A stretch of DNA of 64,000 nt from Microbulbifer thermotolerans (GTDB lineage Bacteria; Pseudomonadota; Gammaproteobacteria; Pseudomonadales; Cellvibrionaceae). Positions 1-64,000 of this stretch are shown in pieces. The stretch lies in NCBI RefSeq assembly GCF_900112305.1, contig NZ_FOKT01000002.1, positions 433,228 through 497,227 on the forward strand. Reading direction: 5' to 3'. Below the pieces are notes generated by a model that did no database searches, had not been told where the DNA came from, and saw nothing but the letters and a program-made list of their open reading frames with translations. The position numbers and the translations under genes were made by a program. Position 1 is the stretch's first letter. Each line of letters starts with the position of its first letter.

Positions 1-737
1 CAGGGGGGCATCGTCTTCAGTAAAGACTCACGCCCATAAAGTAAACCTATACCGCTGGGGCCATAAAATTTATGCGCCGAACAGACAAAAAAATCACAGC
101 CGATCTCTCTTACGTCAACATTCTCATGGGCGGCGAGTTGTGCACCGTCGACGATCCAGCGCAAATTGCGCCCTTGCAGTTGTCGTGCGATATGCGCGAG
201 ATCCGGGCGTAGGCCAAGCGCATTGGAACCACCGCTTAAAGAGACAATGCGCGTGCGCTCGTTCAGCACTTCGTCCAGGCGGTTGAAGTGGGGAACACCC
301 GCGGTATGCGGGATATAACGCAGATGCAGCCCATAGCGTTGCGCCATCATCTGCCAGGGAACAATGTTCGCGTGGTGCTCCAAAGTCGAAACCACGATTT
401 CGTCTCCTGCACGCAGTTCACTGCAAAGACTGTTGGCGATCAGGTTGAGCGCTTCGGTGGCACCACGGCAAAAAATAATTTCCGCTGCGCTTGCAGCATT
501 GATAAAGGTTGCGGCTTCGGCACGTACCCGCTCCACTGTCTCCGTCGCGCGGCGGGCCAGCCGGTGACTGGCCCTGTGGGCATTGGCGTTACTATGCAGA
601 TAAAAGTCGCCGAAGGCGTCAATCACCGCCTGCGGCTTCTGCGTCGTAGCGGCATTATCCAGGTATACGAGCCGCTTGTTCTCGGGCTGGGAGAAAAGAG
701 GAAAATGGCGTTTAAAAACTTCGGGGGAAAACGTCAT
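1..737 (-). CDS. csdA: Cysteine desulfurase, SufS/CsdA type (C-terminus cut off by window)
   Basis: PLP-dependent class V aminotransferase-fold enzyme that removes sulfur from cysteine for Fe-S cluster or sulfur-transfer pathways. The 245 visible residues carry the group II desulfurase N-terminus (VYLDNAATTQKP at 24-35), the LEHHAN stretch at 119-124 and VDGAQ at 196-200. The PLP lysine lies in SAHKFYGPSG (Lys223). The last third of the protein, including the active-site cysteine loop, lies outside the window. The ATG at 737 overlaps the tatD stop in an ATGA junction, so the two are probably translationally coupled. SufS and CsdA cannot be told apart here; no suf genes are in view, so csdA is a tentative name. 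Confidence 0.85.
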   Translation of the reverse strand, partial: MTFSPEVFKRHFPLFSQPENKRLVYLDNAATTQKPQAVIDAFGDFYLHSNANAHRASHRLARRATETVERVRAEAATFINAASAAEIIFCRGATEALNLIANSLCSELRAGDEIVVSTLEHHANIVPWQMMAQRYGLHLRYIPHTAGVPHFNRLDEVLNERTRIVSLSGGSNALGLRPDLAHIARQLQGRNLRWIVDGAQLAAHENVDVREIGCDFFVCSAHKFYGPSGIGLLYGRESLLKTMPP

Positions 738-1504
738 AGAGAAAATAATGCTTCAGTGTTTCTGCGCGTCTGATCAGCCACCGTTTCAACAGAGACTCCG
801 CGCAGCTCCGCCAATGTGCGGGCGATACGCGGCAGACAAGCTGGACTATTGCGCTGCCCCTGGTGGCCTTGAAGGGGCATATCCGGCGCATCGGTTTCCA
901 GCACTATGGCCTCCAACGGGAGGGCAGCAAAGGCTCTGCGGGTCTTGGCGGCGCGGTCGTAGGTAATGGTACCGCCGGCACCCAGGGAGAACCCCAGCTT
1001 CCAATACTCTCGCGCGATTTCCACGCTGCCGCTGAAAGCGTGAATAACACCACCACGGCTGGGGCGATACGCTTTCAAGAGATGCAACATCTCATTGTGG
1101 CAGCGGCGAGCGTGCACAATCAGCGGCAGTTGCAATGACTCCGCCAGGGCCAATTGCGCGCGGAAGACCTCTTCCTGTTTTTCCAGGGGCGTGGCTATGG
1201 CGCCATCCAGACCACACTCGCCAATCGCCACACAGGCGTTCGCTTCCAACGATGCCGCCAGATCCCGCTGCAGTTGCGCCGCTCCGCACTTCGATTCTGC
1301 CACCCACCAGGGATGCACCCCCAGCGCGGCATGCCAAGCAGGCTCACTCCGAACCAAATCTAGCAGGGCTCGCCAACGCGGCGGGCTGACACCGGGAATA
1401 ATGATCCTCTCCACCCCAGCTTCCCGGCACTGCCGCCAAACGCTGGCGCGGTCCTTGTCAAAGGCAGCAAAGTCGAAATGACAGTGGCTGTCGATCAGTC
1501 GCAC
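734..1504 (-). CDS. TatD-family metal-dependent hydrolase
   Basis: 256-residue TIM-barrel metallohydrolase of the TatD family (3'-5' DNase/RNase in characterised members). Metal-binding signatures are visible in order: the N-terminal SHCHFD (His7, His9), AIGECGLD (Glu96), IVHAR, VIHAFSG and LETDAPD near residue 205. Length is usual for the family. It ends in a 4-nt ATGA overlap with the downstream desulfurase. Paralogues TatD, YcfH and YjjV cannot be separated from sequence alone; the short 256-residue form with SHCHFD is most like YjjV. Confidence 0.85.
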   Translation of the reverse strand: MRLIDSHCHFDFAAFDKDRASVWRQCREAGVERIIIPGVSPPRWRALLDLVRSEPAWHAALGVHPWWVAESKCGAAQLQRDLAASLEANACVAIGECGLDGAIATPLEKQEEVFRAQLALAESLQLPLIVHARRCHNEMLHLLKAYRPSRGGVIHAFSGSVEIAREYWKLGFSLGAGGTITYDRAAKTRRAFAALPLEAIVLETDAPDMPLQGHQGQRNSPACLPRIARTLAELRGVSVETVADQTRRNTEALFSL

Positions 1505-1565
1505 TTGAGATTTCCTCGATTTATCAGCATCTTACCACGGTTGTATTTTCCGCCCCGAGGCAGCC

Positions 1566-2159
1566 GTGTTAGAGTCCTTGCTCCCCATAGCGCTATTCAC
1601 TTTCTCCACGAGCATTACACCGGGCCCCAACAACCTGATGATAATGTCATCCGGCCTGAACCACGGTGTAAGCCGCTCGCTACCCCATCTGCTCGGCATC
1701 TGCCTCGGCTTTCCAGCGATGATCATCGCCATAGGACTCGGGCTGGGTACGGTTTTTACGCGGTTCCCGTTGCTACACGAAGTCATTCGCTGGTTGGGAA
1801 TCGCCTATCTGCTCTACCTGGCGTGGAGCATCGCCAATACCCGGAAAGTGGGCAGCGCCGGCAACAGCAGGCCCTTTTCCTTTCTTCAGGCTGCAGCCTT
1901 TCAATGGGTAAACCCCAAGGGTTGGATTATGGCTATCGGTGCGCTGGCGGCTTTCACCGACAGTGGCAGTGAAATGTGGCTGGAGGTCGCGCGCATCGCA
2001 TTGACCTTTTTCGCCGTAGGCAGCCCCTGCATCATTGTCTGGATGCTGTTTGGCGTTGGCCTGCAACGGGTTCTGACCGAGCCGCGGAACCTGCGCCGGT
2101 TCAATCTCGCAATGGGGATGTTGCTAGCGGCGAGTATCATACCCATTGCATTTGAATAG
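1566..2159 (+). CDS. LysE/RhtB-family amino-acid exporter
   Basis: 197-residue inner-membrane protein with about six hydrophobic segments and the family signature near the N-terminus (SITPGPNNLMIMSSG, residues 16-30). FQWVNPKGWIMAIGA follows near residue 112, where LysE translocators have a conserved NPK motif. Expected role: export of amino acids or homoserine-lactone-like compounds; the substrate is not predictable. The start is GTG at 1566 with GAGG six bases upstream. It is a single-gene unit diverging from tatD. Confidence 0.85.
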   Translation: MLESLLPIALFTFSTSITPGPNNLMIMSSGLNHGVSRSLPHLLGICLGFPAMIIAIGLGLGTVFTRFPLLHEVIRWLGIAYLLYLAWSIANTRKVGSAGNSRPFSFLQAAAFQWVNPKGWIMAIGALAAFTDSGSEMWLEVARIALTFFAVGSPCIIVWMLFGVGLQRVLTEPRNLRRFNLAMGMLLAASIIPIAFE

Positions 2160-2187
2160 ACTCAGGGCCTGCGCGCGGGAGATCTTG

Positions 2188-2220
2188 AAGGCACGGATTT
2201 ATAGAAACTTGTGCCTTTTC
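2188..2220 (+). terminator. Possible intrinsic terminator after the LysE gene
   Basis: AAGGCAC at 2188-2194 pairs with GTGCCTT at 2211-2217 and is followed by a short T-rich run. The loop is long, so the call is moderate. It sits 30 bp after the stop codon of the LysE-type gene. Confidence 0.4.
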
Positions 2221-2426
2221 CAGTCTTGAATTTTTGTCCCCGTTTCCTATATCGAAAGACGTGGATGGCCCATGTCCGATGGCACAGATTTTCCGCAGTA
2301 AGGGTGTATATCCCCACGAATGGGTGGATCATGGCACGCATCGGAGCAGCCACACCACAGCGATTCATATCATCTTGAAAACCTACCGGGAAAAGAGGAA
2401 TACAGTGTAGTTTTCTGGAGGATTTT

Positions 2427-2879
2427 ATGGAAATCTGCCGAGCTATTTCATTTATTTTCTGTCTCTTGACCGCACCCGCCACCGGAGCGCAAACACCCGA
2501 AATCCAGCACCAGGGAAAACTGCGCTACGTGTCTGGCGGCATCGGGATAAACGAGCGGCGCGAACTGGAAAAACTCGCGGCGGACTTCGATATCAAAGTG
2601 ATACTCAGCACCGACACCGGGCATTTTCTCGGGGGTGGACAAATCAAAGTCAGGGATGCGACGGGTGCGCTGCTGCTGAACACTACTAGCAATGGCCCCA
2701 TCTTCCTGCTCGATGTTCCTAAAGGCGCCTACGTCATCGAAGCAATGATCGGAGACAGGGCGCAGGCCATGCGCTTCGAAACCAGTGACACGTCCAACCC
2801 TCAATCAGCCTACCTGACCTGGCGTATTGACGAACCCTACCGTCACTACTCTGACCCGGCCGCCAACGCGGCCCTCTGA
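2427..2879 (+). CDS. Secreted hypothetical protein, carboxypeptidase-regulatory-like fold
   Basis: 150 residues. A Sec signal peptide ends near TGAQ (about residue 22). The middle (GGGQIKVRDATGALLLNTTSNGPIFLLDVPKGAYVIEA) reads like a small beta-sandwich of the carboxypeptidase-regulatory or transthyretin-like kind, followed by a C-terminus with RHYSDP. GGAGG lies 6 bases before the ATG. Probably periplasmic; function unknown. It stands alone between the LysE gene and the convergent dehydrogenase gene. Confidence 0.6.
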   Translation: MEICRAISFIFCLLTAPATGAQTPEIQHQGKLRYVSGGIGINERRELEKLAADFDIKVILSTDTGHFLGGGQIKVRDATGALLLNTTSNGPIFLLDVPKGAYVIEAMIGDRAQAMRFETSDTSNPQSAYLTWRIDEPYRHYSDPAANAAL

Positions 2880-2944
2880 AATGGCCCGCACTGAGCTACT
2901 GGGTGTCATCGGGGACTATTGGTGTGGCGGCAACGGCTGCCGCC

Positions 2945-3769
2945 TCATTTACACCCGGTCCCCCGAGCCACATCCAGCTCCACGCGAAAACGCTTCACCA
3001 TCTGTTTCATAAACAAACGCGGGAAGAATTTGTACAGATAAGCGCCCAGCAGGGTTCTATCGCGGGGGAACAGACGCTCCCGCCCCTGCTCGAGCGCAGT
3101 GACAATCTTTTCTGCCATCCATTCGGCACTACGCACGCGGCCGACAGTGCTCTGTTTGTGACGCGCGCGTCCGCCGTCCCCAGACAGCGCATTGCGCTCG
3201 ATATTGGTGGCCACAAAGCTGGGATAGACCATCAATACCTTGATCCCCAAATCGCGCACTTCCTCACGGAAGGTCTCAAAATATTGGTGCAAAGCGCTTT
3301 TGGCCGCACAGTAACCGGCCCGCCCCAACACCGGCATCCAACCCGCCATGGAGCTGATATTTACGATGCAACCCTCGGCTGCGCGTAATTCCTCCAGCAG
3401 TCCCTGCGCCAGCTCAACCGGTGCGTGATAGTCCACAGCCATCACCCGGCGGATTACTGCATTGCTGGTTTGCGTTGACAAGCTGCGGTGAGTGATACCC
3501 GCGTTATTCACCAACAGGCCAAGCCGCTGGTATCTGGCCCGCAGCTGCTTTACCAGTTCCGCCACGGCGTGCTCGCAGGACAAATCCGCCACAAAGCACT
3601 CCGCCGAGATTCTGCGCTGATGCAGCTCCCTTACCCGCTCCTCGAGAGCCTCAACACTGATATCCACCAGTGCAAAGCGGGACCGTCCACGGGCTACCAG
3701 CGCTTCAACGATGGCCCACCCCAGGCCACCGGCCGCCCCCGTAACAACAACAACGTCTCCTCCTTTCAT
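2945..3769 (-). CDS. Short-chain dehydrogenase/reductase (SDR)
   Basis: 274-residue classical SDR. It has the Rossmann motif VVTGAAGGLGWA (residues 8-19), NNAG at about 88-91, a catalytic Ser in NISSMAG and YCAAK (Tyr/Lys pair). The long basic and hydrophobic C-terminus (AYLYKFFPRLFMKQMVKRFR) is typical of membrane-associated SDRs acting on lipids or sterols. It is the last gene of the monooxygenase operon; its ATG overlaps the epimerase stop as ATGA. The substrate is not predictable, but neighbours suggest hydrophobic hydroxyl or keto compounds. Confidence 0.85.
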   Translation of the reverse strand: MKGGDVVVVTGAAGGLGWAIVEALVARGRSRFALVDISVEALEERVRELHQRRISAECFVADLSCEHAVAELVKQLRARYQRLGLLVNNAGITHRSLSTQTSNAVIRRVMAVDYHAPVELAQGLLEELRAAEGCIVNISSMAGWMPVLGRAGYCAAKSALHQYFETFREEVRDLGIKVLMVYPSFVATNIERNALSGDGGRARHKQSTVGRVRSAEWMAEKIVTALEQGRERLFPRDRTLLGAYLYKFFPRLFMKQMVKRFRVELDVARGTGCK

Positions 3770-4728
3770 GTCCCGCTCCCAACCTCATCTCCCCAAGGCT
3801 CAATACCAAGTGCCTCGCGGGCGAAATAGACAAAGGCCTGGCGGGAGCTTTTTTGCGGAACAAATCCCAGCTCTTCTTTCAATCGGCGGTTTGAAAGCAC
3901 CGGTCGGTATTGCAAAAAAATCACTTGCCCGGGTTGTTTGTCGGTCAAATGCAGAAAATAGCCGATCCCCAATATCAGCTTTACCAGCCAGACTGGCGGC
4001 CTACGCAGCGGTTTTTTGAGTAACCGGGCAATCTCCTCCGGCGTCAGAGCACCGTCACCGGCCAGATTGTAAATACCGCTGGCGGAGCGCCGCACACCGA
4101 ACTCTATCGCCCGAATTACATCCTGGTCCCAGACGAAAACAAAAGGCGAATTATGGCCACCCGGATCGAGGACCGACCCACCGGAAAACAGTTCACCAAT
4201 CTTATTCTTTGTGGCAGCGCCAACAATGGAGCAGGGGCGGAAAATCAACTGCTTTAGGCGTGGGTGCTTTTCTCTGTAGACCACCAGCATCTCTTCCACT
4301 CGGCGTTTATTATCCGAATACCCGAACTCCGGGTTACCGCGCAATGGGTGCTGTTCATCCAGCCATTCAGGGTTATCCGGGTAATAGCCGTAGGCGGCAC
4401 CACTACTGGCCACGGTGATATGTTCAACCCCGGCATAGAGGCAGGCCTTGAGCAGATTTTCCGTACCTTCGACATCGATGCGATATTCGGCCTCCCTGTC
4501 CCGCCCTGCGGCCATCACCGAGGCAAGATGAACCACGTGGGTAATAGATTCCGCCCGCAACAATTCGCCCAAGGCCGGATCACAGATATCCAGGGTGAAT
4601 ATCGGAAAGGGGGCGGGCCGGGTGCGAATATCCACACCGACCACCGGCATTTCTTGCACCAGAAGCGCTCCCAACTGGTGCCCTATGTAGCCAGCGGCAC
4701 CAGTAATCAAAACCCTCTTTCCCGTCAT
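3766..4728 (-). CDS. NAD-dependent epimerase/dehydratase family protein
   Basis: 320-residue extended SDR. The chosen start (ATG at 4728) places the Rossmann motif VLITGAAGYIGHQLG at residues 5-19. Further motifs are VHLASV, the catalytic-type region SSGAAYGYYPD and YSDNKRRVE (YxxxK). A longer frame upstream runs into the symporter gene and lacks homology-like character, so it is not used. Third gene of the operon, 20 bp after the symporter stop and overlapping the SDR by 4 nt. Could act as a sugar-nucleotide epimerase or a 3-beta-hydroxysteroid-dehydrogenase-like enzyme; with these neighbours the second is more plausible (inference). Confidence 0.8.
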   Translation of the reverse strand: MTGKRVLITGAAGYIGHQLGALLVQEMPVVGVDIRTRPAPFPIFTLDICDPALGELLRAESITHVVHLASVMAAGRDREAEYRIDVEGTENLLKACLYAGVEHITVASSGAAYGYYPDNPEWLDEQHPLRGNPEFGYSDNKRRVEEMLVVYREKHPRLKQLIFRPCSIVGAATKNKIGELFSGGSVLDPGGHNSPFVFVWDQDVIRAIEFGVRRSASGIYNLAGDGALTPEEIARLLKKPLRRPPVWLVKLILGIGYFLHLTDKQPGQVIFLQYRPVLSNRRLKEELGFVPQKSSRQAFVYFAREALGIEPWGDEVGSGT

Positions 4729-4748
4729 AATGTTGTCGCTGTTCAAGG

Positions 4749-5681
4749 TTACAGATCCTGCTGCGGTGCGCTTTTTGGTGCCCACCTTTGATTTTGGACA
4801 TTCCATAGTCCGGCCAGGCTCAAACCGGATACCAAATGCCATACGCCCCAAAAACCCGCCACCACCAACATGGGGCCTGCGGAAGGATAAAAAGTAAAAA
4901 GTATCGCCAAGGCCAGCCCTGAATTCTGAATCCCTACCTCCATGGTTACCGCCCGTCGGTCGCCCAACGGCAGGCGCATCACGCGGCCACTGAGGTCGCC
5001 GATCAAAAATGCCAATGCATTGTGTGCGACGACCAACAGCAACACCGAACCGGCCACCTGTACCGCTGTCTGCCAGTGCCTGCTGATGGAAACGGCTACA
5101 AAAAGAAGGAAAACAAGCAGCGACCCGGCCCGGAAAATGCGTTCACTGCGTCGTGCAAAGCGTGGAAAACGCGCCCCCGTAATCATCCCGAAAAGCATCG
5201 GCAGTGCCAGTACCGCCACAACCAATAAGATCATATTGTCTGCGGGTAGTGTGATGGCCTGCAGCCGTTCCCTTGTATAGGGATTTAAACTGCCGTAAAG
5301 CGCAAAGTTTAGGGGGGTCAACAACACGGCGGCCACACTGGAAACCGCAGTCATGCTGACAGAAGTAGCGACGTTGGCGCGCCCTATCCATGTCATGACA
5401 TTAGAGAAAGTGCCACCGGGACAACACGAGACCAGTATCATGCCCAACGCCAAATCTGGATCTATCCGCAGCCACCAGGTCACCAGGCAGGTCGCGCCCG
5501 GCAGCAACAGGAACTGGGCCACCAGTCCGGTAGCCGGAGCCAGCGGCCGGCGTAAAACCTCCGCGAAGTCCCCGGGCCGCAGTCCCAGGGATACGCCAAA
5601 CATCATAAACGCCAACACCGCATTTAATAGCAGCAGCGCCGCCGGAGACATCTGAAAACTACTGGCAAGATTTTGGTCCAC
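4749..5681 (-). CDS. Bile acid:sodium symporter (SBF) family transporter
   Basis: 310-residue polytopic membrane protein with about nine to ten hydrophobic segments. It shows the SBF/BASS features LVSCCPGGTFSNVMTWIG (residues 83-100) and EVGIQNSGLALAILF near residue 247, the paired motifs that form the sodium sites. Family substrates are organic anions such as bile acids, pantoate or keto acids. The start is GTG, overlapping the monooxygenase TAG stop by one base (TAGTG). Its operon suggests it moves a substrate or product of the oxidative enzymes. Confidence 0.85.
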   Translation of the reverse strand: MDQNLASSFQMSPAALLLLNAVLAFMMFGVSLGLRPGDFAEVLRRPLAPATGLVAQFLLLPGATCLVTWWLRIDPDLALGMILVSCCPGGTFSNVMTWIGRANVATSVSMTAVSSVAAVLLTPLNFALYGSLNPYTRERLQAITLPADNMILLVVAVLALPMLFGMITGARFPRFARRSERIFRAGSLLVFLLFVAVSISRHWQTAVQVAGSVLLLVVAHNALAFLIGDLSGRVMRLPLGDRRAVTMEVGIQNSGLALAILFTFYPSAGPMLVVAGFWGVWHLVSGLSLAGLWNVQNQRWAPKSAPQQDL

Positions 5682-7036
5682 TAGATAGCCTCTGCGTTGC
5701 CGGTAAACGCATCAGTATCCTCAGTTTGCAAATCCCGCTGCAAGTCTGCTGTGTGACTGCGCAGTGCCTTCAGATAGGTGTCCTTATGTACGTAATAAGC
5801 CATGCGCTCGAGATCCAGATAGTTCACGCCACCATCAGTGCGCTGCGCTGCCCGTTCGCGTTTGATTGCCTTAAAGCGCCGTGCGGACTCCGCCCCCAGG
5901 GACAACTGGCGGATATAAAGAGCCACCAGCTGCGCCTGCTCATTGCGCCCTTCCCAACCTAAACCAACCGCCTCCACCATTCCCATCAGGAACAGATTGT
6001 CATACTCCGGGTGAAAGACATTGAGATACAACCGGGGCGCGTAGCCAACCCAGTTCAAAAGGTCCTGGTCAATAAACGGATAGTGCAACTTGTAACCGGT
6101 GGCGAGCAGGATCATGTCGTATTCCCCGCTGTCGCCACCCTTGAAAGTCACCTTATGGCCATCGATGGAAGCAATATCCCCCCGCGGGTGGATATCGCCG
6201 TGGCCAATATGATGCAGAATCAGCGAATTGATCACCGGGTGAGACTCGAACATCTTGTAGTCCGGCTCGGGCAAGCCGTACTGGCTGGGGCGGCCCAGCA
6301 TCAAACGGGACAAGGCCACACTGATGCGCTGCTGGATAAAGCGCGGCAATTTGATTCTGCCACCCACTGCATCGGTGGGAACGCCGCCGATAAACTTGGG
6401 CAAAAAGTAATAACCGCGGCGCAGGCTGATATCCACGCTCTTCGCCCGGTGCACGGCGTCCACGGCAATATCCGCACCGCTGTTGCCGCAGCCCACCAAA
6501 AGCACCCGCTTGCCGTCGAAGATTACCGGGTCACGATACGCGGACGAGTGCAGTACTTCACCGGCAAAATCCCCCGGCAGTTTGGGAATATTCGGATGGT
6601 GCAGTGTGCCGTTGGCGATCAAGAGACCACCGAAAACCCGTGTTTGCTCCCTCCCCTTGCCATCCCCACTGACGATGCGGGTGGTGATGCGCCAGTCATT
6701 GCCATCACGCTCGCAACGTACTACTTCGGTGTTAAATTCGTAACGCTCGTAGAGGCCAAAGGCTTTCGCATAGGCCCGGAAATAATCCCGCAACTCACTG
6801 TGGTGGGGAAACTGGGCCACATGATCCGGTAGGGGGAACTCGGCGAACTCCGTCATTTTCTTTGACGAAATCAGGTGCGCAGACTCGTACATGGTACTGG
6901 TGGGACTGTCGATATCCCACAGCCCCCCCACATCATTGTGAATTTCAAAGCCGATACAGGGAATGCCGTACTTCATCAGATTGCGCACCGTACACAGCCC
7001 CATGGGCCCGGCGCCGATCACCGCGTAGGGTTTCAT
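5681..7036 (-). CDS. Flavin-containing monooxygenase (FMO/BVMO-like)
   Basis: About 451 residues from ATG 7036. The start is chosen because the FAD-binding fingerprint IGAGPMGLCTVRNL then begins at residue 6. A second Rossmann motif (VLLVGCGNSGADIAVDA) binds NADPH. Between them lies FPHHSELRDYFRAYAKAFGL, the usual FMO linker region, and ILLATGYKLHYPF follows near the C-terminal third. Expected chemistry: NADPH- and O2-dependent hydroxylation, N/S-oxidation or Baeyer-Villiger oxidation of a hydrophobic substrate. It is the first gene of a four-gene operon diverging from an AraC regulator; family members include alkane monooxygenase AlmA, but identity to that is not shown. Confidence 0.85.
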   Translation of the reverse strand: MKPYAVIGAGPMGLCTVRNLMKYGIPCIGFEIHNDVGGLWDIDSPTSTMYESAHLISSKKMTEFAEFPLPDHVAQFPHHSELRDYFRAYAKAFGLYERYEFNTEVVRCERDGNDWRITTRIVSGDGKGREQTRVFGGLLIANGTLHHPNIPKLPGDFAGEVLHSSAYRDPVIFDGKRVLLVGCGNSGADIAVDAVHRAKSVDISLRRGYYFLPKFIGGVPTDAVGGRIKLPRFIQQRISVALSRLMLGRPSQYGLPEPDYKMFESHPVINSLILHHIGHGDIHPRGDIASIDGHKVTFKGGDSGEYDMILLATGYKLHYPFIDQDLLNWVGYAPRLYLNVFHPEYDNLFLMGMVEAVGLGWEGRNEQAQLVALYIRQLSLGAESARRFKAIKRERAAQRTDGGVNYLDLERMAYYVHKDTYLKALRSHTADLQRDLQTEDTDAFTGNAEAI

Positions 7037-7140
7037 TGTTATTCTCGCTTTCGTTCGCTGCGTCGATTGCAATATACCGTGACAACTCCCAGACAGATCG
7101 TCATAATCGGGCGATCATTGGTTAATTCCGGACGCCAGCG

Positions 7141-8139
7141 ATGAAAGCAGCGGACTGCAGAAGTGTCACTCTGAGCTATACACGGGCAATTACAGCAGCT
7201 TTAAACAGTCTGGAACTGGAAATCCCTTCTGTCGCCAAAGAGATTTTGTCCGGGATAGACGAAAATCAGAGAGTGCCGATGGGACTCCAGGAACAACTAT
7301 GGCTGGCCCTGGCCGAGGCACACCCGGATCCCTTATTGGGCGTCAAGTTAGGCACAGCTATGCACAGCAGCCAGATGGGCTTGGTGGGTTATCTGCTGAT
7401 GACTCAAAAAACCCTCGGTGCCGCCATAGATCAATTGCTGATCTATCACCCACTGGTCGGCGAAGGCGGCCGCTTCGAACTGCGCCGCGGCGCCCATCAC
7501 GCGGATCTCTGCTACCTGCCCAATTATTTGCGCTGTGCGCAACTGCGGGTTGAAACCGTGCTGTCCGCGTGCCTGAGCCAAACCTGCAGTATGACGGGAG
7601 CCCCTTTCCACGCCCAGGCCCTGCTGCTAGCCTATCCGGCGCCCTCCCTGGCTATTCAACAGAGGTACCAACAGCTGCTCAACACGCCAGTGCAATTCAA
7701 CGCACCGGTATCCGCGATCCGCTTTCGCCCCCAAGATCTGGATATTCCACTGGTGGCCGCCGATCACCAGGTGATGGCGCGACTTAAACCTGAAGCCGAC
7801 GCCCTTTTGCGCGCCCTAACCAACAAGAGTCTGCAACTGCAGGTCGCGCACCTTTTGCAGCAGGAACCCCAGCTGACACGCGAGCAAGTGGCCAGTCAAT
7901 TGTGTATCAGCCCTCGCCACCTAGGGCGCAAGTTACAGGAGGAAAACGCCAGTTTCCGGGCAATTCAAGACGAGGTACGCAGCCACTACGCGCGCCAGTG
8001 GCTGCGCCGCGGTGATAAGAACAATGCGGAAATTGCCGCCGCTCTGGGTTACTGCGACGAAAGCGCCTTCGGCAAGGCTTTCCGCCGCTGGACCGGCCTT
8101 TCTCCCAAGGCCTACAAACGCGCAGAGACCTCCGACTGA
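7141..8139 (+). CDS. AraC-family transcriptional regulator (arabinose-binding-type N-terminus)
   Basis: 332 residues. The N-terminal two-thirds resembles the Arabinose_bd sensor domain of OruR/ArgR-type regulators (LALAEAHPDPLLGVKLGTAM, MGLVGYLLMTQKTLGAAI). The C-terminus is an AraC double HTH (LTREQVASQLCISPRHLGRKLQEEN, then NAEIAAALGYCDESAFGKAFRRWTGLSPKAYK). It diverges from the monooxygenase operon across 104 bp, so it most likely controls that operon in response to its substrate. The ligand is unknown. Confidence 0.85.
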   Translation: MKAADCRSVTLSYTRAITAALNSLELEIPSVAKEILSGIDENQRVPMGLQEQLWLALAEAHPDPLLGVKLGTAMHSSQMGLVGYLLMTQKTLGAAIDQLLIYHPLVGEGGRFELRRGAHHADLCYLPNYLRCAQLRVETVLSACLSQTCSMTGAPFHAQALLLAYPAPSLAIQQRYQQLLNTPVQFNAPVSAIRFRPQDLDIPLVAADHQVMARLKPEADALLRALTNKSLQLQVAHLLQQEPQLTREQVASQLCISPRHLGRKLQEENASFRAIQDEVRSHYARQWLRRGDKNNAEIAAALGYCDESAFGKAFRRWTGLSPKAYKRAETSD

Positions 8140-8368
8140 TTGCGCAAGACCTCTGGGTGCATGGACCAAGAATACTCCTGCGCAGACAACGGAGACCTTT
8201 TGATGCGATTTCAAGCGGTCTGGCCAATCGAATAAGCACCCGGGAACCACAGTGGCACTGCGTGAATCAATGCCTCCACGGGCCTTCGGGGTGCTGTGCA
8301 TCCGGATAAGAAATGCACTTAGCCGCAAGCCTACAGCGACCCCAATTTAACGCACAAAGTGATATCGC

Positions 8369-8851
8369 CTAGCGCGCCGCCATCTGCTCAGTCATTGCCG
8401 TGCGTAGCGCCGCCAGATTTTCCAACCACACAATATCATTCATCACTACGTGGCGGCCGGTCGCGGTAGAGAGCGCTTCACCCAGACGTTGCAATCCTTC
8501 ACCCTCGCCCGCCAAGCTGTCGAGCGGTATTTCCAGCCAGACCTGTCCATTTTGATCTATCACTTCACGCACCTCGCCGTCATCCAAGTGGCTAAGGTGA
8601 CGGTCAATGGCAGAAGAGCCACCGGGAGGAAGATAGATAGTCCCGTTGGTAAAATCGACTGCAAAAGCCACCACACCCGGCAGAACCCCAAACAGGAGCC
8701 CCGCAGCATCCAAAATGACAACCACCGGGTCCACACGACCACCTTGCTGCCCCTTACGCTCCGGGTAGAGGAAATAGCCGCAGGCAGTGAGGTTCATCAT
8801 CAGCACCAACAGGCTGCTGATAACGACTCCACGTTTGATACTTCTTTTCAT
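8369..8851 (-). CDS. Small lipoprotein with GYxLYPERKGQ motif
   Basis: 160 residues from ATG 8851, chosen because it opens a lipoprotein signal (MKRSIKRGVVISSLLVLMMN) with lipobox LTAC and the lipidated Cys near residue 24. The mature part starts GYFLYPERKGQQGG, then a hydrophobic hairpin-like stretch (VVVILDAAGLLFGVLPGVVAFAVDF) and a polar C-terminal half. I recognise this as a conserved unknown protein of Pseudomonas-like bacteria. Location is probably the outer or inner membrane. No functional context from neighbours. Confidence 0.65.
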   Translation of the reverse strand: MKRSIKRGVVISSLLVLMMNLTACGYFLYPERKGQQGGRVDPVVVILDAAGLLFGVLPGVVAFAVDFTNGTIYLPPGGSSAIDRHLSHLDDGEVREVIDQNGQVWLEIPLDSLAGEGEGLQRLGEALSTATGRHVVMNDIVWLENLAALRTAMTEQMAAR

Positions 8852-9089
8852 GGCCTTTCTCTTTTTGCTGTACAAAACAAGAGCGGTTAGCTTAACTAAA
8901 GCCTGCCTGGTCCGGAAGTGGCGCCGGCTGCCACCTTTGCGGCCTGGATCGCAAAAGATGACAAAATTTCCTGCCATCCGCCGTAATAGTTAACCAAAAC
9001 CGCGCCAACCTGGTGGAAACCCGCCTATGCCCGCCTCGAATCTGCCTAAACTTTGATCAGCGCCAGCTGCGAGTCAAGGGATGAAGTAA

Positions 9090-9250
9090 ACGATTTCTGA
9101 TGGTGCCGGTTTCTGCACCTGTGATCAGGCCAGGCAGTCAGCAGTCGCCACGGGTCCATCACCGGAAATTTTTCAGGGAGCAGTAATCGCAGCGGGTGCC
9201 GCCAAGGAGTGGCAAAGGCACGGTGCCGATTCCGGTACCGTGCCTTTTTA
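9090..9250 (+). ncRNA. Candidate structured RNA or attenuator ahead of the M14 gene
   Basis: Several local stems can be drawn on the + strand: CTGAT/ATCAG enclosing GGTGC/GCACC near 9098-9128, and GCCAC near 9147 with GTGGC near 9210. A GC-rich hairpin with a T-run follows at 9214-9250. The gene starts 70 bp further on. This could be a small RNA or a leader with an attenuator. It fits no riboswitch class I know. Confidence 0.3.
9214..9250 (+). terminator. Strong intrinsic terminator upstream of the M14 gene
   Basis: GGCACGGT pairs with ACCGTGCC across a short loop and is followed by TTTTTATTT. It lies in front of, not behind, a + strand gene, so it must end a transcript starting in the preceding 400 bp. 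Confidence 0.75.
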
Positions 9251-9320
9251 TTTGCCCGCGACTTTTACCCCGCTTACATCCTCTGTATCCTGGCCGCGAA
9301 AAAGCAACTGGAGCAGATAT

Positions 9321-10442
9321 ATGTACATCACCAGCGATTTTGACAGCGGCAATATAGAAGTGATCAATGCCGAGAGCAGCCCGGTGCAGCTGGCTATCCG
9401 AAAAGACAATAACTCAGACTTCTACCAGTGGTTCCATTTCCGCCTGGAGGGCGAGGCCGGCAACAGCTATCCCCTGCGCATCGTTAACGCGGGGAAATCA
9501 GCCTACCCTGAAGGCTGGGAGAACTACCGTGTCTGCGCCTCTTACGACCGCCACAACTGGTTCCGAATCCCTGCCGAATACAACGGCGAGTCCCTCGACT
9601 TCACGGTGGATCTGGATCGGCCGGCCATCTACCTGGCCTATTTCGCCCCCTTTTCCTGGGAGCGTCATTTGGACCTGCTGGCCTGGGCCCAGCTCGATGA
9701 CCGGGTACAACTGGAAACCCTCGGCAAAACTCTGGACGGCCGCGACATGAGTCTGCTGACCGTGGGCGACGCGAAAACAGCAAAACACCGTGTGTGGATG
9801 ATTGCCCGCCAACATCCCGGTGAAACGATGGCGGAATGGTTTGTAGAGGGCTTTTTGGAAGCGCTACTGGACGATGCCAATGCATCGGCACAGGCATTGC
9901 TCAGAGACACCGTCTTCTACATAGTGCCAAATATGAACCCAGACGGCAGCGTGCGCGGCCACCTGCGCACCAACGCCGCTGGCGCCAACCTGAATCGCGA
10001 GTGGCAAGACCCGAGTATGGAACGCAGCCCGGAAGTTTACCTGGTACGGGAAAAAATGCTGGCAGTCGGTGGTGATCTCTTCCTCGATATCCATGGCGAC
10101 GAGGCCCTACCCTTCAATTTTGTGGCGGCCTGTGAGGGCATTCCCGGCTATGATGAGCGCCATGCCATGTTAGAGGAAACTTTCAAACGCGCCTTTGTCG
10201 CCGCCAGTCCCGACTTCCAGACCGAGCGCGGTTATGGAACGAGCAACCCCGGCTGTGCCAACATGACGGTCGCCACCAACTGGCTCGGCCACCAATTCCG
10301 CACCCTAGCCCTGACACTGGAAATGCCGTTCAAAGATAACGATAACCTGCCCGACCCGGTCGAGGGATGGTCTCCAGCTCGCTGCAAGCAGCTCGCAAGG
10401 GACATCTTTTTCCCAATTCGCGAAACATTGAAAGTTCTCTAA
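9321..10442 (+). CDS. M14-type zinc carboxypeptidase (cytosolic carboxypeptidase-like)
   Basis: 373 residues from ATG 9321, with GGAG 7 bases upstream. The N-terminal half is a beta-rich domain typical of cytosolic carboxypeptidase (CCP)-type M14 enzymes. The catalytic domain has the zinc motif ARQHPGETMAEWF (HxxE), NMNPDGSVRGHLRTN, NLNREW, DIHGDEALPF (third zinc ligand) and LEMPFKDN (catalytic Glu). No signal peptide, so cytoplasmic. Bacterial members of this group remove C-terminal residues, but the substrate is unknown. Single-gene unit. Confidence 0.85.
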   Translation: MYITSDFDSGNIEVINAESSPVQLAIRKDNNSDFYQWFHFRLEGEAGNSYPLRIVNAGKSAYPEGWENYRVCASYDRHNWFRIPAEYNGESLDFTVDLDRPAIYLAYFAPFSWERHLDLLAWAQLDDRVQLETLGKTLDGRDMSLLTVGDAKTAKHRVWMIARQHPGETMAEWFVEGFLEALLDDANASAQALLRDTVFYIVPNMNPDGSVRGHLRTNAAGANLNREWQDPSMERSPEVYLVREKMLAVGGDLFLDIHGDEALPFNFVAACEGIPGYDERHAMLEETFKRAFVAASPDFQTERGYGTSNPGCANMTVATNWLGHQFRTLALTLEMPFKDNDNLPDPVEGWSPARCKQLARDIFFPIRETLKVL

Positions 10443-10449
10443 GAAGTCT

Positions 10450-10588
10450 CTAATTAACTCACTTCCTGGCAAACTGCCAAGCGAGATGAGATAGACATTT
10501 CGAAGCCGTCGGATATAGGGATACATCCACCGTTGCTGCAGGGACGCACTCCCGCGTTTTATCAATGCCTACCCGATTGCCTGAGCGC
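10450..10588. repeat. Dispersed intergenic repeat, copy A
   Basis: Matches a second copy at 19572-19722. Shared landmarks in the same order are CTAATTAACT at the left end, a core CCGTCGGATA-AGGGA--CATCC, GCAGGGA and a right end TGCCTGRGCGC. The core contains an imperfect hairpin (GGAT...ATCC). No target-site duplication or transposase is seen, so it looks like a non-coding repeat family such as a REP/MITE-like unit. Confidence 0.6.
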
Positions 10589-10655
10589 CGCAAATCCAAC
10601 CACACCGAATTGGAAAGCTGGTAACCATTGACACTCTGCTCGCTTAAAAGCAGCA

Positions 10656-10690
10656 ACAAAAAGCCCCGCTCAATAGCGGGGCTTTTTGTT
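10656..10690. terminator. Bidirectional terminator between M14 and fadD genes
   Basis: AAAAAGCCCCGCT pairs with AGCGGGGCTTTTT across a short loop, with A-run and T-run on both sides. It serves the convergent carboxypeptidase and acyl-CoA ligase genes. Confidence 0.85.
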
Positions 10691-10822
10691 AAGGAGCCTC
10701 AGAAAAATCGCGTGACTACAGTGACAAGTTCCAGGGCACTTAGGCGATGAGCCTGTCCCCTGAACTCGATGCCTCTTTAGCGTCGCAAAGCGACTTCATC
10801 TGTGGCTCCTTTAGAAGAAAAA

Positions 10823-12460
10823 TCAAACACTTACGGCAGCTTCAATTTTCTTCAGCTCCTCATCGCGTAATTCCCGACGCAAAATCTTGCCGACATTGGT
10901 TTTCGGCAAGTCTTCTCGAAACTCCACCTGTTTCGGCACCTTGTACGCCGTCATATTTTCGCGGCAGAAAGCGATCACTTCCTCCTCACTCAGAGAGGCG
11001 TCCGCCTTGACGACAAAGAGTTTAACCACTTCACCACTCTTGTCATGCGGAACACCAATGGCGGCAACTTCGGCCACTTTGGGGTGCGTGCTGACCACAT
11101 CTTCGACTTCGTTGGGATAAACATTAAAACCGGAAACAATAATCATGTCTTTTTTACGGTCGACGATCTTAATGTATCCGTCATCCTGAATGACCGCCAT
11201 GTCCCCGGTGCGCAACCAGCCTTCGCTGTCGAGCACTTCGGCCGTGGCTTCCGGGCGCTGCCAGTAACCTTTCATTACCTGCGGACCGCGCACACAGAGT
11301 TCTCCAGGGGAGTTGTTCGGCAGGTCGTTGCCATTTTCATCGACCACTTTGACTTCAGTACCAGGCACGGGTACACCGACAGTGCCCAGCTGGACAGCTT
11401 CAGTGGGATTGAAGGACACAACGGGAGAGGTTTCGGTCATGCCATAGCCTTCCAGCACCACGCAACCGGTCATCTCCTCCCAGCGCTTGGCAGTGTCGCG
11501 AGTCAATGCCATCCCGCCAGAGCAAGTGGTGTGCAACTTACTGAAATCCAACTCAGCAAATTGTGGGTTGCGCATCAGGCCGTTGAACAGAGTGTTCAAG
11601 CCGCAAAAGCCGGTAAACCGCTTACCCTTTAGTGACTTGACAAAGCCCGGGATATCGCGCGGGTTCGGAATCAACAGAGAGTGGTTGCCGGTTGCGAAGA
11701 GGCACATGCAATGAATAGTGAAGGCGTAAATGTGGTACAGCGGCAGCGGTGCCACGTAGAACTCCTCGCCCTCTTTCATAGAGTCCCCCAACGCCTCGCG
11801 CACCTGCTCCATATTGGCCACCAGGTTGCGATTGGTGAGCATCGCGCCCTTGGCCACGCCTGTGGTGCCGCCCGTGTACTGCAACACGGCGACTTCCTCC
11901 GGCGCACGCTGTACATCTTGATGTGGCAGTTTGGCACCGAGAGACATGGCTTCGCGAAAGCTGATTTGGTTGTCGAAGGAAAAGTCAGGCACCATCTTTT
12001 TGATGTATTTGGCCACGCCATTAATCAAGGTGCGCTTGAGGGGGCTGTGCAGGTCAGCAATCTCGGTCACTATCACCTTTTCCACCGAGGTTTCCGACAC
12101 AACCGCAGAGGCGGTATCAGCGATGTTTGCCAACACCACCATCGCTTTGGCGCCAGAGTCGTTCAACTGATGCTTGAGCTCACGCTGGGTATAGAGCGGG
12201 TTGGTATTGACCAAAACCAAACCCGCGCGCAGAGCACCGAATACCACTACTGGGTACTGCAGTACGTTGGGCAGCTGTACCGCAATGCGATCTCCGGGCT
12301 CCAGGTTCGTGTGGTTCTGCAGGTAGGATGCGAACTGCGCACTGAGTCTGTCGATATCACCGATAGAGAGTGTGTGTCCGAGGCAGGTGAAGGCTGGCCT
12401 GTCACTGTACTTGCTCCAGGCACCTTTAAATACGTCAAGTATGCTGCGGTCGATGTCCAA
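10823..12460 (-). CDS. fadD: Long-chain fatty acid--CoA ligase
   Basis: 545-residue AMP-forming acyl-CoA synthetase, the first step of fatty acid degradation at the inner membrane. Signatures: P-loop YTGGTTGVAKG (195-205), YGMTETSP, the hinge GWLRTGD with DRKKDMI, and the C-terminal lysine in PKTNVGKILRREL. Overall it reads like FadD of Pseudomonas, though about 20 N-terminal residues shorter. The start is TTG, preceded by a GGGAG ribosome site 8 bases away. No ATG lies in a better position. Neighbouring SCP2-like and acyl-CoA dehydrogenase genes support a lipid role. Confidence 0.88.
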   Translation of the reverse strand: MDIDRSILDVFKGAWSKYSDRPAFTCLGHTLSIGDIDRLSAQFASYLQNHTNLEPGDRIAVQLPNVLQYPVVVFGALRAGLVLVNTNPLYTQRELKHQLNDSGAKAMVVLANIADTASAVVSETSVEKVIVTEIADLHSPLKRTLINGVAKYIKKMVPDFSFDNQISFREAMSLGAKLPHQDVQRAPEEVAVLQYTGGTTGVAKGAMLTNRNLVANMEQVREALGDSMKEGEEFYVAPLPLYHIYAFTIHCMCLFATGNHSLLIPNPRDIPGFVKSLKGKRFTGFCGLNTLFNGLMRNPQFAELDFSKLHTTCSGGMALTRDTAKRWEEMTGCVVLEGYGMTETSPVVSFNPTEAVQLGTVGVPVPGTEVKVVDENGNDLPNNSPGELCVRGPQVMKGYWQRPEATAEVLDSEGWLRTGDMAVIQDDGYIKIVDRKKDMIIVSGFNVYPNEVEDVVSTHPKVAEVAAIGVPHDKSGEVVKLFVVKADASLSEEEVIAFCRENMTAYKVPKQVEFREDLPKTNVGKILRRELRDEELKKIEAAVSV

Positions 12461-12753
12461 CTGTCTTCTCCCAGTCCTATTTGTTGTCTTTGGCCTGCAT
12501 TGTTACAAGCCTCCCGCTGCTGCGACATCAAAGTACGCGAGGCTGGTTTTCGTCAGTTCTGAGCGAAGTACCGCAGTTTGCGCGCATTTTGGCTGTCGCA
12601 CTAGCCGACCATGCCGCTCTAAAGCCACCTCACTATGGATCCCTGTGGGAAATGCGGACTTGCCCACATCTTCCGTTTTTATAGACGAAAACTGCCAGCT
12701 AGCGGGAATATGCAGGCGTATATTTATTGTTCGCAGTGTTATTTATTACTCCG

Positions 12754-13089
12754 TCAGTGCTCCGCGGGAAAAAGATCTGCCAGTGAAGCGGCCAGTTCCC
12801 GGTTACCGGAATAGCGGATGTCGCCCAACAAAAAGGCGTGGCGTGCACTTAAACGACCTTCCCATATAGCACTCAGAGTGCCTTTTGCCATTTCCAGGGT
12901 CAACGCGGGGTTTTGCGTGTGCCCGAAGTGAGACACCACTTGATGCGATTTTCCCCCGCCATCGCCGGATTTAGGTGACATCTCGAGAAAAAAATCACTC
13001 GCATCCGGAAGCCGAAACTGTACCCGAGCAAGTGGGTACAAACAAGCCAAGTGCTTCAAACGGGCGATTATATGATCCGGCAGCTGCAT
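12754..13089 (-). CDS. SCP2 sterol-carrier-like small protein
   Basis: 111 residues. The C-terminal half (ALTLEMAKGTLSAIWEGRLSARHAFLLGDIRYSGNRELAASLADLF) matches the SCP2 pattern: a short helix, G-x-L, a second hydrophobic strand, then GDIRYSGN and a final helix. SCP2 proteins bind lipids or acyl-CoA. The position between the acyl-CoA ligase and acyl-CoA dehydrogenase genes fits. Cytoplasmic, no signal peptide. Confidence 0.6.
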   Translation of the reverse strand: MQLPDHIIARLKHLACLYPLARVQFRLPDASDFFLEMSPKSGDGGGKSHQVVSHFGHTQNPALTLEMAKGTLSAIWEGRLSARHAFLLGDIRYSGNRELAASLADLFPAEH

Positions 13090-13417
13090 GGGCAGTGGAC
13101 TCCAGAAAGTACTTGTTTTTCGGTTTTCGCCCCGGGGCGGCCCCTGGCTGCGAGCCTTGTCAATGCTGAAAGGCCCAGTTTAGCCTTTCACTTCCCCGCC
13201 TCAACAGACCCCCACTGTTTTGGCATCGCTAAAAGTCCACGCTCCTTTGCCCCGCGGCGATATTTCATCGCTGCCCCGCAGTCGGGAGTCCCACTAGCAA
13301 GTTGCACAGCCGTCACTGGCAACCCGAGCAATGGCACTTATAGCAATAAGCATCATGGGTGGCACAACACACAATAAAAAAACCGCCGGTGCGGCGGTTT
13401 TTTTACCCCGAGCGAGA
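13090..13417. other. Intergenic stretch between SCP2-like and acyl-CoA dehydrogenase genes
   Basis: 328 bp. Holds the promoter side of the SCP2-like gene and, at 13376-13404, the terminator of the acyl-CoA dehydrogenase gene. Nothing else recognised. Confidence 0.6.
13376..13404 (-). terminator. Terminator of the acyl-CoA dehydrogenase gene
   Basis: ACCGCC and GGCGGT form a GC-rich hairpin flanked by seven A and seven T, so it can work in both directions. It lies 14 bp after the dehydrogenase stop codon. Confidence 0.85.
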
Positions 13418-15211
13418 TTAAAAGGCGAAATGCTCAGCATCCAACGCCATCAGATTATCGGCCCCACTCAGAATTGCCGCGGCATGACTGCTGGTACGGG
13501 GGAGTATCCGGTCATAATAGAAACGCGCAGTAGCCAGCTTGGCACGGTAGAAATCCGCTTCACCTGCGCCCTCACCCAATTTCTCATTGGCCACCTTGGC
13601 GGCTCGGGCCCAGAGGTAAGCTTGCACGACATATCCTGAGAACATCAGGTAGTCAACGGAAGCCGCGCCCACTTCATCCGGATTTTCCATCGCCTTGGCA
13701 CCCACCTGAAGCGTCAGATCACCCCACTGCTTGTTCAGTTCCTGCAGCTTGGTAACAAACGGTGCCAGCGCTTCATTGTCTATCTCCGCCTGACAGAATT
13801 TGTGCACAATCTTGGTGAATTTACGCAGCAACTCTCCCTGACTCATCAGCACCTTACGGCCCAGAAGGTCCAGGGCCTGAACACCGGTGGTGCCCTCATA
13901 AATGGTGGAGATGCGCGCATCCCGCACATTTTGCTCCATACCCCACTCAGCGATATAACCGTGGCCGCCAAAACACTGCAGGCCGAGGTTGGCGGATTCA
14001 AAACCGGTCTCTGTCAGGAAAGCCTTGGCAATCGGTGTCAGGAAGGCGAGCAGGTCATCAGCTTCCTTCTTATCTTCCTCGCTGCCTTTGTGCAGACGAT
14101 CCACTTGTTGCGCACACAGTAGGGTCAGCATACGGCCACCCTCAGCAAAGGCTTTTTGGGTCAGCAGCATACGGCGCACATCGGGGTGTACGATGATCGG
14201 ATCGGCGGGGCCATCGGGGTTTTTCGGGCCGGACAGGGAGCGCATCTGCAGGCGCTCTTTCGCGTACGCGAGCGATTTTTGGAAGCCGGCCTCGGCATGC
14301 GCCAGCCCCTGCAGGGCGGTACCCAGGCGCGCAGTGTTCATGAAGGTGAACATGCAGTTAAGCCCCTTATTGGGCGGGCCGATTAGGAATCCCTTGGCAC
14401 CGTCGAAGTTCAGCACCGCAGTAGCGTTGCCGTGAATACCCATTTTGTGCTCGAGAGAGCCACAAACCACAGCGTTGCGCTCGCCGACAGAGCCATCTGC
14501 CTGGGGCAGGAATTTAGGTACGATAAACAGGGAAATCCCTTTAGTGCCAGCCGGTGCGTCAGGCAGGCGCGCGAGCACGATGTGCACAATGTTTTCGGCC
14601 ATATCGTGCTCACCGGCAGAGATAAAGATCTTGGTGCCAGTGATGGAATAGGAGCCATCGTCATTAGGCTCGGCCTTGGTGCGCAATATGCCCAGGTCGG
14701 TGCCGCAGTGAGGCTCGGTGAGGCACATTGTGCCAGTCCAGCTTCCCTCCACCAGCTTGGTCAGATAAATGCTCTTCTGCTCTTCGGTACCGTGCGCCTC
14801 AAGGGTATTCATGGCACCGTGAGACAGGCCGGGATACATACCCCAGGACCAGTTGGCAGTACCGACCATTTCGCTCATCACCGTGCCCAGCGACGGCGGG
14901 AGCCCCTGCCCCCCGTAAGCCGGATCATGCGCCAGGGAGGGCCAGCCGGCCTCGACAAACTGCTGGTAAGCCTCTTTGAAGCCCTCCGGGGTAGTGACTT
15001 CGCCGTCTTTCCAGGTGCAGCCCTGCTGGTCACCGACTTGGTTCAGCGGCGCCAGCACGTTCTCACAGAATTTGGCGCCCTCTTCCAGGATGGCGTCTAC
15101 CAGATCCGGAGTGGCCTCCTCATAGCCCAGGGACGCATAGTGATTGTCCCAGTCCAGCAACTCGCGCATGGCGAAACGCATATCGCGCAGTGGAATCTTG
15201 ATATCGGTCAT
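13418..15211 (-). CDS. Large acyl-CoA dehydrogenase (DmdC-like family)
   Basis: 597 residues, the long form of acyl-CoA dehydrogenase with an extra C-terminal domain. Motifs: N-terminal helix domain, YGGQGLPP, MCLTEPHCGTDLG (flavin-contact strand), GTKIFISAGEHDM and STIYEGTTGVQALDLLGRK, in which the Glu is the expected catalytic base. It introduces the alpha-beta double bond into acyl-CoA and passes electrons to ETF. Relatives include FadE-type enzymes and methylmercaptopropionyl-CoA dehydrogenase; the acyl chain cannot be predicted. The gene has its own promoter region and terminator. Confidence 0.88.
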   Translation of the reverse strand: MTDIKIPLRDMRFAMRELLDWDNHYASLGYEEATPDLVDAILEEGAKFCENVLAPLNQVGDQQGCTWKDGEVTTPEGFKEAYQQFVEAGWPSLAHDPAYGGQGLPPSLGTVMSEMVGTANWSWGMYPGLSHGAMNTLEAHGTEEQKSIYLTKLVEGSWTGTMCLTEPHCGTDLGILRTKAEPNDDGSYSITGTKIFISAGEHDMAENIVHIVLARLPDAPAGTKGISLFIVPKFLPQADGSVGERNAVVCGSLEHKMGIHGNATAVLNFDGAKGFLIGPPNKGLNCMFTFMNTARLGTALQGLAHAEAGFQKSLAYAKERLQMRSLSGPKNPDGPADPIIVHPDVRRMLLTQKAFAEGGRMLTLLCAQQVDRLHKGSEEDKKEADDLLAFLTPIAKAFLTETGFESANLGLQCFGGHGYIAEWGMEQNVRDARISTIYEGTTGVQALDLLGRKVLMSQGELLRKFTKIVHKFCQAEIDNEALAPFVTKLQELNKQWGDLTLQVGAKAMENPDEVGAASVDYLMFSGYVVQAYLWARAAKVANEKLGEGAGEADFYRAKLATARFYYDRILPRTSSHAAAILSGADNLMALDAEHFAF

Positions 15212-15368
15212 CCTGCTACCCTCAATTCACCGTTGTATGTCCACCGCCCGGACAAAACCGGGCAGTCGGATTTGTGACTCATATTTACATTTTGTTCATC
15301 ATAGTGGCAAGCCAAGGCCGGCCTCTATGGCGAAATCCGTCCAAAGCAGTGACAAATCTGGGCAGGCG

Positions 15369-16421
15369 TCAGGCACCCTTGCGGCTGCGGTATTCGCCGG
15401 GAGTGATACCGGTCCACTTCTTAAAGGCCCGGAAAAAGGCACTGGACTCGTCGAAGCCCAGCATTTCGGCAATCTGGGCGTTGGACAGGTCCGGACAGCT
15501 CAGATAGTGAAAAGCGGCCTCCATGCGACACTCATCCTTGAGCTTCTGATAGGACGTGCCCTCCTGCTGCAGGCGCCGTCGCAGGGTGGTGACTGACATG
15601 TTCAACCGCTCGGCCACGGCCTCTGCGGCCGGCATGGATTCACTGACATCCCTGTTGAGAATCGTTTTCACCTTTGTTTTGATGCTGTTCGCACTGCCAT
15701 CGCTGATGACCAAGTGATAGGGGGCGGTGCGGATGAAATCCTCAACCGTTTGCGGATTTTGCACCACAGGGTAATCCAGGTAGCGGCTATCGTATTCCAG
15801 GGCGTTAACCGGCTGCTCAAACAAGAGTTCTTCAGCCTCGCTCTGGGCGAGCGTGCGGAACTCCTCGGGACAGGGAAAGGAAAAATGCAATTTTGACAGC
15901 GGTATTTCGCGCCCCACCAGCCAGCAGTAGAAGCGATGCCAAACCGCAAGCGTGGTGCGAATTACCCCCGGGTCCGTCTCGGCGATCAACTGCTCGAACT
16001 CACCAGCAGCCAGAGAGCTGATCCCTTGGATGACCACCCTTTCCCGGCCACCTGGCGCAGGTTCAATAGCGGGCTTTACCTTAAACCCGCGGCAAATCTC
16101 CATAAACTCTGCGGATAGAGTAATAGCTTGGCGCACGGTCGCACAGTTGACCACCGTTAAACACAGTAGGCGGAAAGACCCGGAGCGCACGCGGCCGCCG
16201 CTCAGCATGCCGAACCACTCGTCCTGCGCCAACCACATCACCCGCTGGTACAAGCGGCCGTATTTCAATGCGGAAAAGGCCGCAACTCCCGTCAGCTCCT
16301 CCTCCTCGATACCCACCGAGGAGAGCAACTCACGGCGGTCACAGCCGCGGCGCTGCGCTTCTTCCAGCAACCGCTCCAGGTAGGTTATGGGAATGCGGAT
16401 GTCCTCTTCAGACACTGCCAT
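15369..16421 (-). CDS. AraC-family transcriptional regulator (arabinose-binding-type N-terminus)
   Basis: 350 residues, with an N-terminal OruR/ArgR-like sensor domain and a C-terminal AraC domain (AAEAVAERLNMSVTTLRRRLQQEGTSYQKLKDE; NAQIAEMLGFDESSAFFRAFKKWTGITPGEYR). It faces away from the acyl-CoA dehydrogenase gene, on the same strand upstream of it. Regulation of that gene is plausible but not proven. The ATG lies directly after the stop of a small membrane protein gene (TAA-ATG), so both are in one transcript. Confidence 0.85.
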   Translation of the reverse strand: MAVSEEDIRIPITYLERLLEEAQRRGCDRRELLSSVGIEEEELTGVAAFSALKYGRLYQRVMWLAQDEWFGMLSGGRVRSGSFRLLCLTVVNCATVRQAITLSAEFMEICRGFKVKPAIEPAPGGRERVVIQGISSLAAGEFEQLIAETDPGVIRTTLAVWHRFYCWLVGREIPLSKLHFSFPCPEEFRTLAQSEAEELLFEQPVNALEYDSRYLDYPVVQNPQTVEDFIRTAPYHLVISDGSANSIKTKVKTILNRDVSESMPAAEAVAERLNMSVTTLRRRLQQEGTSYQKLKDECRMEAAFHYLSCPDLSNAQIAEMLGFDESSAFFRAFKKWTGITPGEYRSRKGA

Positions 16422-16625
16422 TTATTTTTTTCGCCTGCGCAACCAACTGAGCAACGCACCGCCCGCCAACGCGGCGGCGACAATTACCGCGAGAAAAACC
16501 AACAGTAGCACCAAGTAGGCGACAACGTCTTTGACCGGCAAATCCCAGCTCCAGATAGCCGCTGCAACGAAGGCAATACAAGCGAGCACACTGGTGATAA
16601 AGGAGCGGCGACTCTTTCTTGCCAT
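16422..16625 (-). CDS. Small two-helix membrane protein
   Basis: 67 residues: basic N-terminus (MARKSRRSF), hydrophobic segment 1 (ITSVLACIAFVAAAIWSW), hydrophobic segment 2 (VVAYLVLLLVFLAVIVAAALAGGALLSWL) and a basic tail RRRKK. Its stop abuts the AraC-type regulator start. No family recognised; the co-transcription with a regulator is the only clue. Confidence 0.6.
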   Translation of the reverse strand: MARKSRRSFITSVLACIAFVAAAIWSWDLPVKDVVAYLVLLLVFLAVIVAAALAGGALLSWLRRRKK

Positions 16626-16768
16626 GAGAACCTGTTCGGATTGTTCGTATTGTGTGGACAGTTGGTCGCACCGCCTGCGGCACTACCATTGTAATGTCGG
16701 TACGTGTTGCCGACACGGCGCCGAATCGTGAGGTATAGGCAAATTTCTGTCAACGCGTGGAGGTTCCC

Positions 16769-16888
16769 ATGGCTAAGAGAATGCTGCAGCGGGAAGACCG
16801 GAGAACCGTCTGGCATCTGTTCAGGTGGCTCGAATACATGGCGGCGCTTATCGCCGCAATCATGATGGGGCTGGCCCTGCTTGCGTAG
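16769..16888 (+). CDS. Tiny single-span membrane protein (39 aa)
   Basis: Short ORF with a good GGAGG site five bases before the ATG. Product: 39 residues, a charged N-terminal half (MAKRMLQREDRRTVWHLFRW) followed by a hydrophobic helix (LEYMAALIAAIMMGLALLA). It diverges from the small membrane protein/AraC unit and converges on fumC. Supported only by its ribosome site and amphipathic layout. Confidence 0.5.
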   Translation: MAKRMLQREDRRTVWHLFRWLEYMAALIAAIMMGLALLA

Positions 16889-16916
16889 TTTCGGCAAGCG
16901 GCTGGTACGCGGCCGC

Positions 16917-18302
16917 CTATCCGATCAGCCCCCCCTGAGCCAAACGCACCGGATCCAGTAGTTTCCGGAGCGTCTCCTCGTCCAAATCCGTCATTTCCAG
17001 CGCGACATCGAGGATCGGCCGTCCACTGCGGTAGGCCTCCTTGGCAATTTCCGCCGCCCTGGCGTAGCCGATTACCGGGTTCAGCGCCGTCACCAGAATA
17101 GGGTTGCGAGAAAGCGCCTGTTCTATGCGTTCGCGGTTGACCGTGAATCCAGCGATCGCCCTGTCCGCCAAAATCCGCGCGGCGCTGCTCAGAAGGCGAA
17201 TACTCTCAAGTAATGTATGCGCCACCAGTGGCAACATAACATTAAGCTGAAAATTGCCGCTCTGCCCCGCCAGTGCAATGGTCCCATCATTGCCGATCAC
17301 CCGCGCCGCCACCATTGCCACAGACTCGGCGATCACGGGATTGACCTTGCCCGGCATAATGCTGCTGCCAGGCTGCAAGGCCTGCAGTTCGATCTCACCG
17401 AGGCCGGCAAGTGGACCGCTGTTCATCCAGCGCAGGTCATTGGCGATTTTCATCAGGGCGACCGCCAACACTTTTAACTGACCGGACAACTCAACCGCGG
17501 TGTCCTGACAGGCAATAGCGGCAAAGAGATTATCGGCGGGCCGGAATTGCTGACCGCAGTTGTTGCTCAACTTCTGCGCAAAGCGCTGGGCAAAGTCCGG
17601 GTGCGCATTGAGCCCTGTACCTATTGCTGTGCCGCCCTGGGCCAACTGCGCCAAGCGTGGCAATGTACCGCGAATGCGTTCACGGCAGGATTCCACCTGG
17701 GCCCCCCAGGCACCGATTTCCTGTGCCAGCGTCATAGGCACAGCGTCCATCAGATGGGTGCGGCCAGTCTTGACCACGTCTTCCAGTGCCGCCGCCTTCT
17801 CCCCCACAGCGGTGTGCAGATGACGCAAAGCCGGCAGCAGGTGGTCGCGCACCGCCAGCAGTGCAGACACGTGAATGGCGCTGGGAATCACGTCATTGCT
17901 ACTCTGGCTCATATTGACGTGATCGTTGGGGTGAACAGCGAGGCCGCTGTCGCGAGCCGCGATCCGGGCCAGCACCTCGTTCACGTTCATATTGGAACTG
18001 GTACCGGAACCGGTCTGGTAGATATCGACGGGAAACTGAGAGTCGAAGTCTTCTTCCGTCAGGGAATCGCAGGCCGCCACGATAGCATCCGCTAACTGAC
18101 CTTGTAACAACCCCAAGTCACTATTGGCCTGGGCGGCCGATTTTTTGATCAGCACGATGGCGCGGATGAAGTCTGTCGGCAGCCGGCTGCCGCTCACTGG
18201 AAAGTTTTCCAGCGCCCGCTGAGTTTGGGCACCGTACAAGGCGTCCTTGGGTACAAGCACTTCGCCCAGGCTGTCTTTCTCAGTGCGAAAACTGCCGGCC
18301 AT
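16917..18302 (-). CDS. fumC: Class II fumarate hydratase
   Basis: 461-residue Fe-independent fumarase interconverting fumarate and malate in the TCA cycle. The signature GSSIMPGKVNP is present with the mobile catalytic serine loop, as are GSGTSSNMNVNEV and GRTHLMDAVPM. The N-terminus FRTEKDSLGEVLVPKDALYGAQTQRA is standard. Aspartase and argininosuccinate lyase share the signature, but GAQTQRA and length favour FumC. Followed 20 bp later by a DUF4399 gene read first on the same strand. Confidence 0.88.
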   Translation of the reverse strand: MAGSFRTEKDSLGEVLVPKDALYGAQTQRALENFPVSGSRLPTDFIRAIVLIKKSAAQANSDLGLLQGQLADAIVAACDSLTEEDFDSQFPVDIYQTGSGTSSNMNVNEVLARIAARDSGLAVHPNDHVNMSQSSNDVIPSAIHVSALLAVRDHLLPALRHLHTAVGEKAAALEDVVKTGRTHLMDAVPMTLAQEIGAWGAQVESCRERIRGTLPRLAQLAQGGTAIGTGLNAHPDFAQRFAQKLSNNCGQQFRPADNLFAAIACQDTAVELSGQLKVLAVALMKIANDLRWMNSGPLAGLGEIELQALQPGSSIMPGKVNPVIAESVAMVAARVIGNDGTIALAGQSGNFQLNVMLPLVAHTLLESIRLLSSAARILADRAIAGFTVNRERIEQALSRNPILVTALNPVIGYARAAEIAKEAYRSGRPILDVALEMTDLDEETLRKLLDPVRLAQGGLIG

Positions 18303-18322
18303 GCGCGTTCCCAGGGTATCCC

Positions 18323-18766
18323 CTATTCGACGGTAACGGTGATTTTTTTCGAGATCACCAGCGGCTTGTGCGGAATGTGCAGATGATTGCCAAGCACCAG
18401 CTGCAGGGTGTGCTTACCCGGCGGCAGAGTGACCTCGGTTTCGGTCTGGCCGCCACCAAAATGAATAATGTTTTCCGACGCCGGCAGCGGCTTGGTCATA
18501 TCCGGCAGTTCATCCACATCGATCAACAAATGGTGGTGACCGGTCTTTTCTCTGTCCACGCCCGCGGGCGCCACGCCCATTCCAGACAACCCAAATTTCA
18601 CAGTAAAAGTTGTGCCGACCTTTTCACCGTCCTTGGGAGAGATAATGTAGACCTTGGCATCTGCCGGGGCCTCGGAGATCAGCTTCGCCGCCGCATCCTC
18701 ACTGGCGTGCAGGAAGGGGGCAAACAACAGTGCACTGGTCAGAATCACAGACCGGTAGACATTCAT
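18323..18766 (-). CDS. DUF4399 periplasmic protein
   Basis: 147 residues with a Sec signal peptide (cleavage after LHA, about residue 21). The mature part has VYIISPKDGEKVGTTFTVKFGLSGMGVAPAG, GHHHLLIDVDELP and PPGKHTLQLVLGNHLHIPHKP, the layout I know as DUF4399. The His-rich motifs suggest metal contact, but no function is established. Upstream of fumC on the same strand with a 20-bp gap. Confidence 0.75.
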   Translation of the reverse strand: MNVYRSVILTSALLFAPFLHASEDAAAKLISEAPADAKVYIISPKDGEKVGTTFTVKFGLSGMGVAPAGVDREKTGHHHLLIDVDELPDMTKPLPASENIIHFGGGQTETEVTLPPGKHTLQLVLGNHLHIPHKPLVISKKITVTVE

Positions 18767-18864
18767 AACAACTCCTTTCGTCAGTAATCAATATTCTGGA
18801 AAAGCCGCTGATGGGCGCAACTCGCGGTTATCTTAGCCAAACGGTGGGATAACCGGTAGCGCAG

Positions 18865-19299
18865 TCAGACGCTGACCCGTCCCTCCTGAGTCCACTCACA
18901 GCGCACCTGCATGCCACCGCAGCCCGGCTCATGGTAGAGGCCCGCAGCCTCCCAAGTAAACGAATGAATGCCGGACAGCTCCGTCTCCAAATGTACCGTG
19001 GCAGAAACCCAGTACATATTGCGCAGCAACTCCTCAAATTTCTGTATCCAAAGATTCCACTCGTATTCCACGGCCCGGTAGGAAGCGCCGAAGTGAATAA
19101 CATCGGTTTGGTACTGGGACTTTTTCACTTTGATCGTGGGAATGGAAAACATATCCCGGCATAGGAAGGGCCACTCGTCCGCACTGGGCAACGCCAGCAC
19201 CGCCGCGCGATTAACACGCCTGCGCTCGGCACCACCCGCGAGGCTGTTACTGTCTTTGATACAACCGTAGACAATAGATTCCTGATCGCCCTGAAGCAC
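18865..19299 (-). CDS. Hypothetical protein
   Basis: 144 residues from a GTG start at 19299. No signal peptide or membrane segment. Aromatic-rich middle (YRAVEYEWNLWIQKFEELLRNMYWVSATVHLETELSG) and several Cys in the C-terminal part (HEPGCGGMQVRCEW). I do not recognise a family. Isolated between the DUF4399 gene and the repeat-bearing region after ligA. Confidence 0.5.
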   Translation of the reverse strand: MLQGDQESIVYGCIKDSNSLAGGAERRRVNRAAVLALPSADEWPFLCRDMFSIPTIKVKKSQYQTDVIHFGASYRAVEYEWNLWIQKFEELLRNMYWVSATVHLETELSGIHSFTWEAAGLYHEPGCGGMQVRCEWTQEGRVSV

Positions 19300-19765
19300 T
19301 TGAAACTATCCTTACAGCGGCGCTTTGGATAAAAATTATCCTGCGCGAATAAAACCTGGGCTCCACTTTAACGGCCAAGGGGAGAGAAAGCTACAACCGA
19401 AATCTCACCCGCAGAACAACACCTGCCGATCAGATAACGAGCACGGAGCACAGCCCGTGTACAGTATCCACCAGCGGCCTTCTGTGATTGCGGATTTGTG
19501 CGCCAAATCGAACCCTATAATCACACAAATGACCACTTCCTTTTTGTGTTATGCCCGCAACCAAGGAACCACTAATTAACTCTCTCCTTGACGGCAAAGA
19601 TACATCGAAGCCAGAGAAGAAGCTCAGATGATGGGGTAACCGTCGGATACAGGGAAGCATCCAGCGGAGCCGCAGGGATGTACTCGTATATTTTCGAAAC
19701 CTCGATCCGACTGCCTGGGCGCTTAAAACCAATTACAGCGCCCACGCGAATGCACCAGAGGGTCC
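19300..19765. other. Intergenic stretch with repeat copy B
   Basis: 466 bp between two reverse-strand genes. Contains repeat copy B at 19572-19722. The rest shows no gene, RNA or clear hairpin. Confidence 0.6.
19572..19722. repeat. Dispersed intergenic repeat, copy B
   Basis: Same landmarks and order as copy A at 10450-10588: CTAATTAACT, CCGTCGGATA, AGGGA, CATCC, GCAGGGA and TGCCTGGGCGC. The orientation is the same. The two differ by small indels. It lies just behind the ligA stop codon. Confidence 0.6.
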
Positions 19766-23006
<3,241 letters not shown>

Positions 23007-23030
23007 TTCAGCGTCTCTCCGTTACGCCCC

Positions 23031-26000
23031 TCATGCGGACGCCAGTTCGGCCGCTTCTTCCACATTCACGGATACCAGGCGCGACACACCCGGTTCGTGC
23101 ATGGTTACCCCCAACAGCTGGTCGGCCATCTCCATGGCAATTTTGTTATGGGTAATGTAGATGAATTGCACATACTCTGACATTTCTTTAACCATGCGCG
23201 CATAGCGGCCCACGTTGGCATCGTCGAGCGGCGCATCCACTTCGTCAAGCATGCAGAAAGGCGCCGGGTTGAGTCTGAATATAGAAAACACCAACGCGAT
23301 GGCTGTGAGCGCCTTCTCTCCGCCAGACAAAAGGTGAATAGTACTGTTCCGCTTGCCCGGCGGGCGCGCCATAATCGCGATACCGGTATCCAGCAGATCT
23401 TCGCCCGTGAGTTCCAGATAGGCGTGACCGCCGCCAAACACCTTGGGAAAGAGCTCCTGCAGACCGGCGTTGACCTGATCGAAGGTTTCCTTGAAGCGGG
23501 TACGGGTCTCTCGGTCAATTTTTTTGATGGCATTTTCCAGAGTTTCCAGCGCCTCTGTCAGATCACTGTACTGGCGGTCCAGATAGCTTTTGCGCTCGGA
23601 CTCCTGCTTGTATTCATCGATGGCCGCCAGGTTGATCGCCCCCAGGCGCGAGATGCGGGCGGCGACTAACTCCAGTTCCTCCTGCACCTGTGAGATGGTC
23701 AGGTCGCCTGGGAGTTCCGCCAGGATCTGCTCCACTTCGTGACCGGTTTCGTGCAACTGTTCTACAAGTCCGTTGCGCTGTACTTCGAGGGTCTGCGCCG
23801 CCAGACGCTCTTGCTCCAACTGGGCGCGCACGCCCTGCAGAGCGGACTCCACCTTGTGGCGCTCCTGCTCCAGCTCACGCAGCCCACTCTCCACTTCCTC
23901 CAGTTTCTTGCGCGCGTCGGCGAGTTCCGCTTCCACCTCCATCCGCTCGGCGAGCTTCTCTTCCAGCTCCACCTGGAAATCCTGAGATGGGTCCTGGCTT
24001 TCCGCCATTTGCTCCTGCAACAGTTCGCGACGGCTGCGCAGCCGCTCAAGCTGTTCGCGCATTACTTGCAGGGTGCGCTCCAAGGACATCATCTGGGTGC
24101 GTACCGACTGCTCGCGCATAGCGAGCTCATGGGCGCGATCCTTGTCTTCGCGGGCGCGGGTTCGCGCCGCTTCCAGGGCCTCGCGCAGCTCGTCGCGACG
24201 CGCCAGCAGTGCTTCGCGGCGGTCGGTGTCAACGCTCATGGCCTCCACGGCCTCCTGCAGCAACAGCCGCGCCTCGGACAGGGACTCCCCCTCCAGCTCC
24301 AGCTGTTCGCGCACTTCGACGATTTCCTGCTCCACGCGGGTGCGGCGCTCATTCATCTGTTCGGCGCGGGCGCGGTGGGCGGACAGTTGACTGCGCAGCT
24401 CCGCTTCCCGGCGGCCCAGCTGCTCCAATTCGCCGCGCGCTTGTTCTATCTCCCGCTCCAGTTCAGCCACTTTCAAGCGCAAGGTTTCACGCTGTTCGGA
24501 CAGAGTTTCGATCTGCTCCTCGGTGGCGGTAATCGCGCGCTCCAGCTCCTCCAGCTCCTGCTTGCGCGCCAGTACCCCGGATTCAGCATCGGAGGCCCGG
24601 CTGACTCTCAACCAGTTGGGGCCGAGCCAGAGCCCATCGCGGGTAACGATGGATTCGTGGGCCTTGAGCTGTGCTCGAACCGCCAACGCCGCGGTCAGAT
24701 CTTCCGCGGTATAAATTCCAGCGAGCAGGCCGGCCAGTGAAGCGGGACCTTCAACCACATCCGCCAGGGCCGGCAGGTTTCCACGCGGGGCTTCGCTCAC
24801 CCGATACTCATCGACAAATACCGCCTGTCCGCTTTCGAGAGCGGCAATCCCTTCGGACACACTTTCCAGTTGATCGACGCACACCGCCTGCACCTGGGGC
24901 CCCAGCACCGTCTCTACCGCCTTTTCCCAGCCGGGTTGGGCGCTGATCTGGTCCGCCAGACGCGGCCTGTCCGCCAGGGCCTGCTGCTGCAACCAGTTTT
25001 CCACGGCCCGGCCCTGTCCCAGTGCCGCCTGCTGCAAAGCTTCCAGAGAGGCTTGACGACCTCGACTGGTCTGCAGCTGCAGGCGCAGCTGGTCCAGTTC
25101 CGCGGCGATCTCGCGCTCGCGCGTGCGGAGTTCTGTCAGAGCTTCGTTCTTTTCTGCCACCGCTTCGCGGCGTTCGCCAGTCTGCAGCTCCAACTCCGCC
25201 AGCTGCTCTCTGAGCTGTTCCGTCTCACCGTCGTCACCACTGCTCTGCAGCCCGGCCTGCTCCGCCTGCAGTTTGTTGATACGTTCCTGCAAACGCTGGC
25301 GGGAAGTTTCCAGATGCTGTATGCGAGACTGCTGTACCTCAGCTTTCTGGCGAGAGCCGGAAGCGCCCTGGTTGAACTGGTCCCACTCGTTTTGCCATTC
25401 GCGCATCGCATCTTCCGCGGCGAGCAGCTTCTGCGCCGACTCCTCCTCAGCCGCCTGAGCCAGTTCCAGATCCGGCGTGACCATTTCCAGCTCGGCCTCG
25501 AATTGGGCGCTTTTCTCTCTGTCCGCCTCCAGGGCCGTTTCCGCCTCGCGGAATTCCTGCTCGGTCTGCGCCAAGTCCGACTGCAGTCGGCTGCTGCGCT
25601 CGCGCGCGTGGGCAATACTTTGCTCCAGACGCGCGATATCGGCGCCGACGGCGTAAAACCGGCCCTGCACTTCATTGAAGCCATCGGACAGTTCGTGGTA
25701 GCCGACGCGCTTCTGCTCTATCTCTGTATCGCAACTGACTTGGCGGGTGACGAGTTCTTCAACCGTCAGTTCCAATTCAGATATCTGCTGCTGCTTGGCC
25801 TTGGACTGATCGTCCAGATCGCGGTATTTGAGTGCCTGCAAGTGCGCTTTATGGGCGCGCTCTTCCTCCTTGAACCGGCTGTACTTTTCCGCAGCTGCAG
25901 CCTGGCGCTCCAGGCGCGCCAGCTGCCGGTCCAACTCGTCGCGGATATCCGTAAGGCGCTCCAGGTTCTCCTTGGTTCGGCGCATACGATTTTCAGTGTC

Positions 26001-26534
26001 GCGGCGACGCTCCTTGTATTTGGAGATACCGGCGGCCTCTTCGATGTATACGCGCAGTTCCTCGGGCTTGGCCTCAATCAGCTTGGAGATCATGCCCTGT
26101 TCGATAATGGCGTAGCTGCGCGGCCCCAGGCCCGTCCCCAGAAAGAGGTCGGTCACATCGCGGCGGCGACACTTGTCGCCGTTCAGGTAGTAGCTGTTCT
26201 GACCATCGCGGGTTACCTTGCGTTTGACCGAAATCTCGGCAAAACCGGCGTAGGGTCCTGTGAGCTTGCCGTCGGAGTTGTCGAACACCAACTCGATTGA
26301 GGCCTGTCCCACCGGCTTACGGCCACTGGAGCCATTGAATATCACATCGGTCATGGAGTCGCCGCGCAGGTTTTTGGCCGACGACTCCCCCATAACCCAA
26401 CGCACCGCATCGATGGTGTTGGACTTGCCGCAACCATTGGGGCCGACCACGGCACTCAGATTCGACGGGAAATAAACAGTGGTCGGGTCAACAAAAGACT
26501 TGAAACCCGCAAGCTTGATGCACTTCAGACGCAT
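23031..26534 (-). CDS. smc: Chromosome segregation protein SMC
   Basis: 1167 residues, usual length. N-terminal ATPase half with VVGPNGCGKSNTIDAVRW (Walker A), long coiled coils around a hinge near 500-650, and the C-terminal half with signature LLSGGEKALTAIAL and Walker B FCMLDEVDAPLDDAN. It compacts and segregates chromosomes as a dimer with ScpA/ScpB, which are not in the window. Presence of SMC rather than MukB fits Pseudomonas/Cellvibrio-type gammaproteobacteria. First gene of the smc-zipA-ligA unit. Confidence 0.95.
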   Translation of the reverse strand: MRLKCIKLAGFKSFVDPTTVYFPSNLSAVVGPNGCGKSNTIDAVRWVMGESSAKNLRGDSMTDVIFNGSSGRKPVGQASIELVFDNSDGKLTGPYAGFAEISVKRKVTRDGQNSYYLNGDKCRRRDVTDLFLGTGLGPRSYAIIEQGMISKLIEAKPEELRVYIEEAAGISKYKERRRDTENRMRRTKENLERLTDIRDELDRQLARLERQAAAAEKYSRFKEEERAHKAHLQALKYRDLDDQSKAKQQQISELELTVEELVTRQVSCDTEIEQKRVGYHELSDGFNEVQGRFYAVGADIARLEQSIAHARERSSRLQSDLAQTEQEFREAETALEADREKSAQFEAELEMVTPDLELAQAAEEESAQKLLAAEDAMREWQNEWDQFNQGASGSRQKAEVQQSRIQHLETSRQRLQERINKLQAEQAGLQSSGDDGETEQLREQLAELELQTGERREAVAEKNEALTELRTREREIAAELDQLRLQLQTSRGRQASLEALQQAALGQGRAVENWLQQQALADRPRLADQISAQPGWEKAVETVLGPQVQAVCVDQLESVSEGIAALESGQAVFVDEYRVSEAPRGNLPALADVVEGPASLAGLLAGIYTAEDLTAALAVRAQLKAHESIVTRDGLWLGPNWLRVSRASDAESGVLARKQELEELERAITATEEQIETLSEQRETLRLKVAELEREIEQARGELEQLGRREAELRSQLSAHRARAEQMNERRTRVEQEIVEVREQLELEGESLSEARLLLQEAVEAMSVDTDRREALLARRDELREALEAARTRAREDKDRAHELAMREQSVRTQMMSLERTLQVMREQLERLRSRRELLQEQMAESQDPSQDFQVELEEKLAERMEVEAELADARKKLEEVESGLRELEQERHKVESALQGVRAQLEQERLAAQTLEVQRNGLVEQLHETGHEVEQILAELPGDLTISQVQEELELVAARISRLGAINLAAIDEYKQESERKSYLDRQYSDLTEALETLENAIKKIDRETRTRFKETFDQVNAGLQELFPKVFGGGHAYLELTGEDLLDTGIAIMARPPGKRNSTIHLLSGGEKALTAIALVFSIFRLNPAPFCMLDEVDAPLDDANVGRYARMVKEMSEYVQFIYITHNKIAMEMADQLLGVTMHEPGVSRLVSVNVEEAAELASA

Positions 26535-26713
26535 GTAATTGTTAACTCGGTATTTGTTTTATGCCGTCAGGCAGCGGCTCGCCAAACCGCTAATTGTACA
26601 TGGCGGCGGCGGGGGTTTCAGCGGAAATTTATCGGACCAAAAGCGCATCGCTGCACGTTTCACGCAAAGTGCGTTGGAAACCACCCAGGGCCTCCTACCT
26701 CGCTATTGAGCGC

Positions 26714-27940
26714 TTAGAGTTCCGAGTCGATAGTAATAGCGACCGGATCACCCCAGGCCGACTTCGGCAGTGTTTCAATGCTGCCCTGCCAGTCTCCCGG
26801 TGCTGGGCGTGCATCGCCATTTACTGCCAGGCGTGCCACCAGCTGCACCGTGTCGACATTGGCAATGGAGCGCCCCGGCATCATCGCGCGGGACTCATCC
26901 AGTACCACTTCCGCGGGCAACTGACCGGCTGAAAGGCGTACAATTGCGAGCGGCATAGGGCTGTCAGCGCCGCGAGCATAGACAAATACCGGCGTCGACG
27001 GCTCCGCGGAAACGCCCTCCGCCAGGTTTACCCGCACGTGAATCGCAGGGCCCGCCACCGAATCGCTTTCAGATCCAACCGGCACCATGGGCTCGCCACT
27101 ATCCGCCAGCGCCCGTTCAGCCCGGGCCACACCGGCGGCCAACGCCTGGGCAGCGGCAGATTCCGCTGGCAGCTGATTCAGGGCGCGCTGCCAATGCTGC
27201 CTCGCCATGCGAAAATCTCCGCGTTCAAACGCCTCGATCCCCGCCAACCCCAGTGCCGTGCCGTTGTCCGGCTGCACATCCAGCACCTGGCGCACCAAGC
27301 CGCGCACCTCGCCGTCGATGCGGGATCCGTTAGCAAAAAACAGGGCCTGCGCCAGCTCGGCCTTGACGACCACCGCCTGTGGCTCGCGCTCCACCACGTA
27401 GCGGTAAGACTCCACCGCTCCTTGCAAGTCCCCTTCCGCCAGCAACCACTGCGCCAACACATAGCGCCCGGTCAGATCGTCCGGATGACGCTCGGCTCGC
27501 GCCTTCAGTCGGGCAATGATGCTCGCCTGATTCTCTGCACTGGGCGAGCCTTTCTGAGCTGCGAGCATATCCCGGTAGAGCGACAGGTCGCCGGCATTGC
27601 CGGACCAACGGTACAGTCCCACTGCCACCAACGGCATAATCAGCACCAAGGCAAACAGTAGACCGCGCCCTCGGTCGGATTCGGCAAGGCCGGATGCGGA
27701 CTGCCCTGCGGCCAACAGGTTGCGCGCCATCTCCGCTTCCAACTGCGCATACTGTTCTTTATGGATGGCACCGCTGTCCAGAGAAGCCCGCAGCTCTGCC
27801 CGCTGCTCGCGGTAGAGGGCCGCCAGGGCAGTGCGCTTGTCCACCTCCTCCCCCTTGCCCGCACCGCGCAAGACCGACCACAGAATCACGCAGGCCAGCA
27901 ACAGCGCCAGCAACGCCACACCAAACCAGAGTCCAATCAT
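26714..27940 (-). CDS. ccmI: Cytochrome c maturation protein CcmI
   Basis: 408 residues. Two N-terminal membrane segments (WFGVALLALLLACVILWSV and LLFALVLIMPLVAVGLYRW) flank a cytoplasmic basic loop. A periplasmic TPR domain follows (ARAERHPDDLTGRYVLAQWLLAEGDLQGAVESYRYVVEREP). CcmI holds apocytochrome c for the heme ligation complex. Its start overlaps the ccmH stop by 4 nt. Confidence 0.9.
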   Translation of the reverse strand: MIGLWFGVALLALLLACVILWSVLRGAGKGEEVDKRTALAALYREQRAELRASLDSGAIHKEQYAQLEAEMARNLLAAGQSASGLAESDRGRGLLFALVLIMPLVAVGLYRWSGNAGDLSLYRDMLAAQKGSPSAENQASIIARLKARAERHPDDLTGRYVLAQWLLAEGDLQGAVESYRYVVEREPQAVVVKAELAQALFFANGSRIDGEVRGLVRQVLDVQPDNGTALGLAGIEAFERGDFRMARQHWQRALNQLPAESAAAQALAAGVARAERALADSGEPMVPVGSESDSVAGPAIHVRVNLAEGVSAEPSTPVFVYARGADSPMPLAIVRLSAGQLPAEVVLDESRAMMPGRSIANVDTVQLVARLAVNGDARPAPGDWQGSIETLPKSAWGDPVAITIDSEL

Positions 27941-28476
27941 TTTTTGTCTGCCCCGCTGCCGGCCGATTCATCGATTTCATCTCCCAGCAACTGCCGTAGC
28001 CGCTGCCGTTCACCCTCTGTCAAAGCACCTCCGGCATCCTGCTGACCACCCTCCACGCCAGTGCGCGAGCGCAAAACGATAACGATCAGCGCCAGCAGCC
28101 CGATGGCGCCAAAAATTCCCGGCGCCAACCACAGAGCCAGTGTATTGCGCTGCAGGGGCGGCCGGTAGAGCACAAAATCCCCATAGCGCGCCACCATATA
28201 GTCCGTTACTTCTCCGTCAGTAAACCCTTCCTCCAACAGGCGTCGAATCTCCCGGCGCAAGTCTTTTGCCACCAGTGCATCGGAATCCGCCAGATTCTGA
28301 TTTTGGCACTTAGGGCAGCGCAATTCTTCGATCAATACCTCGTAACGCGCCTGCAACTCCGGCGTGGACAACTGCTCCGCCTCCACCGCTGCCAACGCCG
28401 CCGTGGACAAACTCAAGGCACACAGGATTTCTAAAACTCGGGCCAGCCAGCCTCTCTGGATCAGGGGTTCTCTCAC
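27937..28476 (-). CDS. ccmH: Cytochrome c maturation thiol-disulfide protein CcmH
   Basis: About 179 residues from a GTG at 28476, which gives a normal signal sequence (ARVLEILCALSLSTAALA). Active-site motif RCPKCQNQNLADSDA reduces the apocytochrome CXXCH disulfide. A C-terminal membrane anchor (LALWLAPGIFGAIGLLALIVIVL) and a polar tail follow. The upstream GTG choice is moderately certain; a longer frame to 28611 is less likely. It is detached from ccmABCDEFG by yigZ and two opposite-strand tRNAs. Confidence 0.85.
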   Translation of the reverse strand: MREPLIQRGWLARVLEILCALSLSTAALAAVEAEQLSTPELQARYEVLIEELRCPKCQNQNLADSDALVAKDLRREIRRLLEEGFTDGEVTDYMVARYGDFVLYRPPLQRNTLALWLAPGIFGAIGLLALIVIVLRSRTGVEGGQQDAGGALTEGERQRLRQLLGDEIDESAGSGADKK

Positions 28477-28849
28477 AATCGTCGTTCCGCCGGAATTTCG
28501 CGCGATTATAGCAACGCCGCCGCGATCACTGACAGTTTTCCAGCAGCGGCCACTATCCGCGCCCGCTCGAGGATAAAATATGCATGTGACAGGAGGCGCC
28601 AGCCGCAGCACCCAGGCAAATTTTTCCGAGCCACCTCAGCAACCTGTGATTAATTCATAAAGGGCCGTTGCTGCAGTGGGCTTCCACATACCCTCCCCAT
28701 CACCCGGGCCTATCAACAGACCTCAAAGTATCTTGAGCGCTTCGAAGCAACTTCATCAGAGATTCCTTAACTCATTGAAAGACAAAAAAAATTTTCCGAA
28801 AGCGTTGACGCGGCAAAATTTTTCATTAAGATACGCAGCTCCTGACGCG
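28477..28849. other. Divergent promoter region of ccmH-ccmI and the tRNA-Val/Asp pair
   Basis: 373 bp. It must contain the ccmH promoter on the reverse strand, since the gene is no longer joined to the rest of the ccm operon. The tRNA promoter lies at its right end (28805-28832). No ORF is supported. Confidence 0.6.
28805..28832 (+). promoter_or_regulatory. Sigma-70 promoter of the tRNA-Val/tRNA-Asp pair
   Basis: -35 TTGACG at 28805-28810, 16-bp spacer, -10 TAAGAT at 28827-28832. The first tRNA base is 18 bp downstream. Confidence 0.7.
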
Positions 28850-28925
28850 GGGTGGTTAGCTCAGTTGGGAGAGCGACGGCCTTACAAGCCGTAGGTCACA
28901 GGTTCGACCCCTGTACCACCCACCA
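28850..28925 (+). tRNA. tRNA-Val(TAC)
   Basis: 76-nt cloverleaf. Acceptor GGGTGGT pairs with ACCACCC; the anticodon loop CTTACAA gives anticodon TAC; the T loop is GGTTCGACCCC. The CCA end is encoded (28923-28925). Confidence 0.95.
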
Positions 28926-28962
28926 TTTTCCTCTCTCGCTAGGCGGGGGTTGGAAAAAATGC

Positions 28963-29039
28963 GGACCGGTAGTTCAGCTGGTTAGAATGCCGGCCTGTCA
29001 CGCCGGAGGTCGCGGGTTCGAGTCCCGTCCGGTCCGCCA
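28963..29039 (+). tRNA. tRNA-Asp(GTC)
   Basis: Cloverleaf with acceptor GGACCGG/CCGGTCC, anticodon loop CTGTCAC (anticodon GTC), the standard GTTCGAG T arm and an encoded CCA at 29037-29039. 37 bp after tRNA-Val, in the same transcript. Confidence 0.95.
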
Positions 29040-29045
29040 TTTTTC

Positions 29046-29080
29046 AAAAGGCTCACACAATAGTGTGAGCCTTTTTCGTT
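29046..29080 (+). terminator. Terminator of the tRNA-Val/Asp transcript
   Basis: AGGCTCACAC pairs with GTGTGAGCCT across AATA and is followed by TTTTCGTTTT. It lies directly after tRNA-Asp. Confidence 0.9.
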
Positions 29081-29164
29081 TTACCAAATGATTTTCCACC
29101 AGGCCTAAAGCTGACAGCCAGTGACCAGAGGTCGCGAAATTAATCCGACCTCAAAGGAAATGCG

Positions 29165-29767
29165 TCACTCCTCTGCCATTGAAATATGCAACCCTTCCGC
29201 CACCAGCTGCTTCCGAAACGCTGCCAGGCGATCTTCCGGCAGCTCTATTTGCACCGTCACCTTTTCACTGTAAACGGCATCAATGCATTTACCGCCATGC
29301 TGGTCGGCGAGAAAACGTAGACGGGATTCTTGCGCAAAGTCGCAAGTCACACTCACCTGTCGCAAGGGAATAAACGTTGTCAGCTCAACCGACTGTAACG
29401 CCGCCCCGACTGCGCCGCGATAGGCGCGCATCAACCCTCCGACACCCAATTTGGTACCACCAAAATAACGAGTAACTATGGCTCCGACATTGCCGATTTC
29501 CTGTTTTAACAGCAATTCAAGCATCGGCCGCCCAGCACTGCCGCCGGGTTCTCCATCATCATCGGACAGCATCACCTCCGGGTTGGCGGGATTCCCGATG
29601 ACAAGCGCGGTGCAATGATGTGTCGCATCCGGATATTGGGTGCGCACTACATTCAACTGCTGTTGAAAATCTGCCTTATCCTCAACCGGCCCCAGCCAGC
29701 AAATAAAGCGGCTCTTTTTTTCTTCCGTCTCAGCGACAACTGTCGAGCAGGGAATCCGGTAGCTCAC
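29165..29767 (-). CDS. yigZ: YigZ/IMPACT-family protein
   Basis: 200 residues. N-terminal UPF0029 domain with KKSRFICWLGPV, HHCTALVIG, SDDDGEPGGSAGRPMLELL and IVTRYFGGTKLGVGGLMRAYRGA, the IMPACT hallmark; a C-terminal DUF1949-like domain follows. Proposed links are to translation control, but function in bacteria is unsettled. Its first 38 nt overlap the end of the CcmG gene, so it seems to be co-transcribed with the ccm operon. Confidence 0.88.
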   Translation of the reverse strand: MSYRIPCSTVVAETEEKKSRFICWLGPVEDKADFQQQLNVVRTQYPDATHHCTALVIGNPANPEVMLSDDDGEPGGSAGRPMLELLLKQEIGNVGAIVTRYFGGTKLGVGGLMRAYRGAVGAALQSVELTTFIPLRQVSVTCDFAQESRLRFLADQHGGKCIDAVYSEKVTVQIELPEDRLAAFRKQLVAEGLHISMAEE

Positions 29768-30314
29768 TGGCGAAATCGTCCCAGGGTTGTTCTTGCAATC
29801 TCTCGTACAGTGGTTTTAGTTTGGTCAACCATACCCGCTCATCCACAACACTTACATGTCTGCAGCGAATAACACCTTCGGCATCCACCAAAAAAGTTTC
29901 CGGCGCACCGGTCGCTCCCAAGTCCAGGTAGAGCCGCCCTTCCCTATCGGCGACACTGAAGCGGTAAGGATCGTGCATAGTATCCAGCCACTTCTCGACA
30001 TCCGCCGGATCGTCCCTCAGGTTGACGCCAATAATCGGCACTCCGTCCTGCGCCAACTTGTTCAAATACGGATGTTCGACGCGACAAGGGGGACACCAGG
30101 TGGCCCAGACATTCAGCAGATAGGGTTGCGAAGGCAGATCCTTCCTCTCCATTATTTCCGCTTCGTTGCGCACTTTGGGCAACGAAAACTCCGGCACTGG
30201 CTTATCCAATAGCTCAGAAGGCAGTTTTTGCGGATTCAAATACAAACCACGCCAAAACAGCAGTGCCAGCGCGGCAAAAATCATCAACGGCAAAAACAGC
30301 TTTAACCTTGCCAT
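29730..30314 (-). CDS. ccmG: Thiol:disulfide interchange protein CcmG/DsbE
   Basis: 194-residue membrane-anchored periplasmic thioredoxin. N-terminal anchor (LKLFLPLMIFAALALLFW), then the active site WATWCPPCRVEHPYL, and DLGATGAPETFLVDAEGVI with the cis-proline region. It reduces CcmH or apocytochrome for heme attachment. It overlaps yigZ by 38 bp at its 3' end, an unusually long overlap. Confidence 0.92.
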   Translation of the reverse strand: MARLKLFLPLMIFAALALLFWRGLYLNPQKLPSELLDKPVPEFSLPKVRNEAEIMERKDLPSQPYLLNVWATWCPPCRVEHPYLNKLAQDGVPIIGVNLRDDPADVEKWLDTMHDPYRFSVADREGRLYLDLGATGAPETFLVDAEGVIRCRHVSVVDERVWLTKLKPLYERLQEQPWDDFASELPDSLLDSCR

Positions 30315-30330
30315 ATTCGCTTGCCTCCCC

Positions 30331-32313
30331 TTATGCAGTCACGGCGGGGCCGGCGGCTAGCTCCCGAACCGCTTTTGCCTTGCGGTAACGCTTGTCGGCA
30401 ACCGCCAGACCTCCTCCCACACTCATCAGCACCGCTCCGAGCCAAATCCAGACTACAAATGCTTTGTACTGCAGCCGCACAGCCCAGTCGCCATTGGGGT
30501 TGTTTTCCTCCAGCGGCTCGCCGAGGGCGACATAAATATCCCGGAACAGCCCCGAATCGATAGCCGCCTCGGTCATGGTACTGCCGCCGGAGAAGTAGTT
30601 GCGCTTCTGCGGGTACAGTTCCGCCACCGCCCGCCCGCGCCTGCTGACGGACACTATGCCCTCAAATGCACTGAAATTTGGCCCCTGTACCTTGCGCACA
30701 CCGTCGAACCGGAAATCGTAGCCGGCCACACTGTGGGTGTCGCCAGGCCCCATGCGCAAATCCTTTTCAACACTGTAGATAGTGGTCAAAGCCACGCCCA
30801 ACACGGATACCGCCAAGCCAATATGCGCCAAATGCATACCGTAAAAACTGATGCGCTGTCGCCTGAGACCGGCAGCCAGTGTTGCCGCATGACGGGTCTT
30901 GGCGAGAATATCGGCCAAACTGGCAGCGACAACCCATACGCCGACAAAAATGCCCAAAGCCGCGCCCCAGTGGAAACCGCCCGCCGCAAACGGCAGAGTC
31001 AATGCCGCGGTGACCGCGACCAGCAGCGGCAAACGCCAGGCACCGAGAAGCTTGTCCCAGCGGCTGTCCTTCCAATTGGCATGAACCCCCATCCCCAACA
31101 GCAGACATACCAGCGCCATCAGCGGCACGAAGAACATATTAAAAAACGGGGGCCCCACACTGATCTTGCCCCAGTTCAAGGCATCGGCCAGCAGGGGGTA
31201 AAGGGTACCGGTCAGCACTACCCCCATGATCAACACCAACAGGACGTTGTTGCCGAGCAGGAAAGTTTCACGGGCGCGGAATGAAAAAACGCTGACCGCG
31301 CTGACCGCGGGCGCACGCAAAGCAAACAACAGCAGAGATAAACCCACTACTACCGCCAGAAAGGCGAGAATAAAGCCTCCACGCAGGGGGTCGGTGGCAA
31401 AAGCATGCACGGAAGTGAGCACACCGGAGCGCACCAGAAAGGTTCCCAACAGGCTCAGGCTGAAGGTGAAAATTGCAAGCAAAATGGTCCAATTTTTAAA
31501 CAGGCCACGCTTTTCCGTGACCGCGAGAGAATGCATCAGCGCCGTACCCACCAACCAGGGCATAAATGAAGCATTCTCCACTGGATCCCAAAACCACCAG
31601 CCGCCCCAGCCCAGCTCGTAGTATGCCCACCAGCTACCGAGGGCAATACCCAGAGTGAGGAAACACCAGGCCACCGCAGTCCAGGGCCGCACCCACCGGG
31701 CCCAGGCCGCATCCAATTGACCACTGAGCAACGCGGCTATGGCAAATGCAAAAGCCACCGAGAAACCCACATACCCCATATACAACAGCGGCGGATGGAA
31801 AATCATCCCCGGGTCCTGGAGCAGCGGATTCAAGTCGTTCCCCTCCAGTGGCGGGAAAGGCAGGGTGCGCTCAAAAGGATTGGAGGTGATCAGGATAAAC
31901 AGAAAGAACCCCACCATCACCAGGCCCATCACCGACAGCACCTTTGCGACCAGTGCCAGCGGCAGCCTCCGGCTGAAAAGCGCCACCGCTGCAGTCCACC
32001 CCGCCAGGATCATCAGCCACAACAGAATCGATCCCTCATGCCCTCCCCATACCGCTGTGAACTTGTAATGTAATGGGAGAATACTGTTGGAGTTCTCGGC
32101 GACATAATTGACGGTGAAATCGCTCTGCACAAAAGCCAGGGTCAGGCATATGTATGCGATGAAGACAAAAGTCAGCACGCCGAGCGACAGCGGTCTGCCC
32201 GCAGCCATCCACAGCGCCCGCCCGGAATAGCTGCCGACCATCGGCACCGAGGCAAGCACAAGGGAAAGCAACAGCCCGGCGATCAAGGCAAAATGGCCCA
32301 ATTCTGGAATCAT
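30331..32313 (-). CDS. ccmF: Heme lyase subunit CcmF
   Basis: 660-residue polytopic membrane protein of usual length. Contains the tryptophan-rich heme-handling motif WGGWWFWDPVENASFMPWL, conserved periplasmic His residues (HFAL, HPPLLYMGYVG, HSLAVTEKRG) and a large C-terminal periplasmic loop. It attaches heme from holo-CcmE to apocytochrome c together with CcmH and CcmI. Overlaps ccmE by 4 nt. Confidence 0.95.
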   Translation of the reverse strand: MIPELGHFALIAGLLLSLVLASVPMVGSYSGRALWMAAGRPLSLGVLTFVFIAYICLTLAFVQSDFTVNYVAENSNSILPLHYKFTAVWGGHEGSILLWLMILAGWTAAVALFSRRLPLALVAKVLSVMGLVMVGFFLFILITSNPFERTLPFPPLEGNDLNPLLQDPGMIFHPPLLYMGYVGFSVAFAFAIAALLSGQLDAAWARWVRPWTAVAWCFLTLGIALGSWWAYYELGWGGWWFWDPVENASFMPWLVGTALMHSLAVTEKRGLFKNWTILLAIFTFSLSLLGTFLVRSGVLTSVHAFATDPLRGGFILAFLAVVVGLSLLLFALRAPAVSAVSVFSFRARETFLLGNNVLLVLIMGVVLTGTLYPLLADALNWGKISVGPPFFNMFFVPLMALVCLLLGMGVHANWKDSRWDKLLGAWRLPLLVAVTAALTLPFAAGGFHWGAALGIFVGVWVVAASLADILAKTRHAATLAAGLRRQRISFYGMHLAHIGLAVSVLGVALTTIYSVEKDLRMGPGDTHSVAGYDFRFDGVRKVQGPNFSAFEGIVSVSRRGRAVAELYPQKRNYFSGGSTMTEAAIDSGLFRDIYVALGEPLEENNPNGDWAVRLQYKAFVVWIWLGAVLMSVGGGLAVADKRYRKAKAVRELAAGPAVTA

Positions 32314-32759
32314 ATTTTCGCCCCACCGGCACAGCTGGCTTTGTCATGCATGGATTCAGCCACCTCGGGCGGCGTGTAATTCTCATCGTGCTTGGCCAGC
32401 ACCTGGTCCGCGCGCAGAGTGCCGTCCTGTAACAGACGCCCAGTCACAACCGCCGCCTCTCCCTCGGCAAAAAGGTCCGGCAATATTTTATCGAAAACCA
32501 CCTGCAGCTCTGCTTTTCCGTCGGTAATTGCAAAGCGCACATCCAAACTATCCGGCGCCCGCTTGACGCTGCCGGGAAGCACGCAGCCACCCGCGCGGAT
32601 ACGTTTATCAAAGGGGACCTCCCCCGCGGCAAAGGCGCTCGGCGCGTAAAAATAATCCATATTGTTGCGCATCGCATAGGTGATGAAACCGACCGCGGCA
32701 CTGGAGAAAACCACCAGGAAGATCACCAGGATCAGGCGCTGTTTGCGTGCTGGATGCAT
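32310..32759 (-). CDS. ccmE: Heme chaperone CcmE
   Basis: 149 residues. N-terminal membrane anchor (LILVIFLVVFSSAAVGFITYAM), OB-fold body, and the heme-binding motif LAKHDENYTPPE with His124 (covalent heme) and Tyr128. It carries heme from CcmC to CcmF. The 3' end overlaps the ccmF start. Confidence 0.95.
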   Translation of the reverse strand: MHPARKQRLILVIFLVVFSSAAVGFITYAMRNNMDYFYAPSAFAAGEVPFDKRIRAGGCVLPGSVKRAPDSLDVRFAITDGKAELQVVFDKILPDLFAEGEAAVVTGRLLQDGTLRADQVLAKHDENYTPPEVAESMHDKASCAGGAKI

Positions 32760-32871
32760 TGTTTCGTTTGTGCTCCGGAAAATTTGACAAGGGGATTCTT
32801 TTCAGGGCAGGAACAGAAAAACACCAACTGGCGAATTTTCCGTCCCATGATATTCCACGGACAGACAGCGA

Positions 32872-33087
32872 TCAGGCAGGTTCCGCTATCTCTGTTCGCT
32901 TCACCTGCCGGCGCCGCTCAATTCGCTGCTGGCGCAAGAGCTCACGCCGCAGCTGTCGGCGGCGCAGCGCCGGGTAGATGGCCAGCGCCAACAGCGCGGC
33001 AATTGTGACGGCATAGGACGCCCATACATAGGAACCGTGCCCCCCCATCGCCAGAAAATCCGCCAGCGTGGCAAACTGGAATTCCAT
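32872..33087 (-). CDS. ccmD: Heme exporter protein CcmD
   Basis: 71 residues from ATG 33087 (ribosome site AGGTGG); a GTG at 33099 with AGGAG is an equally possible start, adding four residues. The conserved core FLAMGGHGSYVWASYAVT precedes one membrane helix (IAALLALAIYPAL) and a very basic tail. It stabilises the CcmABC-CcmE complex. A 112-bp gap separates it from ccmE, the largest gap in this run. Confidence 0.88.
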   Translation of the reverse strand: MEFQFATLADFLAMGGHGSYVWASYAVTIAALLALAIYPALRRRQLRRELLRQQRIERRRQVKRTEIAEPA

Positions 33088-33099
33088 GCTGTTTTCCAC

Positions 33100-33858
33100 C
33101 TACTTCTCCTCCACCAGTGCTTCCCGAACCCACTGGGTGCGCCACTCCCGCTGCAGCAGCAGTACGCGCGTATGGGCGATCAATGTCCAGGCATAAAAAC
33201 AGTAAAAACCGGCGATCATCGTCAACAGAGGGTAAAACATGCTCGGGTCTATGCTGCTCGCTTTCGTCAGCCGGATCGTTGCCGGCTGATGCAGGGTGAA
33301 CCACCAGTCCACCGACTTGTAAATAATGGGGATATTCACAGTGCCCACTAGTGCCAAGAGCGCACACGCTTTATCCGCCACCTGCTCCCGGGCAAAAGCA
33401 CGGCCCAGCGCAATGACGCCGATATAGAGGAACAGCAGTATCAACATCGAGGTGATGCGCGCATCCCACACCCAATAAGTACCCCAGGTCGGCTTACCCC
33501 ACAGGGCTCCAGTAAACAGGGCGATAAACGTTAATACCGCGCCAATAGGTGCCGCCGCCCGCATCACCGCGAAAGACAGCTTCATCTTCCAAATCAGGCC
33601 AATGGCACCGCCAACTGCCATGATGTAGTACCCGGCCAAGGCCAGGAAGGCGGCGGGCACGTGGATGTAAATGATCCGGTAACTGTTGCCCTGCTTGGCA
33701 TCTTCGGGCGCAAAGCCCAGGCCCCAGACTGCACCGGTAGCAAGCAACACTGCACTTGCCAGCGCCAACCAAGGCAGCCAGGCGCCGGTTTTCTGATAAA
33801 ACCAGCGCGGCGAACCCAAGCGGTGAAACCATTGCCAAGCCAAGAAGACCTCCATCAA
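33100..33858 (-). CDS. ccmC: Heme exporter protein CcmC
   Basis: 252 residues, six predicted membrane segments and the WWD-like motif WGTYWVWDARITSMLILLFLYIG, with flanking conserved His (IIYIHVPAAFLAL; WWFTLHQPATI). It presents heme to CcmE. It overlaps ccmB by 4 nt and abuts ccmD. Confidence 0.95.
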   Translation of the reverse strand: MMEVFLAWQWFHRLGSPRWFYQKTGAWLPWLALASAVLLATGAVWGLGFAPEDAKQGNSYRIIYIHVPAAFLALAGYYIMAVGGAIGLIWKMKLSFAVMRAAAPIGAVLTFIALFTGALWGKPTWGTYWVWDARITSMLILLFLYIGVIALGRAFAREQVADKACALLALVGTVNIPIIYKSVDWWFTLHQPATIRLTKASSIDPSMFYPLLTMIAGFYCFYAWTLIAHTRVLLLQREWRTQWVREALVEEK

Positions 33859-34559
33859 GTCTCTGTACTGATACGGATAGCGCCCGCGGCTGCTAAAGGC
33901 GCCAACGCCGCCGCGGCGGCCAGATAAGCAGCCAGAACCGCAAGTTGCGCACTGTAGCCGTAGCCATCGATTGCCGCCTGCACCGCACCGGTGCCGAAGA
34001 TTAACACGGGCACATAGAGCGGCATAACGATCAGTGCCAACAATAGGCCCGGGCGGCTCAGCGCCACCGTCAGAGCGGCACCCACGGCCCCGACCAGACT
34101 CAGACTGGCACTACCCAGCAGCAGGGAAAAAAACAGGCATAGGTAGCCGGCTGCGGGCAGGTTCAACATCAATCCCAGCAGCGGCGACAACAGAGCCAGC
34201 GGGAGGCCGGTCACCATCCAGTGCACCATCGATTTTGCCAGCACGGCGAAATAGAGGGGCTGCGGGGACAGCGCCATCTGCTCCAGGCTACCGTTTTCAA
34301 AATCACCTCGAAACAGACTCTCCTGAGAGAGCAAGGTTGCCAGCAGCGCCATCACCCAGATCATGCCCGACGCCATCTTGGCCAGCAGCGCAGGCTCCGG
34401 CCCCACCCCCAGCGGCAACAGCGCGAGAACTGTGACAAAAAACAACAGCGGGTTGGCAATATCCGCCCGGTGGCGCAGCGCCAGCAGCAACTCCGTTTTA
34501 AACAGCACCCCGAATCCCGGGGCAACCCGTCTACCGGTGGGCGCATCAAGCATGGACAT
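33855..34559 (-). CDS. ccmB: Heme exporter membrane subunit CcmB
   Basis: About 234 residues from ATG 34559 (ATG 34553 is also possible). FKTELLLALRHRADIANPLLFF at the N-terminus is the usual CcmB opening, followed by six hydrophobic segments and QESLFRGDFENGSLEQMALSP. It forms the ABC complex with CcmA that releases holo-CcmE. It overlaps the ccmA end. Confidence 0.92.
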   Translation of the reverse strand: MSMLDAPTGRRVAPGFGVLFKTELLLALRHRADIANPLLFFVTVLALLPLGVGPEPALLAKMASGMIWVMALLATLLSQESLFRGDFENGSLEQMALSPQPLYFAVLAKSMVHWMVTGLPLALLSPLLGLMLNLPAAGYLCLFFSLLLGSASLSLVGAVGAALTVALSRPGLLLALIVMPLYVPVLIFGTGAVQAAIDGYGYSAQLAVLAAYLAAAAALAPLAAAGAIRISTET

Positions 34560-35223
34560 CCTCGCCTCCCACAAACACACCTCCGGCAACCGTATCCCCA
34601 GCTGCATAATCTGCCAACTGAATACTCTGTAGCGGTGTCAGACCCACCGGCTGATGCGAGGTAAACACAATGCTGCCACCGCGGCTCAAGTGACAGGCCA
34701 TCTGCCCCTGCAGACACGAAACACCCGCCACATCGAGCGCCGCCAATGGTTCATCGAGTATCCAAAGCGGCGGTGCCTCCGGCAAAAACAGGCGTGCCAG
34801 TGCCACACGGCGGTTCTGACCGGCGGATAGTTGCTGGCACAGAGTATCCTCAAACCCGTAGAGATCCAGCAGCTCCAGTGCCCTATAGGCCGCATCTCGG
34901 CTGGCGCCGTACCAAGCCAGATTCTCCAGCGGCGTCAAACCACCACGAACACCGGCCCGGTGACCGATATACAGCAGGGATTCGCGCAACTTCGGCAACG
35001 CTTTGGGGTACGACTCACCATTCCAGAGGATCTCACCGGAAAAATCCGCGGCGGAACCGATCAATGTGCGCAGCAAGGAGGTTTTGCCTGCGCCATTGGC
35101 GCCCTCAATTTGCACCGCGCAACCAGAAGCCAGGTCAAAACTGAGACCCGCAAACAGGTCCCGACCATCCCTTTCACAGGACAGATCGCGCACTTGCAGT
35201 AGATGGGGTGAGTTGGAGGGCAT
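34546..35223 (-). CDS. ccmA: Cytochrome c biogenesis ATPase CcmA
   Basis: 225-residue ABC ATPase. Walker A EGANGAGKTSLLRTL, ABC signature LSAGQNRRVALARL, Walker B PLWILDEPLAALD, switch His in FTSHQPV. First gene of the ccmABCDEFG unit; the promoter should lie in the 270 bp upstream. Confidence 0.93.
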   Translation of the reverse strand: MPSNSPHLLQVRDLSCERDGRDLFAGLSFDLASGCAVQIEGANGAGKTSLLRTLIGSAADFSGEILWNGESYPKALPKLRESLLYIGHRAGVRGGLTPLENLAWYGASRDAAYRALELLDLYGFEDTLCQQLSAGQNRRVALARLFLPEAPPLWILDEPLAALDVAGVSCLQGQMACHLSRGGSIVFTSHQPVGLTPLQSIQLADYAAGDTVAGGVFVGGEDVHA

Positions 35224-35493
35224 AGTCCGCTGTTGCCGGTGTTGCTGAAAAACTGAGCGGCATTATACCGGCACCGGCAGCAAATGCATTGGACTTGGTG
35301 CTCACGTGCACACTTTGGGCGGTTGGCAGTGGGTACCGGCTTTGCTATGTTGGCGCCTTCGGCCGCGAGGGACTGCGGTGTCGGTGATGCGCAGTCAAAG
35401 GGTAACTACCTCCAAGGCCGGGGATTTCGTGATGTTTTCGCGATCTACTCCTTGAGGAAACCGGGGAGTGCCATGCAATGAGGACGCATAACA

Positions 35494-36195
35494 ATGACAA
35501 CCATCGCCACCGAGCGCAGCAGCTGGCTGCAGCCCACCACTCTGACTAACGGGAACACTCTGGTCAGATCAGCCCCTTTCCCCTTTTTTGTCGGCAGAGA
35601 CGTTTTATCCCGAGATCTGCTGCCGAAGCTACTGGAGGACTTTCCCCGGCTCCGGGGTGCCGGCTACCTGCCCTATGAAAAAGCCCATTGCGGTGATGCC
35701 ATTAACAAACTGATTGAGCAGTTGGTGGCTCCTGACTTTGCAGACACCATCGGCGATAACCTGGGTATCGACAAGCTGTCTCAATACCCTACCTATGTCT
35801 CTATCAGCCGCTTCCTAAAGAAGCGTCATGGCAATATTCACACCGATGGCAAATCCAAAATAGCCACCGCTTTGCTGTACTTAAATCCCGAGTGGACTGT
35901 GGACGGCAACGGCTGCCTGCGCTTTCTGAACCGAATCGACGACTATGACGATATGGTAGTGCCGGAGATCAAACCCACCTACGGCACTCTGGTAGCTTTC
36001 AAGCGGACGGAAAATTCGTTTCACGGCCACTTGCCCTTTGAAGGCGAGCGCCTGGTGATCCAGGTTGCCTGGCTGGCAAGTGAGGCAGACAAAGCACGCA
36101 AAGCCAGAGATGGACGCCTTTCGTATAAGTTGAAGCGGATACAAGGATGGCTGAGTCGGATTTTCGGCAGGGAAAAACAGGCCGGGCAGCCCTGA
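35494..36195 (+). CDS. 2OG-Fe(II) oxygenase-superfamily protein
   Basis: 233 residues. The iron site is visible as HTD (His116, Asp118) in RHGNIHTDGKS and a distal His in NSFHGHLPF (His177 or 179), with Arg186 placed to bind 2-oxoglutarate. The middle ATALLYLNPEWTVDGNGCLRFL is typical of prolyl-hydroxylase-like double-stranded beta helices. GAGGA lies upstream of the ATG. The substrate may be a sugar, protein or small molecule; there is no context. Stands alone, diverging from ccmA. Confidence 0.8.
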   Translation: MTTIATERSSWLQPTTLTNGNTLVRSAPFPFFVGRDVLSRDLLPKLLEDFPRLRGAGYLPYEKAHCGDAINKLIEQLVAPDFADTIGDNLGIDKLSQYPTYVSISRFLKKRHGNIHTDGKSKIATALLYLNPEWTVDGNGCLRFLNRIDDYDDMVVPEIKPTYGTLVAFKRTENSFHGHLPFEGERLVIQVAWLASEADKARKARDGRLSYKLKRIQGWLSRIFGREKQAGQP

Positions 36196-36356
36196 CCACA
36201 CCCACTCTCCGCAGCAGCGGGCCGCCAGCTCTGCCACGGCGGCCCATACGTCTCCTGAACACCTCTAATTATTTCACCTAATATACGTTACTGATTTCAG
36301 GTTACTCGGACATTGGGATTCATCGCCTTCTGATCACACCTGACGGAGGAACACAT

Positions 36357-36710
36357 TTAAAGTCCGGGGCAAATTGTGAACAGCTTATCAAAATTGGATA
36401 CTGCCAAAAGCCGACATACATCCGTATTGGCGTTTCTCAACTCAATACAGCACTCTCCCGCATAGGTACACTCACGCATACAGTGGTCGCGCAACAGCAA
36501 CAGCATCCCTAGAGCCGCACTGTCCATATGCTGCGTTTCCGAAAGGTCTATACAGTAGCGCCTTGGCGCGGGTGACAAATCTTGGTAAGCCCGCAGAAAA
36601 TCGCGGTGTATATTGAAGTCAAAATTTCCAGTCACTCGGATGGTCAATGCGTCCCCACTCTCCGACAGCTCAGTGGAGATCCTGGCCGTAAACTGTTCCG
36701 AAACCGCCAT
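36357..36710 (-). CDS. STAS-domain protein (anti-sigma-factor-antagonist-like)
   Basis: 117 residues forming one STAS domain. The conserved phosphorylation-site region is ETQHMDSAALGMLLLL, with the serine in DSAALG. The C-terminus NFDKLFTIC is normal for the family. Such proteins are switched by kinases and bind anti-sigma factors or membrane transport partners. No kinase is next to it. The 5' end overlaps a Cys-rich small ORF. Confidence 0.75.
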   Translation of the reverse strand: MAVSEQFTARISTELSESGDALTIRVTGNFDFNIHRDFLRAYQDLSPAPRRYCIDLSETQHMDSAALGMLLLLRDHCMRECTYAGECCIELRNANTDVCRLLAVSNFDKLFTICPGL

Positions 36711-36885
36711 TGCGAATTTCCCTTTCCGTATCTCGACAATTCACCGGATCATCCAGATCCACGCAATTGCCGCCCGACAAGAAATCGCAAGAGTGGGATT
36801 TCTTGTCGGACAAGTAACAACGCTTGCAGTGACGGTTTCCTGTGGCGCCTCTGCCGCCCACTGCTTCTACACTCGATAGCGCCAC
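36670..36885 (-). CDS. Candidate Cys-rich small protein upstream of the STAS gene
   Basis: 71 residues from a GTG start, overlapping the first 41 nt of the STAS gene. It has a pattern of paired Cys and His (RHCKRCYLSDKKSHSCDFL, then GNCVDLDDPVNCRD) that could bind a metal. No ribosome site is clear. A perfect 13-bp inverted repeat lies inside it, which may instead mean this is an untranslated regulatory leader. Confidence 0.3.
   Translation of the reverse strand: MALSSVEAVGGRGATGNRHCKRCYLSDKKSHSCDFLSGGNCVDLDDPVNCRDTEREIRNGGFGTVYGQDLH
36774..36809. promoter_or_regulatory. Perfect 13-bp inverted repeat upstream of the STAS gene
   Basis: CCGACAAGAAATC at 36774-36786 and its exact complement at 36797-36809, with a 10-base loop. 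No T-run follows on either strand, so it is not a standard terminator. Possible operator or RNA hairpin about 65 bp ahead of the STAS start. Confidence 0.5.
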
Positions 36886-37108
36886 AAATTAGGTAGCCAC
36901 CCCCTGATCAATACATACCAGGAGGGTAGCGAGAACCTACGCCCGGATGGAAAGCTTAAGTCGCGGAGTAACCCGCTAGCTGCACACACCAATATTTGCA
37001 GCCGCGCCTGTGGATTTTCGAGGCCCCCCTGCCCCGCTCAAGAAACCGGATAGATTCCAACAGCAACCCAGGGATTGCCCACACATAAGCCCATCACGGC
37101 CCAAAACG

Positions 37109-37137
37109 CAGAAAGGCGCCCCTAAGGGCGCCTTTCC
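37109..37137 (-). terminator. Hairpin terminator after the PA3496-like gene
   Basis: GAAAGGCGCCC pairs with GGGCGCCTTTC across a short loop, with short T-runs on both sides. It lies just after the stop codon at 37142. Confidence 0.65.
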
Positions 37138-37141
37138 AATA

Positions 37142-37324
37142 TTATAAGTCGAAGTCGTAGTCCATAAGCTCCCGTCTAAGGCGCATTTCCTCCAACTTAT
37201 CCTCGACCATTCGCCGGGCATCGCGAGGCGGCTTTGACGTGGCTTGTCTAAGCACCTCGTTTGCTATTTGGGGAAGGTCCTCGTAATCAAAATCGTAGTC
37301 ATTTCCGCTAACGTTGCCGCTCAT
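37142..37324 (-). CDS. PA3496-family small protein
   Basis: 60 residues from ATG 37324. The C-terminal half (PRDARRMVEDKLEEMRLRRELMDYDFDL) matches the short charged helix of the PA3496 family, described as linked to envelope integrity in Pseudomonas. The N-terminus is acidic (DYDFDYEDLPQ). No membrane segment. A promoter (TTGACC-18-TAATCT) sits about 70-100 bp upstream. Confidence 0.7.
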   Translation of the reverse strand: MSGNVSGNDYDFDYEDLPQIANEVLRQATSKPPRDARRMVEDKLEEMRLRRELMDYDFDL

Positions 37325-37391
37325 ACGAAACTCCACAATCTCGATCTGCGAAAGCAGAAAAACCTGCGGTGTTTTTTTGTTGTGCCGTTGC

Positions 37392-37421
37392 AGATTAGCC
37401 AGCACTGCCAAGCCTGGTCAA
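37392..37421 (-). promoter_or_regulatory. Promoter of the PA3496-like gene
   Basis: On the reverse strand: -35 TTGACC at 37421-37416, 18-bp spacer, -10 TAATCT at 37397-37392. Confidence 0.5.
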
Positions 37422-37679
37422 GAAAAATTTTACCGCTGTAACCAGGTTTTTTTTCGCCGTTTCCGAAGCCGAATCGGGCGCGCAAAAACATCCCACAAAA
37501 TTCGGCCTCTGGCGGCAAATTACCGCCGAACAGTGACTAATTTTCGACAGTTTTTCGACAATTTGTTGACAGCGAAACAAGTATCCCCATGTAACCAGCG
37601 GGCGACTGACGTTACCGGCAGTAACACCACTGCCTACCACCCGGGGAAGGTGGCCAACTGGGCGATGCAGATAACCGGC

Positions 37680-37708
37680 ATGACACACGCGCGACAAGCC
37701 GTTAGAAT
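37680..37708 (+). promoter_or_regulatory. Promoter of tRNA-Arg
   Basis: -35 ATGACA at 37680-37685, 17-bp spacer, -10 TAGAAT at 37703-37708, followed by a GC-rich discriminator. The tRNA begins 53 bp later. Confidence 0.6.
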
Positions 37709-37760
37709 AGCCGCCCGCACGCCTCGGTGGGCATTCCCCCGCCTACAAAGATAGGCTTAC

Positions 37761-37836
37761 GCTCCCGTCGGTTAACAGGATAAACCACGGACCTCCTAAG
37801 TCCGGACTGGTGGTTCGAGTCCACCCGGGAGCGCCA
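37761..37836 (+). tRNA. tRNA-Arg(CCT)
   Basis: 76 nt. Acceptor GCTCCCG/CGGGAGC, anticodon loop CTCCTAA (anticodon CCT), T arm GGTTCGAGTCC, encoded CCA. No copy of its 3' end is seen nearby, so it is not the attachment site of the downstream element. Confidence 0.9.
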
Positions 37837-37875
37837 CCCTTCTCCAGGGCAATATTTCAAGCCAGGGCGGCATGC

Positions 37876-38010
37876 ATGAGTAAAACTGCGAACAAGCCCG
37901 CCAGTAGCACTCCGCCCCAGAAAAGTCGCACCGAGCGCTCTATCTCCCTCCGGTTTAGTCTCTTCCTGCTGCTTTTTGCCATGATTGAACTCCATCTCAG
38001 TCATCGATAA
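37876..38010 (+). CDS. Possible small protein (44 aa)
   Basis: Short ORF after tRNA-Arg: basic Ser/Pro-rich N-terminus then a hydrophobic stretch (FSLFLLLFAMIEL). The ribosome site is weak and it converges on the peptidase gene. It could be chance. Confidence 0.2.
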   Translation: MSKTANKPASSTPPQKSRTERSISLRFSLFLLLFAMIELHLSHR

Positions 38011-38035
38011 GCCATATGGATTGGGCGCGCCCACC

Positions 38036-39052
38036 CTACTCGAATATAGCCACCCGCGCGGGCTGAGCCGAGGTGCGGCTAGCCCTGTACATTCCTTCGG
38101 TATTGAAGACCATGGCGAAATTTCCGGCGGCGTCCAACACGATCACCCCGCCGGTACCACCGGCCCGCTGTAGAACCCGGTGGACAACCTCATCCGCCGC
38201 CTGCACAACCGACTTGCCCAGGTAACCCACCCGCGCACAGATATCGGCAGCCACGTTATAGCGTATAAAGTACTCTCCGTGACCAGTGGCGGAAACAGCG
38301 CAGGAGGAATTATCGGCAAAGGTACCGGCCCCAATCACCGGCGAATCCCCGATGCGGCCATAACGTTTGGCCGTCATGCCGCCGGTAGAAGTGCCAGCGG
38401 CAAGATTGCCGAACTTGTCCAAAGCCACAGCCCCGACAGTACCCATGCGCAGAGGCGACGGCAGCCCCTCCACAGCGGCCCGGTAATCTTCACCCCGCTG
38501 TCGCTCCAACCTTTCCTTAGCCCTCTGCAACTGCCGGTACCGGTGTTCGCTGTCGAAGAGATGATTGTCCACCAATCGCAGCCCCTGAGACTCGGCGAAA
38601 GCTTCAGCCCCCGCTCCGGACAACATCACAAAGGGGGACTGTTCCATCACCAGACGCGCCAAACGAATTGGGTTTTCAACACGCCTGACCCCGGCCACAG
38701 CACCAGCCTGACGGGTTCGGCCGTCCATGATCGAGGCGTCCAGCTCGTGATGGCCGTCATAGGTGTAAACAGCACCCCTTCCCGCATTAAAGAGGGGGGA
38801 ATTCTCCAACAGAGTGATTGCCTCAGTGACCGCATCCAGACTGGTCCCGCCATCTTCAAGCACTGCGAAGCCCGCGTCCAATGCCTGGCGCAATTTATCG
38901 CGGTAGGCTTGTTCCCGCTCCGGGGTCATGGCGCCCTTGTCGATGGTACCGGCGCCACCGTGAATAACGATCGCCAGCGGCTGCTCGGCGGCCTGAGAGA
39001 GTGAACAGAAAAACAGCAGCAAGAACAGCAGTGGCCGCATCACTTTTGCCAT
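38036..39052 (-). CDS. iaaA: Isoaspartyl peptidase/L-asparaginase, Ntn-hydrolase type
   Basis: 338 residues with a signal peptide (LLFLLLFFCSLSQAAEQ), so exported. Typical plant-type asparaginase motifs: VIHGGAGTID near the N-terminus and MGTVGAVALDKFGNLAAGTSTGG, where the Thr after Gly is the autocleavage nucleophile. Then GRIGDSPVIGAGTFADN and GTGGVIVLD. It removes isoaspartyl residues or asparagine from peptides. Immediately left of the integrated element; it is host DNA. Confidence 0.9.
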   Translation of the reverse strand: MAKVMRPLLFLLLFFCSLSQAAEQPLAIVIHGGAGTIDKGAMTPEREQAYRDKLRQALDAGFAVLEDGGTSLDAVTEAITLLENSPLFNAGRGAVYTYDGHHELDASIMDGRTRQAGAVAGVRRVENPIRLARLVMEQSPFVMLSGAGAEAFAESQGLRLVDNHLFDSEHRYRQLQRAKERLERQRGEDYRAAVEGLPSPLRMGTVGAVALDKFGNLAAGTSTGGMTAKRYGRIGDSPVIGAGTFADNSSCAVSATGHGEYFIRYNVAADICARVGYLGKSVVQAADEVVHRVLQRAGGTGGVIVLDAAGNFAMVFNTEGMYRASRTSAQPARVAIFE

Positions 39053-39206
39053 GACACTTAACCTTTTATCCTGAGAAAAGTATTAGGGTACCCCTGATTG
39101 CTTCACCTTGAATACAGAGAGCCCCCCGGGCGAGACAATCAGCCCCCAGACAGGCGCGTGCGGCAGGAAGATTTCTTGAGTTAGGCGCTGTCAAGCATAG
39201 ACTGGC

Positions 39207-39237
39207 ATAAAAAAACCCGGCAGAAAGCCGGGTTTTT
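39207..39237 (-). terminator. Original tRNA-Ser(GGA) terminator, displaced by the element
   Basis: AAAAACCCGGC pairs with GCCGGGTTTTT across a short loop. On the reverse strand it directly follows the tRNA 3'-end repeat at 39243, the position a tRNA terminator would occupy before integration. It could also stop transcripts coming from the right. Confidence 0.75.
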
Positions 39238-39242
39238 CAAAG

Positions 39243-39257
39243 TGGCGGTGAGGGAGG
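39243..39257. repeat. attL: 15-bp copy of the tRNA-Ser(GGA) 3' end
   Basis: TGGCGGTGAGGGAGG, identical to 47709-47723, the last 15 nt (with CCA) of tRNA-Ser(GGA) read on the reverse strand. This marks the left boundary of the integrated element. Confidence 0.9.
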
Positions 39258-39384
39258 CCGCCTAACCAAAATAACGCCAAATAATCACGAATAATAAAAA
39301 TCCTTAATTTTCAAAGGCTTACGAACACATCCCCCAATCCTGTTACCTGAAATTATCTCAAATGGTATTCTGTGAAGCGTAAAA

Positions 39385-39394
39385 GTGTGGGGCC
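39385..39394 (+). repeat. GTGTGGGGCC site 1 (near attL)
   Basis: GTGTGGGGCC, part of a longer similarity to 47631-47653 (GTGTGGGGCC, then ATT, then GTGGG). It lies just ahead of the integrase start. Candidate integrase arm site. Confidence 0.45.
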
Positions 39395-39411
39395 ATTTGT
39401 GGGATAAAATC

Positions 39412-40716
39412 ATGAACAAACTACGAGTCAGCCAAATAAAAGGGCTGGGACCGGGGCGACATTCGGATGGCGGCGGCCTGCTGCTAAGCGTTTCAAAAAC
39501 CGGGCGCAGATCATGGATTTTCAGATACCAGATTGCCGGCCGGCGTCGAGATTGCGGCCTCGGGAGTTTCCCGGCGGTTTCCCTTGCCGAGGCGCGAAGG
39601 ATGGCCGCAGAAATGAGGGCGCAAGCTCAAAGGGGCGTAGACCCAATTGAATGGCGAAAGTCCGAGCGCGAAGCCGCCGCCCGAGTTGGTGAGACGCCAA
39701 CCTTTGCCGAGCTGGCCGAGCGGTTTATCAGCGAGCAGGAACCCGGCTGGAGCGGCCCGAAGCAAGCGCCACAATGGCGCGCTTCGCTGAAGGCATATGT
39801 TTTTCCGTATATCGGGAGCAAGACGCCAGGCCAGATAAGCGGCGATGACGTGCTGGCACTGCTGCGCAAAATCTGGACCAAGAGACCGGAAACCGCCAGC
39901 CGGGTGCGCCAGCGGATCGAGCGCGTTTTAAATTATGCCGCTGCGCAAGGCCACCGCGACCGGAGCCAGCCGAACCCGGCAGCATGGCGCGGCAATTTGG
40001 ATAATGTTTTGCCGCCACACCGGAAAATCCAGCCAGTGCAGCACTTCCCCGCCCTGCCGCACCAGCAAGCCCCGGATTTTTGGGCATGGCTGAAGGACAA
40101 GCACAGCGCCAGCGCCCAAGCCCTGAAGCTGCTGATTTTGAGCGCCTGCCGCACCCGCGAGGTGCTGGGGGCGCGCTGGGACGAAATCGACATTGATGCA
40201 GCGGTCTGGACCGTGCCGCGGGAGCGTATGAAGGCCCGCAAGCCGCACACCGTGCCCCTGAGCACCCAGGCGCTGGAGGTGCTGGCCAGCATCCCCAGGA
40301 CAAAAAGCCCGTTTCTGTTCCCCGGCCGGGGGCGCAAGGTGCCGCACATGTCGAATATGAGCATGCTGGTTTTCCTGCGCAAAAACGGCCATGGCGACGT
40401 AACGCCGCACGGCATGAGGAGCACTTTCAGAGACTGGGCCTCAGATTGCACAAGCTTTGATCACGCCACTTGCGAGCAGTCTCTGGCACACACAATCAGC
40501 AACGCCGCCGAAGCCGCTTACAGGCGCGGGGAACAGCTGGCGAAGCGCCGCCAGCTGATGCAGGCCTGGAGCGACTTTTTGGAAGGCAAACCCTACGCCA
40601 CCGCCCCGGACCTGGACCAAGCACAGCCCGACACCGCCGACCTTGCGCGCCAGCTGGCGGAGCTGGACGAGGATCAGCGCCAGAGACTGCTGGAGATTTT
40701 GCAAACGTCGGATTAG
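39412..40716 (+). CDS. int: Tyrosine-recombinase integrase, P4 type
   Basis: 434 residues from ATG 39412; an in-frame GTG at 39385 lies in the repeated GTGTGGGGCC site and is less likely. N-terminal arm-binding domain (DUF4102-like: GRHSDGGGLLLSVSKTGRRSWIFRYQ, GLGSFPAVSLAEARRMAAEM), core-binding domain, then the catalytic domain with Arg247 (SACRTREVL), His333-x-x-Arg336 (HGMRSTFRDWA), His360 (LAH) and nucleophile Tyr370 (AAYRRG). All catalytic residues are present, so it should be active. P4-type integrases commonly use tRNA 3' ends, as here. It sits at the att end away from the intact tRNA. Confidence 0.93.
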   Translation: MNKLRVSQIKGLGPGRHSDGGGLLLSVSKTGRRSWIFRYQIAGRRRDCGLGSFPAVSLAEARRMAAEMRAQAQRGVDPIEWRKSEREAAARVGETPTFAELAERFISEQEPGWSGPKQAPQWRASLKAYVFPYIGSKTPGQISGDDVLALLRKIWTKRPETASRVRQRIERVLNYAAAQGHRDRSQPNPAAWRGNLDNVLPPHRKIQPVQHFPALPHQQAPDFWAWLKDKHSASAQALKLLILSACRTREVLGARWDEIDIDAAVWTVPRERMKARKPHTVPLSTQALEVLASIPRTKSPFLFPGRGRKVPHMSNMSMLVFLRKNGHGDVTPHGMRSTFRDWASDCTSFDHATCEQSLAHTISNAAEAAYRRGEQLAKRRQLMQAWSDFLEGKPYATAPDLDQAQPDTADLARQLAELDEDQRQRLLEILQTSD

Positions 40717-40736
40717 ACCAAATTTCCCCCTTTCGG

Positions 40737-40760
40737 AACCGGCCTTGGGCCGGTTTTTTA
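40737..40760 (+). terminator. Terminator after the integrase gene
   Basis: AACCGGCC pairs with GGCCGGTT across TTG and is followed by TTTTATT. It isolates int from the replication genes. Confidence 0.85.
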
Positions 40761-40843
40761 TTGCCTGAATAAATATTTTTCGAGATTAGCGTCAAAGGGC
40801 CGTTATTCCTCGTTAGCGGGGGTTAATTTGTGCGGGGAAAAAG

Positions 40844-40860
40844 GGAAATTTCGCCAGAGG
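40844..40860 (+). repeat. GGAAATTYCGCCAGAGG repeat, copy 1
   Basis: GGAAATTTCGCCAGAGG; matches copies at 45449 and 45583 with one mismatch. It lies 60 bp upstream of the alpA-like start. Confidence 0.55.
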
Positions 40861-40920
40861 GTTTAGGTCAGCCATGAAAATTTAATGGGGTCGTTCAATT
40901 TGATTCGGAGAACGACAACC

Positions 40921-41112
40921 ATGCACGACAAGATTCTGAGATTGCCTGCCGTACTTGAGGCCACCGGCCTTAAGCGAACCAGCCTTTACATGATGCGCCG
41001 CGATGGGGGGTTCCCTCAGCCGGTACAAATCGGCAAGCGTGCCGTTGGCTGGAGGCAGTCGGATATTCAAAAGTGGATCGATCAGCGCGCTACCATGCGC
41101 GTCGGGCAATAA
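40921..41112 (+). CDS. AlpA-family excisionase/regulator
   Basis: 63 residues from ATG 40921 with GGAG 10 bases upstream. Winged-helix layout typical of AlpA: ILRLPAVLEATGLKRTSLYMMRRDGGFPQPVQIGKRAVGWRQSDIQKWI. AlpA-like proteins of Gram-negative satellites and P4-like elements switch on excision or replication genes. The following primase starts 13 bp after its stop. Confidence 0.85.
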   Translation: MHDKILRLPAVLEATGLKRTSLYMMRRDGGFPQPVQIGKRAVGWRQSDIQKWIDQRATMRVGQ

Positions 41113-41125
41113 AAAGGGGGCCGCC

Positions 41126-43180
41126 GTGGAAAGCAAGACCCCCTCAAATCATCGAACAAATTATAACCATGCTTTGCCGGATGCGCAAACCCTGCACCAG
41201 GTTGTTGACGGGTTCCGTGCCGCGATGCAGGAAGCCGGCATAACGCCACCTGACCACATTGATACAGACGGCGAACTACACCGGTTTACCACCAACGGCA
41301 AGGCCGGCGACAAGGCCGGATATTATGCGCTGCACACCGATGGCACACCTGCTGGATTCTTTGGCTGCTGGCGATCCGGCACCTACCAAACATGGACCGC
41401 CAGCGGTGGCCGCAGACTGAGCGATCAGGACCGCCAGCGCCTGCAGGCTGCACGTGATGATGCCAAACGTGAGCGAGAACGGCGCTACAAGGCGCGTGCT
41501 GCCGTGGCTGGTGACATATGGAACGCTGCTGGCGCACCTGATCCTGCGCACCCCTACCTAAAGTCCAAATGCATTGACCCCGTTGGCGACATTCGCCAGG
41601 CGGACGCGATCCCCAAGGGTGTATGGATGGATGACGACACGCGCCGTGGAGCCCTGGCCAACTGTCTGCTGATCCCCGTTCGTGGCGTGGACGGTCGGAT
41701 TCAGTCGCTGCAGGCGATCACCCCGAACGGCGACAAGTGGTTTCTGGCCGGCGGTCGTATGGCTGGCGGTATGCTGCTGATCCCTGGCGACGAAGGCCGC
41801 GTCATCTGCTGCGAGGGATACGCCACCGGCGCGACATTGCAAACCGCTACCGGGGCCACCGTGGCCGTGGCTTTCAATGCTGGCAACCTGTGCAGAGTCG
41901 CAGAGGCCGTGCGCCGTATACATCCAGACGCCGATATGGTGATTGCAGGCGACAACGACCACAAAACCGAGGGCAACCCTGGTCAGACCGCTGCCGAGGA
42001 TGCGGCCGCTGCCGTTGGTGCGACTGTCGCCCTGCCTGAATTCGCCCCCGGTGAACAGGGAACCGACTGGAACGACTACGCAGCCAGCTACGGCATGGAT
42101 GCGCTGGTGGATGCCCTGCCGCTGAAGGACGACAAGCCGGACGCTGGCCGTCAATTCGGATTCACGGCCATTGGTGATCTGGTCGGAACACTGAAACCTA
42201 TTGACTGGCTGGTAAAGGGCTATTTCGAGTCTGACTCGCTGGCCGTTGTGTACGGCGAGCCTGGGCACGGCAAGTCCTTCTGCGCGATTGACGTGGCGTG
42301 CTGCGTAGCTACCGGTACCGACTGGCACGGTCACCAAGTGAAGTCTGGATCCGTGGCCTATATCGCCGGTGAGGGCCACAACGGCTTGGCGCGACGGTTC
42401 AAGGCCTGGGAGCTCGCCAACGGTGTGGACCTGGCCGGGGCTCCGCTGTTCGTGTCCACCATGGCCGCGCCGTTGAATGACGTTCTGGCCGCGTGCCACG
42501 TGGCCGATGCCGTCCGCACCCTGGTGGACCAGACCGGCAAACAGCCCGCCCTGATCATCGTTGACACCCTGGCGCGTAACTTCAACGCGGACGAGAACTC
42601 CGCCGCCGATATGGGGCAGTTTGTTGGGAACCTGGACAGGCATCTGCGCGTACCCTGGGGCGCCACGGTGATGGTCGTTCACCACAGCGGCAAGGACGCC
42701 ACCAAGGGCGCGAGGGGCTCCACGGCGCTGCGTGGTGCCGTGGATGCTGAATACCAGGTGGAGCGTGACGAAACCGGCATTGTTCGCATGCAGGCGCACA
42801 AGATGAAGGACGCAGAGCAACCTGACCCCCTGGCGTTCAAGCTGGAGGGCGTGAAACTGCCGCTGGCGGAGGAGGACGGTTCCCCAGTATTTGGCGCTGC
42901 GCTGCGAGGCATTGAATACGTGGCGCCGGCCAAGCGTGGCAGCGAGGGCAGAGGCAAGAACCAAACCAAGGCGCTGGCGGCACTGAATGATCTGCTGGAT
43001 GAACACCAACAACGGTTGATCGACGGCGGACAGAGTCCTGATGGTGCCAGGGTGCGAATTGACGACTGGCGCGATCGGTGCGGGTTCGACCGCAAGACAT
43101 GGCACAAGGTGAAAACGTCGCTCGAAAAAGGCGGAAAGGTGGCTTTCCTGCCCGGCGGGTACGTGGAGCCGGTATTTTGA
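41126..43180 (+). CDS. TOPRIM primase / RepA-like ATPase fusion
   Basis: 684 residues from GTG 41126 (GGGGG ribosome site). The N-terminal part has a DUF7146-like region (GELHRFTTNGKAGDKAGYYALH). A TOPRIM domain follows with Glu230 (CCEGYATGATL) and Asp276/Asp278 (GDNDH). The C-terminal half is a RecA-fold AAA_25/RepA-type helicase with Walker A GEPGHGKS (377-384), Walker B LIIVD (Asp480) and VHHSGKD. It should start replication of the excised element. A repeat array and hairpin follow directly, as expected for an origin it recognises. Confidence 0.88.
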   Translation: MESKTPSNHRTNYNHALPDAQTLHQVVDGFRAAMQEAGITPPDHIDTDGELHRFTTNGKAGDKAGYYALHTDGTPAGFFGCWRSGTYQTWTASGGRRLSDQDRQRLQAARDDAKRERERRYKARAAVAGDIWNAAGAPDPAHPYLKSKCIDPVGDIRQADAIPKGVWMDDDTRRGALANCLLIPVRGVDGRIQSLQAITPNGDKWFLAGGRMAGGMLLIPGDEGRVICCEGYATGATLQTATGATVAVAFNAGNLCRVAEAVRRIHPDADMVIAGDNDHKTEGNPGQTAAEDAAAAVGATVALPEFAPGEQGTDWNDYAASYGMDALVDALPLKDDKPDAGRQFGFTAIGDLVGTLKPIDWLVKGYFESDSLAVVYGEPGHGKSFCAIDVACCVATGTDWHGHQVKSGSVAYIAGEGHNGLARRFKAWELANGVDLAGAPLFVSTMAAPLNDVLAACHVADAVRTLVDQTGKQPALIIVDTLARNFNADENSAADMGQFVGNLDRHLRVPWGATVMVVHHSGKDATKGARGSTALRGAVDAEYQVERDETGIVRMQAHKMKDAEQPDPLAFKLEGVKLPLAEEDGSPVFGAALRGIEYVAPAKRGSEGRGKNQTKALAALNDLLDEHQQRLIDGGQSPDGARVRIDDWRDRCGFDRKTWHKVKTSLEKGGKVAFLPGGYVEPVF

Positions 43181-43181
43181 G

Positions 43182-43278
43182 CGTCCCAAACATGTCCCCA
43201 AACATGTCCCCAAACGTGTCACCAAACATCCCCAAAGCGTCCCCAAACCGCCAGCCCGAAGCGTCCCCAAACGTCCCC
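43182..43278 (+). repeat. Iteron-like array of GTCCCCAAAC repeats
   Basis: About eight imperfect copies of a 10-13 bp unit (consensus GTCCCCAAACATG) starting just after the primase stop codon. Spacing varies and the last copies degenerate. Iterons next to a replication gene usually form the initiator binding site. Confidence 0.7.
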
Positions 43279-43299
43279 CTCCCTATAAGGAGGGGGACG
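43272..43299. other. Perfect 11-bp hairpin, candidate replication origin
   Basis: CGTCCCCCTCC and its exact complement GGAGGGGGACG flank an A/T-rich 6-base loop (CTATAA). Right of it are (GGGGAC)-type repeats, the complement of the iteron core. With the upstream iterons this looks like a satellite origin. No T-run, so not an ordinary terminator. Confidence 0.55.
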
Positions 43300-43362
43300 G
43301 GGACGGGTGACGGGGACGGTGACGGCTGCAGAAACAGATATACAACGGAGACTTTCCAAACC

Positions 43363-43776
43363 ATGAACACCAAGACACTTGAGCAAGTACTGACTGAAAA
43401 CCCCGGCCTGACTCCCAATGGCTGGCGCTACTGGTGCATGAATCTTTCCGACTTCAAAGCATGGCGTGAGGAAACCGCGTCCGAAGAGTTCAAGGCGCAG
43501 TTTGAGGCCGCCAAGGCGCTGCTGGAGACGGCGACTCCGATCAAAACGCCTAGCGCCCACAGTTACAGTCTGAAGCACCTTCTGGAGATCCATGCGGGGC
43601 GGTATATCTCCAATGGAGCAACCATAGCCGCGGCACTGGCGTTGGGGCTCACAATCAGGCGGGACGCTTTCCACGAAAGCCCGAACTGTCTTATTGGTGT
43701 ATCAAAGCGCAACGTGAAGCACTGGCGGGACACTCAGCACGAGGCCAGGCAACGCAGAATGGAGGGATGCAAGTAA
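43363..43776 (+). CDS. Hypothetical mobile-element protein
   Basis: 137 residues, cytoplasmic. The N-terminal half is helical with charged stretches. The C-terminal half holds YSLKHLLEIHAGRYISNGATIAAALALGLTIRR, a pattern (KH..E...Y.sNG..IaAAl..G) I associate with unknown proteins of integrated elements and plasmids. First gene after the iteron array; overlaps the next gene by one base. Confidence 0.6.
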   Translation: MNTKTLEQVLTENPGLTPNGWRYWCMNLSDFKAWREETASEEFKAQFEAAKALLETATPIKTPSAHSYSLKHLLEIHAGRYISNGATIAAALALGLTIRRDAFHESPNCLIGVSKRNVKHWRDTQHEARQRRMEGCK

Positions 43777-44042
43777 TGAGGATGCCAAGTACTTATGCGC
43801 TCCACACGAGCCCTGACGTGGAGGCGAGCAGAAGGATTATGTCCTTTCTGGGTGATTTTTATTCCTTTAAAGACGAGCACCCGGACGTGGCGTATGACTT
43901 AATTCACAGTGTTGATTTTGATCGCGAATCCCTCACCTTCATTATCAGGCTGGATGGCGGAAGGGCAGAATTGAGCGGGCTCGCCAGGGAGTGTGCGCTG
44001 TGTAACCTCAGGCGGTTCGTTGTGGTCACTGTTCCCGGCTGA
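43776..44042 (+). CDS. Hypothetical small protein of the element
   Basis: 88 residues from ATG 43776, one base into the preceding TAA stop (TAATG). Acidic, with no known motif; DFDRESLTFIIRLDGGRAELSG reads as a beta hairpin region. Followed by a terminator, so it ends the replication-side operon. Confidence 0.55.
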   Translation: MRMPSTYALHTSPDVEASRRIMSFLGDFYSFKDEHPDVAYDLIHSVDFDRESLTFIIRLDGGRAELSGLARECALCNLRRFVVVTVPG

Positions 44043-44057
44043 GCGCCAAGCCAATAG

Positions 44058-44083
44058 AGCCCGGCCACGGCGCCGGGTTTCTT
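44058..44083 (+). terminator. Terminator between replication and packaging modules
   Basis: CCCGGC pairs with GCCGGG across a 6-base loop and is followed by TTTCTTGTT. It lies 15 bp after the small unknown gene. Confidence 0.6.
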
Positions 44084-44217
44084 GTTGCAGGCCACCTGCA
44101 GGGCTACCAGAACGGCCACAGGCGGGGCGCTGTTGGTCGGTGGTGTGGTGGTCGTGGTGCTTGCTGATCGACGGGCAGCGGGGCGCTGTGTGGCGCACAA
44201 AAGGTACTTTCTAGGGG

Positions 44218-44238
44218 GTGCCACCATGCGGGTGGCAC
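44218..44238. other. Perfect 8-bp inverted repeat before the small terminase gene
   Basis: GTGCCACC and GGTGGCAC flank five bases. A possible ATG with GGGGG before it lies inside. In lambdoid phages the cos/packaging site sits just ahead of the small terminase gene, so this region is a candidate packaging signal; it could also be an operator. Confidence 0.35.
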
Positions 44239-44399
44239 GGTGCGCGGTTTTTCACTTGTGCGAGGGCCCAAAATTCCGACACAACAAGAAGATGCGAACT
44301 TATCTCATTTGCGCAATGCCGCATGGAAAAGCCGCCAGAGGATTGCCGAGAAGAAAACATCTAGTTTTATCGGGTCCCAACGGAAAAGAGATTGCACCC

Positions 44400-44903
44400 G
44401 TGAAAATGAACAGAACCGAAATGGCCGACTGTCTGAGCGTTGCGCCGACCACCTTGGACGCCTGGACCCGTGAGGGCTGCCCGGTTGAGCACCGCCCCGG
44501 CCAGGGCAAGGCCGCTGAGTTTGACAGCGGCGATGTCATTCGCTGGCTGACCAACCGCGAGAAGGCCAAGGCCGCAGCCCGCGCCGATGCCGGAGACCTG
44601 GACGAATTGCGCGGCGAGAAGATCCGCGTTGAAACGCGGCTCAAGGAGCTGCAACTGGCCCGCGAGGCTGGCCAGCTGGCCCCGCTGGAGCACATCGAGC
44701 GCGCCTTGACAAATTGGGTGATCGAGCTGCGCACCCGCCTCCTGGCGCTGCCGCAGAGGGTTGCTCCGCGAATTCTGGGCGAGACAGACGAGAGCCTCTT
44801 GAAGGCAGCGATGAGTGACGAAATTCGCCAGGCGCTTAGCGGACTGGTTCTCGCTGATCTGTTCGAGAATGACGAAGAGTTTGGAGGTCTTGCCGATGGC
44901 TGA
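44400..44903 (+). CDS. terS: Nu1-like terminase small subunit
   Basis: 167 residues from GTG 44400. Starts at ATG 44406, 44292 or 44226 are possible; the chosen one puts the Nu1-like HTH at the extreme N-terminus as in lambda Nu1. N-terminal HTH (MNRTEMADCLSVAPTTLDAWTREGCPV), DSGDVIRWLTNREK, then a long helix (IRVETRLKELQLAREAGQLAPLEHIERAL) and LRTRLLALPQRVAP. It would bind the packaging site. No large terminase is nearby, which fits satellites that borrow a helper phage's enzyme. It overlaps the next ORF by 8 nt. Confidence 0.78.
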   Translation: MKMNRTEMADCLSVAPTTLDAWTREGCPVEHRPGQGKAAEFDSGDVIRWLTNREKAKAAARADAGDLDELRGEKIRVETRLKELQLAREAGQLAPLEHIERALTNWVIELRTRLLALPQRVAPRILGETDESLLKAAMSDEIRQALSGLVLADLFENDEEFGGLADG

Positions 44904-45123
44904 TTTTTCAAACCCCCGCGGCATCGTGGCCGCAATTCGCGAAGCCCAGAAGCGCCTGCGCCCGGATTGGGTCGAGCCCGAGCAGCGCGCCCGCGAAGCC
45001 CTGGCCGAGGCCGCCGAGGCTGCCCGCGAGGCCTTGGAGCCGCCGTACAGCTGGCGAGCCGAGAAAAAAATCCTGAGCCTGTCCGCCAGGCTGTTTCCGG
45101 CCGAGGAGGGCGTCGAACCATGA
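44896..45123 (+). CDS. Small acidic/alanine-rich protein of the element
   Basis: 75 residues with an excellent GGAGG site 8 bases before the ATG. Helical: VAAIREAQKRLRPDWVEPEQRAREALAEAAEAAREAL, probably a coiled coil, then a basic C-terminal part. Overlaps terS and the next ORF (ATGA). Position next to terS suggests a packaging or interference role, but no family is recognised. Confidence 0.6.
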   Translation: MADFSNPRGIVAAIREAQKRLRPDWVEPEQRAREALAEAAEAAREALEPPYSWRAEKKILSLSARLFPAEEGVEP

Positions 45124-45245
45124 TTGCAGACCGCCAAAAAAACCGCCGCCGCAAATGGCGCGCGCCGAGCCGCCGAGAGAACCCAGCGGCCCGGATCACC
45201 CGCCGCCGGCTGAAGAAAGGTTGGAAGCGCCTGGAATGGGCATAA
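45120..45245 (+). CDS. Tiny highly basic protein (41 aa)
   Basis: 41 residues, ATGA overlap with the preceding gene. About 14 Arg and 5 Lys (RQKNRRRKWRAPSRRE, ITRRRLKKGWKRLEW). Likely binds nucleic acid if made. No family recognised. Confidence 0.5.
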   Translation: MIADRQKNRRRKWRAPSRRENPAARITRRRLKKGWKRLEWA

Positions 45246-45314
45246 ACAAAAAAACAAAAACGCCCGGACCGCTGCAACGGTGCCGGGCTGTCACCGCGAA
45301 CCGGAGATTCCGCG

Positions 45315-45488
45315 ATGAAATTAATTATCACACGCATGGTTGCGATTTACATAGCCGCGGCTTCCCTTGGCTGGAAAATCGGATCGACCGCGCCTGGCTG
45401 GCTGGCCGAAAGCGAAGAGATGTTGATCGCATCGGCCCGGGAAAACTCGGAAATTCCGCCAGAGGAACCCGGCGGCGAACCGAGATAA
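45315..45488 (+). CDS. Small membrane-anchored protein (57 aa)
   Basis: 57 residues with GGAG nine bases before the ATG. N-terminal hydrophobic segment (MVAIYIAAASLGWKIGSTAPGWL) and an acidic Pro/Glu-rich tail (SEIPPEEPGGEP). Possibly exported or membrane-bound. Its 3' end carries repeat copy 2. A terminator follows about 50 bp later. Confidence 0.5.
   Translation: MKLIITRMVAIYIAAASLGWKIGSTAPGWLAESEEMLIASARENSEIPPEEPGGEPR
45449..45466 (+). repeat. GGAAATTYCGCCAGAGG repeat, copy 2
   Basis: GGAAATTCCGCCAGAGGA, inside the small membrane protein gene. A 19-bp identity with copy 3 begins one base earlier (45448-45466 and 45582-45600). Confidence 0.6.
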
Positions 45489-45540
45489 ATTTCAATCATT
45501 CCTTTCATTTAACATCTCTTTGCCTCCTCCTTCGGGTTTT

Positions 45541-45565
45541 CCGCGCAATTTGCGCGGTTTTTTTT
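45541..45565 (+). terminator. Terminator before the capsid gene
   Basis: CCGCGCA pairs with TGCGCGG across ATT and is followed by eight T. It separates the terS operon from the capsid operon, so the capsid genes need a promoter between here and 45785 or readthrough. Confidence 0.85.
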
Positions 45566-45582
45566 GCCTGCGATTCCAGCGC

Positions 45583-45600
45583 GGAAATTCCGCCAGAGGA
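45583..45600 (+). repeat. GGAAATTYCGCCAGAGG repeat, copy 3
   Basis: GGAAATTCCGCCAGAGGA between the terminator and the capsid gene, about 200 bp upstream of its start. Confidence 0.6.
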
Positions 45601-45654
45601 CGCTGTAACGCGCATTCGGAACAATGCTGAAAAGTTCGGAAAGCAGAGCCAGCC

Positions 45655-45798
45655 ATGGACGACAAAAACACTCAAGAGCCCCAATTAATTTTCGCCACCG
45701 GCAGCGTCCACACAAGTGTGGGGCCGATTTTTATCAGCCTGCCCGTCGCGGAAAAAATCGAAAACCCTTCAAAGGAAGACGCCCGTGAAAAAAACTGA
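45655..45798 (+). CDS. Possible tiny leader ORF before the capsid gene (47 aa)
   Basis: 47 residues (starts MDDKNTQEPQLIFATGSVH), overlapping the first 14 nt of the capsid gene in another frame. Ribosome site weak. It covers the second GTGTGGGGCC site, so it may just be regulatory DNA that happens to be open. Confidence 0.35.
   Translation: MDDKNTQEPQLIFATGSVHTSVGPIFISLPVAEKIENPSKEDAREKN
45716..45725 (+). repeat. GTGTGGGGCC site 2 (before the capsid gene)
   Basis: GTGTGGGGCCGATTT, same orientation as sites 1 and 3. It lies 70 bp ahead of the capsid start, so it could bind a regulator rather than the integrase. Confidence 0.4.
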
Positions 45799-46747
45799 AA
45801 TCGAACGCCGCCTGACCCGCGGCCAGCAATCCGCAGCCGTGGAGCTGGCGCAGCTGATTGAACGCGCCAAAACCGCACAGCCGCGCAACATCCGCCAGAC
45901 CGGCCCCGCGTCGTTCAAGATCGACCACCGCCGCAGCGGCCTGGCCGGCCAGACTGGCTGGCTGGATATGCGCAGCCTGCTGCCGGAGCTGCTGGACGCC
46001 GAAGGCGTCCTGACCAAGACCCCGGCCGCGACCCCTGCCGGTGAAACCAGAACCTTGGAGGCCAGCATTCTGGCCAATTCTCGCGCCTGCCAGGCCGGTG
46101 CGCACTTGCTTGTGGTTGAACCCGCCATGGAGCCCATCGAGGGGGCCGGGGCATTCCGGATGCAGAGGGCTGGCTTCCGTGTCATTTCGCCCGCCACCGT
46201 GGACGCCTTGACCCTGGACGCCAACGGCGAGGGCACAGCAACCGCCCAGGCATTGCCGATCGCTGAAGCCGAGATTGACCCGGACGCCTGGACCCAGCGC
46301 GCCTGCCGGTTCGAGATCAGCCGAGCCGAGATGCGCGACAATCCGCAGGTGGTGGATGAGCTGTTGATCGCCATTGGCGCTGGCCTGAGCCATGCCGCAG
46401 ACCAGGAGCTGCTGACCGCGATTAGTGCCGCCGCGCCGGACGCCTTCAGCCTGGCCGCTGCTGCCGCTGCTGGCTGCCGTTTTTCCGACCTGCGAGCCCT
46501 GACCGATGGCACTGGGGCCACCGTTGCCGATGATGGACAGCTGCGCCTGGCTGGCGTGCCTGCCGAGCTGAGCCAGGATCTGCCCGGCTCACTGATTGGC
46601 GACTTTGGAACCGCTGCCCTGGCGATCAAGCCGGAAATCACGGTTTTGGCCGAGCGCACCGACGCCCAGGGTGGTCTGGCGCTGACTGTCTGGGCTGGCA
46701 TGCAGGCGCTGCTGCCGACCGCCAGCAAATTCTGGAGCGTGTCATGA
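45785..46747 (+). CDS. HK97-fold major capsid-like protein
   Basis: 320 residues from GTG 45785 with AGGAAG 7 bases upstream. The charged N-terminal helix could act as scaffold (VKKTEIERRLTRGQQSAAVE). The spine-helix region (WTQRACRFEISRAEMRDNPQ, then helix VVDELLIAIGAGLSHAADQELL) and the C-terminal P/A domain (LIGDFGTAALAIKPEITVLA, then GLALTVWAGMQALLP) follow HK97 capsid order. No protease gene accompanies it, so either capsids form without cleavage or the helper provides it. It could also bind and reshape a helper capsid. Confidence 0.65.
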   Translation: MKKTEIERRLTRGQQSAAVELAQLIERAKTAQPRNIRQTGPASFKIDHRRSGLAGQTGWLDMRSLLPELLDAEGVLTKTPAATPAGETRTLEASILANSRACQAGAHLLVVEPAMEPIEGAGAFRMQRAGFRVISPATVDALTLDANGEGTATAQALPIAEAEIDPDAWTQRACRFEISRAEMRDNPQVVDELLIAIGAGLSHAADQELLTAISAAAPDAFSLAAAAAAGCRFSDLRALTDGTGATVADDGQLRLAGVPAELSQDLPGSLIGDFGTAALAIKPEITVLAERTDAQGGLALTVWAGMQALLPTASKFWSVS

Positions 46748-47082
46748 CCTGGTGGCCGTTCAATAAGCAGGAGCCGGAGCACGGCATCCCTGCCGATCTG
46801 AGCACGGCGATTGAAGCTGCCAGCGTGGTTTTCCGCGACTTTGGCGGCGAGGATGGTGAGGGGCGTTTGCTGGTTCGCGTGGCTGGAACTGGCGCCTGGT
46901 ACTGGTCCGGCACCAACGAGGCCGCCGAACGGTTCCAGCGTATGCACGACCTGCCGCCGGCAACCGCACGTAAGGCCGCCCGTTTGCTGGCGTCCGTGGT
47001 GGCCAGTCGGAACCGGGCCGAATACCGCCAGCCGCGCCAGCGCCGGAGCAGTTGGGTTTTCAGCGGATGGGAGACATTGTGA
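46744..47082 (+). CDS. Hypothetical protein downstream of the capsid gene
   Basis: 112 residues, ATGA overlap with the capsid gene and TGATG overlap with the next. Trp-rich at both ends (MTWWPFNKQ; WVFSGWETL), with GTGAWYWSGTNEAAERFQRMHDLPPATARKAARLL. No family recognised. Tight coupling to the capsid gene suggests a virion or assembly partner. Confidence 0.6.
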   Translation: MTWWPFNKQEPEHGIPADLSTAIEAASVVFRDFGGEDGEGRLLVRVAGTGAWYWSGTNEAAERFQRMHDLPPATARKAARLLASVVASRNRAEYRQPRQRRSSWVFSGWETL

Positions 47083-47246
47083 TGACCGACAAGACGAAAA
47101 TATCAATCGTTGCTGACAGTAAGCTGGTGGAACAGATCCGCCAGCGCCAGCGCAAGCTGAGCGAGCAGCTGGGGGCTAAGATCAGCATGAATCAGGTTGC
47201 CACTGGTCTGCTGACCCGCGCCCTGGAGCGCGAAGGGGGGCGTTGA
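47082..47246 (+). CDS. Ribbon-helix-helix-like small protein
   Basis: 54 residues from ATG 47082 with GGGAG 9 bases before. Short strand (KISIVAD) then two helices (LVEQIRQRQRKLSEQLG; MNQVATGLLTRALERE), the Arc/CopG-type plan. Likely a DNA-binding repressor or an accessory to the next gene, which it overlaps by one base. Confidence 0.55.
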   Translation: MTDKTKISIVADSKLVEQIRQRQRKLSEQLGAKISMNQVATGLLTRALEREGGR

Positions 47247-47617
47247 TGGATTGCCCCTTGCCCGAATCCGTGCAGGAAATTGCAGACGTGATAGGCCGGG
47301 ACCGTGCCCTGTATCTGATCGGCCAGCTCCCGCAGATCGGCGCCAGGAAACGGCGCCGGTGTATTTCCGTGCCGAAGCCAGCACGCCTGACGGCTGACCA
47401 CCAGCTGGTGCAGATCCTGGGCTGGGACGACGCGCGCAGGATGAGCGAGGTCTTCGGCGGGGAGATCCTGCAGCCAGCTGTCTGCCGGGGTCTGCTTGTT
47501 CGCTGGCGCCACATCGCGGTGCGGCGGCTGGCCCGACAGGGTTACAAAAACTCCGAATTGGCAGAAATTTTCGACATGAGCATTCGCGGGGTGAGGCTGA
47601 TCACCCACGGATGCTGA
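47246..47617 (+). CDS. Mor-like transcription activator
   Basis: 123 residues from ATG 47246 after GGGGGG. Matches the Mu Mor/C plan: IADVIGRDRALYLIGQLPQI, a loop, CISVPKPARLTADHQLVQILGWDDARRMSEVFGGEILQPAVCRGL, then the HTH RHIAVRRLARQGYKNSELAEIFDMSIRGVRLI. Mor activates middle promoters of Mu-like phages. Here it ends the capsid operon, next to attR, so it may activate the element's own promoters or the helper's. Confidence 0.75.
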   Translation: MDCPLPESVQEIADVIGRDRALYLIGQLPQIGARKRRRCISVPKPARLTADHQLVQILGWDDARRMSEVFGGEILQPAVCRGLLVRWRHIAVRRLARQGYKNSELAEIFDMSIRGVRLITHGC

Positions 47618-47630
47618 TCTTCACCCCCAC

Positions 47631-47653
47631 GGTGTGGGGCCGATTGTGGGGCA
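47631..47653 (+). repeat. GTGTGGGGCC site 3 (near attR)
   Basis: GTGTGGGGCCGATTGTGGGG. It parallels site 1 at the other end (GTGTGGGGCCATTTGTGGG) in the same orientation. Both lie within about 145 bp of an att core, as arm sites do. Confidence 0.5.
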
Positions 47654-47696
47654 GAAAAAAAGAAACCCGTTGATTTTCTTTTAGAATCAACGGGTT
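47653..47696 (-). terminator. Element-supplied terminator for tRNA-Ser(GGA)
   Basis: AACCCGTTGATT and its exact complement (12 bp) at 47664-47675 and 47685-47696. On the reverse strand, a T-rich run follows. It lies 12 bp after the tRNA CCA and inside the element, replacing the host terminator now at 39207. Confidence 0.8.
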
Positions 47697-47708
47697 ACAT
47701 ATATTAGA

Positions 47709-47723
47709 TGGCGGTGAGGGAGG
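47709..47723. repeat. attR: 15-bp core inside tRNA-Ser(GGA)
   Basis: TGGCGGTGAGGGAGG, identical to attL at 39243-39257. Confidence 0.9.
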
Positions 47724-47796
47724 GATTCGAACCCTCGATGCCTTTCGACATACACACTTTCCAGGCGTGCTCCTTCGACCACTCGGACACCTCACC
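47709..47796 (-). tRNA. tRNA-Ser(GGA)
   Basis: 88-nt class II tRNA: acceptor GGTGAGG/CCTCACC, anticodon loop CTGGAAA (GGA), extra arm, TTCGAATCC T loop, encoded CCA. Its last 15 nt are the attR core (47709-47723), so the gene is kept whole by the element. Confidence 0.95.
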
Positions 47797-47949
47797 GGAA
47801 GGAATTGTCGCGTTCTTGGCCGGCCTGATTTGAGTCCGGCGGCGCACGCCTGCGCTATTTGCATTTCTTCCCAAAAGCCGACCGCGTACTGGCCATAGAG
47901 AAAAATTGCTTTGCTAATCAGGAACATAGCTCCCGTTCAGCGAGCGCGC

Positions 47950-47978
47950 ACTCTACACAAACACGAGCTGGTGTGCAA
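47950..47978 (-). promoter_or_regulatory. Probable promoter of tRNA-Ser(GGA)
   Basis: Reverse strand: -35 TTGCAC (47978-47973), 17-bp spacer, -10 TAGAGT (47955-47950), then a GC-rich discriminator. It leaves a leader of roughly 145 nt before the tRNA. Confidence 0.5.
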
Positions 47979-47981
47979 GTC

Positions 47982-48545
47982 TTATGGTGCATCCCAGTTA
48001 AAGAAATATTCTTCCACCGCCAACTGCGGTGCCGGGCGTGGAGGTTTCACCGGTGTCCCGCAGTAGAGAAAACCATCAATGCGCTCGTTTTCCGCCAGGC
48101 CCAACTCTTTTGCCACAATGGGGTTGTAGGCCAGGGCCCCAGTGCGCCAATAGGCACCGACACCTTCCGCGTAGGCCGCAGTCAACATTGCTTGCACCGC
48201 CGCAGCCGTGGACATCCGCTGTTCCAGGTGAGGCACCTTGGGATGCTCCTGCAACCGGGTGACAGCGACAACAATCAGGGGCGCCCGCAGAGGCATGGCC
48301 AGGGTGCGCGCCCTCTGGGCTTCATCCATGCCGTCCCCGGCCCCCTCGGCGGCACGCAGGAATATTTCTCCCAGCCGCTCCCGGGCCTCTCCTTCGATAA
48401 GGAGAAAGCGCCAGGGGCGAAGACAACCGTGATCCGCCGCACGCAGAGCGGCGCGGAATATATTCCTACGCTGCTGTTCATTGGGGGCAGGATCGGTAAG
48501 AAGACCCGTGGAAACTCGGTTATGCAATGCCGTCAGGGCGTCCAT
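47982..48545 (-). CDS. Nitroreductase-family protein (YdjA-like)
   Basis: 187-residue flavoprotein. FMN-binding elements near the N-terminus (NRVSTGLLTDPAPNEQQRRNIFRAALRAADHGCLRPWRFLLI), AAAVQAMLTAAYAEGVGAYWRTG in the middle, and FLYCGTP at the C-terminus. The short form is like YdjA. It reduces nitro or quinone compounds with NAD(P)H; natural substrate unknown. It diverges from the cyclase gene. Confidence 0.85.
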   Translation of the reverse strand: MDALTALHNRVSTGLLTDPAPNEQQRRNIFRAALRAADHGCLRPWRFLLIEGEARERLGEIFLRAAEGAGDGMDEAQRARTLAMPLRAPLIVVAVTRLQEHPKVPHLEQRMSTAAAVQAMLTAAYAEGVGAYWRTGALAYNPIVAKELGLAENERIDGFLYCGTPVKPPRPAPQLAVEEYFFNWDAP

Positions 48546-48736
48546 GATACTCTCCAGTCAGTGCGAGAGCAGTGAATTCTACTGCACTCCCCTGCCCCAG
48601 ACAGCCAACGCTTCCAAACTTTGCGTCACTTCATAGATATTTCGCATTATTCGCTCTAGCGGAGTACACTTCCCCGCAGTCAGTCACGGCGGCTTCCCGC
48701 GAGACCGATCCGCACCGCAGGAGCGCCGCCTCAAAT

Positions 48737-50176
48737 ATGTACAATTTCTGTTCAAAAGGACACGCTACAACAACAATGCAGGACCAATCCGGGGAAAACT
48801 CAGGGCGGACCATTGACTCCCGCTATTTGCATTACTTCCGCCCCTTGATTTGTTTTGTCGCGGCAGCCACCCTGGCGAGCGCCGTCAACTGGTCGTCCAC
48901 CTGGAATCCCGACAAGCTAATCCCCATCGGTATGGCAGTGCTACTGCTGGTCTATACCGCTATCGCTTACCAGATAAGCGTTAAAGCCAGTGCTGACAGT
49001 GTGTCCCCCTCCCGCACTCAACAGCTGCTCTCTTTCGCCGATGCCGCACTGGTCGGTGTTGCTATCGACTTGGTGGACTTTAATCTGCTGCCTTCGCTGA
49101 TGCTCGCCGCGTTGATTCAATTCAAAGCGTTGACCGAAGGCAGCCTGCGACACTGGCTTGAACAAAACACCAGTCTGCTGGCAGGCATGGCCGCCGGCTA
49201 CCTGATTCACAAACCCACCTTTACTACCAGTGTGAACCTGACCGTCAGTGCCGCCAGCCTGATCGGAGTGTTCACCTACGTTTTTGCCTATACCCTCTAC
49301 ACCCGAAAACAGATAAACCAGCTCAAGGAAGCCAACCACACCCTCATTCAAGACCAGCGCACCAGCAAAATGCGCACCTACAAGCTGTCCAAGTATCTAC
49401 CCCAGCGCCTGTGGCGCGCTGTGACCACCGGGCGCGAAGGCGAGTTGGTGACCGAGCGCAAGCTGCTGACGGTATTCTTTTCCGATATCAAAGACTTCAG
49501 CCAATTAACCGAAGAGCTGGAAGCCGAAACATTTACCCAACTACTCAACAACTATCTGTCGGAAATGGCCCGAATCGCAGGCCAGTACGGCGGCACCATC
49601 GACAAATTCATCGGCGACGCGGTGATGGTGGTATTCGGAGACGATGACAGCAAGGGGCCCAAGTCCGACGCACTGCGCTGTGTAGCCATGGCTCTGGCCA
49701 TGCGCAAGCGGGTGCGCGAAATGAAACAGGAGTGGTACAACAAAGGGATATCGCGGCCATTGCAGGTGCGTATGGGCATCAATACCGGCTACTGCACTGT
49801 GGGGATTTTCGGTACCGCCAACTATCAGTCCTACACAGTGATGGGCACCCATGTGAACCTTGCCGCGCGCCTCGAAGGCGCGGCACAGCCGGGAGAAATT
49901 CTCATCAGCCACGAGACCTGGGCCATGATCAAGCACTCAGTGATGTGCCGCGACAAGGGCCATATTACCGTCAAAGGCTTCAGCTCTCCGGTGAAGGTGT
50001 ACCAGGTCACCGATTTGCGCAAAAACCTGGGCGGGCAACAGAGTTATCTCGAAGACCACGCCCCCGGCTTTTCCATGCACCTGGACCTGGATAAGATCCG
50101 AAACTACGACAAAGAGCGCGTACTGCAAACACTGGAAAAAGCTGCCTCAACCTTAAAAAGCAAGGTCATTATTTAG
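48737..50176 (+). CDS. Membrane-anchored class III adenylate/guanylate cyclase
   Basis: 479 residues if started at ATG 48737; ATG 48776 is equally possible, and neither has a strong ribosome site. The N-terminal half holds about five to six membrane segments. A linker KMRTYKLSKYLPQRLWRAV leads to the catalytic domain: LTVFFSDIKDFSQLTEEL (first metal Asp), IDKFIGDAVMVVFGDD (second metal Asp), VRMGINTGYCTVGIFG and YTVMGTHVNLAARLE. It should make cAMP from ATP in response to a membrane signal. No partner gene is adjacent. Confidence 0.85.
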   Translation: MYNFCSKGHATTTMQDQSGENSGRTIDSRYLHYFRPLICFVAAATLASAVNWSSTWNPDKLIPIGMAVLLLVYTAIAYQISVKASADSVSPSRTQQLLSFADAALVGVAIDLVDFNLLPSLMLAALIQFKALTEGSLRHWLEQNTSLLAGMAAGYLIHKPTFTTSVNLTVSAASLIGVFTYVFAYTLYTRKQINQLKEANHTLIQDQRTSKMRTYKLSKYLPQRLWRAVTTGREGELVTERKLLTVFFSDIKDFSQLTEELEAETFTQLLNNYLSEMARIAGQYGGTIDKFIGDAVMVVFGDDDSKGPKSDALRCVAMALAMRKRVREMKQEWYNKGISRPLQVRMGINTGYCTVGIFGTANYQSYTVMGTHVNLAARLEGAAQPGEILISHETWAMIKHSVMCRDKGHITVKGFSSPVKVYQVTDLRKNLGGQQSYLEDHAPGFSMHLDLDKIRNYDKERVLQTLEKAASTLKSKVII

Positions 50177-50391
50177 CGGCTGATTCATTCGCGTAAATTT
50201 TTGCCCGGATGCGGAGCCGCAGCGCAAAATATCCCTCGAGCTCCGCGAATCCAATGGCAACGCCTACGCTCATGAATCAGCCATGCGCACGCTCTCCATA
50301 CAGCAGCTACCAGGCCGCCCGCCCCACATCTCGGTTGTCGGTCCCGGCAGAATCAGGTGCCACCGCGGTACCAAAGTGTCAACCGGATACA

Positions 50392-50916
50392 CTATCCACT
50401 TACCTGCTGCCGACGCCCCGAGATCATAATAATCCCGACAAAAATCAACTTGATACCGAAGAGAATTCCCAGTACCCAGCTGCCGGCGAGTGGAGACTGC
50501 ATCCAAAGGATCACGCCCAGGAGGATGGATACAATCCCCCCCAGCACCAACCACATTTTTCCGCTTTCCGCGCTGGCGCGCCAACCGGCCATCAACTCCA
50601 CAACGCCATCGACGATAAAATAAATCGCCAGAAGAATAACTAGGGTTCGGGCAAGCAAAAGTGGATGGCTGAGCAATACCACCGCGGCGATTATCGTCAA
50701 CACTCCGAGGAGAACCCCCAGAATTCCCTTGCCCAGGCTGTCGGCCCGAAACGCCCAGATCAAACGAAAAATACCTCCGACCAGAACCAGCACACCGACA
50801 AACATAGCCACGGAAATGCCGGTCATCACCGGAGCCATCAAGGCGATCACACCCAGAACTATCGTCAGAATACCGAGTGCGGTCATGGTCTTGCCGCTCG
50901 CATCCGCACCAATCAT
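50392..50916 (-). CDS. HdeD-family (DUF308) membrane protein
   Basis: 174 residues from ATG 50916, chosen for its GGAGG site; a longer frame to 50934 exists. Six membrane segments in three helix pairs (ALGILTIVLGVIALMAP; AMFVGVLVLVGGIFRLIWAF; ILGVLLGVLTIIAAVVLL and so on), the DUF308 repeat plan. HdeD gives acid resistance in E. coli; here only the fold is certain. Confidence 0.8.
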   Translation of the reverse strand: MIGADASGKTMTALGILTIVLGVIALMAPVMTGISVAMFVGVLVLVGGIFRLIWAFRADSLGKGILGVLLGVLTIIAAVVLLSHPLLLARTLVILLAIYFIVDGVVELMAGWRASAESGKMWLVLGGIVSILLGVILWMQSPLAGSWVLGILFGIKLIFVGIIMISGRRQQVSG

Positions 50917-50990
50917 AAACACCTCCCGCTCCATCAGAATCAGGAACTATCTCCTTCATTAAAGACCATTCTGACGACGGGACAAGGAAT

Positions 50991-51818
50991 CTACTGACGT
51001 GCGAACCTCGGCGGTAATGGTTTTCCGGCAATGGTACTGCGCAGGGGATTGATATCCAGCCCTCCGCGGCGGGTATACCGCGCACTGACAGTCAGCGCCT
51101 CGAAGGCCGCCAATCGATGCAGATCGCAGAAAATGCGCTCAACGCAATGCTCGTGAAAGTCCTGGTGCTCACGGAAGGAAATAATATAGGCCAGCAACGC
51201 CCCCCGATGGAGCGCAGGCCCCTGGTACTCGACACTCACCGTCGCCCAATCCGGCTGACCTGTGACCGGGCAGTTGCTGCGCAGCAGGTGGCTGTATAGT
51301 GTCTCAGAAACAGGTTCCGCCCCGCCCGCCAGTTTGAGTATCGAGGCATCCGGCTGGTAGCGGCGGGTCTCTATATCCAGCCGGTCCAGGCAGATGCCCC
51401 GCGGAGGCTCCGGCGCGAGTACCGCATCCTCTACATTGTAGAGGTTAACCTCGACCGCAGCGCCCGAAACCTCACTCAGGTCTTTTGCCAGCGTTTCACG
51501 CACTGCATCCCAAGACGCAAACTCGGTCTGGTTAAAGGAATTGAGATACAGTTTGAATGACTTGGATTCCACCATCCGCGAGCTCGAGGCTGGGAAGGAG
51601 AACCTGGCCACCGCTACTTGAGGTACACCCTTCGGGTTCAACCAGGACAGTTCATAACCCCACCACTCATCCTCACCGACAAACGGCAGCTCGTCGCCCA
51701 GGCCCAATTGCGCGCGGGAAACCGCACGCGGAATCGGGTACAACAACCCCGGGTTGTAGGTCGACTCATAGCGGGTTTCCTTGCCCAGGGGAAGGTTTTG
51801 CCAATCTTCTCGGTTCAT
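50991..51818 (-). CDS. queF: NADPH-dependent 7-cyano-7-deazaguanine reductase
   Basis: 275 residues from ATG 51818 (an upstream TTG at 51836 would add six). Long, two-domain QueF form as in E. coli. Motifs: FNQTEFASWDAVRETLAKDLSEVSGAAVEV, the catalytic Cys region SNCPVTGQPDWATVSVEY, and ISFREHQDFHEHCVERIFCDL. It reduces preQ0 to preQ1 in queuosine synthesis for tRNA. Single gene; no other queuosine gene is in view. Confidence 0.92.
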   Translation of the reverse strand: MNREDWQNLPLGKETRYESTYNPGLLYPIPRAVSRAQLGLGDELPFVGEDEWWGYELSWLNPKGVPQVAVARFSFPASSSRMVESKSFKLYLNSFNQTEFASWDAVRETLAKDLSEVSGAAVEVNLYNVEDAVLAPEPPRGICLDRLDIETRRYQPDASILKLAGGAEPVSETLYSHLLRSNCPVTGQPDWATVSVEYQGPALHRGALLAYIISFREHQDFHEHCVERIFCDLHRLAAFEALTVSARYTRRGGLDINPLRSTIAGKPLPPRFARQ

Positions 51819-51890
51819 TGAATTGTCGCTGCCCAATCGCTTTTCCGCCTCGCGGACAGATAGCGGAATCTGAACGCGAGAATCAAATGT

Positions 51891-52661
51891 TTAATGCCGC
51901 AGGCGCTTGCCGTTGCTCATCAAGTGCATGCCCCAGCCGAACAAAAATCCGATAAAGACCAATACTCCGATAAAGGCCCAGATCACGTTGATATCAGACA
52001 CACCCAGCACGCCATAGCGGAAGGCGTTGACCATGTATAGAACGGGATTCAATTTCGAAAGCCCCTGAAAAAAGGGGGACAGCAGATCAATTGAATAAAA
52101 AACCCCGCCCAGATAGGTCAGCGGCGTCAACACGAAGGTCGGAATAATCGAAATATCGTCGAAGCTATTGGCGAAGATCGCGTTGATAAATCCAGCCAGG
52201 GAAAAGAGTACCGCCGTCAGGAAGACAATCGCCACAGTGATCCCGACATGCTGCACGGTAAGGTCAGTGAAGAAAAGCGCTATCAGTGTGACAATCAGCC
52301 CGACTATCAGGCCGCGGGCCACACCCCCCAACACATAACCGGCCATGATCACCCAATTGGGCGTTGGAGACACCAGCAGCTCTTCGACACTGCGCTGGAA
52401 TTTGGCGCTGTAAAAGGAAGAAGCCACATTGGCATAGGAGTTGGTGATCACCGACATCATGATCAGACCAGGCACCACAAACTCCATATAGGAATACCCG
52501 CCCATTTCACCGATACGGCTACCGATCAGAGAGCCAAAAATGACGAAATAAAGCGACATGGTAATCACTGGCGGCACCAAGGTTTGTGGCCAGATCCGGG
52601 TAAAGCGGCGTACTTCGCGGCGCAAAATGGTGGCGAAGGAGATCCAGATTGTTGTGTTCAT
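51891..52661 (-). CDS. ABC exporter permease (YadH-like)
   Basis: 256 residues from ATG 52661, which overlaps the ATPase stop (TGATG). ABC-2 type membrane protein with six segments; start WISFATILRREVRRFTRIWPQTLVPPVITMSLYFVIFGSLIG is typical of YadH. GGFINAIFANSFDDISIIPTFVLTPLTYLGGVFYSI is the family signature. Substrate unknown, possibly a drug or lipid. Confidence 0.87.
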   Translation of the reverse strand: MNTTIWISFATILRREVRRFTRIWPQTLVPPVITMSLYFVIFGSLIGSRIGEMGGYSYMEFVVPGLIMMSVITNSYANVASSFYSAKFQRSVEELLVSPTPNWVIMAGYVLGGVARGLIVGLIVTLIALFFTDLTVQHVGITVAIVFLTAVLFSLAGFINAIFANSFDDISIIPTFVLTPLTYLGGVFYSIDLLSPFFQGLSKLNPVLYMVNAFRYGVLGVSDINVIWAFIGVLVFIGFLFGWGMHLMSNGKRLRH

Positions 52662-53596
52662 CACTTGTTATCCTCCACCTGTTTACCCTCCGCGAGCAGG
52701 GAGACAAAGAGTTCCTCCAGGCGATTTGCGCGATTGCGCATACTGGTGATGGCCACCCCCTGCTCTTCGAGAGTAGCGAACAGCGCATTGAGCGACTGCC
52801 CCTTTTCAATCGTTACCTCCAGACTATTCTCGTCAATCAGCCTACCCTCGAATTTCCCAAGCTCGGGGCACTTGCTCAAGGATTCAGCAGAATCGAGAAT
52901 AAACGTCTCCCGGTTCAACGTTTTCAGCAGGGACTTGATGGAGGTGTTCTCCACAATATCGCCCTTGTCGATAATCGCGATATTGCGGCACAGACTTTCC
53001 GCCTCTTCTAGATAATGGGTAGTGAGAATAATGGTCGTACCCTGGCGGTTGATCTCTTCGAGAAAAGTCCACATGGACCGGCGCAGTTCAATATCCACAC
53101 CTGCGGTGGGTTCATCCAGAATCAGCAATTCCGGCTCATGGATCAACGCGCGGGCGATCATAAGGCGGCGTTTCATACCACCGCTCAGCATGCGCGCCTG
53201 AACACCGCGCTTATCCCATAAATCCAGTTGTTTCAGGTACTTCTCTGTGCGCGCTGCCGCCAATTTGCGCGGCATGCCGTAGAAGCCCCCCTGGGTACAC
53301 ACTATGTCGTAGACCTTTTCAAACTGGCTGAAATTAAACTCCTGCGGCACTACCCCCAAAAGGCGTTTGGCCGCCGGAAAATCGCGGTCGATATCGATAC
53401 CAAATATGGACACCTGCCCCCCGGTCTTGCGCACCAGGGAGCAAATAATGCCAATAGTGGTGGACTTGCCGGCGCCATTGGGCCCTAGTAAGGCGAAGAA
53501 GTCACCCGGCTGCACTTCGAAGCTGATACCCTTAAGGGCTCGAAAGCCGTTGTCGTAGGTTTTTTCTAGATTGCGGATGGAAAGCGCGGCGGTCAT
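52661..53596 (-). CDS. ABC exporter ATPase (YadG-like)
   Basis: 311 residues from ATG 53596 with GGAGG 7 bases before. Walker A LGPNGAGKSTTIGI, signature LSGGMKRRLMIARAL, Walker B LLILDEPTAGVD, switch His in TTHYLEEAE. A C-terminal accessory domain follows. Partner of the overlapping permease gene. Confidence 0.9.
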   Translation of the reverse strand: MTAALSIRNLEKTYDNGFRALKGISFEVQPGDFFALLGPNGAGKSTTIGIICSLVRKTGGQVSIFGIDIDRDFPAAKRLLGVVPQEFNFSQFEKVYDIVCTQGGFYGMPRKLAAARTEKYLKQLDLWDKRGVQARMLSGGMKRRLMIARALIHEPELLILDEPTAGVDIELRRSMWTFLEEINRQGTTIILTTHYLEEAESLCRNIAIIDKGDIVENTSIKSLLKTLNRETFILDSAESLSKCPELGKFEGRLIDENSLEVTIEKGQSLNALFATLEEQGVAITSMRNRANRLEELFVSLLAEGKQVEDNK

Positions 53597-53716
53597 TACT
53601 GCCTCCGATGGGTTTGAGGGCGTATTCAACGCGCTCGGGCGGATGATTGCAACTGGCAGGACTCGGGCCCCGAGTGACGCCCTTGTTTAAACGGCACACA
53701 GCCGTACACGGAAAAT

Positions 53717-53747
53717 AAAAAAGCCGCTCAATTGAGCGGCTTTTTAA
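53717..53747 (-). terminator. Terminator of the Glu-Gly tRNA operon
   Basis: AAAAAAGCCGCTCA pairs with TGAGCGGCTTTTT across a short loop. It lies just after the last tRNA-Gly on the reverse strand. Confidence 0.88.
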
Positions 53748-53748
53748 T

Positions 53749-53824
53749 TGGAGCGGGAAACCGGGCTCGAACCGGCGACCTCAACCTTGGCAAGGTTGCG
53801 CTCTACCAACTGAGCTATTCCCGC
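53749..53824 (-). tRNA. tRNA-Gly(GCC), copy 1
   Basis: 76 nt, acceptor GCGGGAA/TTCCCGC, anticodon loop TTGCCAA (GCC), encoded CCA. Last gene of a four-tRNA transcript. It differs from the other Gly copy in the T arm (GAGCCCGG versus GAACCCGG). Confidence 0.95.
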
Positions 53825-53868
53825 TTTTTCTGTCTGCCCGACAGCACTGTTGTGCTGCCGGGACATGT

Positions 53869-53944
53869 TGGCATCCCCAAGGGGAGTCGAACCCCTGTTA
53901 CCGCCGTGAAAGGGCGGTGTCCTAGGCCTCTAGACGATGGGGAC
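53869..53944 (-). tRNA. tRNA-Glu(TTC), copy 1
   Basis: 76 nt, anticodon loop CTTTCAC (TTC), encoded CCA. Acceptor GTCCCCA/TGGGGAT has a G1-U72 wobble, while the other copy has a G-C pair, a compensated drift between duplicates. Confidence 0.95.
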
Positions 53945-54069
53945 GTAAAACTTGCACCTGGCCCCTCTCTGGAAAGCCAATGCAGTCACCTCTCGGTGAC
54001 AACGCTACTCTAACCCCGTAGCTACTCTCTGTATCGTGACACAACCACGCCACAAAGAGCAAAAAAATC

Positions 54070-54145
54070 TGGAGCGGGAAACCGGGTTCGAACCGGCGAC
54101 CTCAACCTTGGCAAGGTTGCGCTCTACCAACTGAGCTATTCCCGC
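54070..54145 (-). tRNA. tRNA-Gly(GCC), copy 2
   Basis: 76 nt, nearly identical to copy 1; anticodon GCC; encoded CCA. Confidence 0.95.
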
Positions 54146-54147
54146 TT

Positions 54148-54223
54148 TGGCGTCCCCTAGGGGAGTCGAACCCCTGTTACCGCCGTGAAAGGGCGGTGTC
54201 CTAGGCCTCTAGACGAAGGGGAC
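54148..54223 (-). tRNA. tRNA-Glu(TTC), copy 2
   Basis: 76 nt; acceptor GTCCCCT/AGGGGAC, very close to E. coli tRNA-Glu; anticodon TTC; encoded CCA. First gene of the operon and only 2 bp from the next tRNA-Gly. Confidence 0.95.
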
Positions 54224-54285
54224 CCCGGACTTACTTCTGTTCCGCTCGGCGCCTCAAGGACCGCTCTGCGTCAGAAGTGGGGCGC

Positions 54286-54314
54286 ATTCTATGTAGCACC
54301 CGGGGGACTGTCAA
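54286..54314 (-). promoter_or_regulatory. Strong stable-RNA promoter of the tRNA operon
   Basis: Reverse strand: consensus -35 TTGACA (54314-54309), 17-bp spacer, -10 TAGAAT (54291-54286), then GCGCCCC, the GC-rich discriminator of stringently controlled stable-RNA promoters. Start near 54279, about 55 nt before tRNA-Glu. Confidence 0.85.
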
Positions 54315-54398
54315 CACCCACGACAAAACTTTTTTTGTATTTTTTTCTTTTGCAGTCAGTCACTTACCGAGACCCCAGAAACCGCTCGCGGTCCCGCC

Positions 54399-55154
54399 TT
54401 AGTCTTTTGCGGCCGCGCGCTGCCCGAGTTCCCCGAGGAAACGGCGAATACGCTTGGCGTTGGCCCCCAGGTCACTGATGCCGACACGGGAGCTGGAGCG
54501 CACATCCACCCGAGCGCGGCCATTTTCAGGCCTCACCCGCACGACGACGTCATCGGTGAATCCCAGCAGCAGAGTCCTGTCCACTGCTTCCAAGTGGCCG
54601 CGCTGCGGCTCAAACGCCACCAGTCTCCAGCCCAGGGATTTCGCAACCTGTGCCGCCATTTCCGTAGCCCGCGCAACCGGCATATCGAGTAGCAGCGGCT
54701 GAATATCCGCATATATCTCCGCACCGCGCTGCTTAGCAGCCACCGTTTCACCGCCGTACAGTGGACTGTTGTCTCCCTCCTCGCGTAGAGAAAGCACCAC
54801 TTCATAGCGCGGCGGATCTTGAGTATCAGTGCTGATATCGTGAATCCGGGGCACATCGAAATTGCCTTTGCCCACTGTCAGGAGCGGCACCGCCACTGGC
54901 AACACCCCCAGCACCACAGCCCAAATGGCATTGCGGCGGCTGTCCGCGCGCCGACTGACCAGCCCCCAGATAAAGACCGGCATACTGATCAGCGCCACCC
55001 CCAAGGCCGCCAAACCCGAAAATTTAAAAACCTGGAAAGCCGGCCTGAAGTCAATTACATCCAGCCGCAGCAGCAATCCGGCGATAAACATTGCCGCTAA
55101 CAACAAGCACTGCACTACCAGCAGCCAACGGCTCCAGTGTTTCTTTTCTCTCAA
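54399..55154 (-). CDS. DUF1499 membrane protein
   Basis: 251 residues. Three N-terminal membrane segments ([60 protein letters not shown]) then a DUF1499 domain: [60 protein letters not shown]. Function unknown. Its ATG overlaps the msrB stop by 4 nt. Confidence 0.8.
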
Positions 55155-55576
55155 TGTTTCCCGCCCTGGGCCACTTTCTTGCGCTTAGCCTCGATATCCA
55201 GCTTGATCGACAGAGAATTGATACAGTACCGCAGCCCGGTTTCCGTCGGGCCGTCGGGGAACACATGCCCCAGATGACTGCCGCAATTGGCACAGACGAC
55301 CTCGGTACGCAACATGCCCAAACTATTGTCCGGCCGCTCTTTCACCGCGCCCGGCCTGGCTACAGCATCGAAACTTGGCCAGCCACAGTGGGCATCGAAT
55401 TTACGATCAGAATCGAAAAGCACGTCGCCGCAACAGCGACAGCGGTAGAGGCCATCTTCGTAGACATTCCAATACTCACCGGTAAAGGGTTCCTCCGTCC
55501 CACCCTCGCGGCAAACGTGAAATTCTGCCGGGGTTAGCACGTCGCGCCAGTAGTTATCATCCTGTACTTTTGACAT
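55151..55576 (-). CDS. msrB: Peptide-methionine (R)-S-oxide reductase
   Basis: 141 residues, usual MsrB length. Zinc site from CRCCGDVLF and [12 protein letters not shown]; catalytic Cys in [10 protein letters not shown], where most relatives have [16 protein letters not shown] segment ([12 protein letters not shown]) present. It repairs R-methionine sulfoxide in proteins. No signal peptide, so cytoplasmic. First gene of a pair with the DUF1499 gene. Confidence 0.92.
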
Positions 55577-55658
55577 ACTCTGCTCCTCATTCCACCCAGT
55601 TTACGCGGTAACAGCAAGCGATTGGCTGCTGCCGCAAAGTAGTGTCCGGGACCACACC

Positions 55659-56873
55659 ATGAAGGATATTCTCAAGTCGGAAAAACTACACGGCGTCTGT
55701 TACGAAATTCGCGGCCCCGTTATGGAGCAGGCCTACCGTATGGAGGAGGAAGGGCACCGTATCCTCAAGCTGAATATCGGCAACCCCACGCCCTTCGGTT
55801 TCGACGCCCCGGACGAAATCATTCAGGATGTGATCCACAATCTCCCTCAGGCTCAGGGCTATGTTGAGTCAAAGGGCCTCTTCGCCGCGCGCAAGGCCAT
55901 TATGCAGGAGTGCCAAACCCTCGGTATCGAGGGGATCGAGATAGACGATATCTACCTCGGAAACGGCGTCTCCGAGCTCATCACCATGGCCACCCAGGCA
56001 CTGCTGAACACCGGCGACGAACTGCTGCTGCCGATGCCGAACTATCCCCTGTGGATGGCCGCCACCAATCTGACCGGCGCTCAGCCGGTACTCTACCGCT
56101 GTGATGAGGGCGCGGGCTGGATGCCGGATATCGACGACATCAAGGCCAAGATCACGCCGCGCACCCGCGGTATTGTCGTGATCAACCCGAACAACCCCAC
56201 CGGCGCTGTCTATCCGCGTGCGGTTCTTGAAGAAATTGTAGAGCTTGCCCGTACCCACGACTTGGTTATTTTCTCCGACGAGATCTACAGCAAGATTCTC
56301 TACGATGATGCCGAGTTCACCCCCATGGCCAAGCTGGCCGAAGATCTGCTTTGCCTCAGCTTCAACGGTCTCTCGAAGGCCTACCGCCTGGCGGGCTTCC
56401 GCTCCGGCTGGATGATCGTCAGCGGTGCCAAGCACCGCGCCAAAGGGTTTATCGAGGGCATGGATATTCTCTCGTCCATGCGCCTGTGTGGTAATGTACC
56501 GGCCATGTTCGCGGTGCAAACGGCGCTCGGGGGCTACCAGAGCATTCGCGATCTAGTATTACCTGGCGGCCGCCTGCGCCAGCAGCGGGACCTGGCCCAC
56601 AAGATGCTCAACGATATTCCCGGAGTGAGCTGCGTCAAACCCGAAGGCGCTATCTACCTGTTCCCCAGAATTTGCCTGGACAGACACAAGATCCACAACG
56701 ACGAGCAACTGGTGCTCGACTTCCTGCGCCAGGAAAAAATTCTTCTGGTACAAGGCAGCGCCTTCCACTGGGATGCGCCGGACCACCTGCGCATCGTCTT
56801 CCTGCCGCGCACCGATGACCTGTCCCACGCAATTGAGCGCCTGGGGCACTTCCTCGAGCGCTACTCACAATAA
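55659..56873 (+). CDS. alaA: Alanine-synthesising PLP aminotransferase (AlaA-like)
   Basis: 404 residues, class I aminotransferase. LNIGNPTPFGFDAPDEI near the start is the AlaA/AlaC opening; PMPNYPLWMAATNLTGA, VINPNNPTGAVYP, and the PLP lysine in SFNGLSKAYRLAGFRSGW follow. It likely makes alanine from pyruvate and glutamate. A small unknown gene follows 6 bp later. Confidence 0.88.
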   Translation: MKDILKSEKLHGVCYEIRGPVMEQAYRMEEEGHRILKLNIGNPTPFGFDAPDEIIQDVIHNLPQAQGYVESKGLFAARKAIMQECQTLGIEGIEIDDIYLGNGVSELITMATQALLNTGDELLLPMPNYPLWMAATNLTGAQPVLYRCDEGAGWMPDIDDIKAKITPRTRGIVVINPNNPTGAVYPRAVLEEIVELARTHDLVIFSDEIYSKILYDDAEFTPMAKLAEDLLCLSFNGLSKAYRLAGFRSGWMIVSGAKHRAKGFIEGMDILSSMRLCGNVPAMFAVQTALGGYQSIRDLVLPGGRLRQQRDLAHKMLNDIPGVSCVKPEGAIYLFPRICLDRHKIHNDEQLVLDFLRQEKILLVQGSAFHWDAPDHLRIVFLPRTDDLSHAIERLGHFLERYSQ

Positions 56874-56879
56874 CAGCCC

Positions 56880-57278
56880 ATGCTCGACGACCTGCATATT
56901 CACGACTTCTACCGCAACGCCGGCAGGATTCTGCTGGCGCTGTTCAACCAGTTCCCGACACCGGCGACGGTTTACGTGGAGGATATCTCCGGCCCGGATA
57001 CTCCGGATGAATACGGCCTGCACTCCCCCCGCCACCTGGCCTGCCTGGGCGCCATGACCTGGCTGAAACAAAGTGGCTACATCCACTTTTCGCAACTGGT
57101 GCGCCAGGAGGCCATAGAGGAAGCCGTGTTGACTCACAAGGGTTTTCTATTGTTGATAAACAAAGTGGAGTCCGGGGAGAGCAACGCACAACTGCTGGAC
57201 GAAGCGGTGCGCCACGGTTCGTCGATGGAAATGCAGGCGTTGATGGAGCGGTTGATGCGGGCATTTTCCGCCCTGTGA
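56880..57278 (+). CDS. Hypothetical protein downstream of alaA
   Basis: 132 residues, cytoplasmic. Features: DLHIHDFYRNAGRILLALFNQFPTPATVYVEDI, then GLHSPRHLACLGAMTWLKQSGYIHFSQLVRQEAIEEAVLTHKGF, which looks like a small winged-helix fold. It is co-transcribed with alaA (6-bp gap) and converges on the methyltransferase gene. Family not recognised. Confidence 0.65.
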   Translation: MLDDLHIHDFYRNAGRILLALFNQFPTPATVYVEDISGPDTPDEYGLHSPRHLACLGAMTWLKQSGYIHFSQLVRQEAIEEAVLTHKGFLLLINKVESGESNAQLLDEAVRHGSSMEMQALMERLMRAFSAL

Positions 57279-57293
57279 CCACCGCCCCCATCT

Positions 57294-58226
57294 TTATTGA
57301 CGAAATCTGACGTGGAGCATTTTCAGTGCTGCGTCCGGATCCCGGTCAGGAAAGTCCGGGCTCTGCGGCAAGCGCTCCACGATTTCGAAGCGGCTGTCGG
57401 CACCTTCAATCAGACTGCGAAAATGTGCCTCGCCGTGACGCGGCGAATTCATCACCACCAGCAAATCGGCCTCCCCGGCCAGACACCCCGGCAGCAGCCG
57501 CAGCAATTTCTCGTAGTGCAGATTGATATCAAAGCGCCCCTTCTGCCAGGTGGGCGGATCCACCACCGCCAATTGGAAGGGACCGCGGCGATCGAAACGA
57601 TTGAATTGCCGCAGTGCATCCAGTTGCAAAAAGTGGATGCCAGCAAGCGGCAACTGGTTGGCTATGTGATTGTCCCGCCCCCGGTTTAGCACACCGCGGT
57701 TAACGTCAATATTCACCACTTCCAATTCCGCCGCCGCGCGGGCGATCACGGAAAAGGCACAAGTAAAGGCAAACAGGTTCAACAGCTTGAGATTTTCCCG
57801 GCCGGCGCGGGCACGGATCTGCGCTTCCAGCCAGCGGCGCCCGGGCTCTATATCGAGGAAATAACCCACATTCTGCCGCTCGAACGTCAGCGGAAACTGC
57901 AAATCGCCGCGCCGCGCCACCGGCGCTGCCACCGGCTGACCGCAGTGCCAGCGCACAGGCGCACCCCGCAGGTAACGGCGCTGCACCGCCACCCCTTGGT
58001 AGCCGCGCGCTTCAACCAATTGCCACAGCGCCTGACACAGCCCTTCTTCTCCGTCACAGGCTTCAAAAAAAGTCACCAGCAGCGCGGGGAAAAAGCTATC
58101 TACACAGACCTGCTCCAGGCCTGGAAAACAGCGACCACGGCCGTGGAAAAGGCGCCGGCTGTCCCGCCCGGTTTCCGCTAACTTGCATTCCACCTGCTCC
58201 AACAGGACGCCCCAGTCAGAGGACAT
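57294..58226 (-). CDS. RlmI-like class I SAM-dependent methyltransferase
   Basis: 310 residues. Motifs: GYFLDIEPGRRWLEAQI, LKLLNLFAFTCAFSVIARAAA (SAM motif I, with the usual YTG replaced by FTC), VNIDVNRGVLNRGRDN, and AVVDPPTWQKGRFD (catalytic loop of the RlmI/RlmK group). Probably methylates an RNA base. No PUA domain is visible, unlike RlmI itself. It overlaps the kinase-like gene by 11 nt. Confidence 0.8.
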   Translation of the reverse strand: MSSDWGVLLEQVECKLAETGRDSRRLFHGRGRCFPGLEQVCVDSFFPALLVTFFEACDGEEGLCQALWQLVEARGYQGVAVQRRYLRGAPVRWHCGQPVAAPVARRGDLQFPLTFERQNVGYFLDIEPGRRWLEAQIRARAGRENLKLLNLFAFTCAFSVIARAAAELEVVNIDVNRGVLNRGRDNHIANQLPLAGIHFLQLDALRQFNRFDRRGPFQLAVVDPPTWQKGRFDINLHYEKLLRLLPGCLAGEADLLVVMNSPRHGEAHFRSLIEGADSRFEIVERLPQSPDFPDRDPDAALKMLHVRFRQ

Positions 58227-59379
58227 GCACCGAACCCTCCCCGTTGCCCAGCGGATACAAAATCGTATCCCGGTAGCCAGTGATCACTCGGATAAAACCG
58301 GCCCACGCCTCGTCTAGTTGCGGGTCACCACTGTCCACCAGCAGCGGCCGGCCACCGAGTTGGGTGATCTTGGTTTTGGTAGCGACAACCATCAGATTAT
58401 CCCGGCCCACAGCGCGCAGCACTCCGGGGGAAAACTGCTGGTTACCGCGGCCGATCAAATGCCCTTGGCCACCGATGGCGGTGAGCACAATTTTTACCGG
58501 CCCGCTGTGCGCTTCAATGGCCCGCTCGATTTGTGCCGCTCCCACATCTGCAGCGATCAGCTGCCCATCGCGCAACAGGTCAACGCCCAGTAAAGTGCCC
58601 CCGCACCCCAATTCATCGAGCAGTGCCATGGTGGTGGAGCCGGGTCCGACCAGATAGAGGGTACCGGGGTCCAGTTCCTCGATCACATGCGCGGCGATAT
58701 CCGCCACCGCAAGTTCCTCTACCTCGCGCCCCGCATTCTTTACCGCCTGTAGAAAGTGGCCCTCCTCGGGGACCAGCAGTTCGCCGTAGTAACGCGTACT
58801 GACACGGCCCTCGCGGAAAGACTTTTCGTCGATATCTCTCACCTCGCGCTGGTGCAGATCCACAAGCTGGCCAGCCATCAGGCGCCGCAACACCTCGCCG
58901 CCGGCCTTGGGGGAAATCGCAAAGCAGGCGGAATGCATTTTCACGCCGGCGGGGATGCCCAGCACCGGGAAATCATCTCCGAGCGCGTTCACCATATTGC
59001 GCGCCGTGCCGTCTCCGCCCGCAAATACAATCAGGTCTGCACCGGCGTCGCGGATCACCCGAGCCGCCCGCTCTGTGTCCGCTGGAGTTGACGGGCTGGA
59101 CTCAGCCTCGCCGACCACTGTCACCCGAAAACCGCACTCTCTGGCCAGTGACTCGCCCATGTCGCGCGCATAACAGAGAATCTCCAAACCATCCGCGTAG
59201 GGCTTCAGCGCTTCCAGCGCCACCGCCGCGCGCCTGTGAGACTGGGGTTCTACGCCCGCCGCCAGTGCCTGACGCACGGTTTCGACACCATCACTGCCCT
59301 TCAAGCCTGCGGGGCCGCCGACACCAGCCCAGGGGTTGATGATGAGTCCGAGTTTTTTCAGTTGCACTTCTCTTCGCAT
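58216..59379 (-). CDS. ATP-NAD kinase-family protein (AcoX-like)
   Basis: 387 residues. N-terminus KKLGLIINPWAGVGGPAGLKGSDG and the kinase motif FAGGDGTARNMVNAL (GGDGT), then GIPAGVKMHSACFA and PGSTTMALLDEL. Longer than housekeeping NadK and closer to the AcoX/PA-type group whose substrate is unsettled. Overlaps pdxB by 22 nt and the methyltransferase by 11 nt, so one transcript. Confidence 0.82.
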   Translation of the reverse strand: MRREVQLKKLGLIINPWAGVGGPAGLKGSDGVETVRQALAAGVEPQSHRRAAVALEALKPYADGLEILCYARDMGESLARECGFRVTVVGEAESSPSTPADTERAARVIRDAGADLIVFAGGDGTARNMVNALGDDFPVLGIPAGVKMHSACFAISPKAGGEVLRRLMAGQLVDLHQREVRDIDEKSFREGRVSTRYYGELLVPEEGHFLQAVKNAGREVEELAVADIAAHVIEELDPGTLYLVGPGSTTMALLDELGCGGTLLGVDLLRDGQLIAADVGAAQIERAIEAHSGPVKIVLTAIGGQGHLIGRGNQQFSPGVLRAVGRDNLMVVATKTKITQLGGRPLLVDSGDPQLDEAWAGFIRVITGYRDTILYPLGNGEGSVHVL

Positions 59380-60503
59380 TTCAACCCCAGTATTGCCAAC
59401 TGCCTCCGCTGGTGCTCCGTCAACGGGGCGCCATCGATGCGGTAATGAGAGAACTCCAGCCGCTCGGGGTATTCCCGGCGCAGCCGATCAAAGGCCCCGC
59501 CCATCGGCTGATCACCGCCTGCGGCTGCACGCAGGCGGCGATCGTCAGCGCGGGGGTCGTATATTTGCAACAAGTAGTCAGCCATCGCGGAAAATTCCGC
59601 AAAGCTGCTCTCTGCCCCCACCCCAAGTTGCCGCACCGGCAGGTGCCGCTCATCGGCCGCCGGTTGCTGGGGGAGTTTGAGCGCCCGCGCCAAGGCCCCG
59701 CGGATCATCCGGGTACCCGCAAGCTTGCCGTCTGCGCTGTAGCCAGCGATATGGGGCGTGCCGATATCCACCAGATCGAGCAGAGCAGTGTCGATATCCG
59801 GCTCGTTCTCCCACACATCCAGCACTGTGTTAAAACGTTTGCCCGCCCGCAGAAGCTCCAGCAGCGCCCGGTTGTCCACCACCGCCCCGCGGCCGGCACT
59901 GATCAGCGTGGCACCATCTTTAATCCGTGCCAACTGCCCGGCACCAATCATATGAAAACTGGGATGCGGCCCACCTTTCACCAGCGGCGCGTGCAGACAC
60001 ACCACATCCTGCTCCAGCACTCTTTCCAGGCTCGCACTATCGGGGTCGTCCGGGCGCCAGGGGTCGTAGACCGCGCAGGGAATATTCATTGCCTGTAGCC
60101 GCTCACGCAACAGCCCCCCGACATTGCCACAGCCGACGATGCCAAATTCACGCCCGTTCCAATCAATTCCCAGTGCCGCCAGCGCGCAAAAAACATACTC
60201 GATCACTGAATTGGCGTTGCAACCCGGCGCCGCGCTCCAGCGGATGCCCTGCCCTTCCAGCCAGGCGGTATCCAGGTGGTCCGTGCCGATGGTGCAGCTG
60301 CCGACAAAACGCACCGGGGTGCCGCTGAGCAGTTCCTCGTTTACCCGCGTGACAGAACGCACCAGCAGTATGTCGGCATCCATCAGCTGTTCACGGGACA
60401 AGGTCCGCCCCGGCAGGCGCAGCAGCCGACCCAGATCGCCGAAGTACGTCTCCAGCGCGGGAATATTTTCGTCGGCGACAATGGTCAGTTCTGAGTGTTT
60501 CAA
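59358..60503 (-). CDS. pdxB: 4-phosphoerythronate dehydrogenase
   Basis: 381 residues. D-2-hydroxyacid dehydrogenase fold; IVADENIPALETYFGDLG is the PdxB start. NAD motif GIVGCGNVGGLLRERL; catalytic region ISAGRGAVVDNRALL; GTPHIAGYSADGKLAGT with the catalytic His. The C-terminal PdxB dimerisation domain is present. Second step of the DXP-independent pyridoxal-phosphate pathway, found mostly in gammaproteobacteria. Overlaps the exonuclease by 4 nt. Confidence 0.92.
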   Translation of the reverse strand: MKHSELTIVADENIPALETYFGDLGRLLRLPGRTLSREQLMDADILLVRSVTRVNEELLSGTPVRFVGSCTIGTDHLDTAWLEGQGIRWSAAPGCNANSVIEYVFCALAALGIDWNGREFGIVGCGNVGGLLRERLQAMNIPCAVYDPWRPDDPDSASLERVLEQDVVCLHAPLVKGGPHPSFHMIGAGQLARIKDGATLISAGRGAVVDNRALLELLRAGKRFNTVLDVWENEPDIDTALLDLVDIGTPHIAGYSADGKLAGTRMIRGALARALKLPQQPAADERHLPVRQLGVGAESSFAEFSAMADYLLQIYDPRADDRRLRAAAGGDQPMGGAFDRLRREYPERLEFSHYRIDGAPLTEHQRRQLAILGLKCEEKCN

Positions 60504-61393
60504 AGTGTTTCCCCATTAACGGCAGCCAGTGTCCGGCCAATTTTTGCCTTGAGCCCTCCAATACCGAATTCGTCCGCGAGTGCCTGGACGAAATGGATAT
60601 CGGCCTTCCGCGGTACCAAGTCGTCGACGCCCACGGACAATTCAATCCCGTCTTCCAACGAGGTCAGGCGCTTGGCCAGACGTATCTGCTCCGCGTAGGT
60701 TAAAAGCCGCTTGGCAATGCCCGCAGCCCCACGCAGCGGCAGACGGGCCACCCGTTCGGTGTGCCGCAATAACGCCTCTATATCATCGAATTCCATAAGC
60801 AGCCGCGCCGCCGTTTTCGGACCGATTCCGGGAACACCGGGAATATCGTCGCTGCTGTCCCCCACCAGCGCCAGATAGTCGGCGATTTGCTCCGGGCGCA
60901 CACCGAATTTCGCTTGTACCGCCGCGGCGCCCATATGTATGTCAGCGGCGAAGTCCCACAAGCTGGCCGCGCCGCGGGCCAACAGCTGCCCCAGGTCCTT
61001 ATCGCGGCTGACGATCACCGGCCGCTGATCAGCACTGATGCGGGTCAGGGCCGCGAGCAGATCGTCCGCCTCATAACGCTCACTGGCGAAACAGGCAATG
61101 CCCATTGCCTCCGCCATCTCTCTGCAGGCCGCCAATTGAAAAGCCAAGGCCTCGTCCGGCTGAGCACGGCTGCATTTGTAATCGGGGTAGAGTTCGTTGC
61201 GGAAGCAACTGCCAAGCGACTCATCGAAGGCACAGGCCATATATCTCGGGCCGCGGCCGAGCAGATCCAGTGCGAAGTTGGTAAAGCCGTACACCGCCTC
61301 TGTGGGATACCCCTGCCGCCCCGTCCAATTCGGCGGCAGGGCAAAGTAGTAGCGAAAGATATAGACAGAGGCATCAACGAGATAGGTAGTCAC
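60500..61393 (-). CDS. 5'-3' exonuclease / flap endonuclease (Xni-like)
   Basis: 297 residues from GTG 61393, whose GTGA overlaps the epmC stop. It resembles the free 5' nuclease domain of DNA polymerase I: TYLVDASVYIFRYYFALP, CAFDESLGSCFRNELYPDYK, YEADDLLAAL (metal acids), VIVSRDKDLGQLL and GDSSDDIPGVPGIGPKTAARLL (HhH). Probably removes flaps or primers. It is longer than E. coli Xni and carries more of the acidic metal sites, so it is nearer the ExoIX/Pol I 5' domain group. Confidence 0.88.
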   Translation of the reverse strand: MTTYLVDASVYIFRYYFALPPNWTGRQGYPTEAVYGFTNFALDLLGRGPRYMACAFDESLGSCFRNELYPDYKCSRAQPDEALAFQLAACREMAEAMGIACFASERYEADDLLAALTRISADQRPVIVSRDKDLGQLLARGAASLWDFAADIHMGAAAVQAKFGVRPEQIADYLALVGDSSDDIPGVPGIGPKTAARLLMEFDDIEALLRHTERVARLPLRGAAGIAKRLLTYAEQIRLAKRLTSLEDGIELSVGVDDLVPRKADIHFVQALADEFGIGGLKAKIGRTLAAVNGETL

Positions 61394-61962
61394 GATAAGT
61401 CCGTCAACTGGTACAGAGCCGGGTCCAGTGGGTCCGGGCGTCCAAACTCCGCGGCCAGTGCGCGGGCGAATGTCTCGGCGCGAGCATTGACCCCCCTTTG
61501 GCAAAACGTCTGTACCTGCTGCCATATGGCGCGCTTGAACCCAACGCTCGGCCCCAAGCCACTTTCCAGGTTATCGGCACTGACCCGAAAGCGCAGGCTG
61601 CAGGCACAGGCAAAAATCCACTCCAGTGCCTGGGGCACCACTTCCACCCGTTCAAATTCCGCCTGCTGTTCAGCGCTGCGGCCATCCGGAGCATACCAGT
61701 AGCCGTAATCCGGCAGCCGGCGCCGCGCTTCTCCCGCCACACACCAGTGGGCGGCCTCGTGCAGCGCGCTGGCTGGGTAGTCGCGGGTAAATTCCACCCG
61801 GTGATAGTCCTGCTCTCCCTCCGCCGGCCGATAGTAGGGTTCCGGGAAGCCGCCACACAGCCGGGTATTGAAACCCGCCGGATCGGCAAAGCAGCGATTG
61901 AATACTGTGACTATTCGGTCGCAAGGTGGCAGATGGACCGAATCGGGACAGGTAACAGCCAA
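61390..61962 (-). CDS. epmC: Elongation factor P hydroxylase
   Basis: 190 residues. EpmC hallmarks: RLCGGFPEPYYRPA, ASALHEAAHWCVAGEARR (metal-binding His-Glu-x-x-His), LPDYGYWYAPDGR and ALEWIFACAC. It hydroxylates the beta-lysyl-lysine of EF-P. The partners epmA, epmB and efp are not in the window. First gene of the run leading to pdxB. Confidence 0.92.
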   Translation of the reverse strand: MAVTCPDSVHLPPCDRIVTVFNRCFADPAGFNTRLCGGFPEPYYRPAEGEQDYHRVEFTRDYPASALHEAAHWCVAGEARRRLPDYGYWYAPDGRSAEQQAEFERVEVVPQALEWIFACACSLRFRVSADNLESGLGPSVGFKRAIWQQVQTFCQRGVNARAETFARALAAEFGRPDPLDPALYQLTDLS

Positions 61963-62275
61963 GTAGTCCTCCGCTAACGGAAAAGGCAGGGACTATAGCA
62001 ATGCCACCTTCGTGATGAAAGTCACCTAAAACTCTTGCAAAGATAACCAACCAATCTAAAAGGCCAGTTGTGTTTCGGGAATTCAGCATATACCTTTATT
62101 CGCAGGGATGCCGGACAAGGGCCCCAGCCCTGCTTCGGCACCCACAGGGGGGAATAAGCAGTCAAACGCCCTCCTGCCCCGGTCTTCGTCCCGAAGGGGC
62201 CCTCGCGAGAGCGGTCGCAACAGGCACCACTCTGGGCGGAGACGGTATACAACCGGCCCTGCAAGGAGGTGCTCC

Positions 62276-62962
62276 ATGACCGACCACAGACTCTCCAACG
62301 TGGTTGACCTCTTCACCGGCGAGCCGATCGAAACTTCAGCGAGCAGGCGGTTTATCCGCCTGTCGCCGGAGCTAGACGGCTTGGAAATGCTCTACTCCAA
62401 CAGCTCCAGTGGCTCCGATCTCTACAGCCTGAAAATTCTGTGCTGGGGCCTCAAAGCAAACGGCGAGGTGGTAGGACTCGTCCCCTGGTTAAATTCCATT
62501 GTCGCCTGCCCGGAAATCAAGGACCCCTTGGATGGACGTTTCGAGGGTTACTACGACCCCGGCATTGAGGAAATCTTTTACGACCCCCCCATTCACAAAA
62601 TCGTCGAGCTGGAAACAGCAGCGGAATATTTCGAATACGAAAGCAGCAAAGCCGAGGAAGTGCTACAGGAGATCCCGGATACCATCGGCACCCACGCGGT
62701 GTTTATGGATGATCAGCGGGAGAAACTGACGCTCGCCGAAGTTGTGAGCTGGCGGCTGTATGCCAGCGGCGAAATTCACGGCATGCTGATCGACCACGAC
62801 ATAGTGGAAACCACCCCGGTGCTGCCGGGCGATCTGTGCCTCTACCCAGCTCAGGAGAGCAGTGGCTTCCGCTACTTCTTTCAGCACCATATCGCCAACA
62901 AAATCAAATCCGAAGACCCGGAAGCCCTGGCGGCCATTGCGGCGCTGGTTACTTCCCCCTAA
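62276..62962 (+). CDS. Hypothetical protein
   Basis: 228 residues from ATG 62276, with a perfect AGGAGG 6 bases upstream that rules out longer starts. No signal peptide. Contains ILCWGLKANGEVVGLVPWLNSIVACPEIKDPLDGRFEGYYDP and an acidic middle, then TLAEVVSWRLYASGEIHGMLID. Not recognised. The 230 bp before it is GC-rich with several hairpins, so translation or transcription may be controlled there. Confidence 0.7.
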   Translation: MTDHRLSNVVDLFTGEPIETSASRRFIRLSPELDGLEMLYSNSSSGSDLYSLKILCWGLKANGEVVGLVPWLNSIVACPEIKDPLDGRFEGYYDPGIEEIFYDPPIHKIVELETAAEYFEYESSKAEEVLQEIPDTIGTHAVFMDDQREKLTLAEVVSWRLYASGEIHGMLIDHDIVETTPVLPGDLCLYPAQESSGFRYFFQHHIANKIKSEDPEALAAIAALVTSP

Positions 62963-62975
62963 TCCGCAACCTGAA

Positions 62976-62999
62976 CGCCTCCCCCACTTTCGGGGGAGG
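62976..62999. terminator. Hairpin after the unknown gene
   Basis: GCCTCCCCC pairs exactly with GGGGGAGGC across ACTTTC. No T-run, so terminator function is uncertain. Confidence 0.45.
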
Positions 63000-63192
63000 C
63001 CCGGCTTAAGCGGAATCCCCCGATTTTCTGTGCGGGCACCCAGATCTGCGCAGGAGGAACGCGGGCTCACCCCCAGGCACCACAGGATTCACCCCGTGCG
63101 CGGGCTTCTCAACACACGCCCATTGACCACACCATCCCATACCTAAGCCCCAGGACCAGCAACAGTGCTCAGGCGAACGAATCAGAGCTTAG

Positions 63193-63441
63193 TCAGTCAG
63201 CGCTTTCCCGAGACCCGGCCTTTTTGATCCAGTAGAAGAACGCGTCGTTTTCCTCGGCGTGCTCCACCAGTTCATAGCCGAGAAACTGGCAAAACTTGGG
63301 CACATCCCGCTGAGTGGATGGATCGGTGGCAACCATCTGCAGAATTTCTCCGGGAGCCAGCTTGCGCACCGCGGTGTGCAACATCATGACGGGCTCAGGG
63401 CAAAGAAGACCACGGGCATCTAGGGTATGATCTGATTTCAT
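63193..63441 (-). CDS. tusA: TusA-family sulfur carrier
   Basis: 82 residues from ATG 63441. Signature [22 protein letters not shown] holds the active Cys in CPEP. In E. coli TusA passes sulfur from IscS for tRNA thiolation. Sulfur may here come from a desulfurase like the one at the window start (inference). Diverges from the small monooxygenase gene. Confidence 0.9.
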
Positions 63442-63544
63442 GGCGCCATTTTCCGGGATTTTCCCGCTGTAGTCACCTGCTGCGCCCCTGACCACCCGGC
63501 GGACAGCCACACTTGAGAGAGCATAGGCCAGATAAGAGAGGAAG

Positions 63545-63832
63545 ATGATTCACGTACTGATCGAACGGGAAATCGCCCCGGACATGCAAAGCACTTACGA
63601 AGAAGCCGCGCGCAAAATACTCGCCTCCGCCTACCGCACCACGGGTTTCGTGGAGGGTCAAACCTATATCGAAAAAGGGAATCCCCTGCGCCGCTTCACG
63701 CTGTCAAAATGGCAATCGGAACTCCACTGGCAACGCTGGTACAGCAGCGAAGAGCGGCGCGAGCAAATGTCTCAACTAAGGCCGCTTTTGTTGGAAAGGG
63801 AAAAAATTACGATTCTACAAGCTGCAGAATAA
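63545..63832 (+). CDS. Antibiotic-biosynthesis-monooxygenase-fold protein
   Basis: 95 residues, single dimeric alpha/beta-barrel domain: [65 protein letters not shown]. Could be a monooxygenase, heme-degrading or stress protein; catalytic residues are not diagnostic. Its 3' end overlaps the convergent hydrolase gene by 26 bp. Confidence 0.8.
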
Positions 63833-64000
63833 AATCCGCCACTTCATCCACCGCCGCCTGCCAGTGCTGCTCCCGGGTGAAACCGCTGGCGCGACGGGGC
63901 TTGAAATCATGGTCGCCATCCTGCAGCCACTGAAAGCGGATAGCCTCCGGCAAACCGTAGCCCGGCACCTCTTCCGCACTACCCAGCGGGTCCCTGCTGC
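63807..64000 (-). CDS. Alpha/beta-hydrolase family protein (N-terminus outside window)
   Basis: Only the last 64 residues are inside the window. The visible part RDPLGSAEEVPGYGLPEAIR, then WLQDGDHDFKP, is the end of a KANL3/Tex30-like alpha/beta hydrolase, with the catalytic His in DGDH. The rest continues past 64000. Confidence 0.65.
   Translation of the reverse strand, partial: SRDPLGSAEEVPGYGLPEAIRFQWLQDGDHDFKPRRASGFTREQHWQAAVDEVADFILQLVES

What the first reader, a model, noticed from the sequence alone, without database searches (positions are those of the whole stretch)
39243..47723. Compact phage-satellite-like element with a small terminase and a lone capsid protein
Seen: 15-bp att repeats at tRNA-Ser(GGA), an intact P4-type integrase, AlpA-like regulator, TOPRIM-ATPase, Nu1-like TerS and an HK97-fold capsid-like protein in 8.5 kb. 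No terL, portal, protease, tail or lysis gene is seen. Known: Gram-negative PICIs share int-alpA-primase and may carry terS; capsid-forming PICIs carry a larger head-gene set. Inference: this is a satellite that redirects packaging with its own TerS and supplies only a capsid (or capsid-altering) protein, with the helper providing the rest.
Basis: partly seen in the sequence, partly recalled or inferred. Interest (0 to 1): 0.92.

Follow-up and report, generated by a model that had tools for sequence, protein, structure and literature searches.

The report
Small phage satellite with lone capsid
An 8.5-kb element inserted at a tRNA gene, likely a parasite of bacterial viruses, carries a protein that is predicted to fold like a virus capsid and matched none of the phage genomes searched; it would likely build small virus heads around the element's own DNA while a helper virus supplies the rest.

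Summary

It does not look like a deletion remnant. Insertions of similar size (8.1-9.6 kb) at other sites, including E. coli fis, share int, AlpA-like regulator, capsid, a ~110-aa partner and a small RHH-like gene. TerS, late activator and (in E. coli) a tape measure resemble ep3/Persinger-type myophages, the likely helpers; the capsid does not resemble theirs.

A lone capsid gene in a Gram-negative PICI is not new (21 of 29 reference PICIs). New here: an unannotated, apparently satellite-specific capsid lineage, its conserved module and a predicted helper clade. I favour the protein building small heads itself; Ccm-like co-assembly is the main rival, and a dispensable capsid is possible. No packaging step was tested. 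New variant of a known kind.

The parts
39243..39257 (+). left att copy, 15 bp
   Evidence: exact repeat, none in shuffles; empty site in G022 and G033
39412..40716 (+). P4-type tyrosine integrase, 434 aa
   Evidence: PF13356, PF22022, PF00589 above cut-off
40844..40860 (+). repeat GGAAATTYCGCCAGAGG, copy 1, upstream of alpA
   Evidence: 0.05 expected in the window; the 3 exact copies in the 3.9-Mb genome all lie in this element
40885..41112 (+). AlpA-family regulator
   Evidence: PF05930 65.8 bits
41126..43180 (+). TOPRIM-ATPase replication protein (start inferred, GTG 41126; longer ORF from 41003)
   Evidence: Toprim_3 and AAA_25 above cut-off
43185..43248 (+). short tandem repeats directly after the replication gene, candidate origin (inferred)
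   Evidence: family D1 (4 copies)
43363..43776 (+). 137-aa protein, unknown
   Evidence: phrog_9576, unknown function, E 3.4e-4
43767..44042 (+). 91-aa protein, unknown
   Evidence: no significant family
44400..44903 (+). full-length Nu1-type terminase small subunit, 167 aa
   Evidence: phrog_57 110 bits, last 107 residues alone 61 bits; 39% identical to the phage ep3 protein
44896..45123 (+). 75-aa protein, unknown
   Evidence: no hit
45449..45465 (+). repeat copy 2
45583..45599 (+). repeat copy 3, upstream of the capsid gene
45785..46747 (+). HK97-fold capsid-like protein, 320 aa
   Evidence: no Pfam/PHROG hit; predicted fold HK97
46744..47082 (+). 112-aa capsid-partner candidate (p112)
   Evidence: homologue follows the capsid gene in L008, L009, L010 and L019 (blastp) and in L020 (by eye)
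47082..47246 (+). 54-aa small protein, RHH-like by position
   Evidence: position conserved; weak sequence match (L010 E 0.016; E. coli E 0.97); no PHROG hit
47246..47617 (+). Mor/C-type late transcriptional activator, 123 aa
   Evidence: phrog_836 84 bits; 46% and 49% identical to the late activators of ep3 and Persinger
47709..47723 (+). right att copy = 3' end of tRNA-Ser(GGA)

Best explanation
The 8,466-bp element inserted at the tRNA-Ser(GGA) gene is likely a phage satellite whose protein at 45785-46747, predicted to have the HK97 capsid fold, would form the shell of small heads, while a helper, likely related to the ep3/Persinger myophages, would supply the large terminase, portal and tail. 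Shown: exact insertion, gene content, recurring gene order, and resemblance of TerS and the late activator to those phages; predicted: the fold. Inferred: (1) AlpA and integrase excise the element on helper induction or infection; (2) the TOPRIM-ATPase replicates it from the repeats after its gene; (3) the Mor/C-type activator switches on late transcription, its own and/or the helper's; (4) TerS hands satellite DNA to the helper's large terminase; (5) the capsid protein, probably with p112 as assembly partner, makes a head sized for about 8-9.5 kb (or two units) on the helper's portal. Step 5 is the least certain.
Against: No packaging, induction or particle data. MCP genes in Gram-negative PICIs are reported as not required for helper-assisted transfer (PMC10111431, passage), and EcCICFT073 gave only phage-sized packaged DNA (PMC6092414, passage). 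Known shell-forming cf-PICIs bring more head genes (recalled; the paper is not held); here the helper portal would have to accept a foreign shell. SaPIbov5 Ccm shares a shell with a capsid protein only 24% identical (PMC8569155, passage), so lack of similarity does not exclude mixed shells. TerS is matched in only 2 of 5 related loci. No GpA-type large terminase was found in the host genome nor in G843 and G990 (without positive control), so no resident helper of this type was seen; other types were not searched. TerS and activator similarity could reflect common descent rather than present helper use. Encapsulins tie with phage capsids in the fold comparison.
Confidence: 0.45

Rival explanations
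1. Ccm-like redirection: the protein co-assembles as a minority subunit with the helper's major capsid protein and forces smaller mixed shells.
Against: Ccm is a 24%-identical homologue of its helper capsid; here no similarity to the ep3/Persinger head proteins is detectable. The candidate helper head protein has 682/685 aa, which I read as a protease-capsid fusion (inferred), unlike a plain partner subunit. The capsid lineage recurs in Rhodobacter, Paraburkholderia and Enterobacteria.
Confidence: 0.27
2. The capsid gene is not needed for packaging: the element travels as concatemers in normal helper heads, and the capsid-like protein serves another role (interference, regulation) or is tolerated.
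For: EcCICFT073 carries a capsid and a decoration gene, its packaged DNA was phage-sized, and deleting either gene did not relieve interference (PMC6092414, passages); PICI capsid genes are reported as not required for transfer (PMC10111431, passage).
Against: The gene is under purifying selection (median dN/dS 0.22), is followed by a p112 homologue in the 5 related loci compared, and the elements measured span only 8.1-9.6 kb, which a head-volume limit would explain. The EcCICFT073 capsid is a gpE-type protein (360 bits to phrog_29), unrelated in profile to this family (hhalign probability 0.2).
Confidence: 0.22
3. The element is a deletion remnant of a longer prophage.
For: Only two head genes (TerS, capsid) are present in 8.5 kb.
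Against: Clean att sites and empty site; similar-sized elements with related order at other integration sites; no match of three family members to 50,697 phages; no capsid-profile hit above threshold in three prophage regions of the genus.
Confidence: 0.03
4. The protein is an encapsulin-like cargo shell and not part of a virus head.
Against: In the loci viewed it lies beside int/AlpA/primase, TerS or tape-measure genes; no encapsulin Pfam hit.
Confidence: 0.03

Closest known systems
Gram-negative PICI EcCICFT073 (E. coli)
   Same: int, AlpA-like regulator, primase, then a late zone with a lone capsid gene followed by a 111-aa gene; no portal or large terminase annotated.
   Different: About 11 kb from int to last gene versus 8.5 kb; its capsid is lambda gpE family (360 bits), unrelated in profile to this one (probability 0.2); its likely RppA matches phrog_57 only over residues 7-47, while the window has full-length TerS and a Mor/C activator.
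fis-integrated PICIs of Enterobacteria (PMC10111431)
   Same: The E. coli relatives sit between yhdJ and fis with the published att TACGGCATGAACTAA.
   Different: The passages seen mention capsid genes in PICIs but not this capsid family nor tape-measure genes; supplements were not readable.
SaPIbov5 Ccm
   Same: Satellite-encoded lone HK97-fold capsid protein that changes head size and shape.
   Different: Ccm is a 24%-identical homologue of its helper capsid with a cleaved delta domain; no sequence relation to the candidate helper was found here.
cf-PICI (EcCI2)
   Different: cf-PICIs carry a larger head set including portal and protease (recalled); here only TerS and the shell protein were found.
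PmCI172 (Pasteurella multocida PICI)
   Same: Encodes an MCP homologue and gives small heads of about 38 nm (PMC6092414, passage).
   Different: Its sequence was not compared here.

Membership tests
Gram-negative PICI | integrase with its own specific att site | tested here: met
Gram-negative PICI | AlpA-family regulator after int | tested here: met
   PF05930 65.8 bits
Gram-negative PICI | primase/replication gene with origin downstream | tested here: inconclusive
   TOPRIM-ATPase present and repeats directly after it; origin function untested
Gram-negative PICI | genome of 10-20 kb (PMC10111431 passage) | tested here: not met
   8,466 bp; relatives measured 8,113-9,573 bp. Hence 'PICI-like satellite', not 'a PICI'
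Gram-negative PICI | induced and packaged by a helper phage | not testable with these tools
   needs induction and particle DNA
cf-PICI | own portal, protease and head-completion genes besides capsid and terminase (recalled) | tested here: not met
   no such family among scanned proteins; two ORFs of 57 and 41 aa not scanned
Ccm-type capsid redirector | homologue of the helper's own capsid protein | tested here: inconclusive
   helper not known; no similarity to ep3/Persinger head proteins
Rpp packaging redirector | TerS-like DNA-binding domain without the TerS C-terminal part | tested here: not met
   last 107 residues alone match phrog_57 at 61 bits; likely RppA matches phrog_57 only at residues 7-47
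HK97-fold capsid protein | HK97 fold | tested here: met
   predicted model only
deletion-remnant prophage | relatives that are longer prophages with the same genes | tested here: not met

The most novel reading that the evidence does not exclude
A satellite-only lineage of HK97-fold capsids, found in alpha-, beta- and gammaproteobacteria, travels with a ~110-aa partner gene and builds very small tailed-virus heads (one 8-9.5-kb genome) on a stolen portal: satellites that own the shell but nothing else of the head except, in some, a TerS. In Enterobacteria the same module also rides on ~9-kb circular plasmids that bring their own tail tape measure.
Probability: 0.33. Interest if true: 0.82.

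Novelty: new variant of a known kind. Interest (0 to 1): 0.62.

Why it matters
Capsid genes are the commonest late gene in Gram-negative PICIs (PMC10111431, passage), yet their role is unclear. This family offers a clean case: a capsid lineage not traced to any phage searched, kept under purifying selection beside one partner gene, in elements of narrow size, with a likely helper clade named from other genes. Relatives in 65 of 5,426 complete E. coli genomes make the question 'does a lone satellite capsid make the head?' directly testable in laboratory strains, and give a likely role to proteins now listed as hypothetical.

Tried and rejected
Searches that found nothing: the window capsid in viral contigs and genome contigs; family sub-alignments A3 and A4 in viral contigs and A3 in genome contigs; single proteins P0105 and P0098 in viral contigs; capsid sequence or profile against PDB sequences (one search gave two unrelated hits at E 0.73 and 1.6); PADLOC scan of eight small proteins; Rfam in the element (four matches at E 0.03-0.41, all at the element's edges or in the tRNA and below gathering scores, read as chance or tRNA).

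Rejected: Rpp identity of TerS; gpE-type capsid; capsid captured from the ep3/Persinger helper type; resident GpA-type helper in the host; deletion remnant. The first AlphaFold model (6 sequences, pLDDT 50.8) was too poor and was not used for fold search.

Kept open: the T-number. Scaling from a 42-kb T=7 head (assumed, not measured) gives about 12 kb at T=3 and 18 kb at T=4, so one unit in T=3 or two units in T=4 both fit. Also open: what the 137-, 91-, 75- and 57-aa proteins do. The att of L020 is a 14-bp repeat chosen because it is the end of a tRNA-Lys gene; it occurs in both neighbouring tRNA-Lys genes (16045 and 16159), and two longer repeats of 15-16 bp elsewhere in L020 were set aside as chance.

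These are longest-contig values of protein clusters, not independent genomes.

Literature: read by search listing and passages only (PMC6092414, PMC6739421, PMC10111431, PMC11773190, PMC11364771, PMC8569155). That this capsid family is undescribed rests on searches in an open-access library only; supplements were not readable.
Full report
WHAT IS THERE. The element is bounded by exact 15-bp repeats at 39243 and 47709. The right copy is the 3' end of tRNA-Ser(GGA). In relative G022 the left flank (window 39206-39242, 92% over 38 columns) ends one base short of the tRNA; in G033 the aligned left flank ends 247 bp before it. So the empty site is seen in two relatives; 11 relative loci were examined, no element DNA aligned in any, and in the other nine the left flank did not align. 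The insertion is 8,466 bp. The main genes run in one direction: integrase, AlpA, TOPRIM-ATPase, short tandem repeats directly after it, two small genes, TerS, two or three small ORFs, the capsid-like gene, a 112-aa gene, a 54-aa gene and a Mor/C-type late activator.

TERS. The 167-aa protein matches phrog_57 over residues 1-150 with 110 bits, and its last 107 residues alone still give 61 bits. The PDB sequence search gives six hits: TerS DNA-binding domains first, RppC last. The 144-aa EcCICFT073 protein that I take for RppA (by length and position, not by locus tag) matches phrog_57 only at residues 7-47 and phrog_141 weakly (E 0.017) at 8-88. So this is a whole TerS and not an Rpp.

RELATED ELEMENTS. 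Two genomes of the same order carry elements with similar order at other tRNA genes. L019 (tRNA-Ser(TGA), 16-bp repeat, 8,576 bp) has int, AlpA, TerS, capsid, 128-aa p112, RHH-like and late activator. L020 (tRNA-Lys, 14-bp repeat, 8,113 bp to the nearer of two tRNA-Lys genes) has int, AlpA, capsid, p112 (seen by eye), RHH-like and late activator, but no TerS match. In Enterobacteria the plasmid collection holds 5 records with the gene: four circular of 8.9-9.3 kb and one of 17.4 kb with two places. None has an annotated integrase, but the gene table of that collection is incomplete. In the E. coli collection 65 of 5,426 genomes have it, 64 on the chromosome and 1 on a plasmid. The 4 chromosomal cases viewed all lie between yhdJ and fis with int, a HTH regulator, VapE primase, capsid, 104 aa, 54 aa and a tape measure protein, and measure 9,346-9,573 bp between att copies; L010 measures 9,380 bp. 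Among five related loci compared (L008, L009, L010, L019, L020; L009 is cut), p112 was matched in 4 by blastp, the RHH-like gene in 5, TerS in 2 (L010, L019) and the late activator in 2 (L019, L020). The window's own 54-aa gene is only weakly similar. Whole-genome surveys, which overlap, show the family is rare: own genome only among 195 relatives and among 369 of the class, 2 of 398 in the phylum sample, 2 of 151 in the family of G843.

SELECTION. Eleven Enterobacteria-type capsid genes, equal in length and all open, gave 55 pairs with median dN/dS 0.22, range 0.08-0.32. The pairs are not independent and include close relatives, but the gene is clearly kept as a protein.

HELPER. The window TerS and, independently, the tape measure protein of plasmid L003 find many of the same phages: of the 11 distinct phages in the 15 rows shown for TerS, 10 (Arya, HeidiAbel_Bas97, MQ-4, KA2-1, ECO1230-10, PT1, ep3, ECOO78, Alux-21, ET-SD-TH) are also in the 20 rows shown for the tape measure (32 and 484 records matched in all). 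Direct comparison with ep3 and Persinger gives TerS 39/38%, late activator 46/49% and the TOPRIM part of the primase 36/35% for the window; tape measure 43/48% and primase 61/58% for L003; tape measure 64/41% and primase 66/61% for the E. coli fis element L011. In these phages the late activator lies just upstream of the lysis and terminase genes. The capsid is the exception: against their 682/685-aa head proteins hhalign gives probability 3.0 and 2.4; the profile finds nothing above threshold in both phages or in three prophage regions of the host genus (best stray E 0.048, a short ORF of ep3 on the other strand); and tblastn of three family members finds nothing in 50,697 phages. One of the three prophages, in G037, has TerL, portal and head protein 31%, 37% and 44% identical to ep3, so related phages do occur in the genus. 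Matches to the Persinger large terminase occur in 12 of 48 genus genomes but not in the host itself (PF05876 also absent there).

MECHANISM. I take the element to be a PICI-like satellite. AlpA/integrase excision and replication by its own protein follow the PICI pattern (PMC10111431, PMC6092414, passages). The satellite's own late activator would couple its capsid operon, and possibly helper late genes, to the helper cycle. TerS would direct the helper's large terminase to satellite DNA. The capsid protein would set the head size. Whether it forms the shell alone or mixed with helper capsid is not settled: the absence of detectable relation to the likely helper capsid and the recurring module favour an independent shell; the SaPIbov5 Ccm precedent, with only 24% identity, warns that mixed shells tolerate strong divergence (PMC8569155, passages). 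The narrow element size (8.1-9.6 kb) is what a fixed small head would give, but it is only circumstantial. All these steps are inference; none was tested.

AGAINST. PICI capsid genes are reported as not required for transfer and EcCICFT073 gave only phage-sized packaged DNA. No GpA-type large terminase was found in the hosts of the window, L019 or L020 elements.

NOVELTY. Lone capsid genes in Gram-negative satellites are known (21 of 29 reference PICIs), so the kind is known. The capsid family, its p112 partner, the small size class with this module, the plasmid form and the predicted helper clade were not found in the papers searched, an open-access library only, of which six papers were seen in passages. 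I rate it a new variant of a known kind.

Noticed in passing
L003:3364-5655; L011:14140-16413; L013:14352-16640: The E. coli relatives encode their own tail tape measure protein (L003: phrog_28, 356 bits), 41-64% identical to the ep3 and Persinger proteins (L003 and L011): a satellite gene that could alter helper tail length or injection.
   Followed up: partly
L003, L004, L005, L006, L007 (plasmid records): The capsid module sits on circular ~9-kb plasmids, in L003 with a PriCT-2/TOPRIM/VapE primase of 762 aa, with no annotated integrase; L007 (17,382 bp) looks like a head-to-tail dimer. L008 has identical ends (circular, unit 9,151 bp).
   Followed up: partly
window 40844, 45449, 45583 (and 44325 with 2 mismatches): Repeat GGAAATTYCGCCAGAGG upstream of alpA and of the capsid gene; all 3 exact copies in the genome lie in the element. 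Could be an operator or a terminase site.
   Followed up: partly
window 39385, 45716, 47632: GTGTGGGGCC near both ends and just before the capsid gene (a fourth copy lies outside the element at 31151, minus strand); the end copies may be integrase arm sites, the middle one is unexplained.
   Followed up: no
L033:15716-16240: The ep3 terminase small subunit is annotated only at 15923-16240; the open frame from 15716 gives the 174-aa protein that matches TerS.
   Followed up: no
L020, gene after the integrase (14027-14635): An internal exact duplication of about 190 bp, spacing 180 bp.
   Followed up: no
tables: Longest contigs holding family members cluster at 8.0-8.5 kb (5 of 24) and 8.85-9.65 kb (33 of 91), suggesting free circular or packaged unit-length molecules.
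   Followed up: partly
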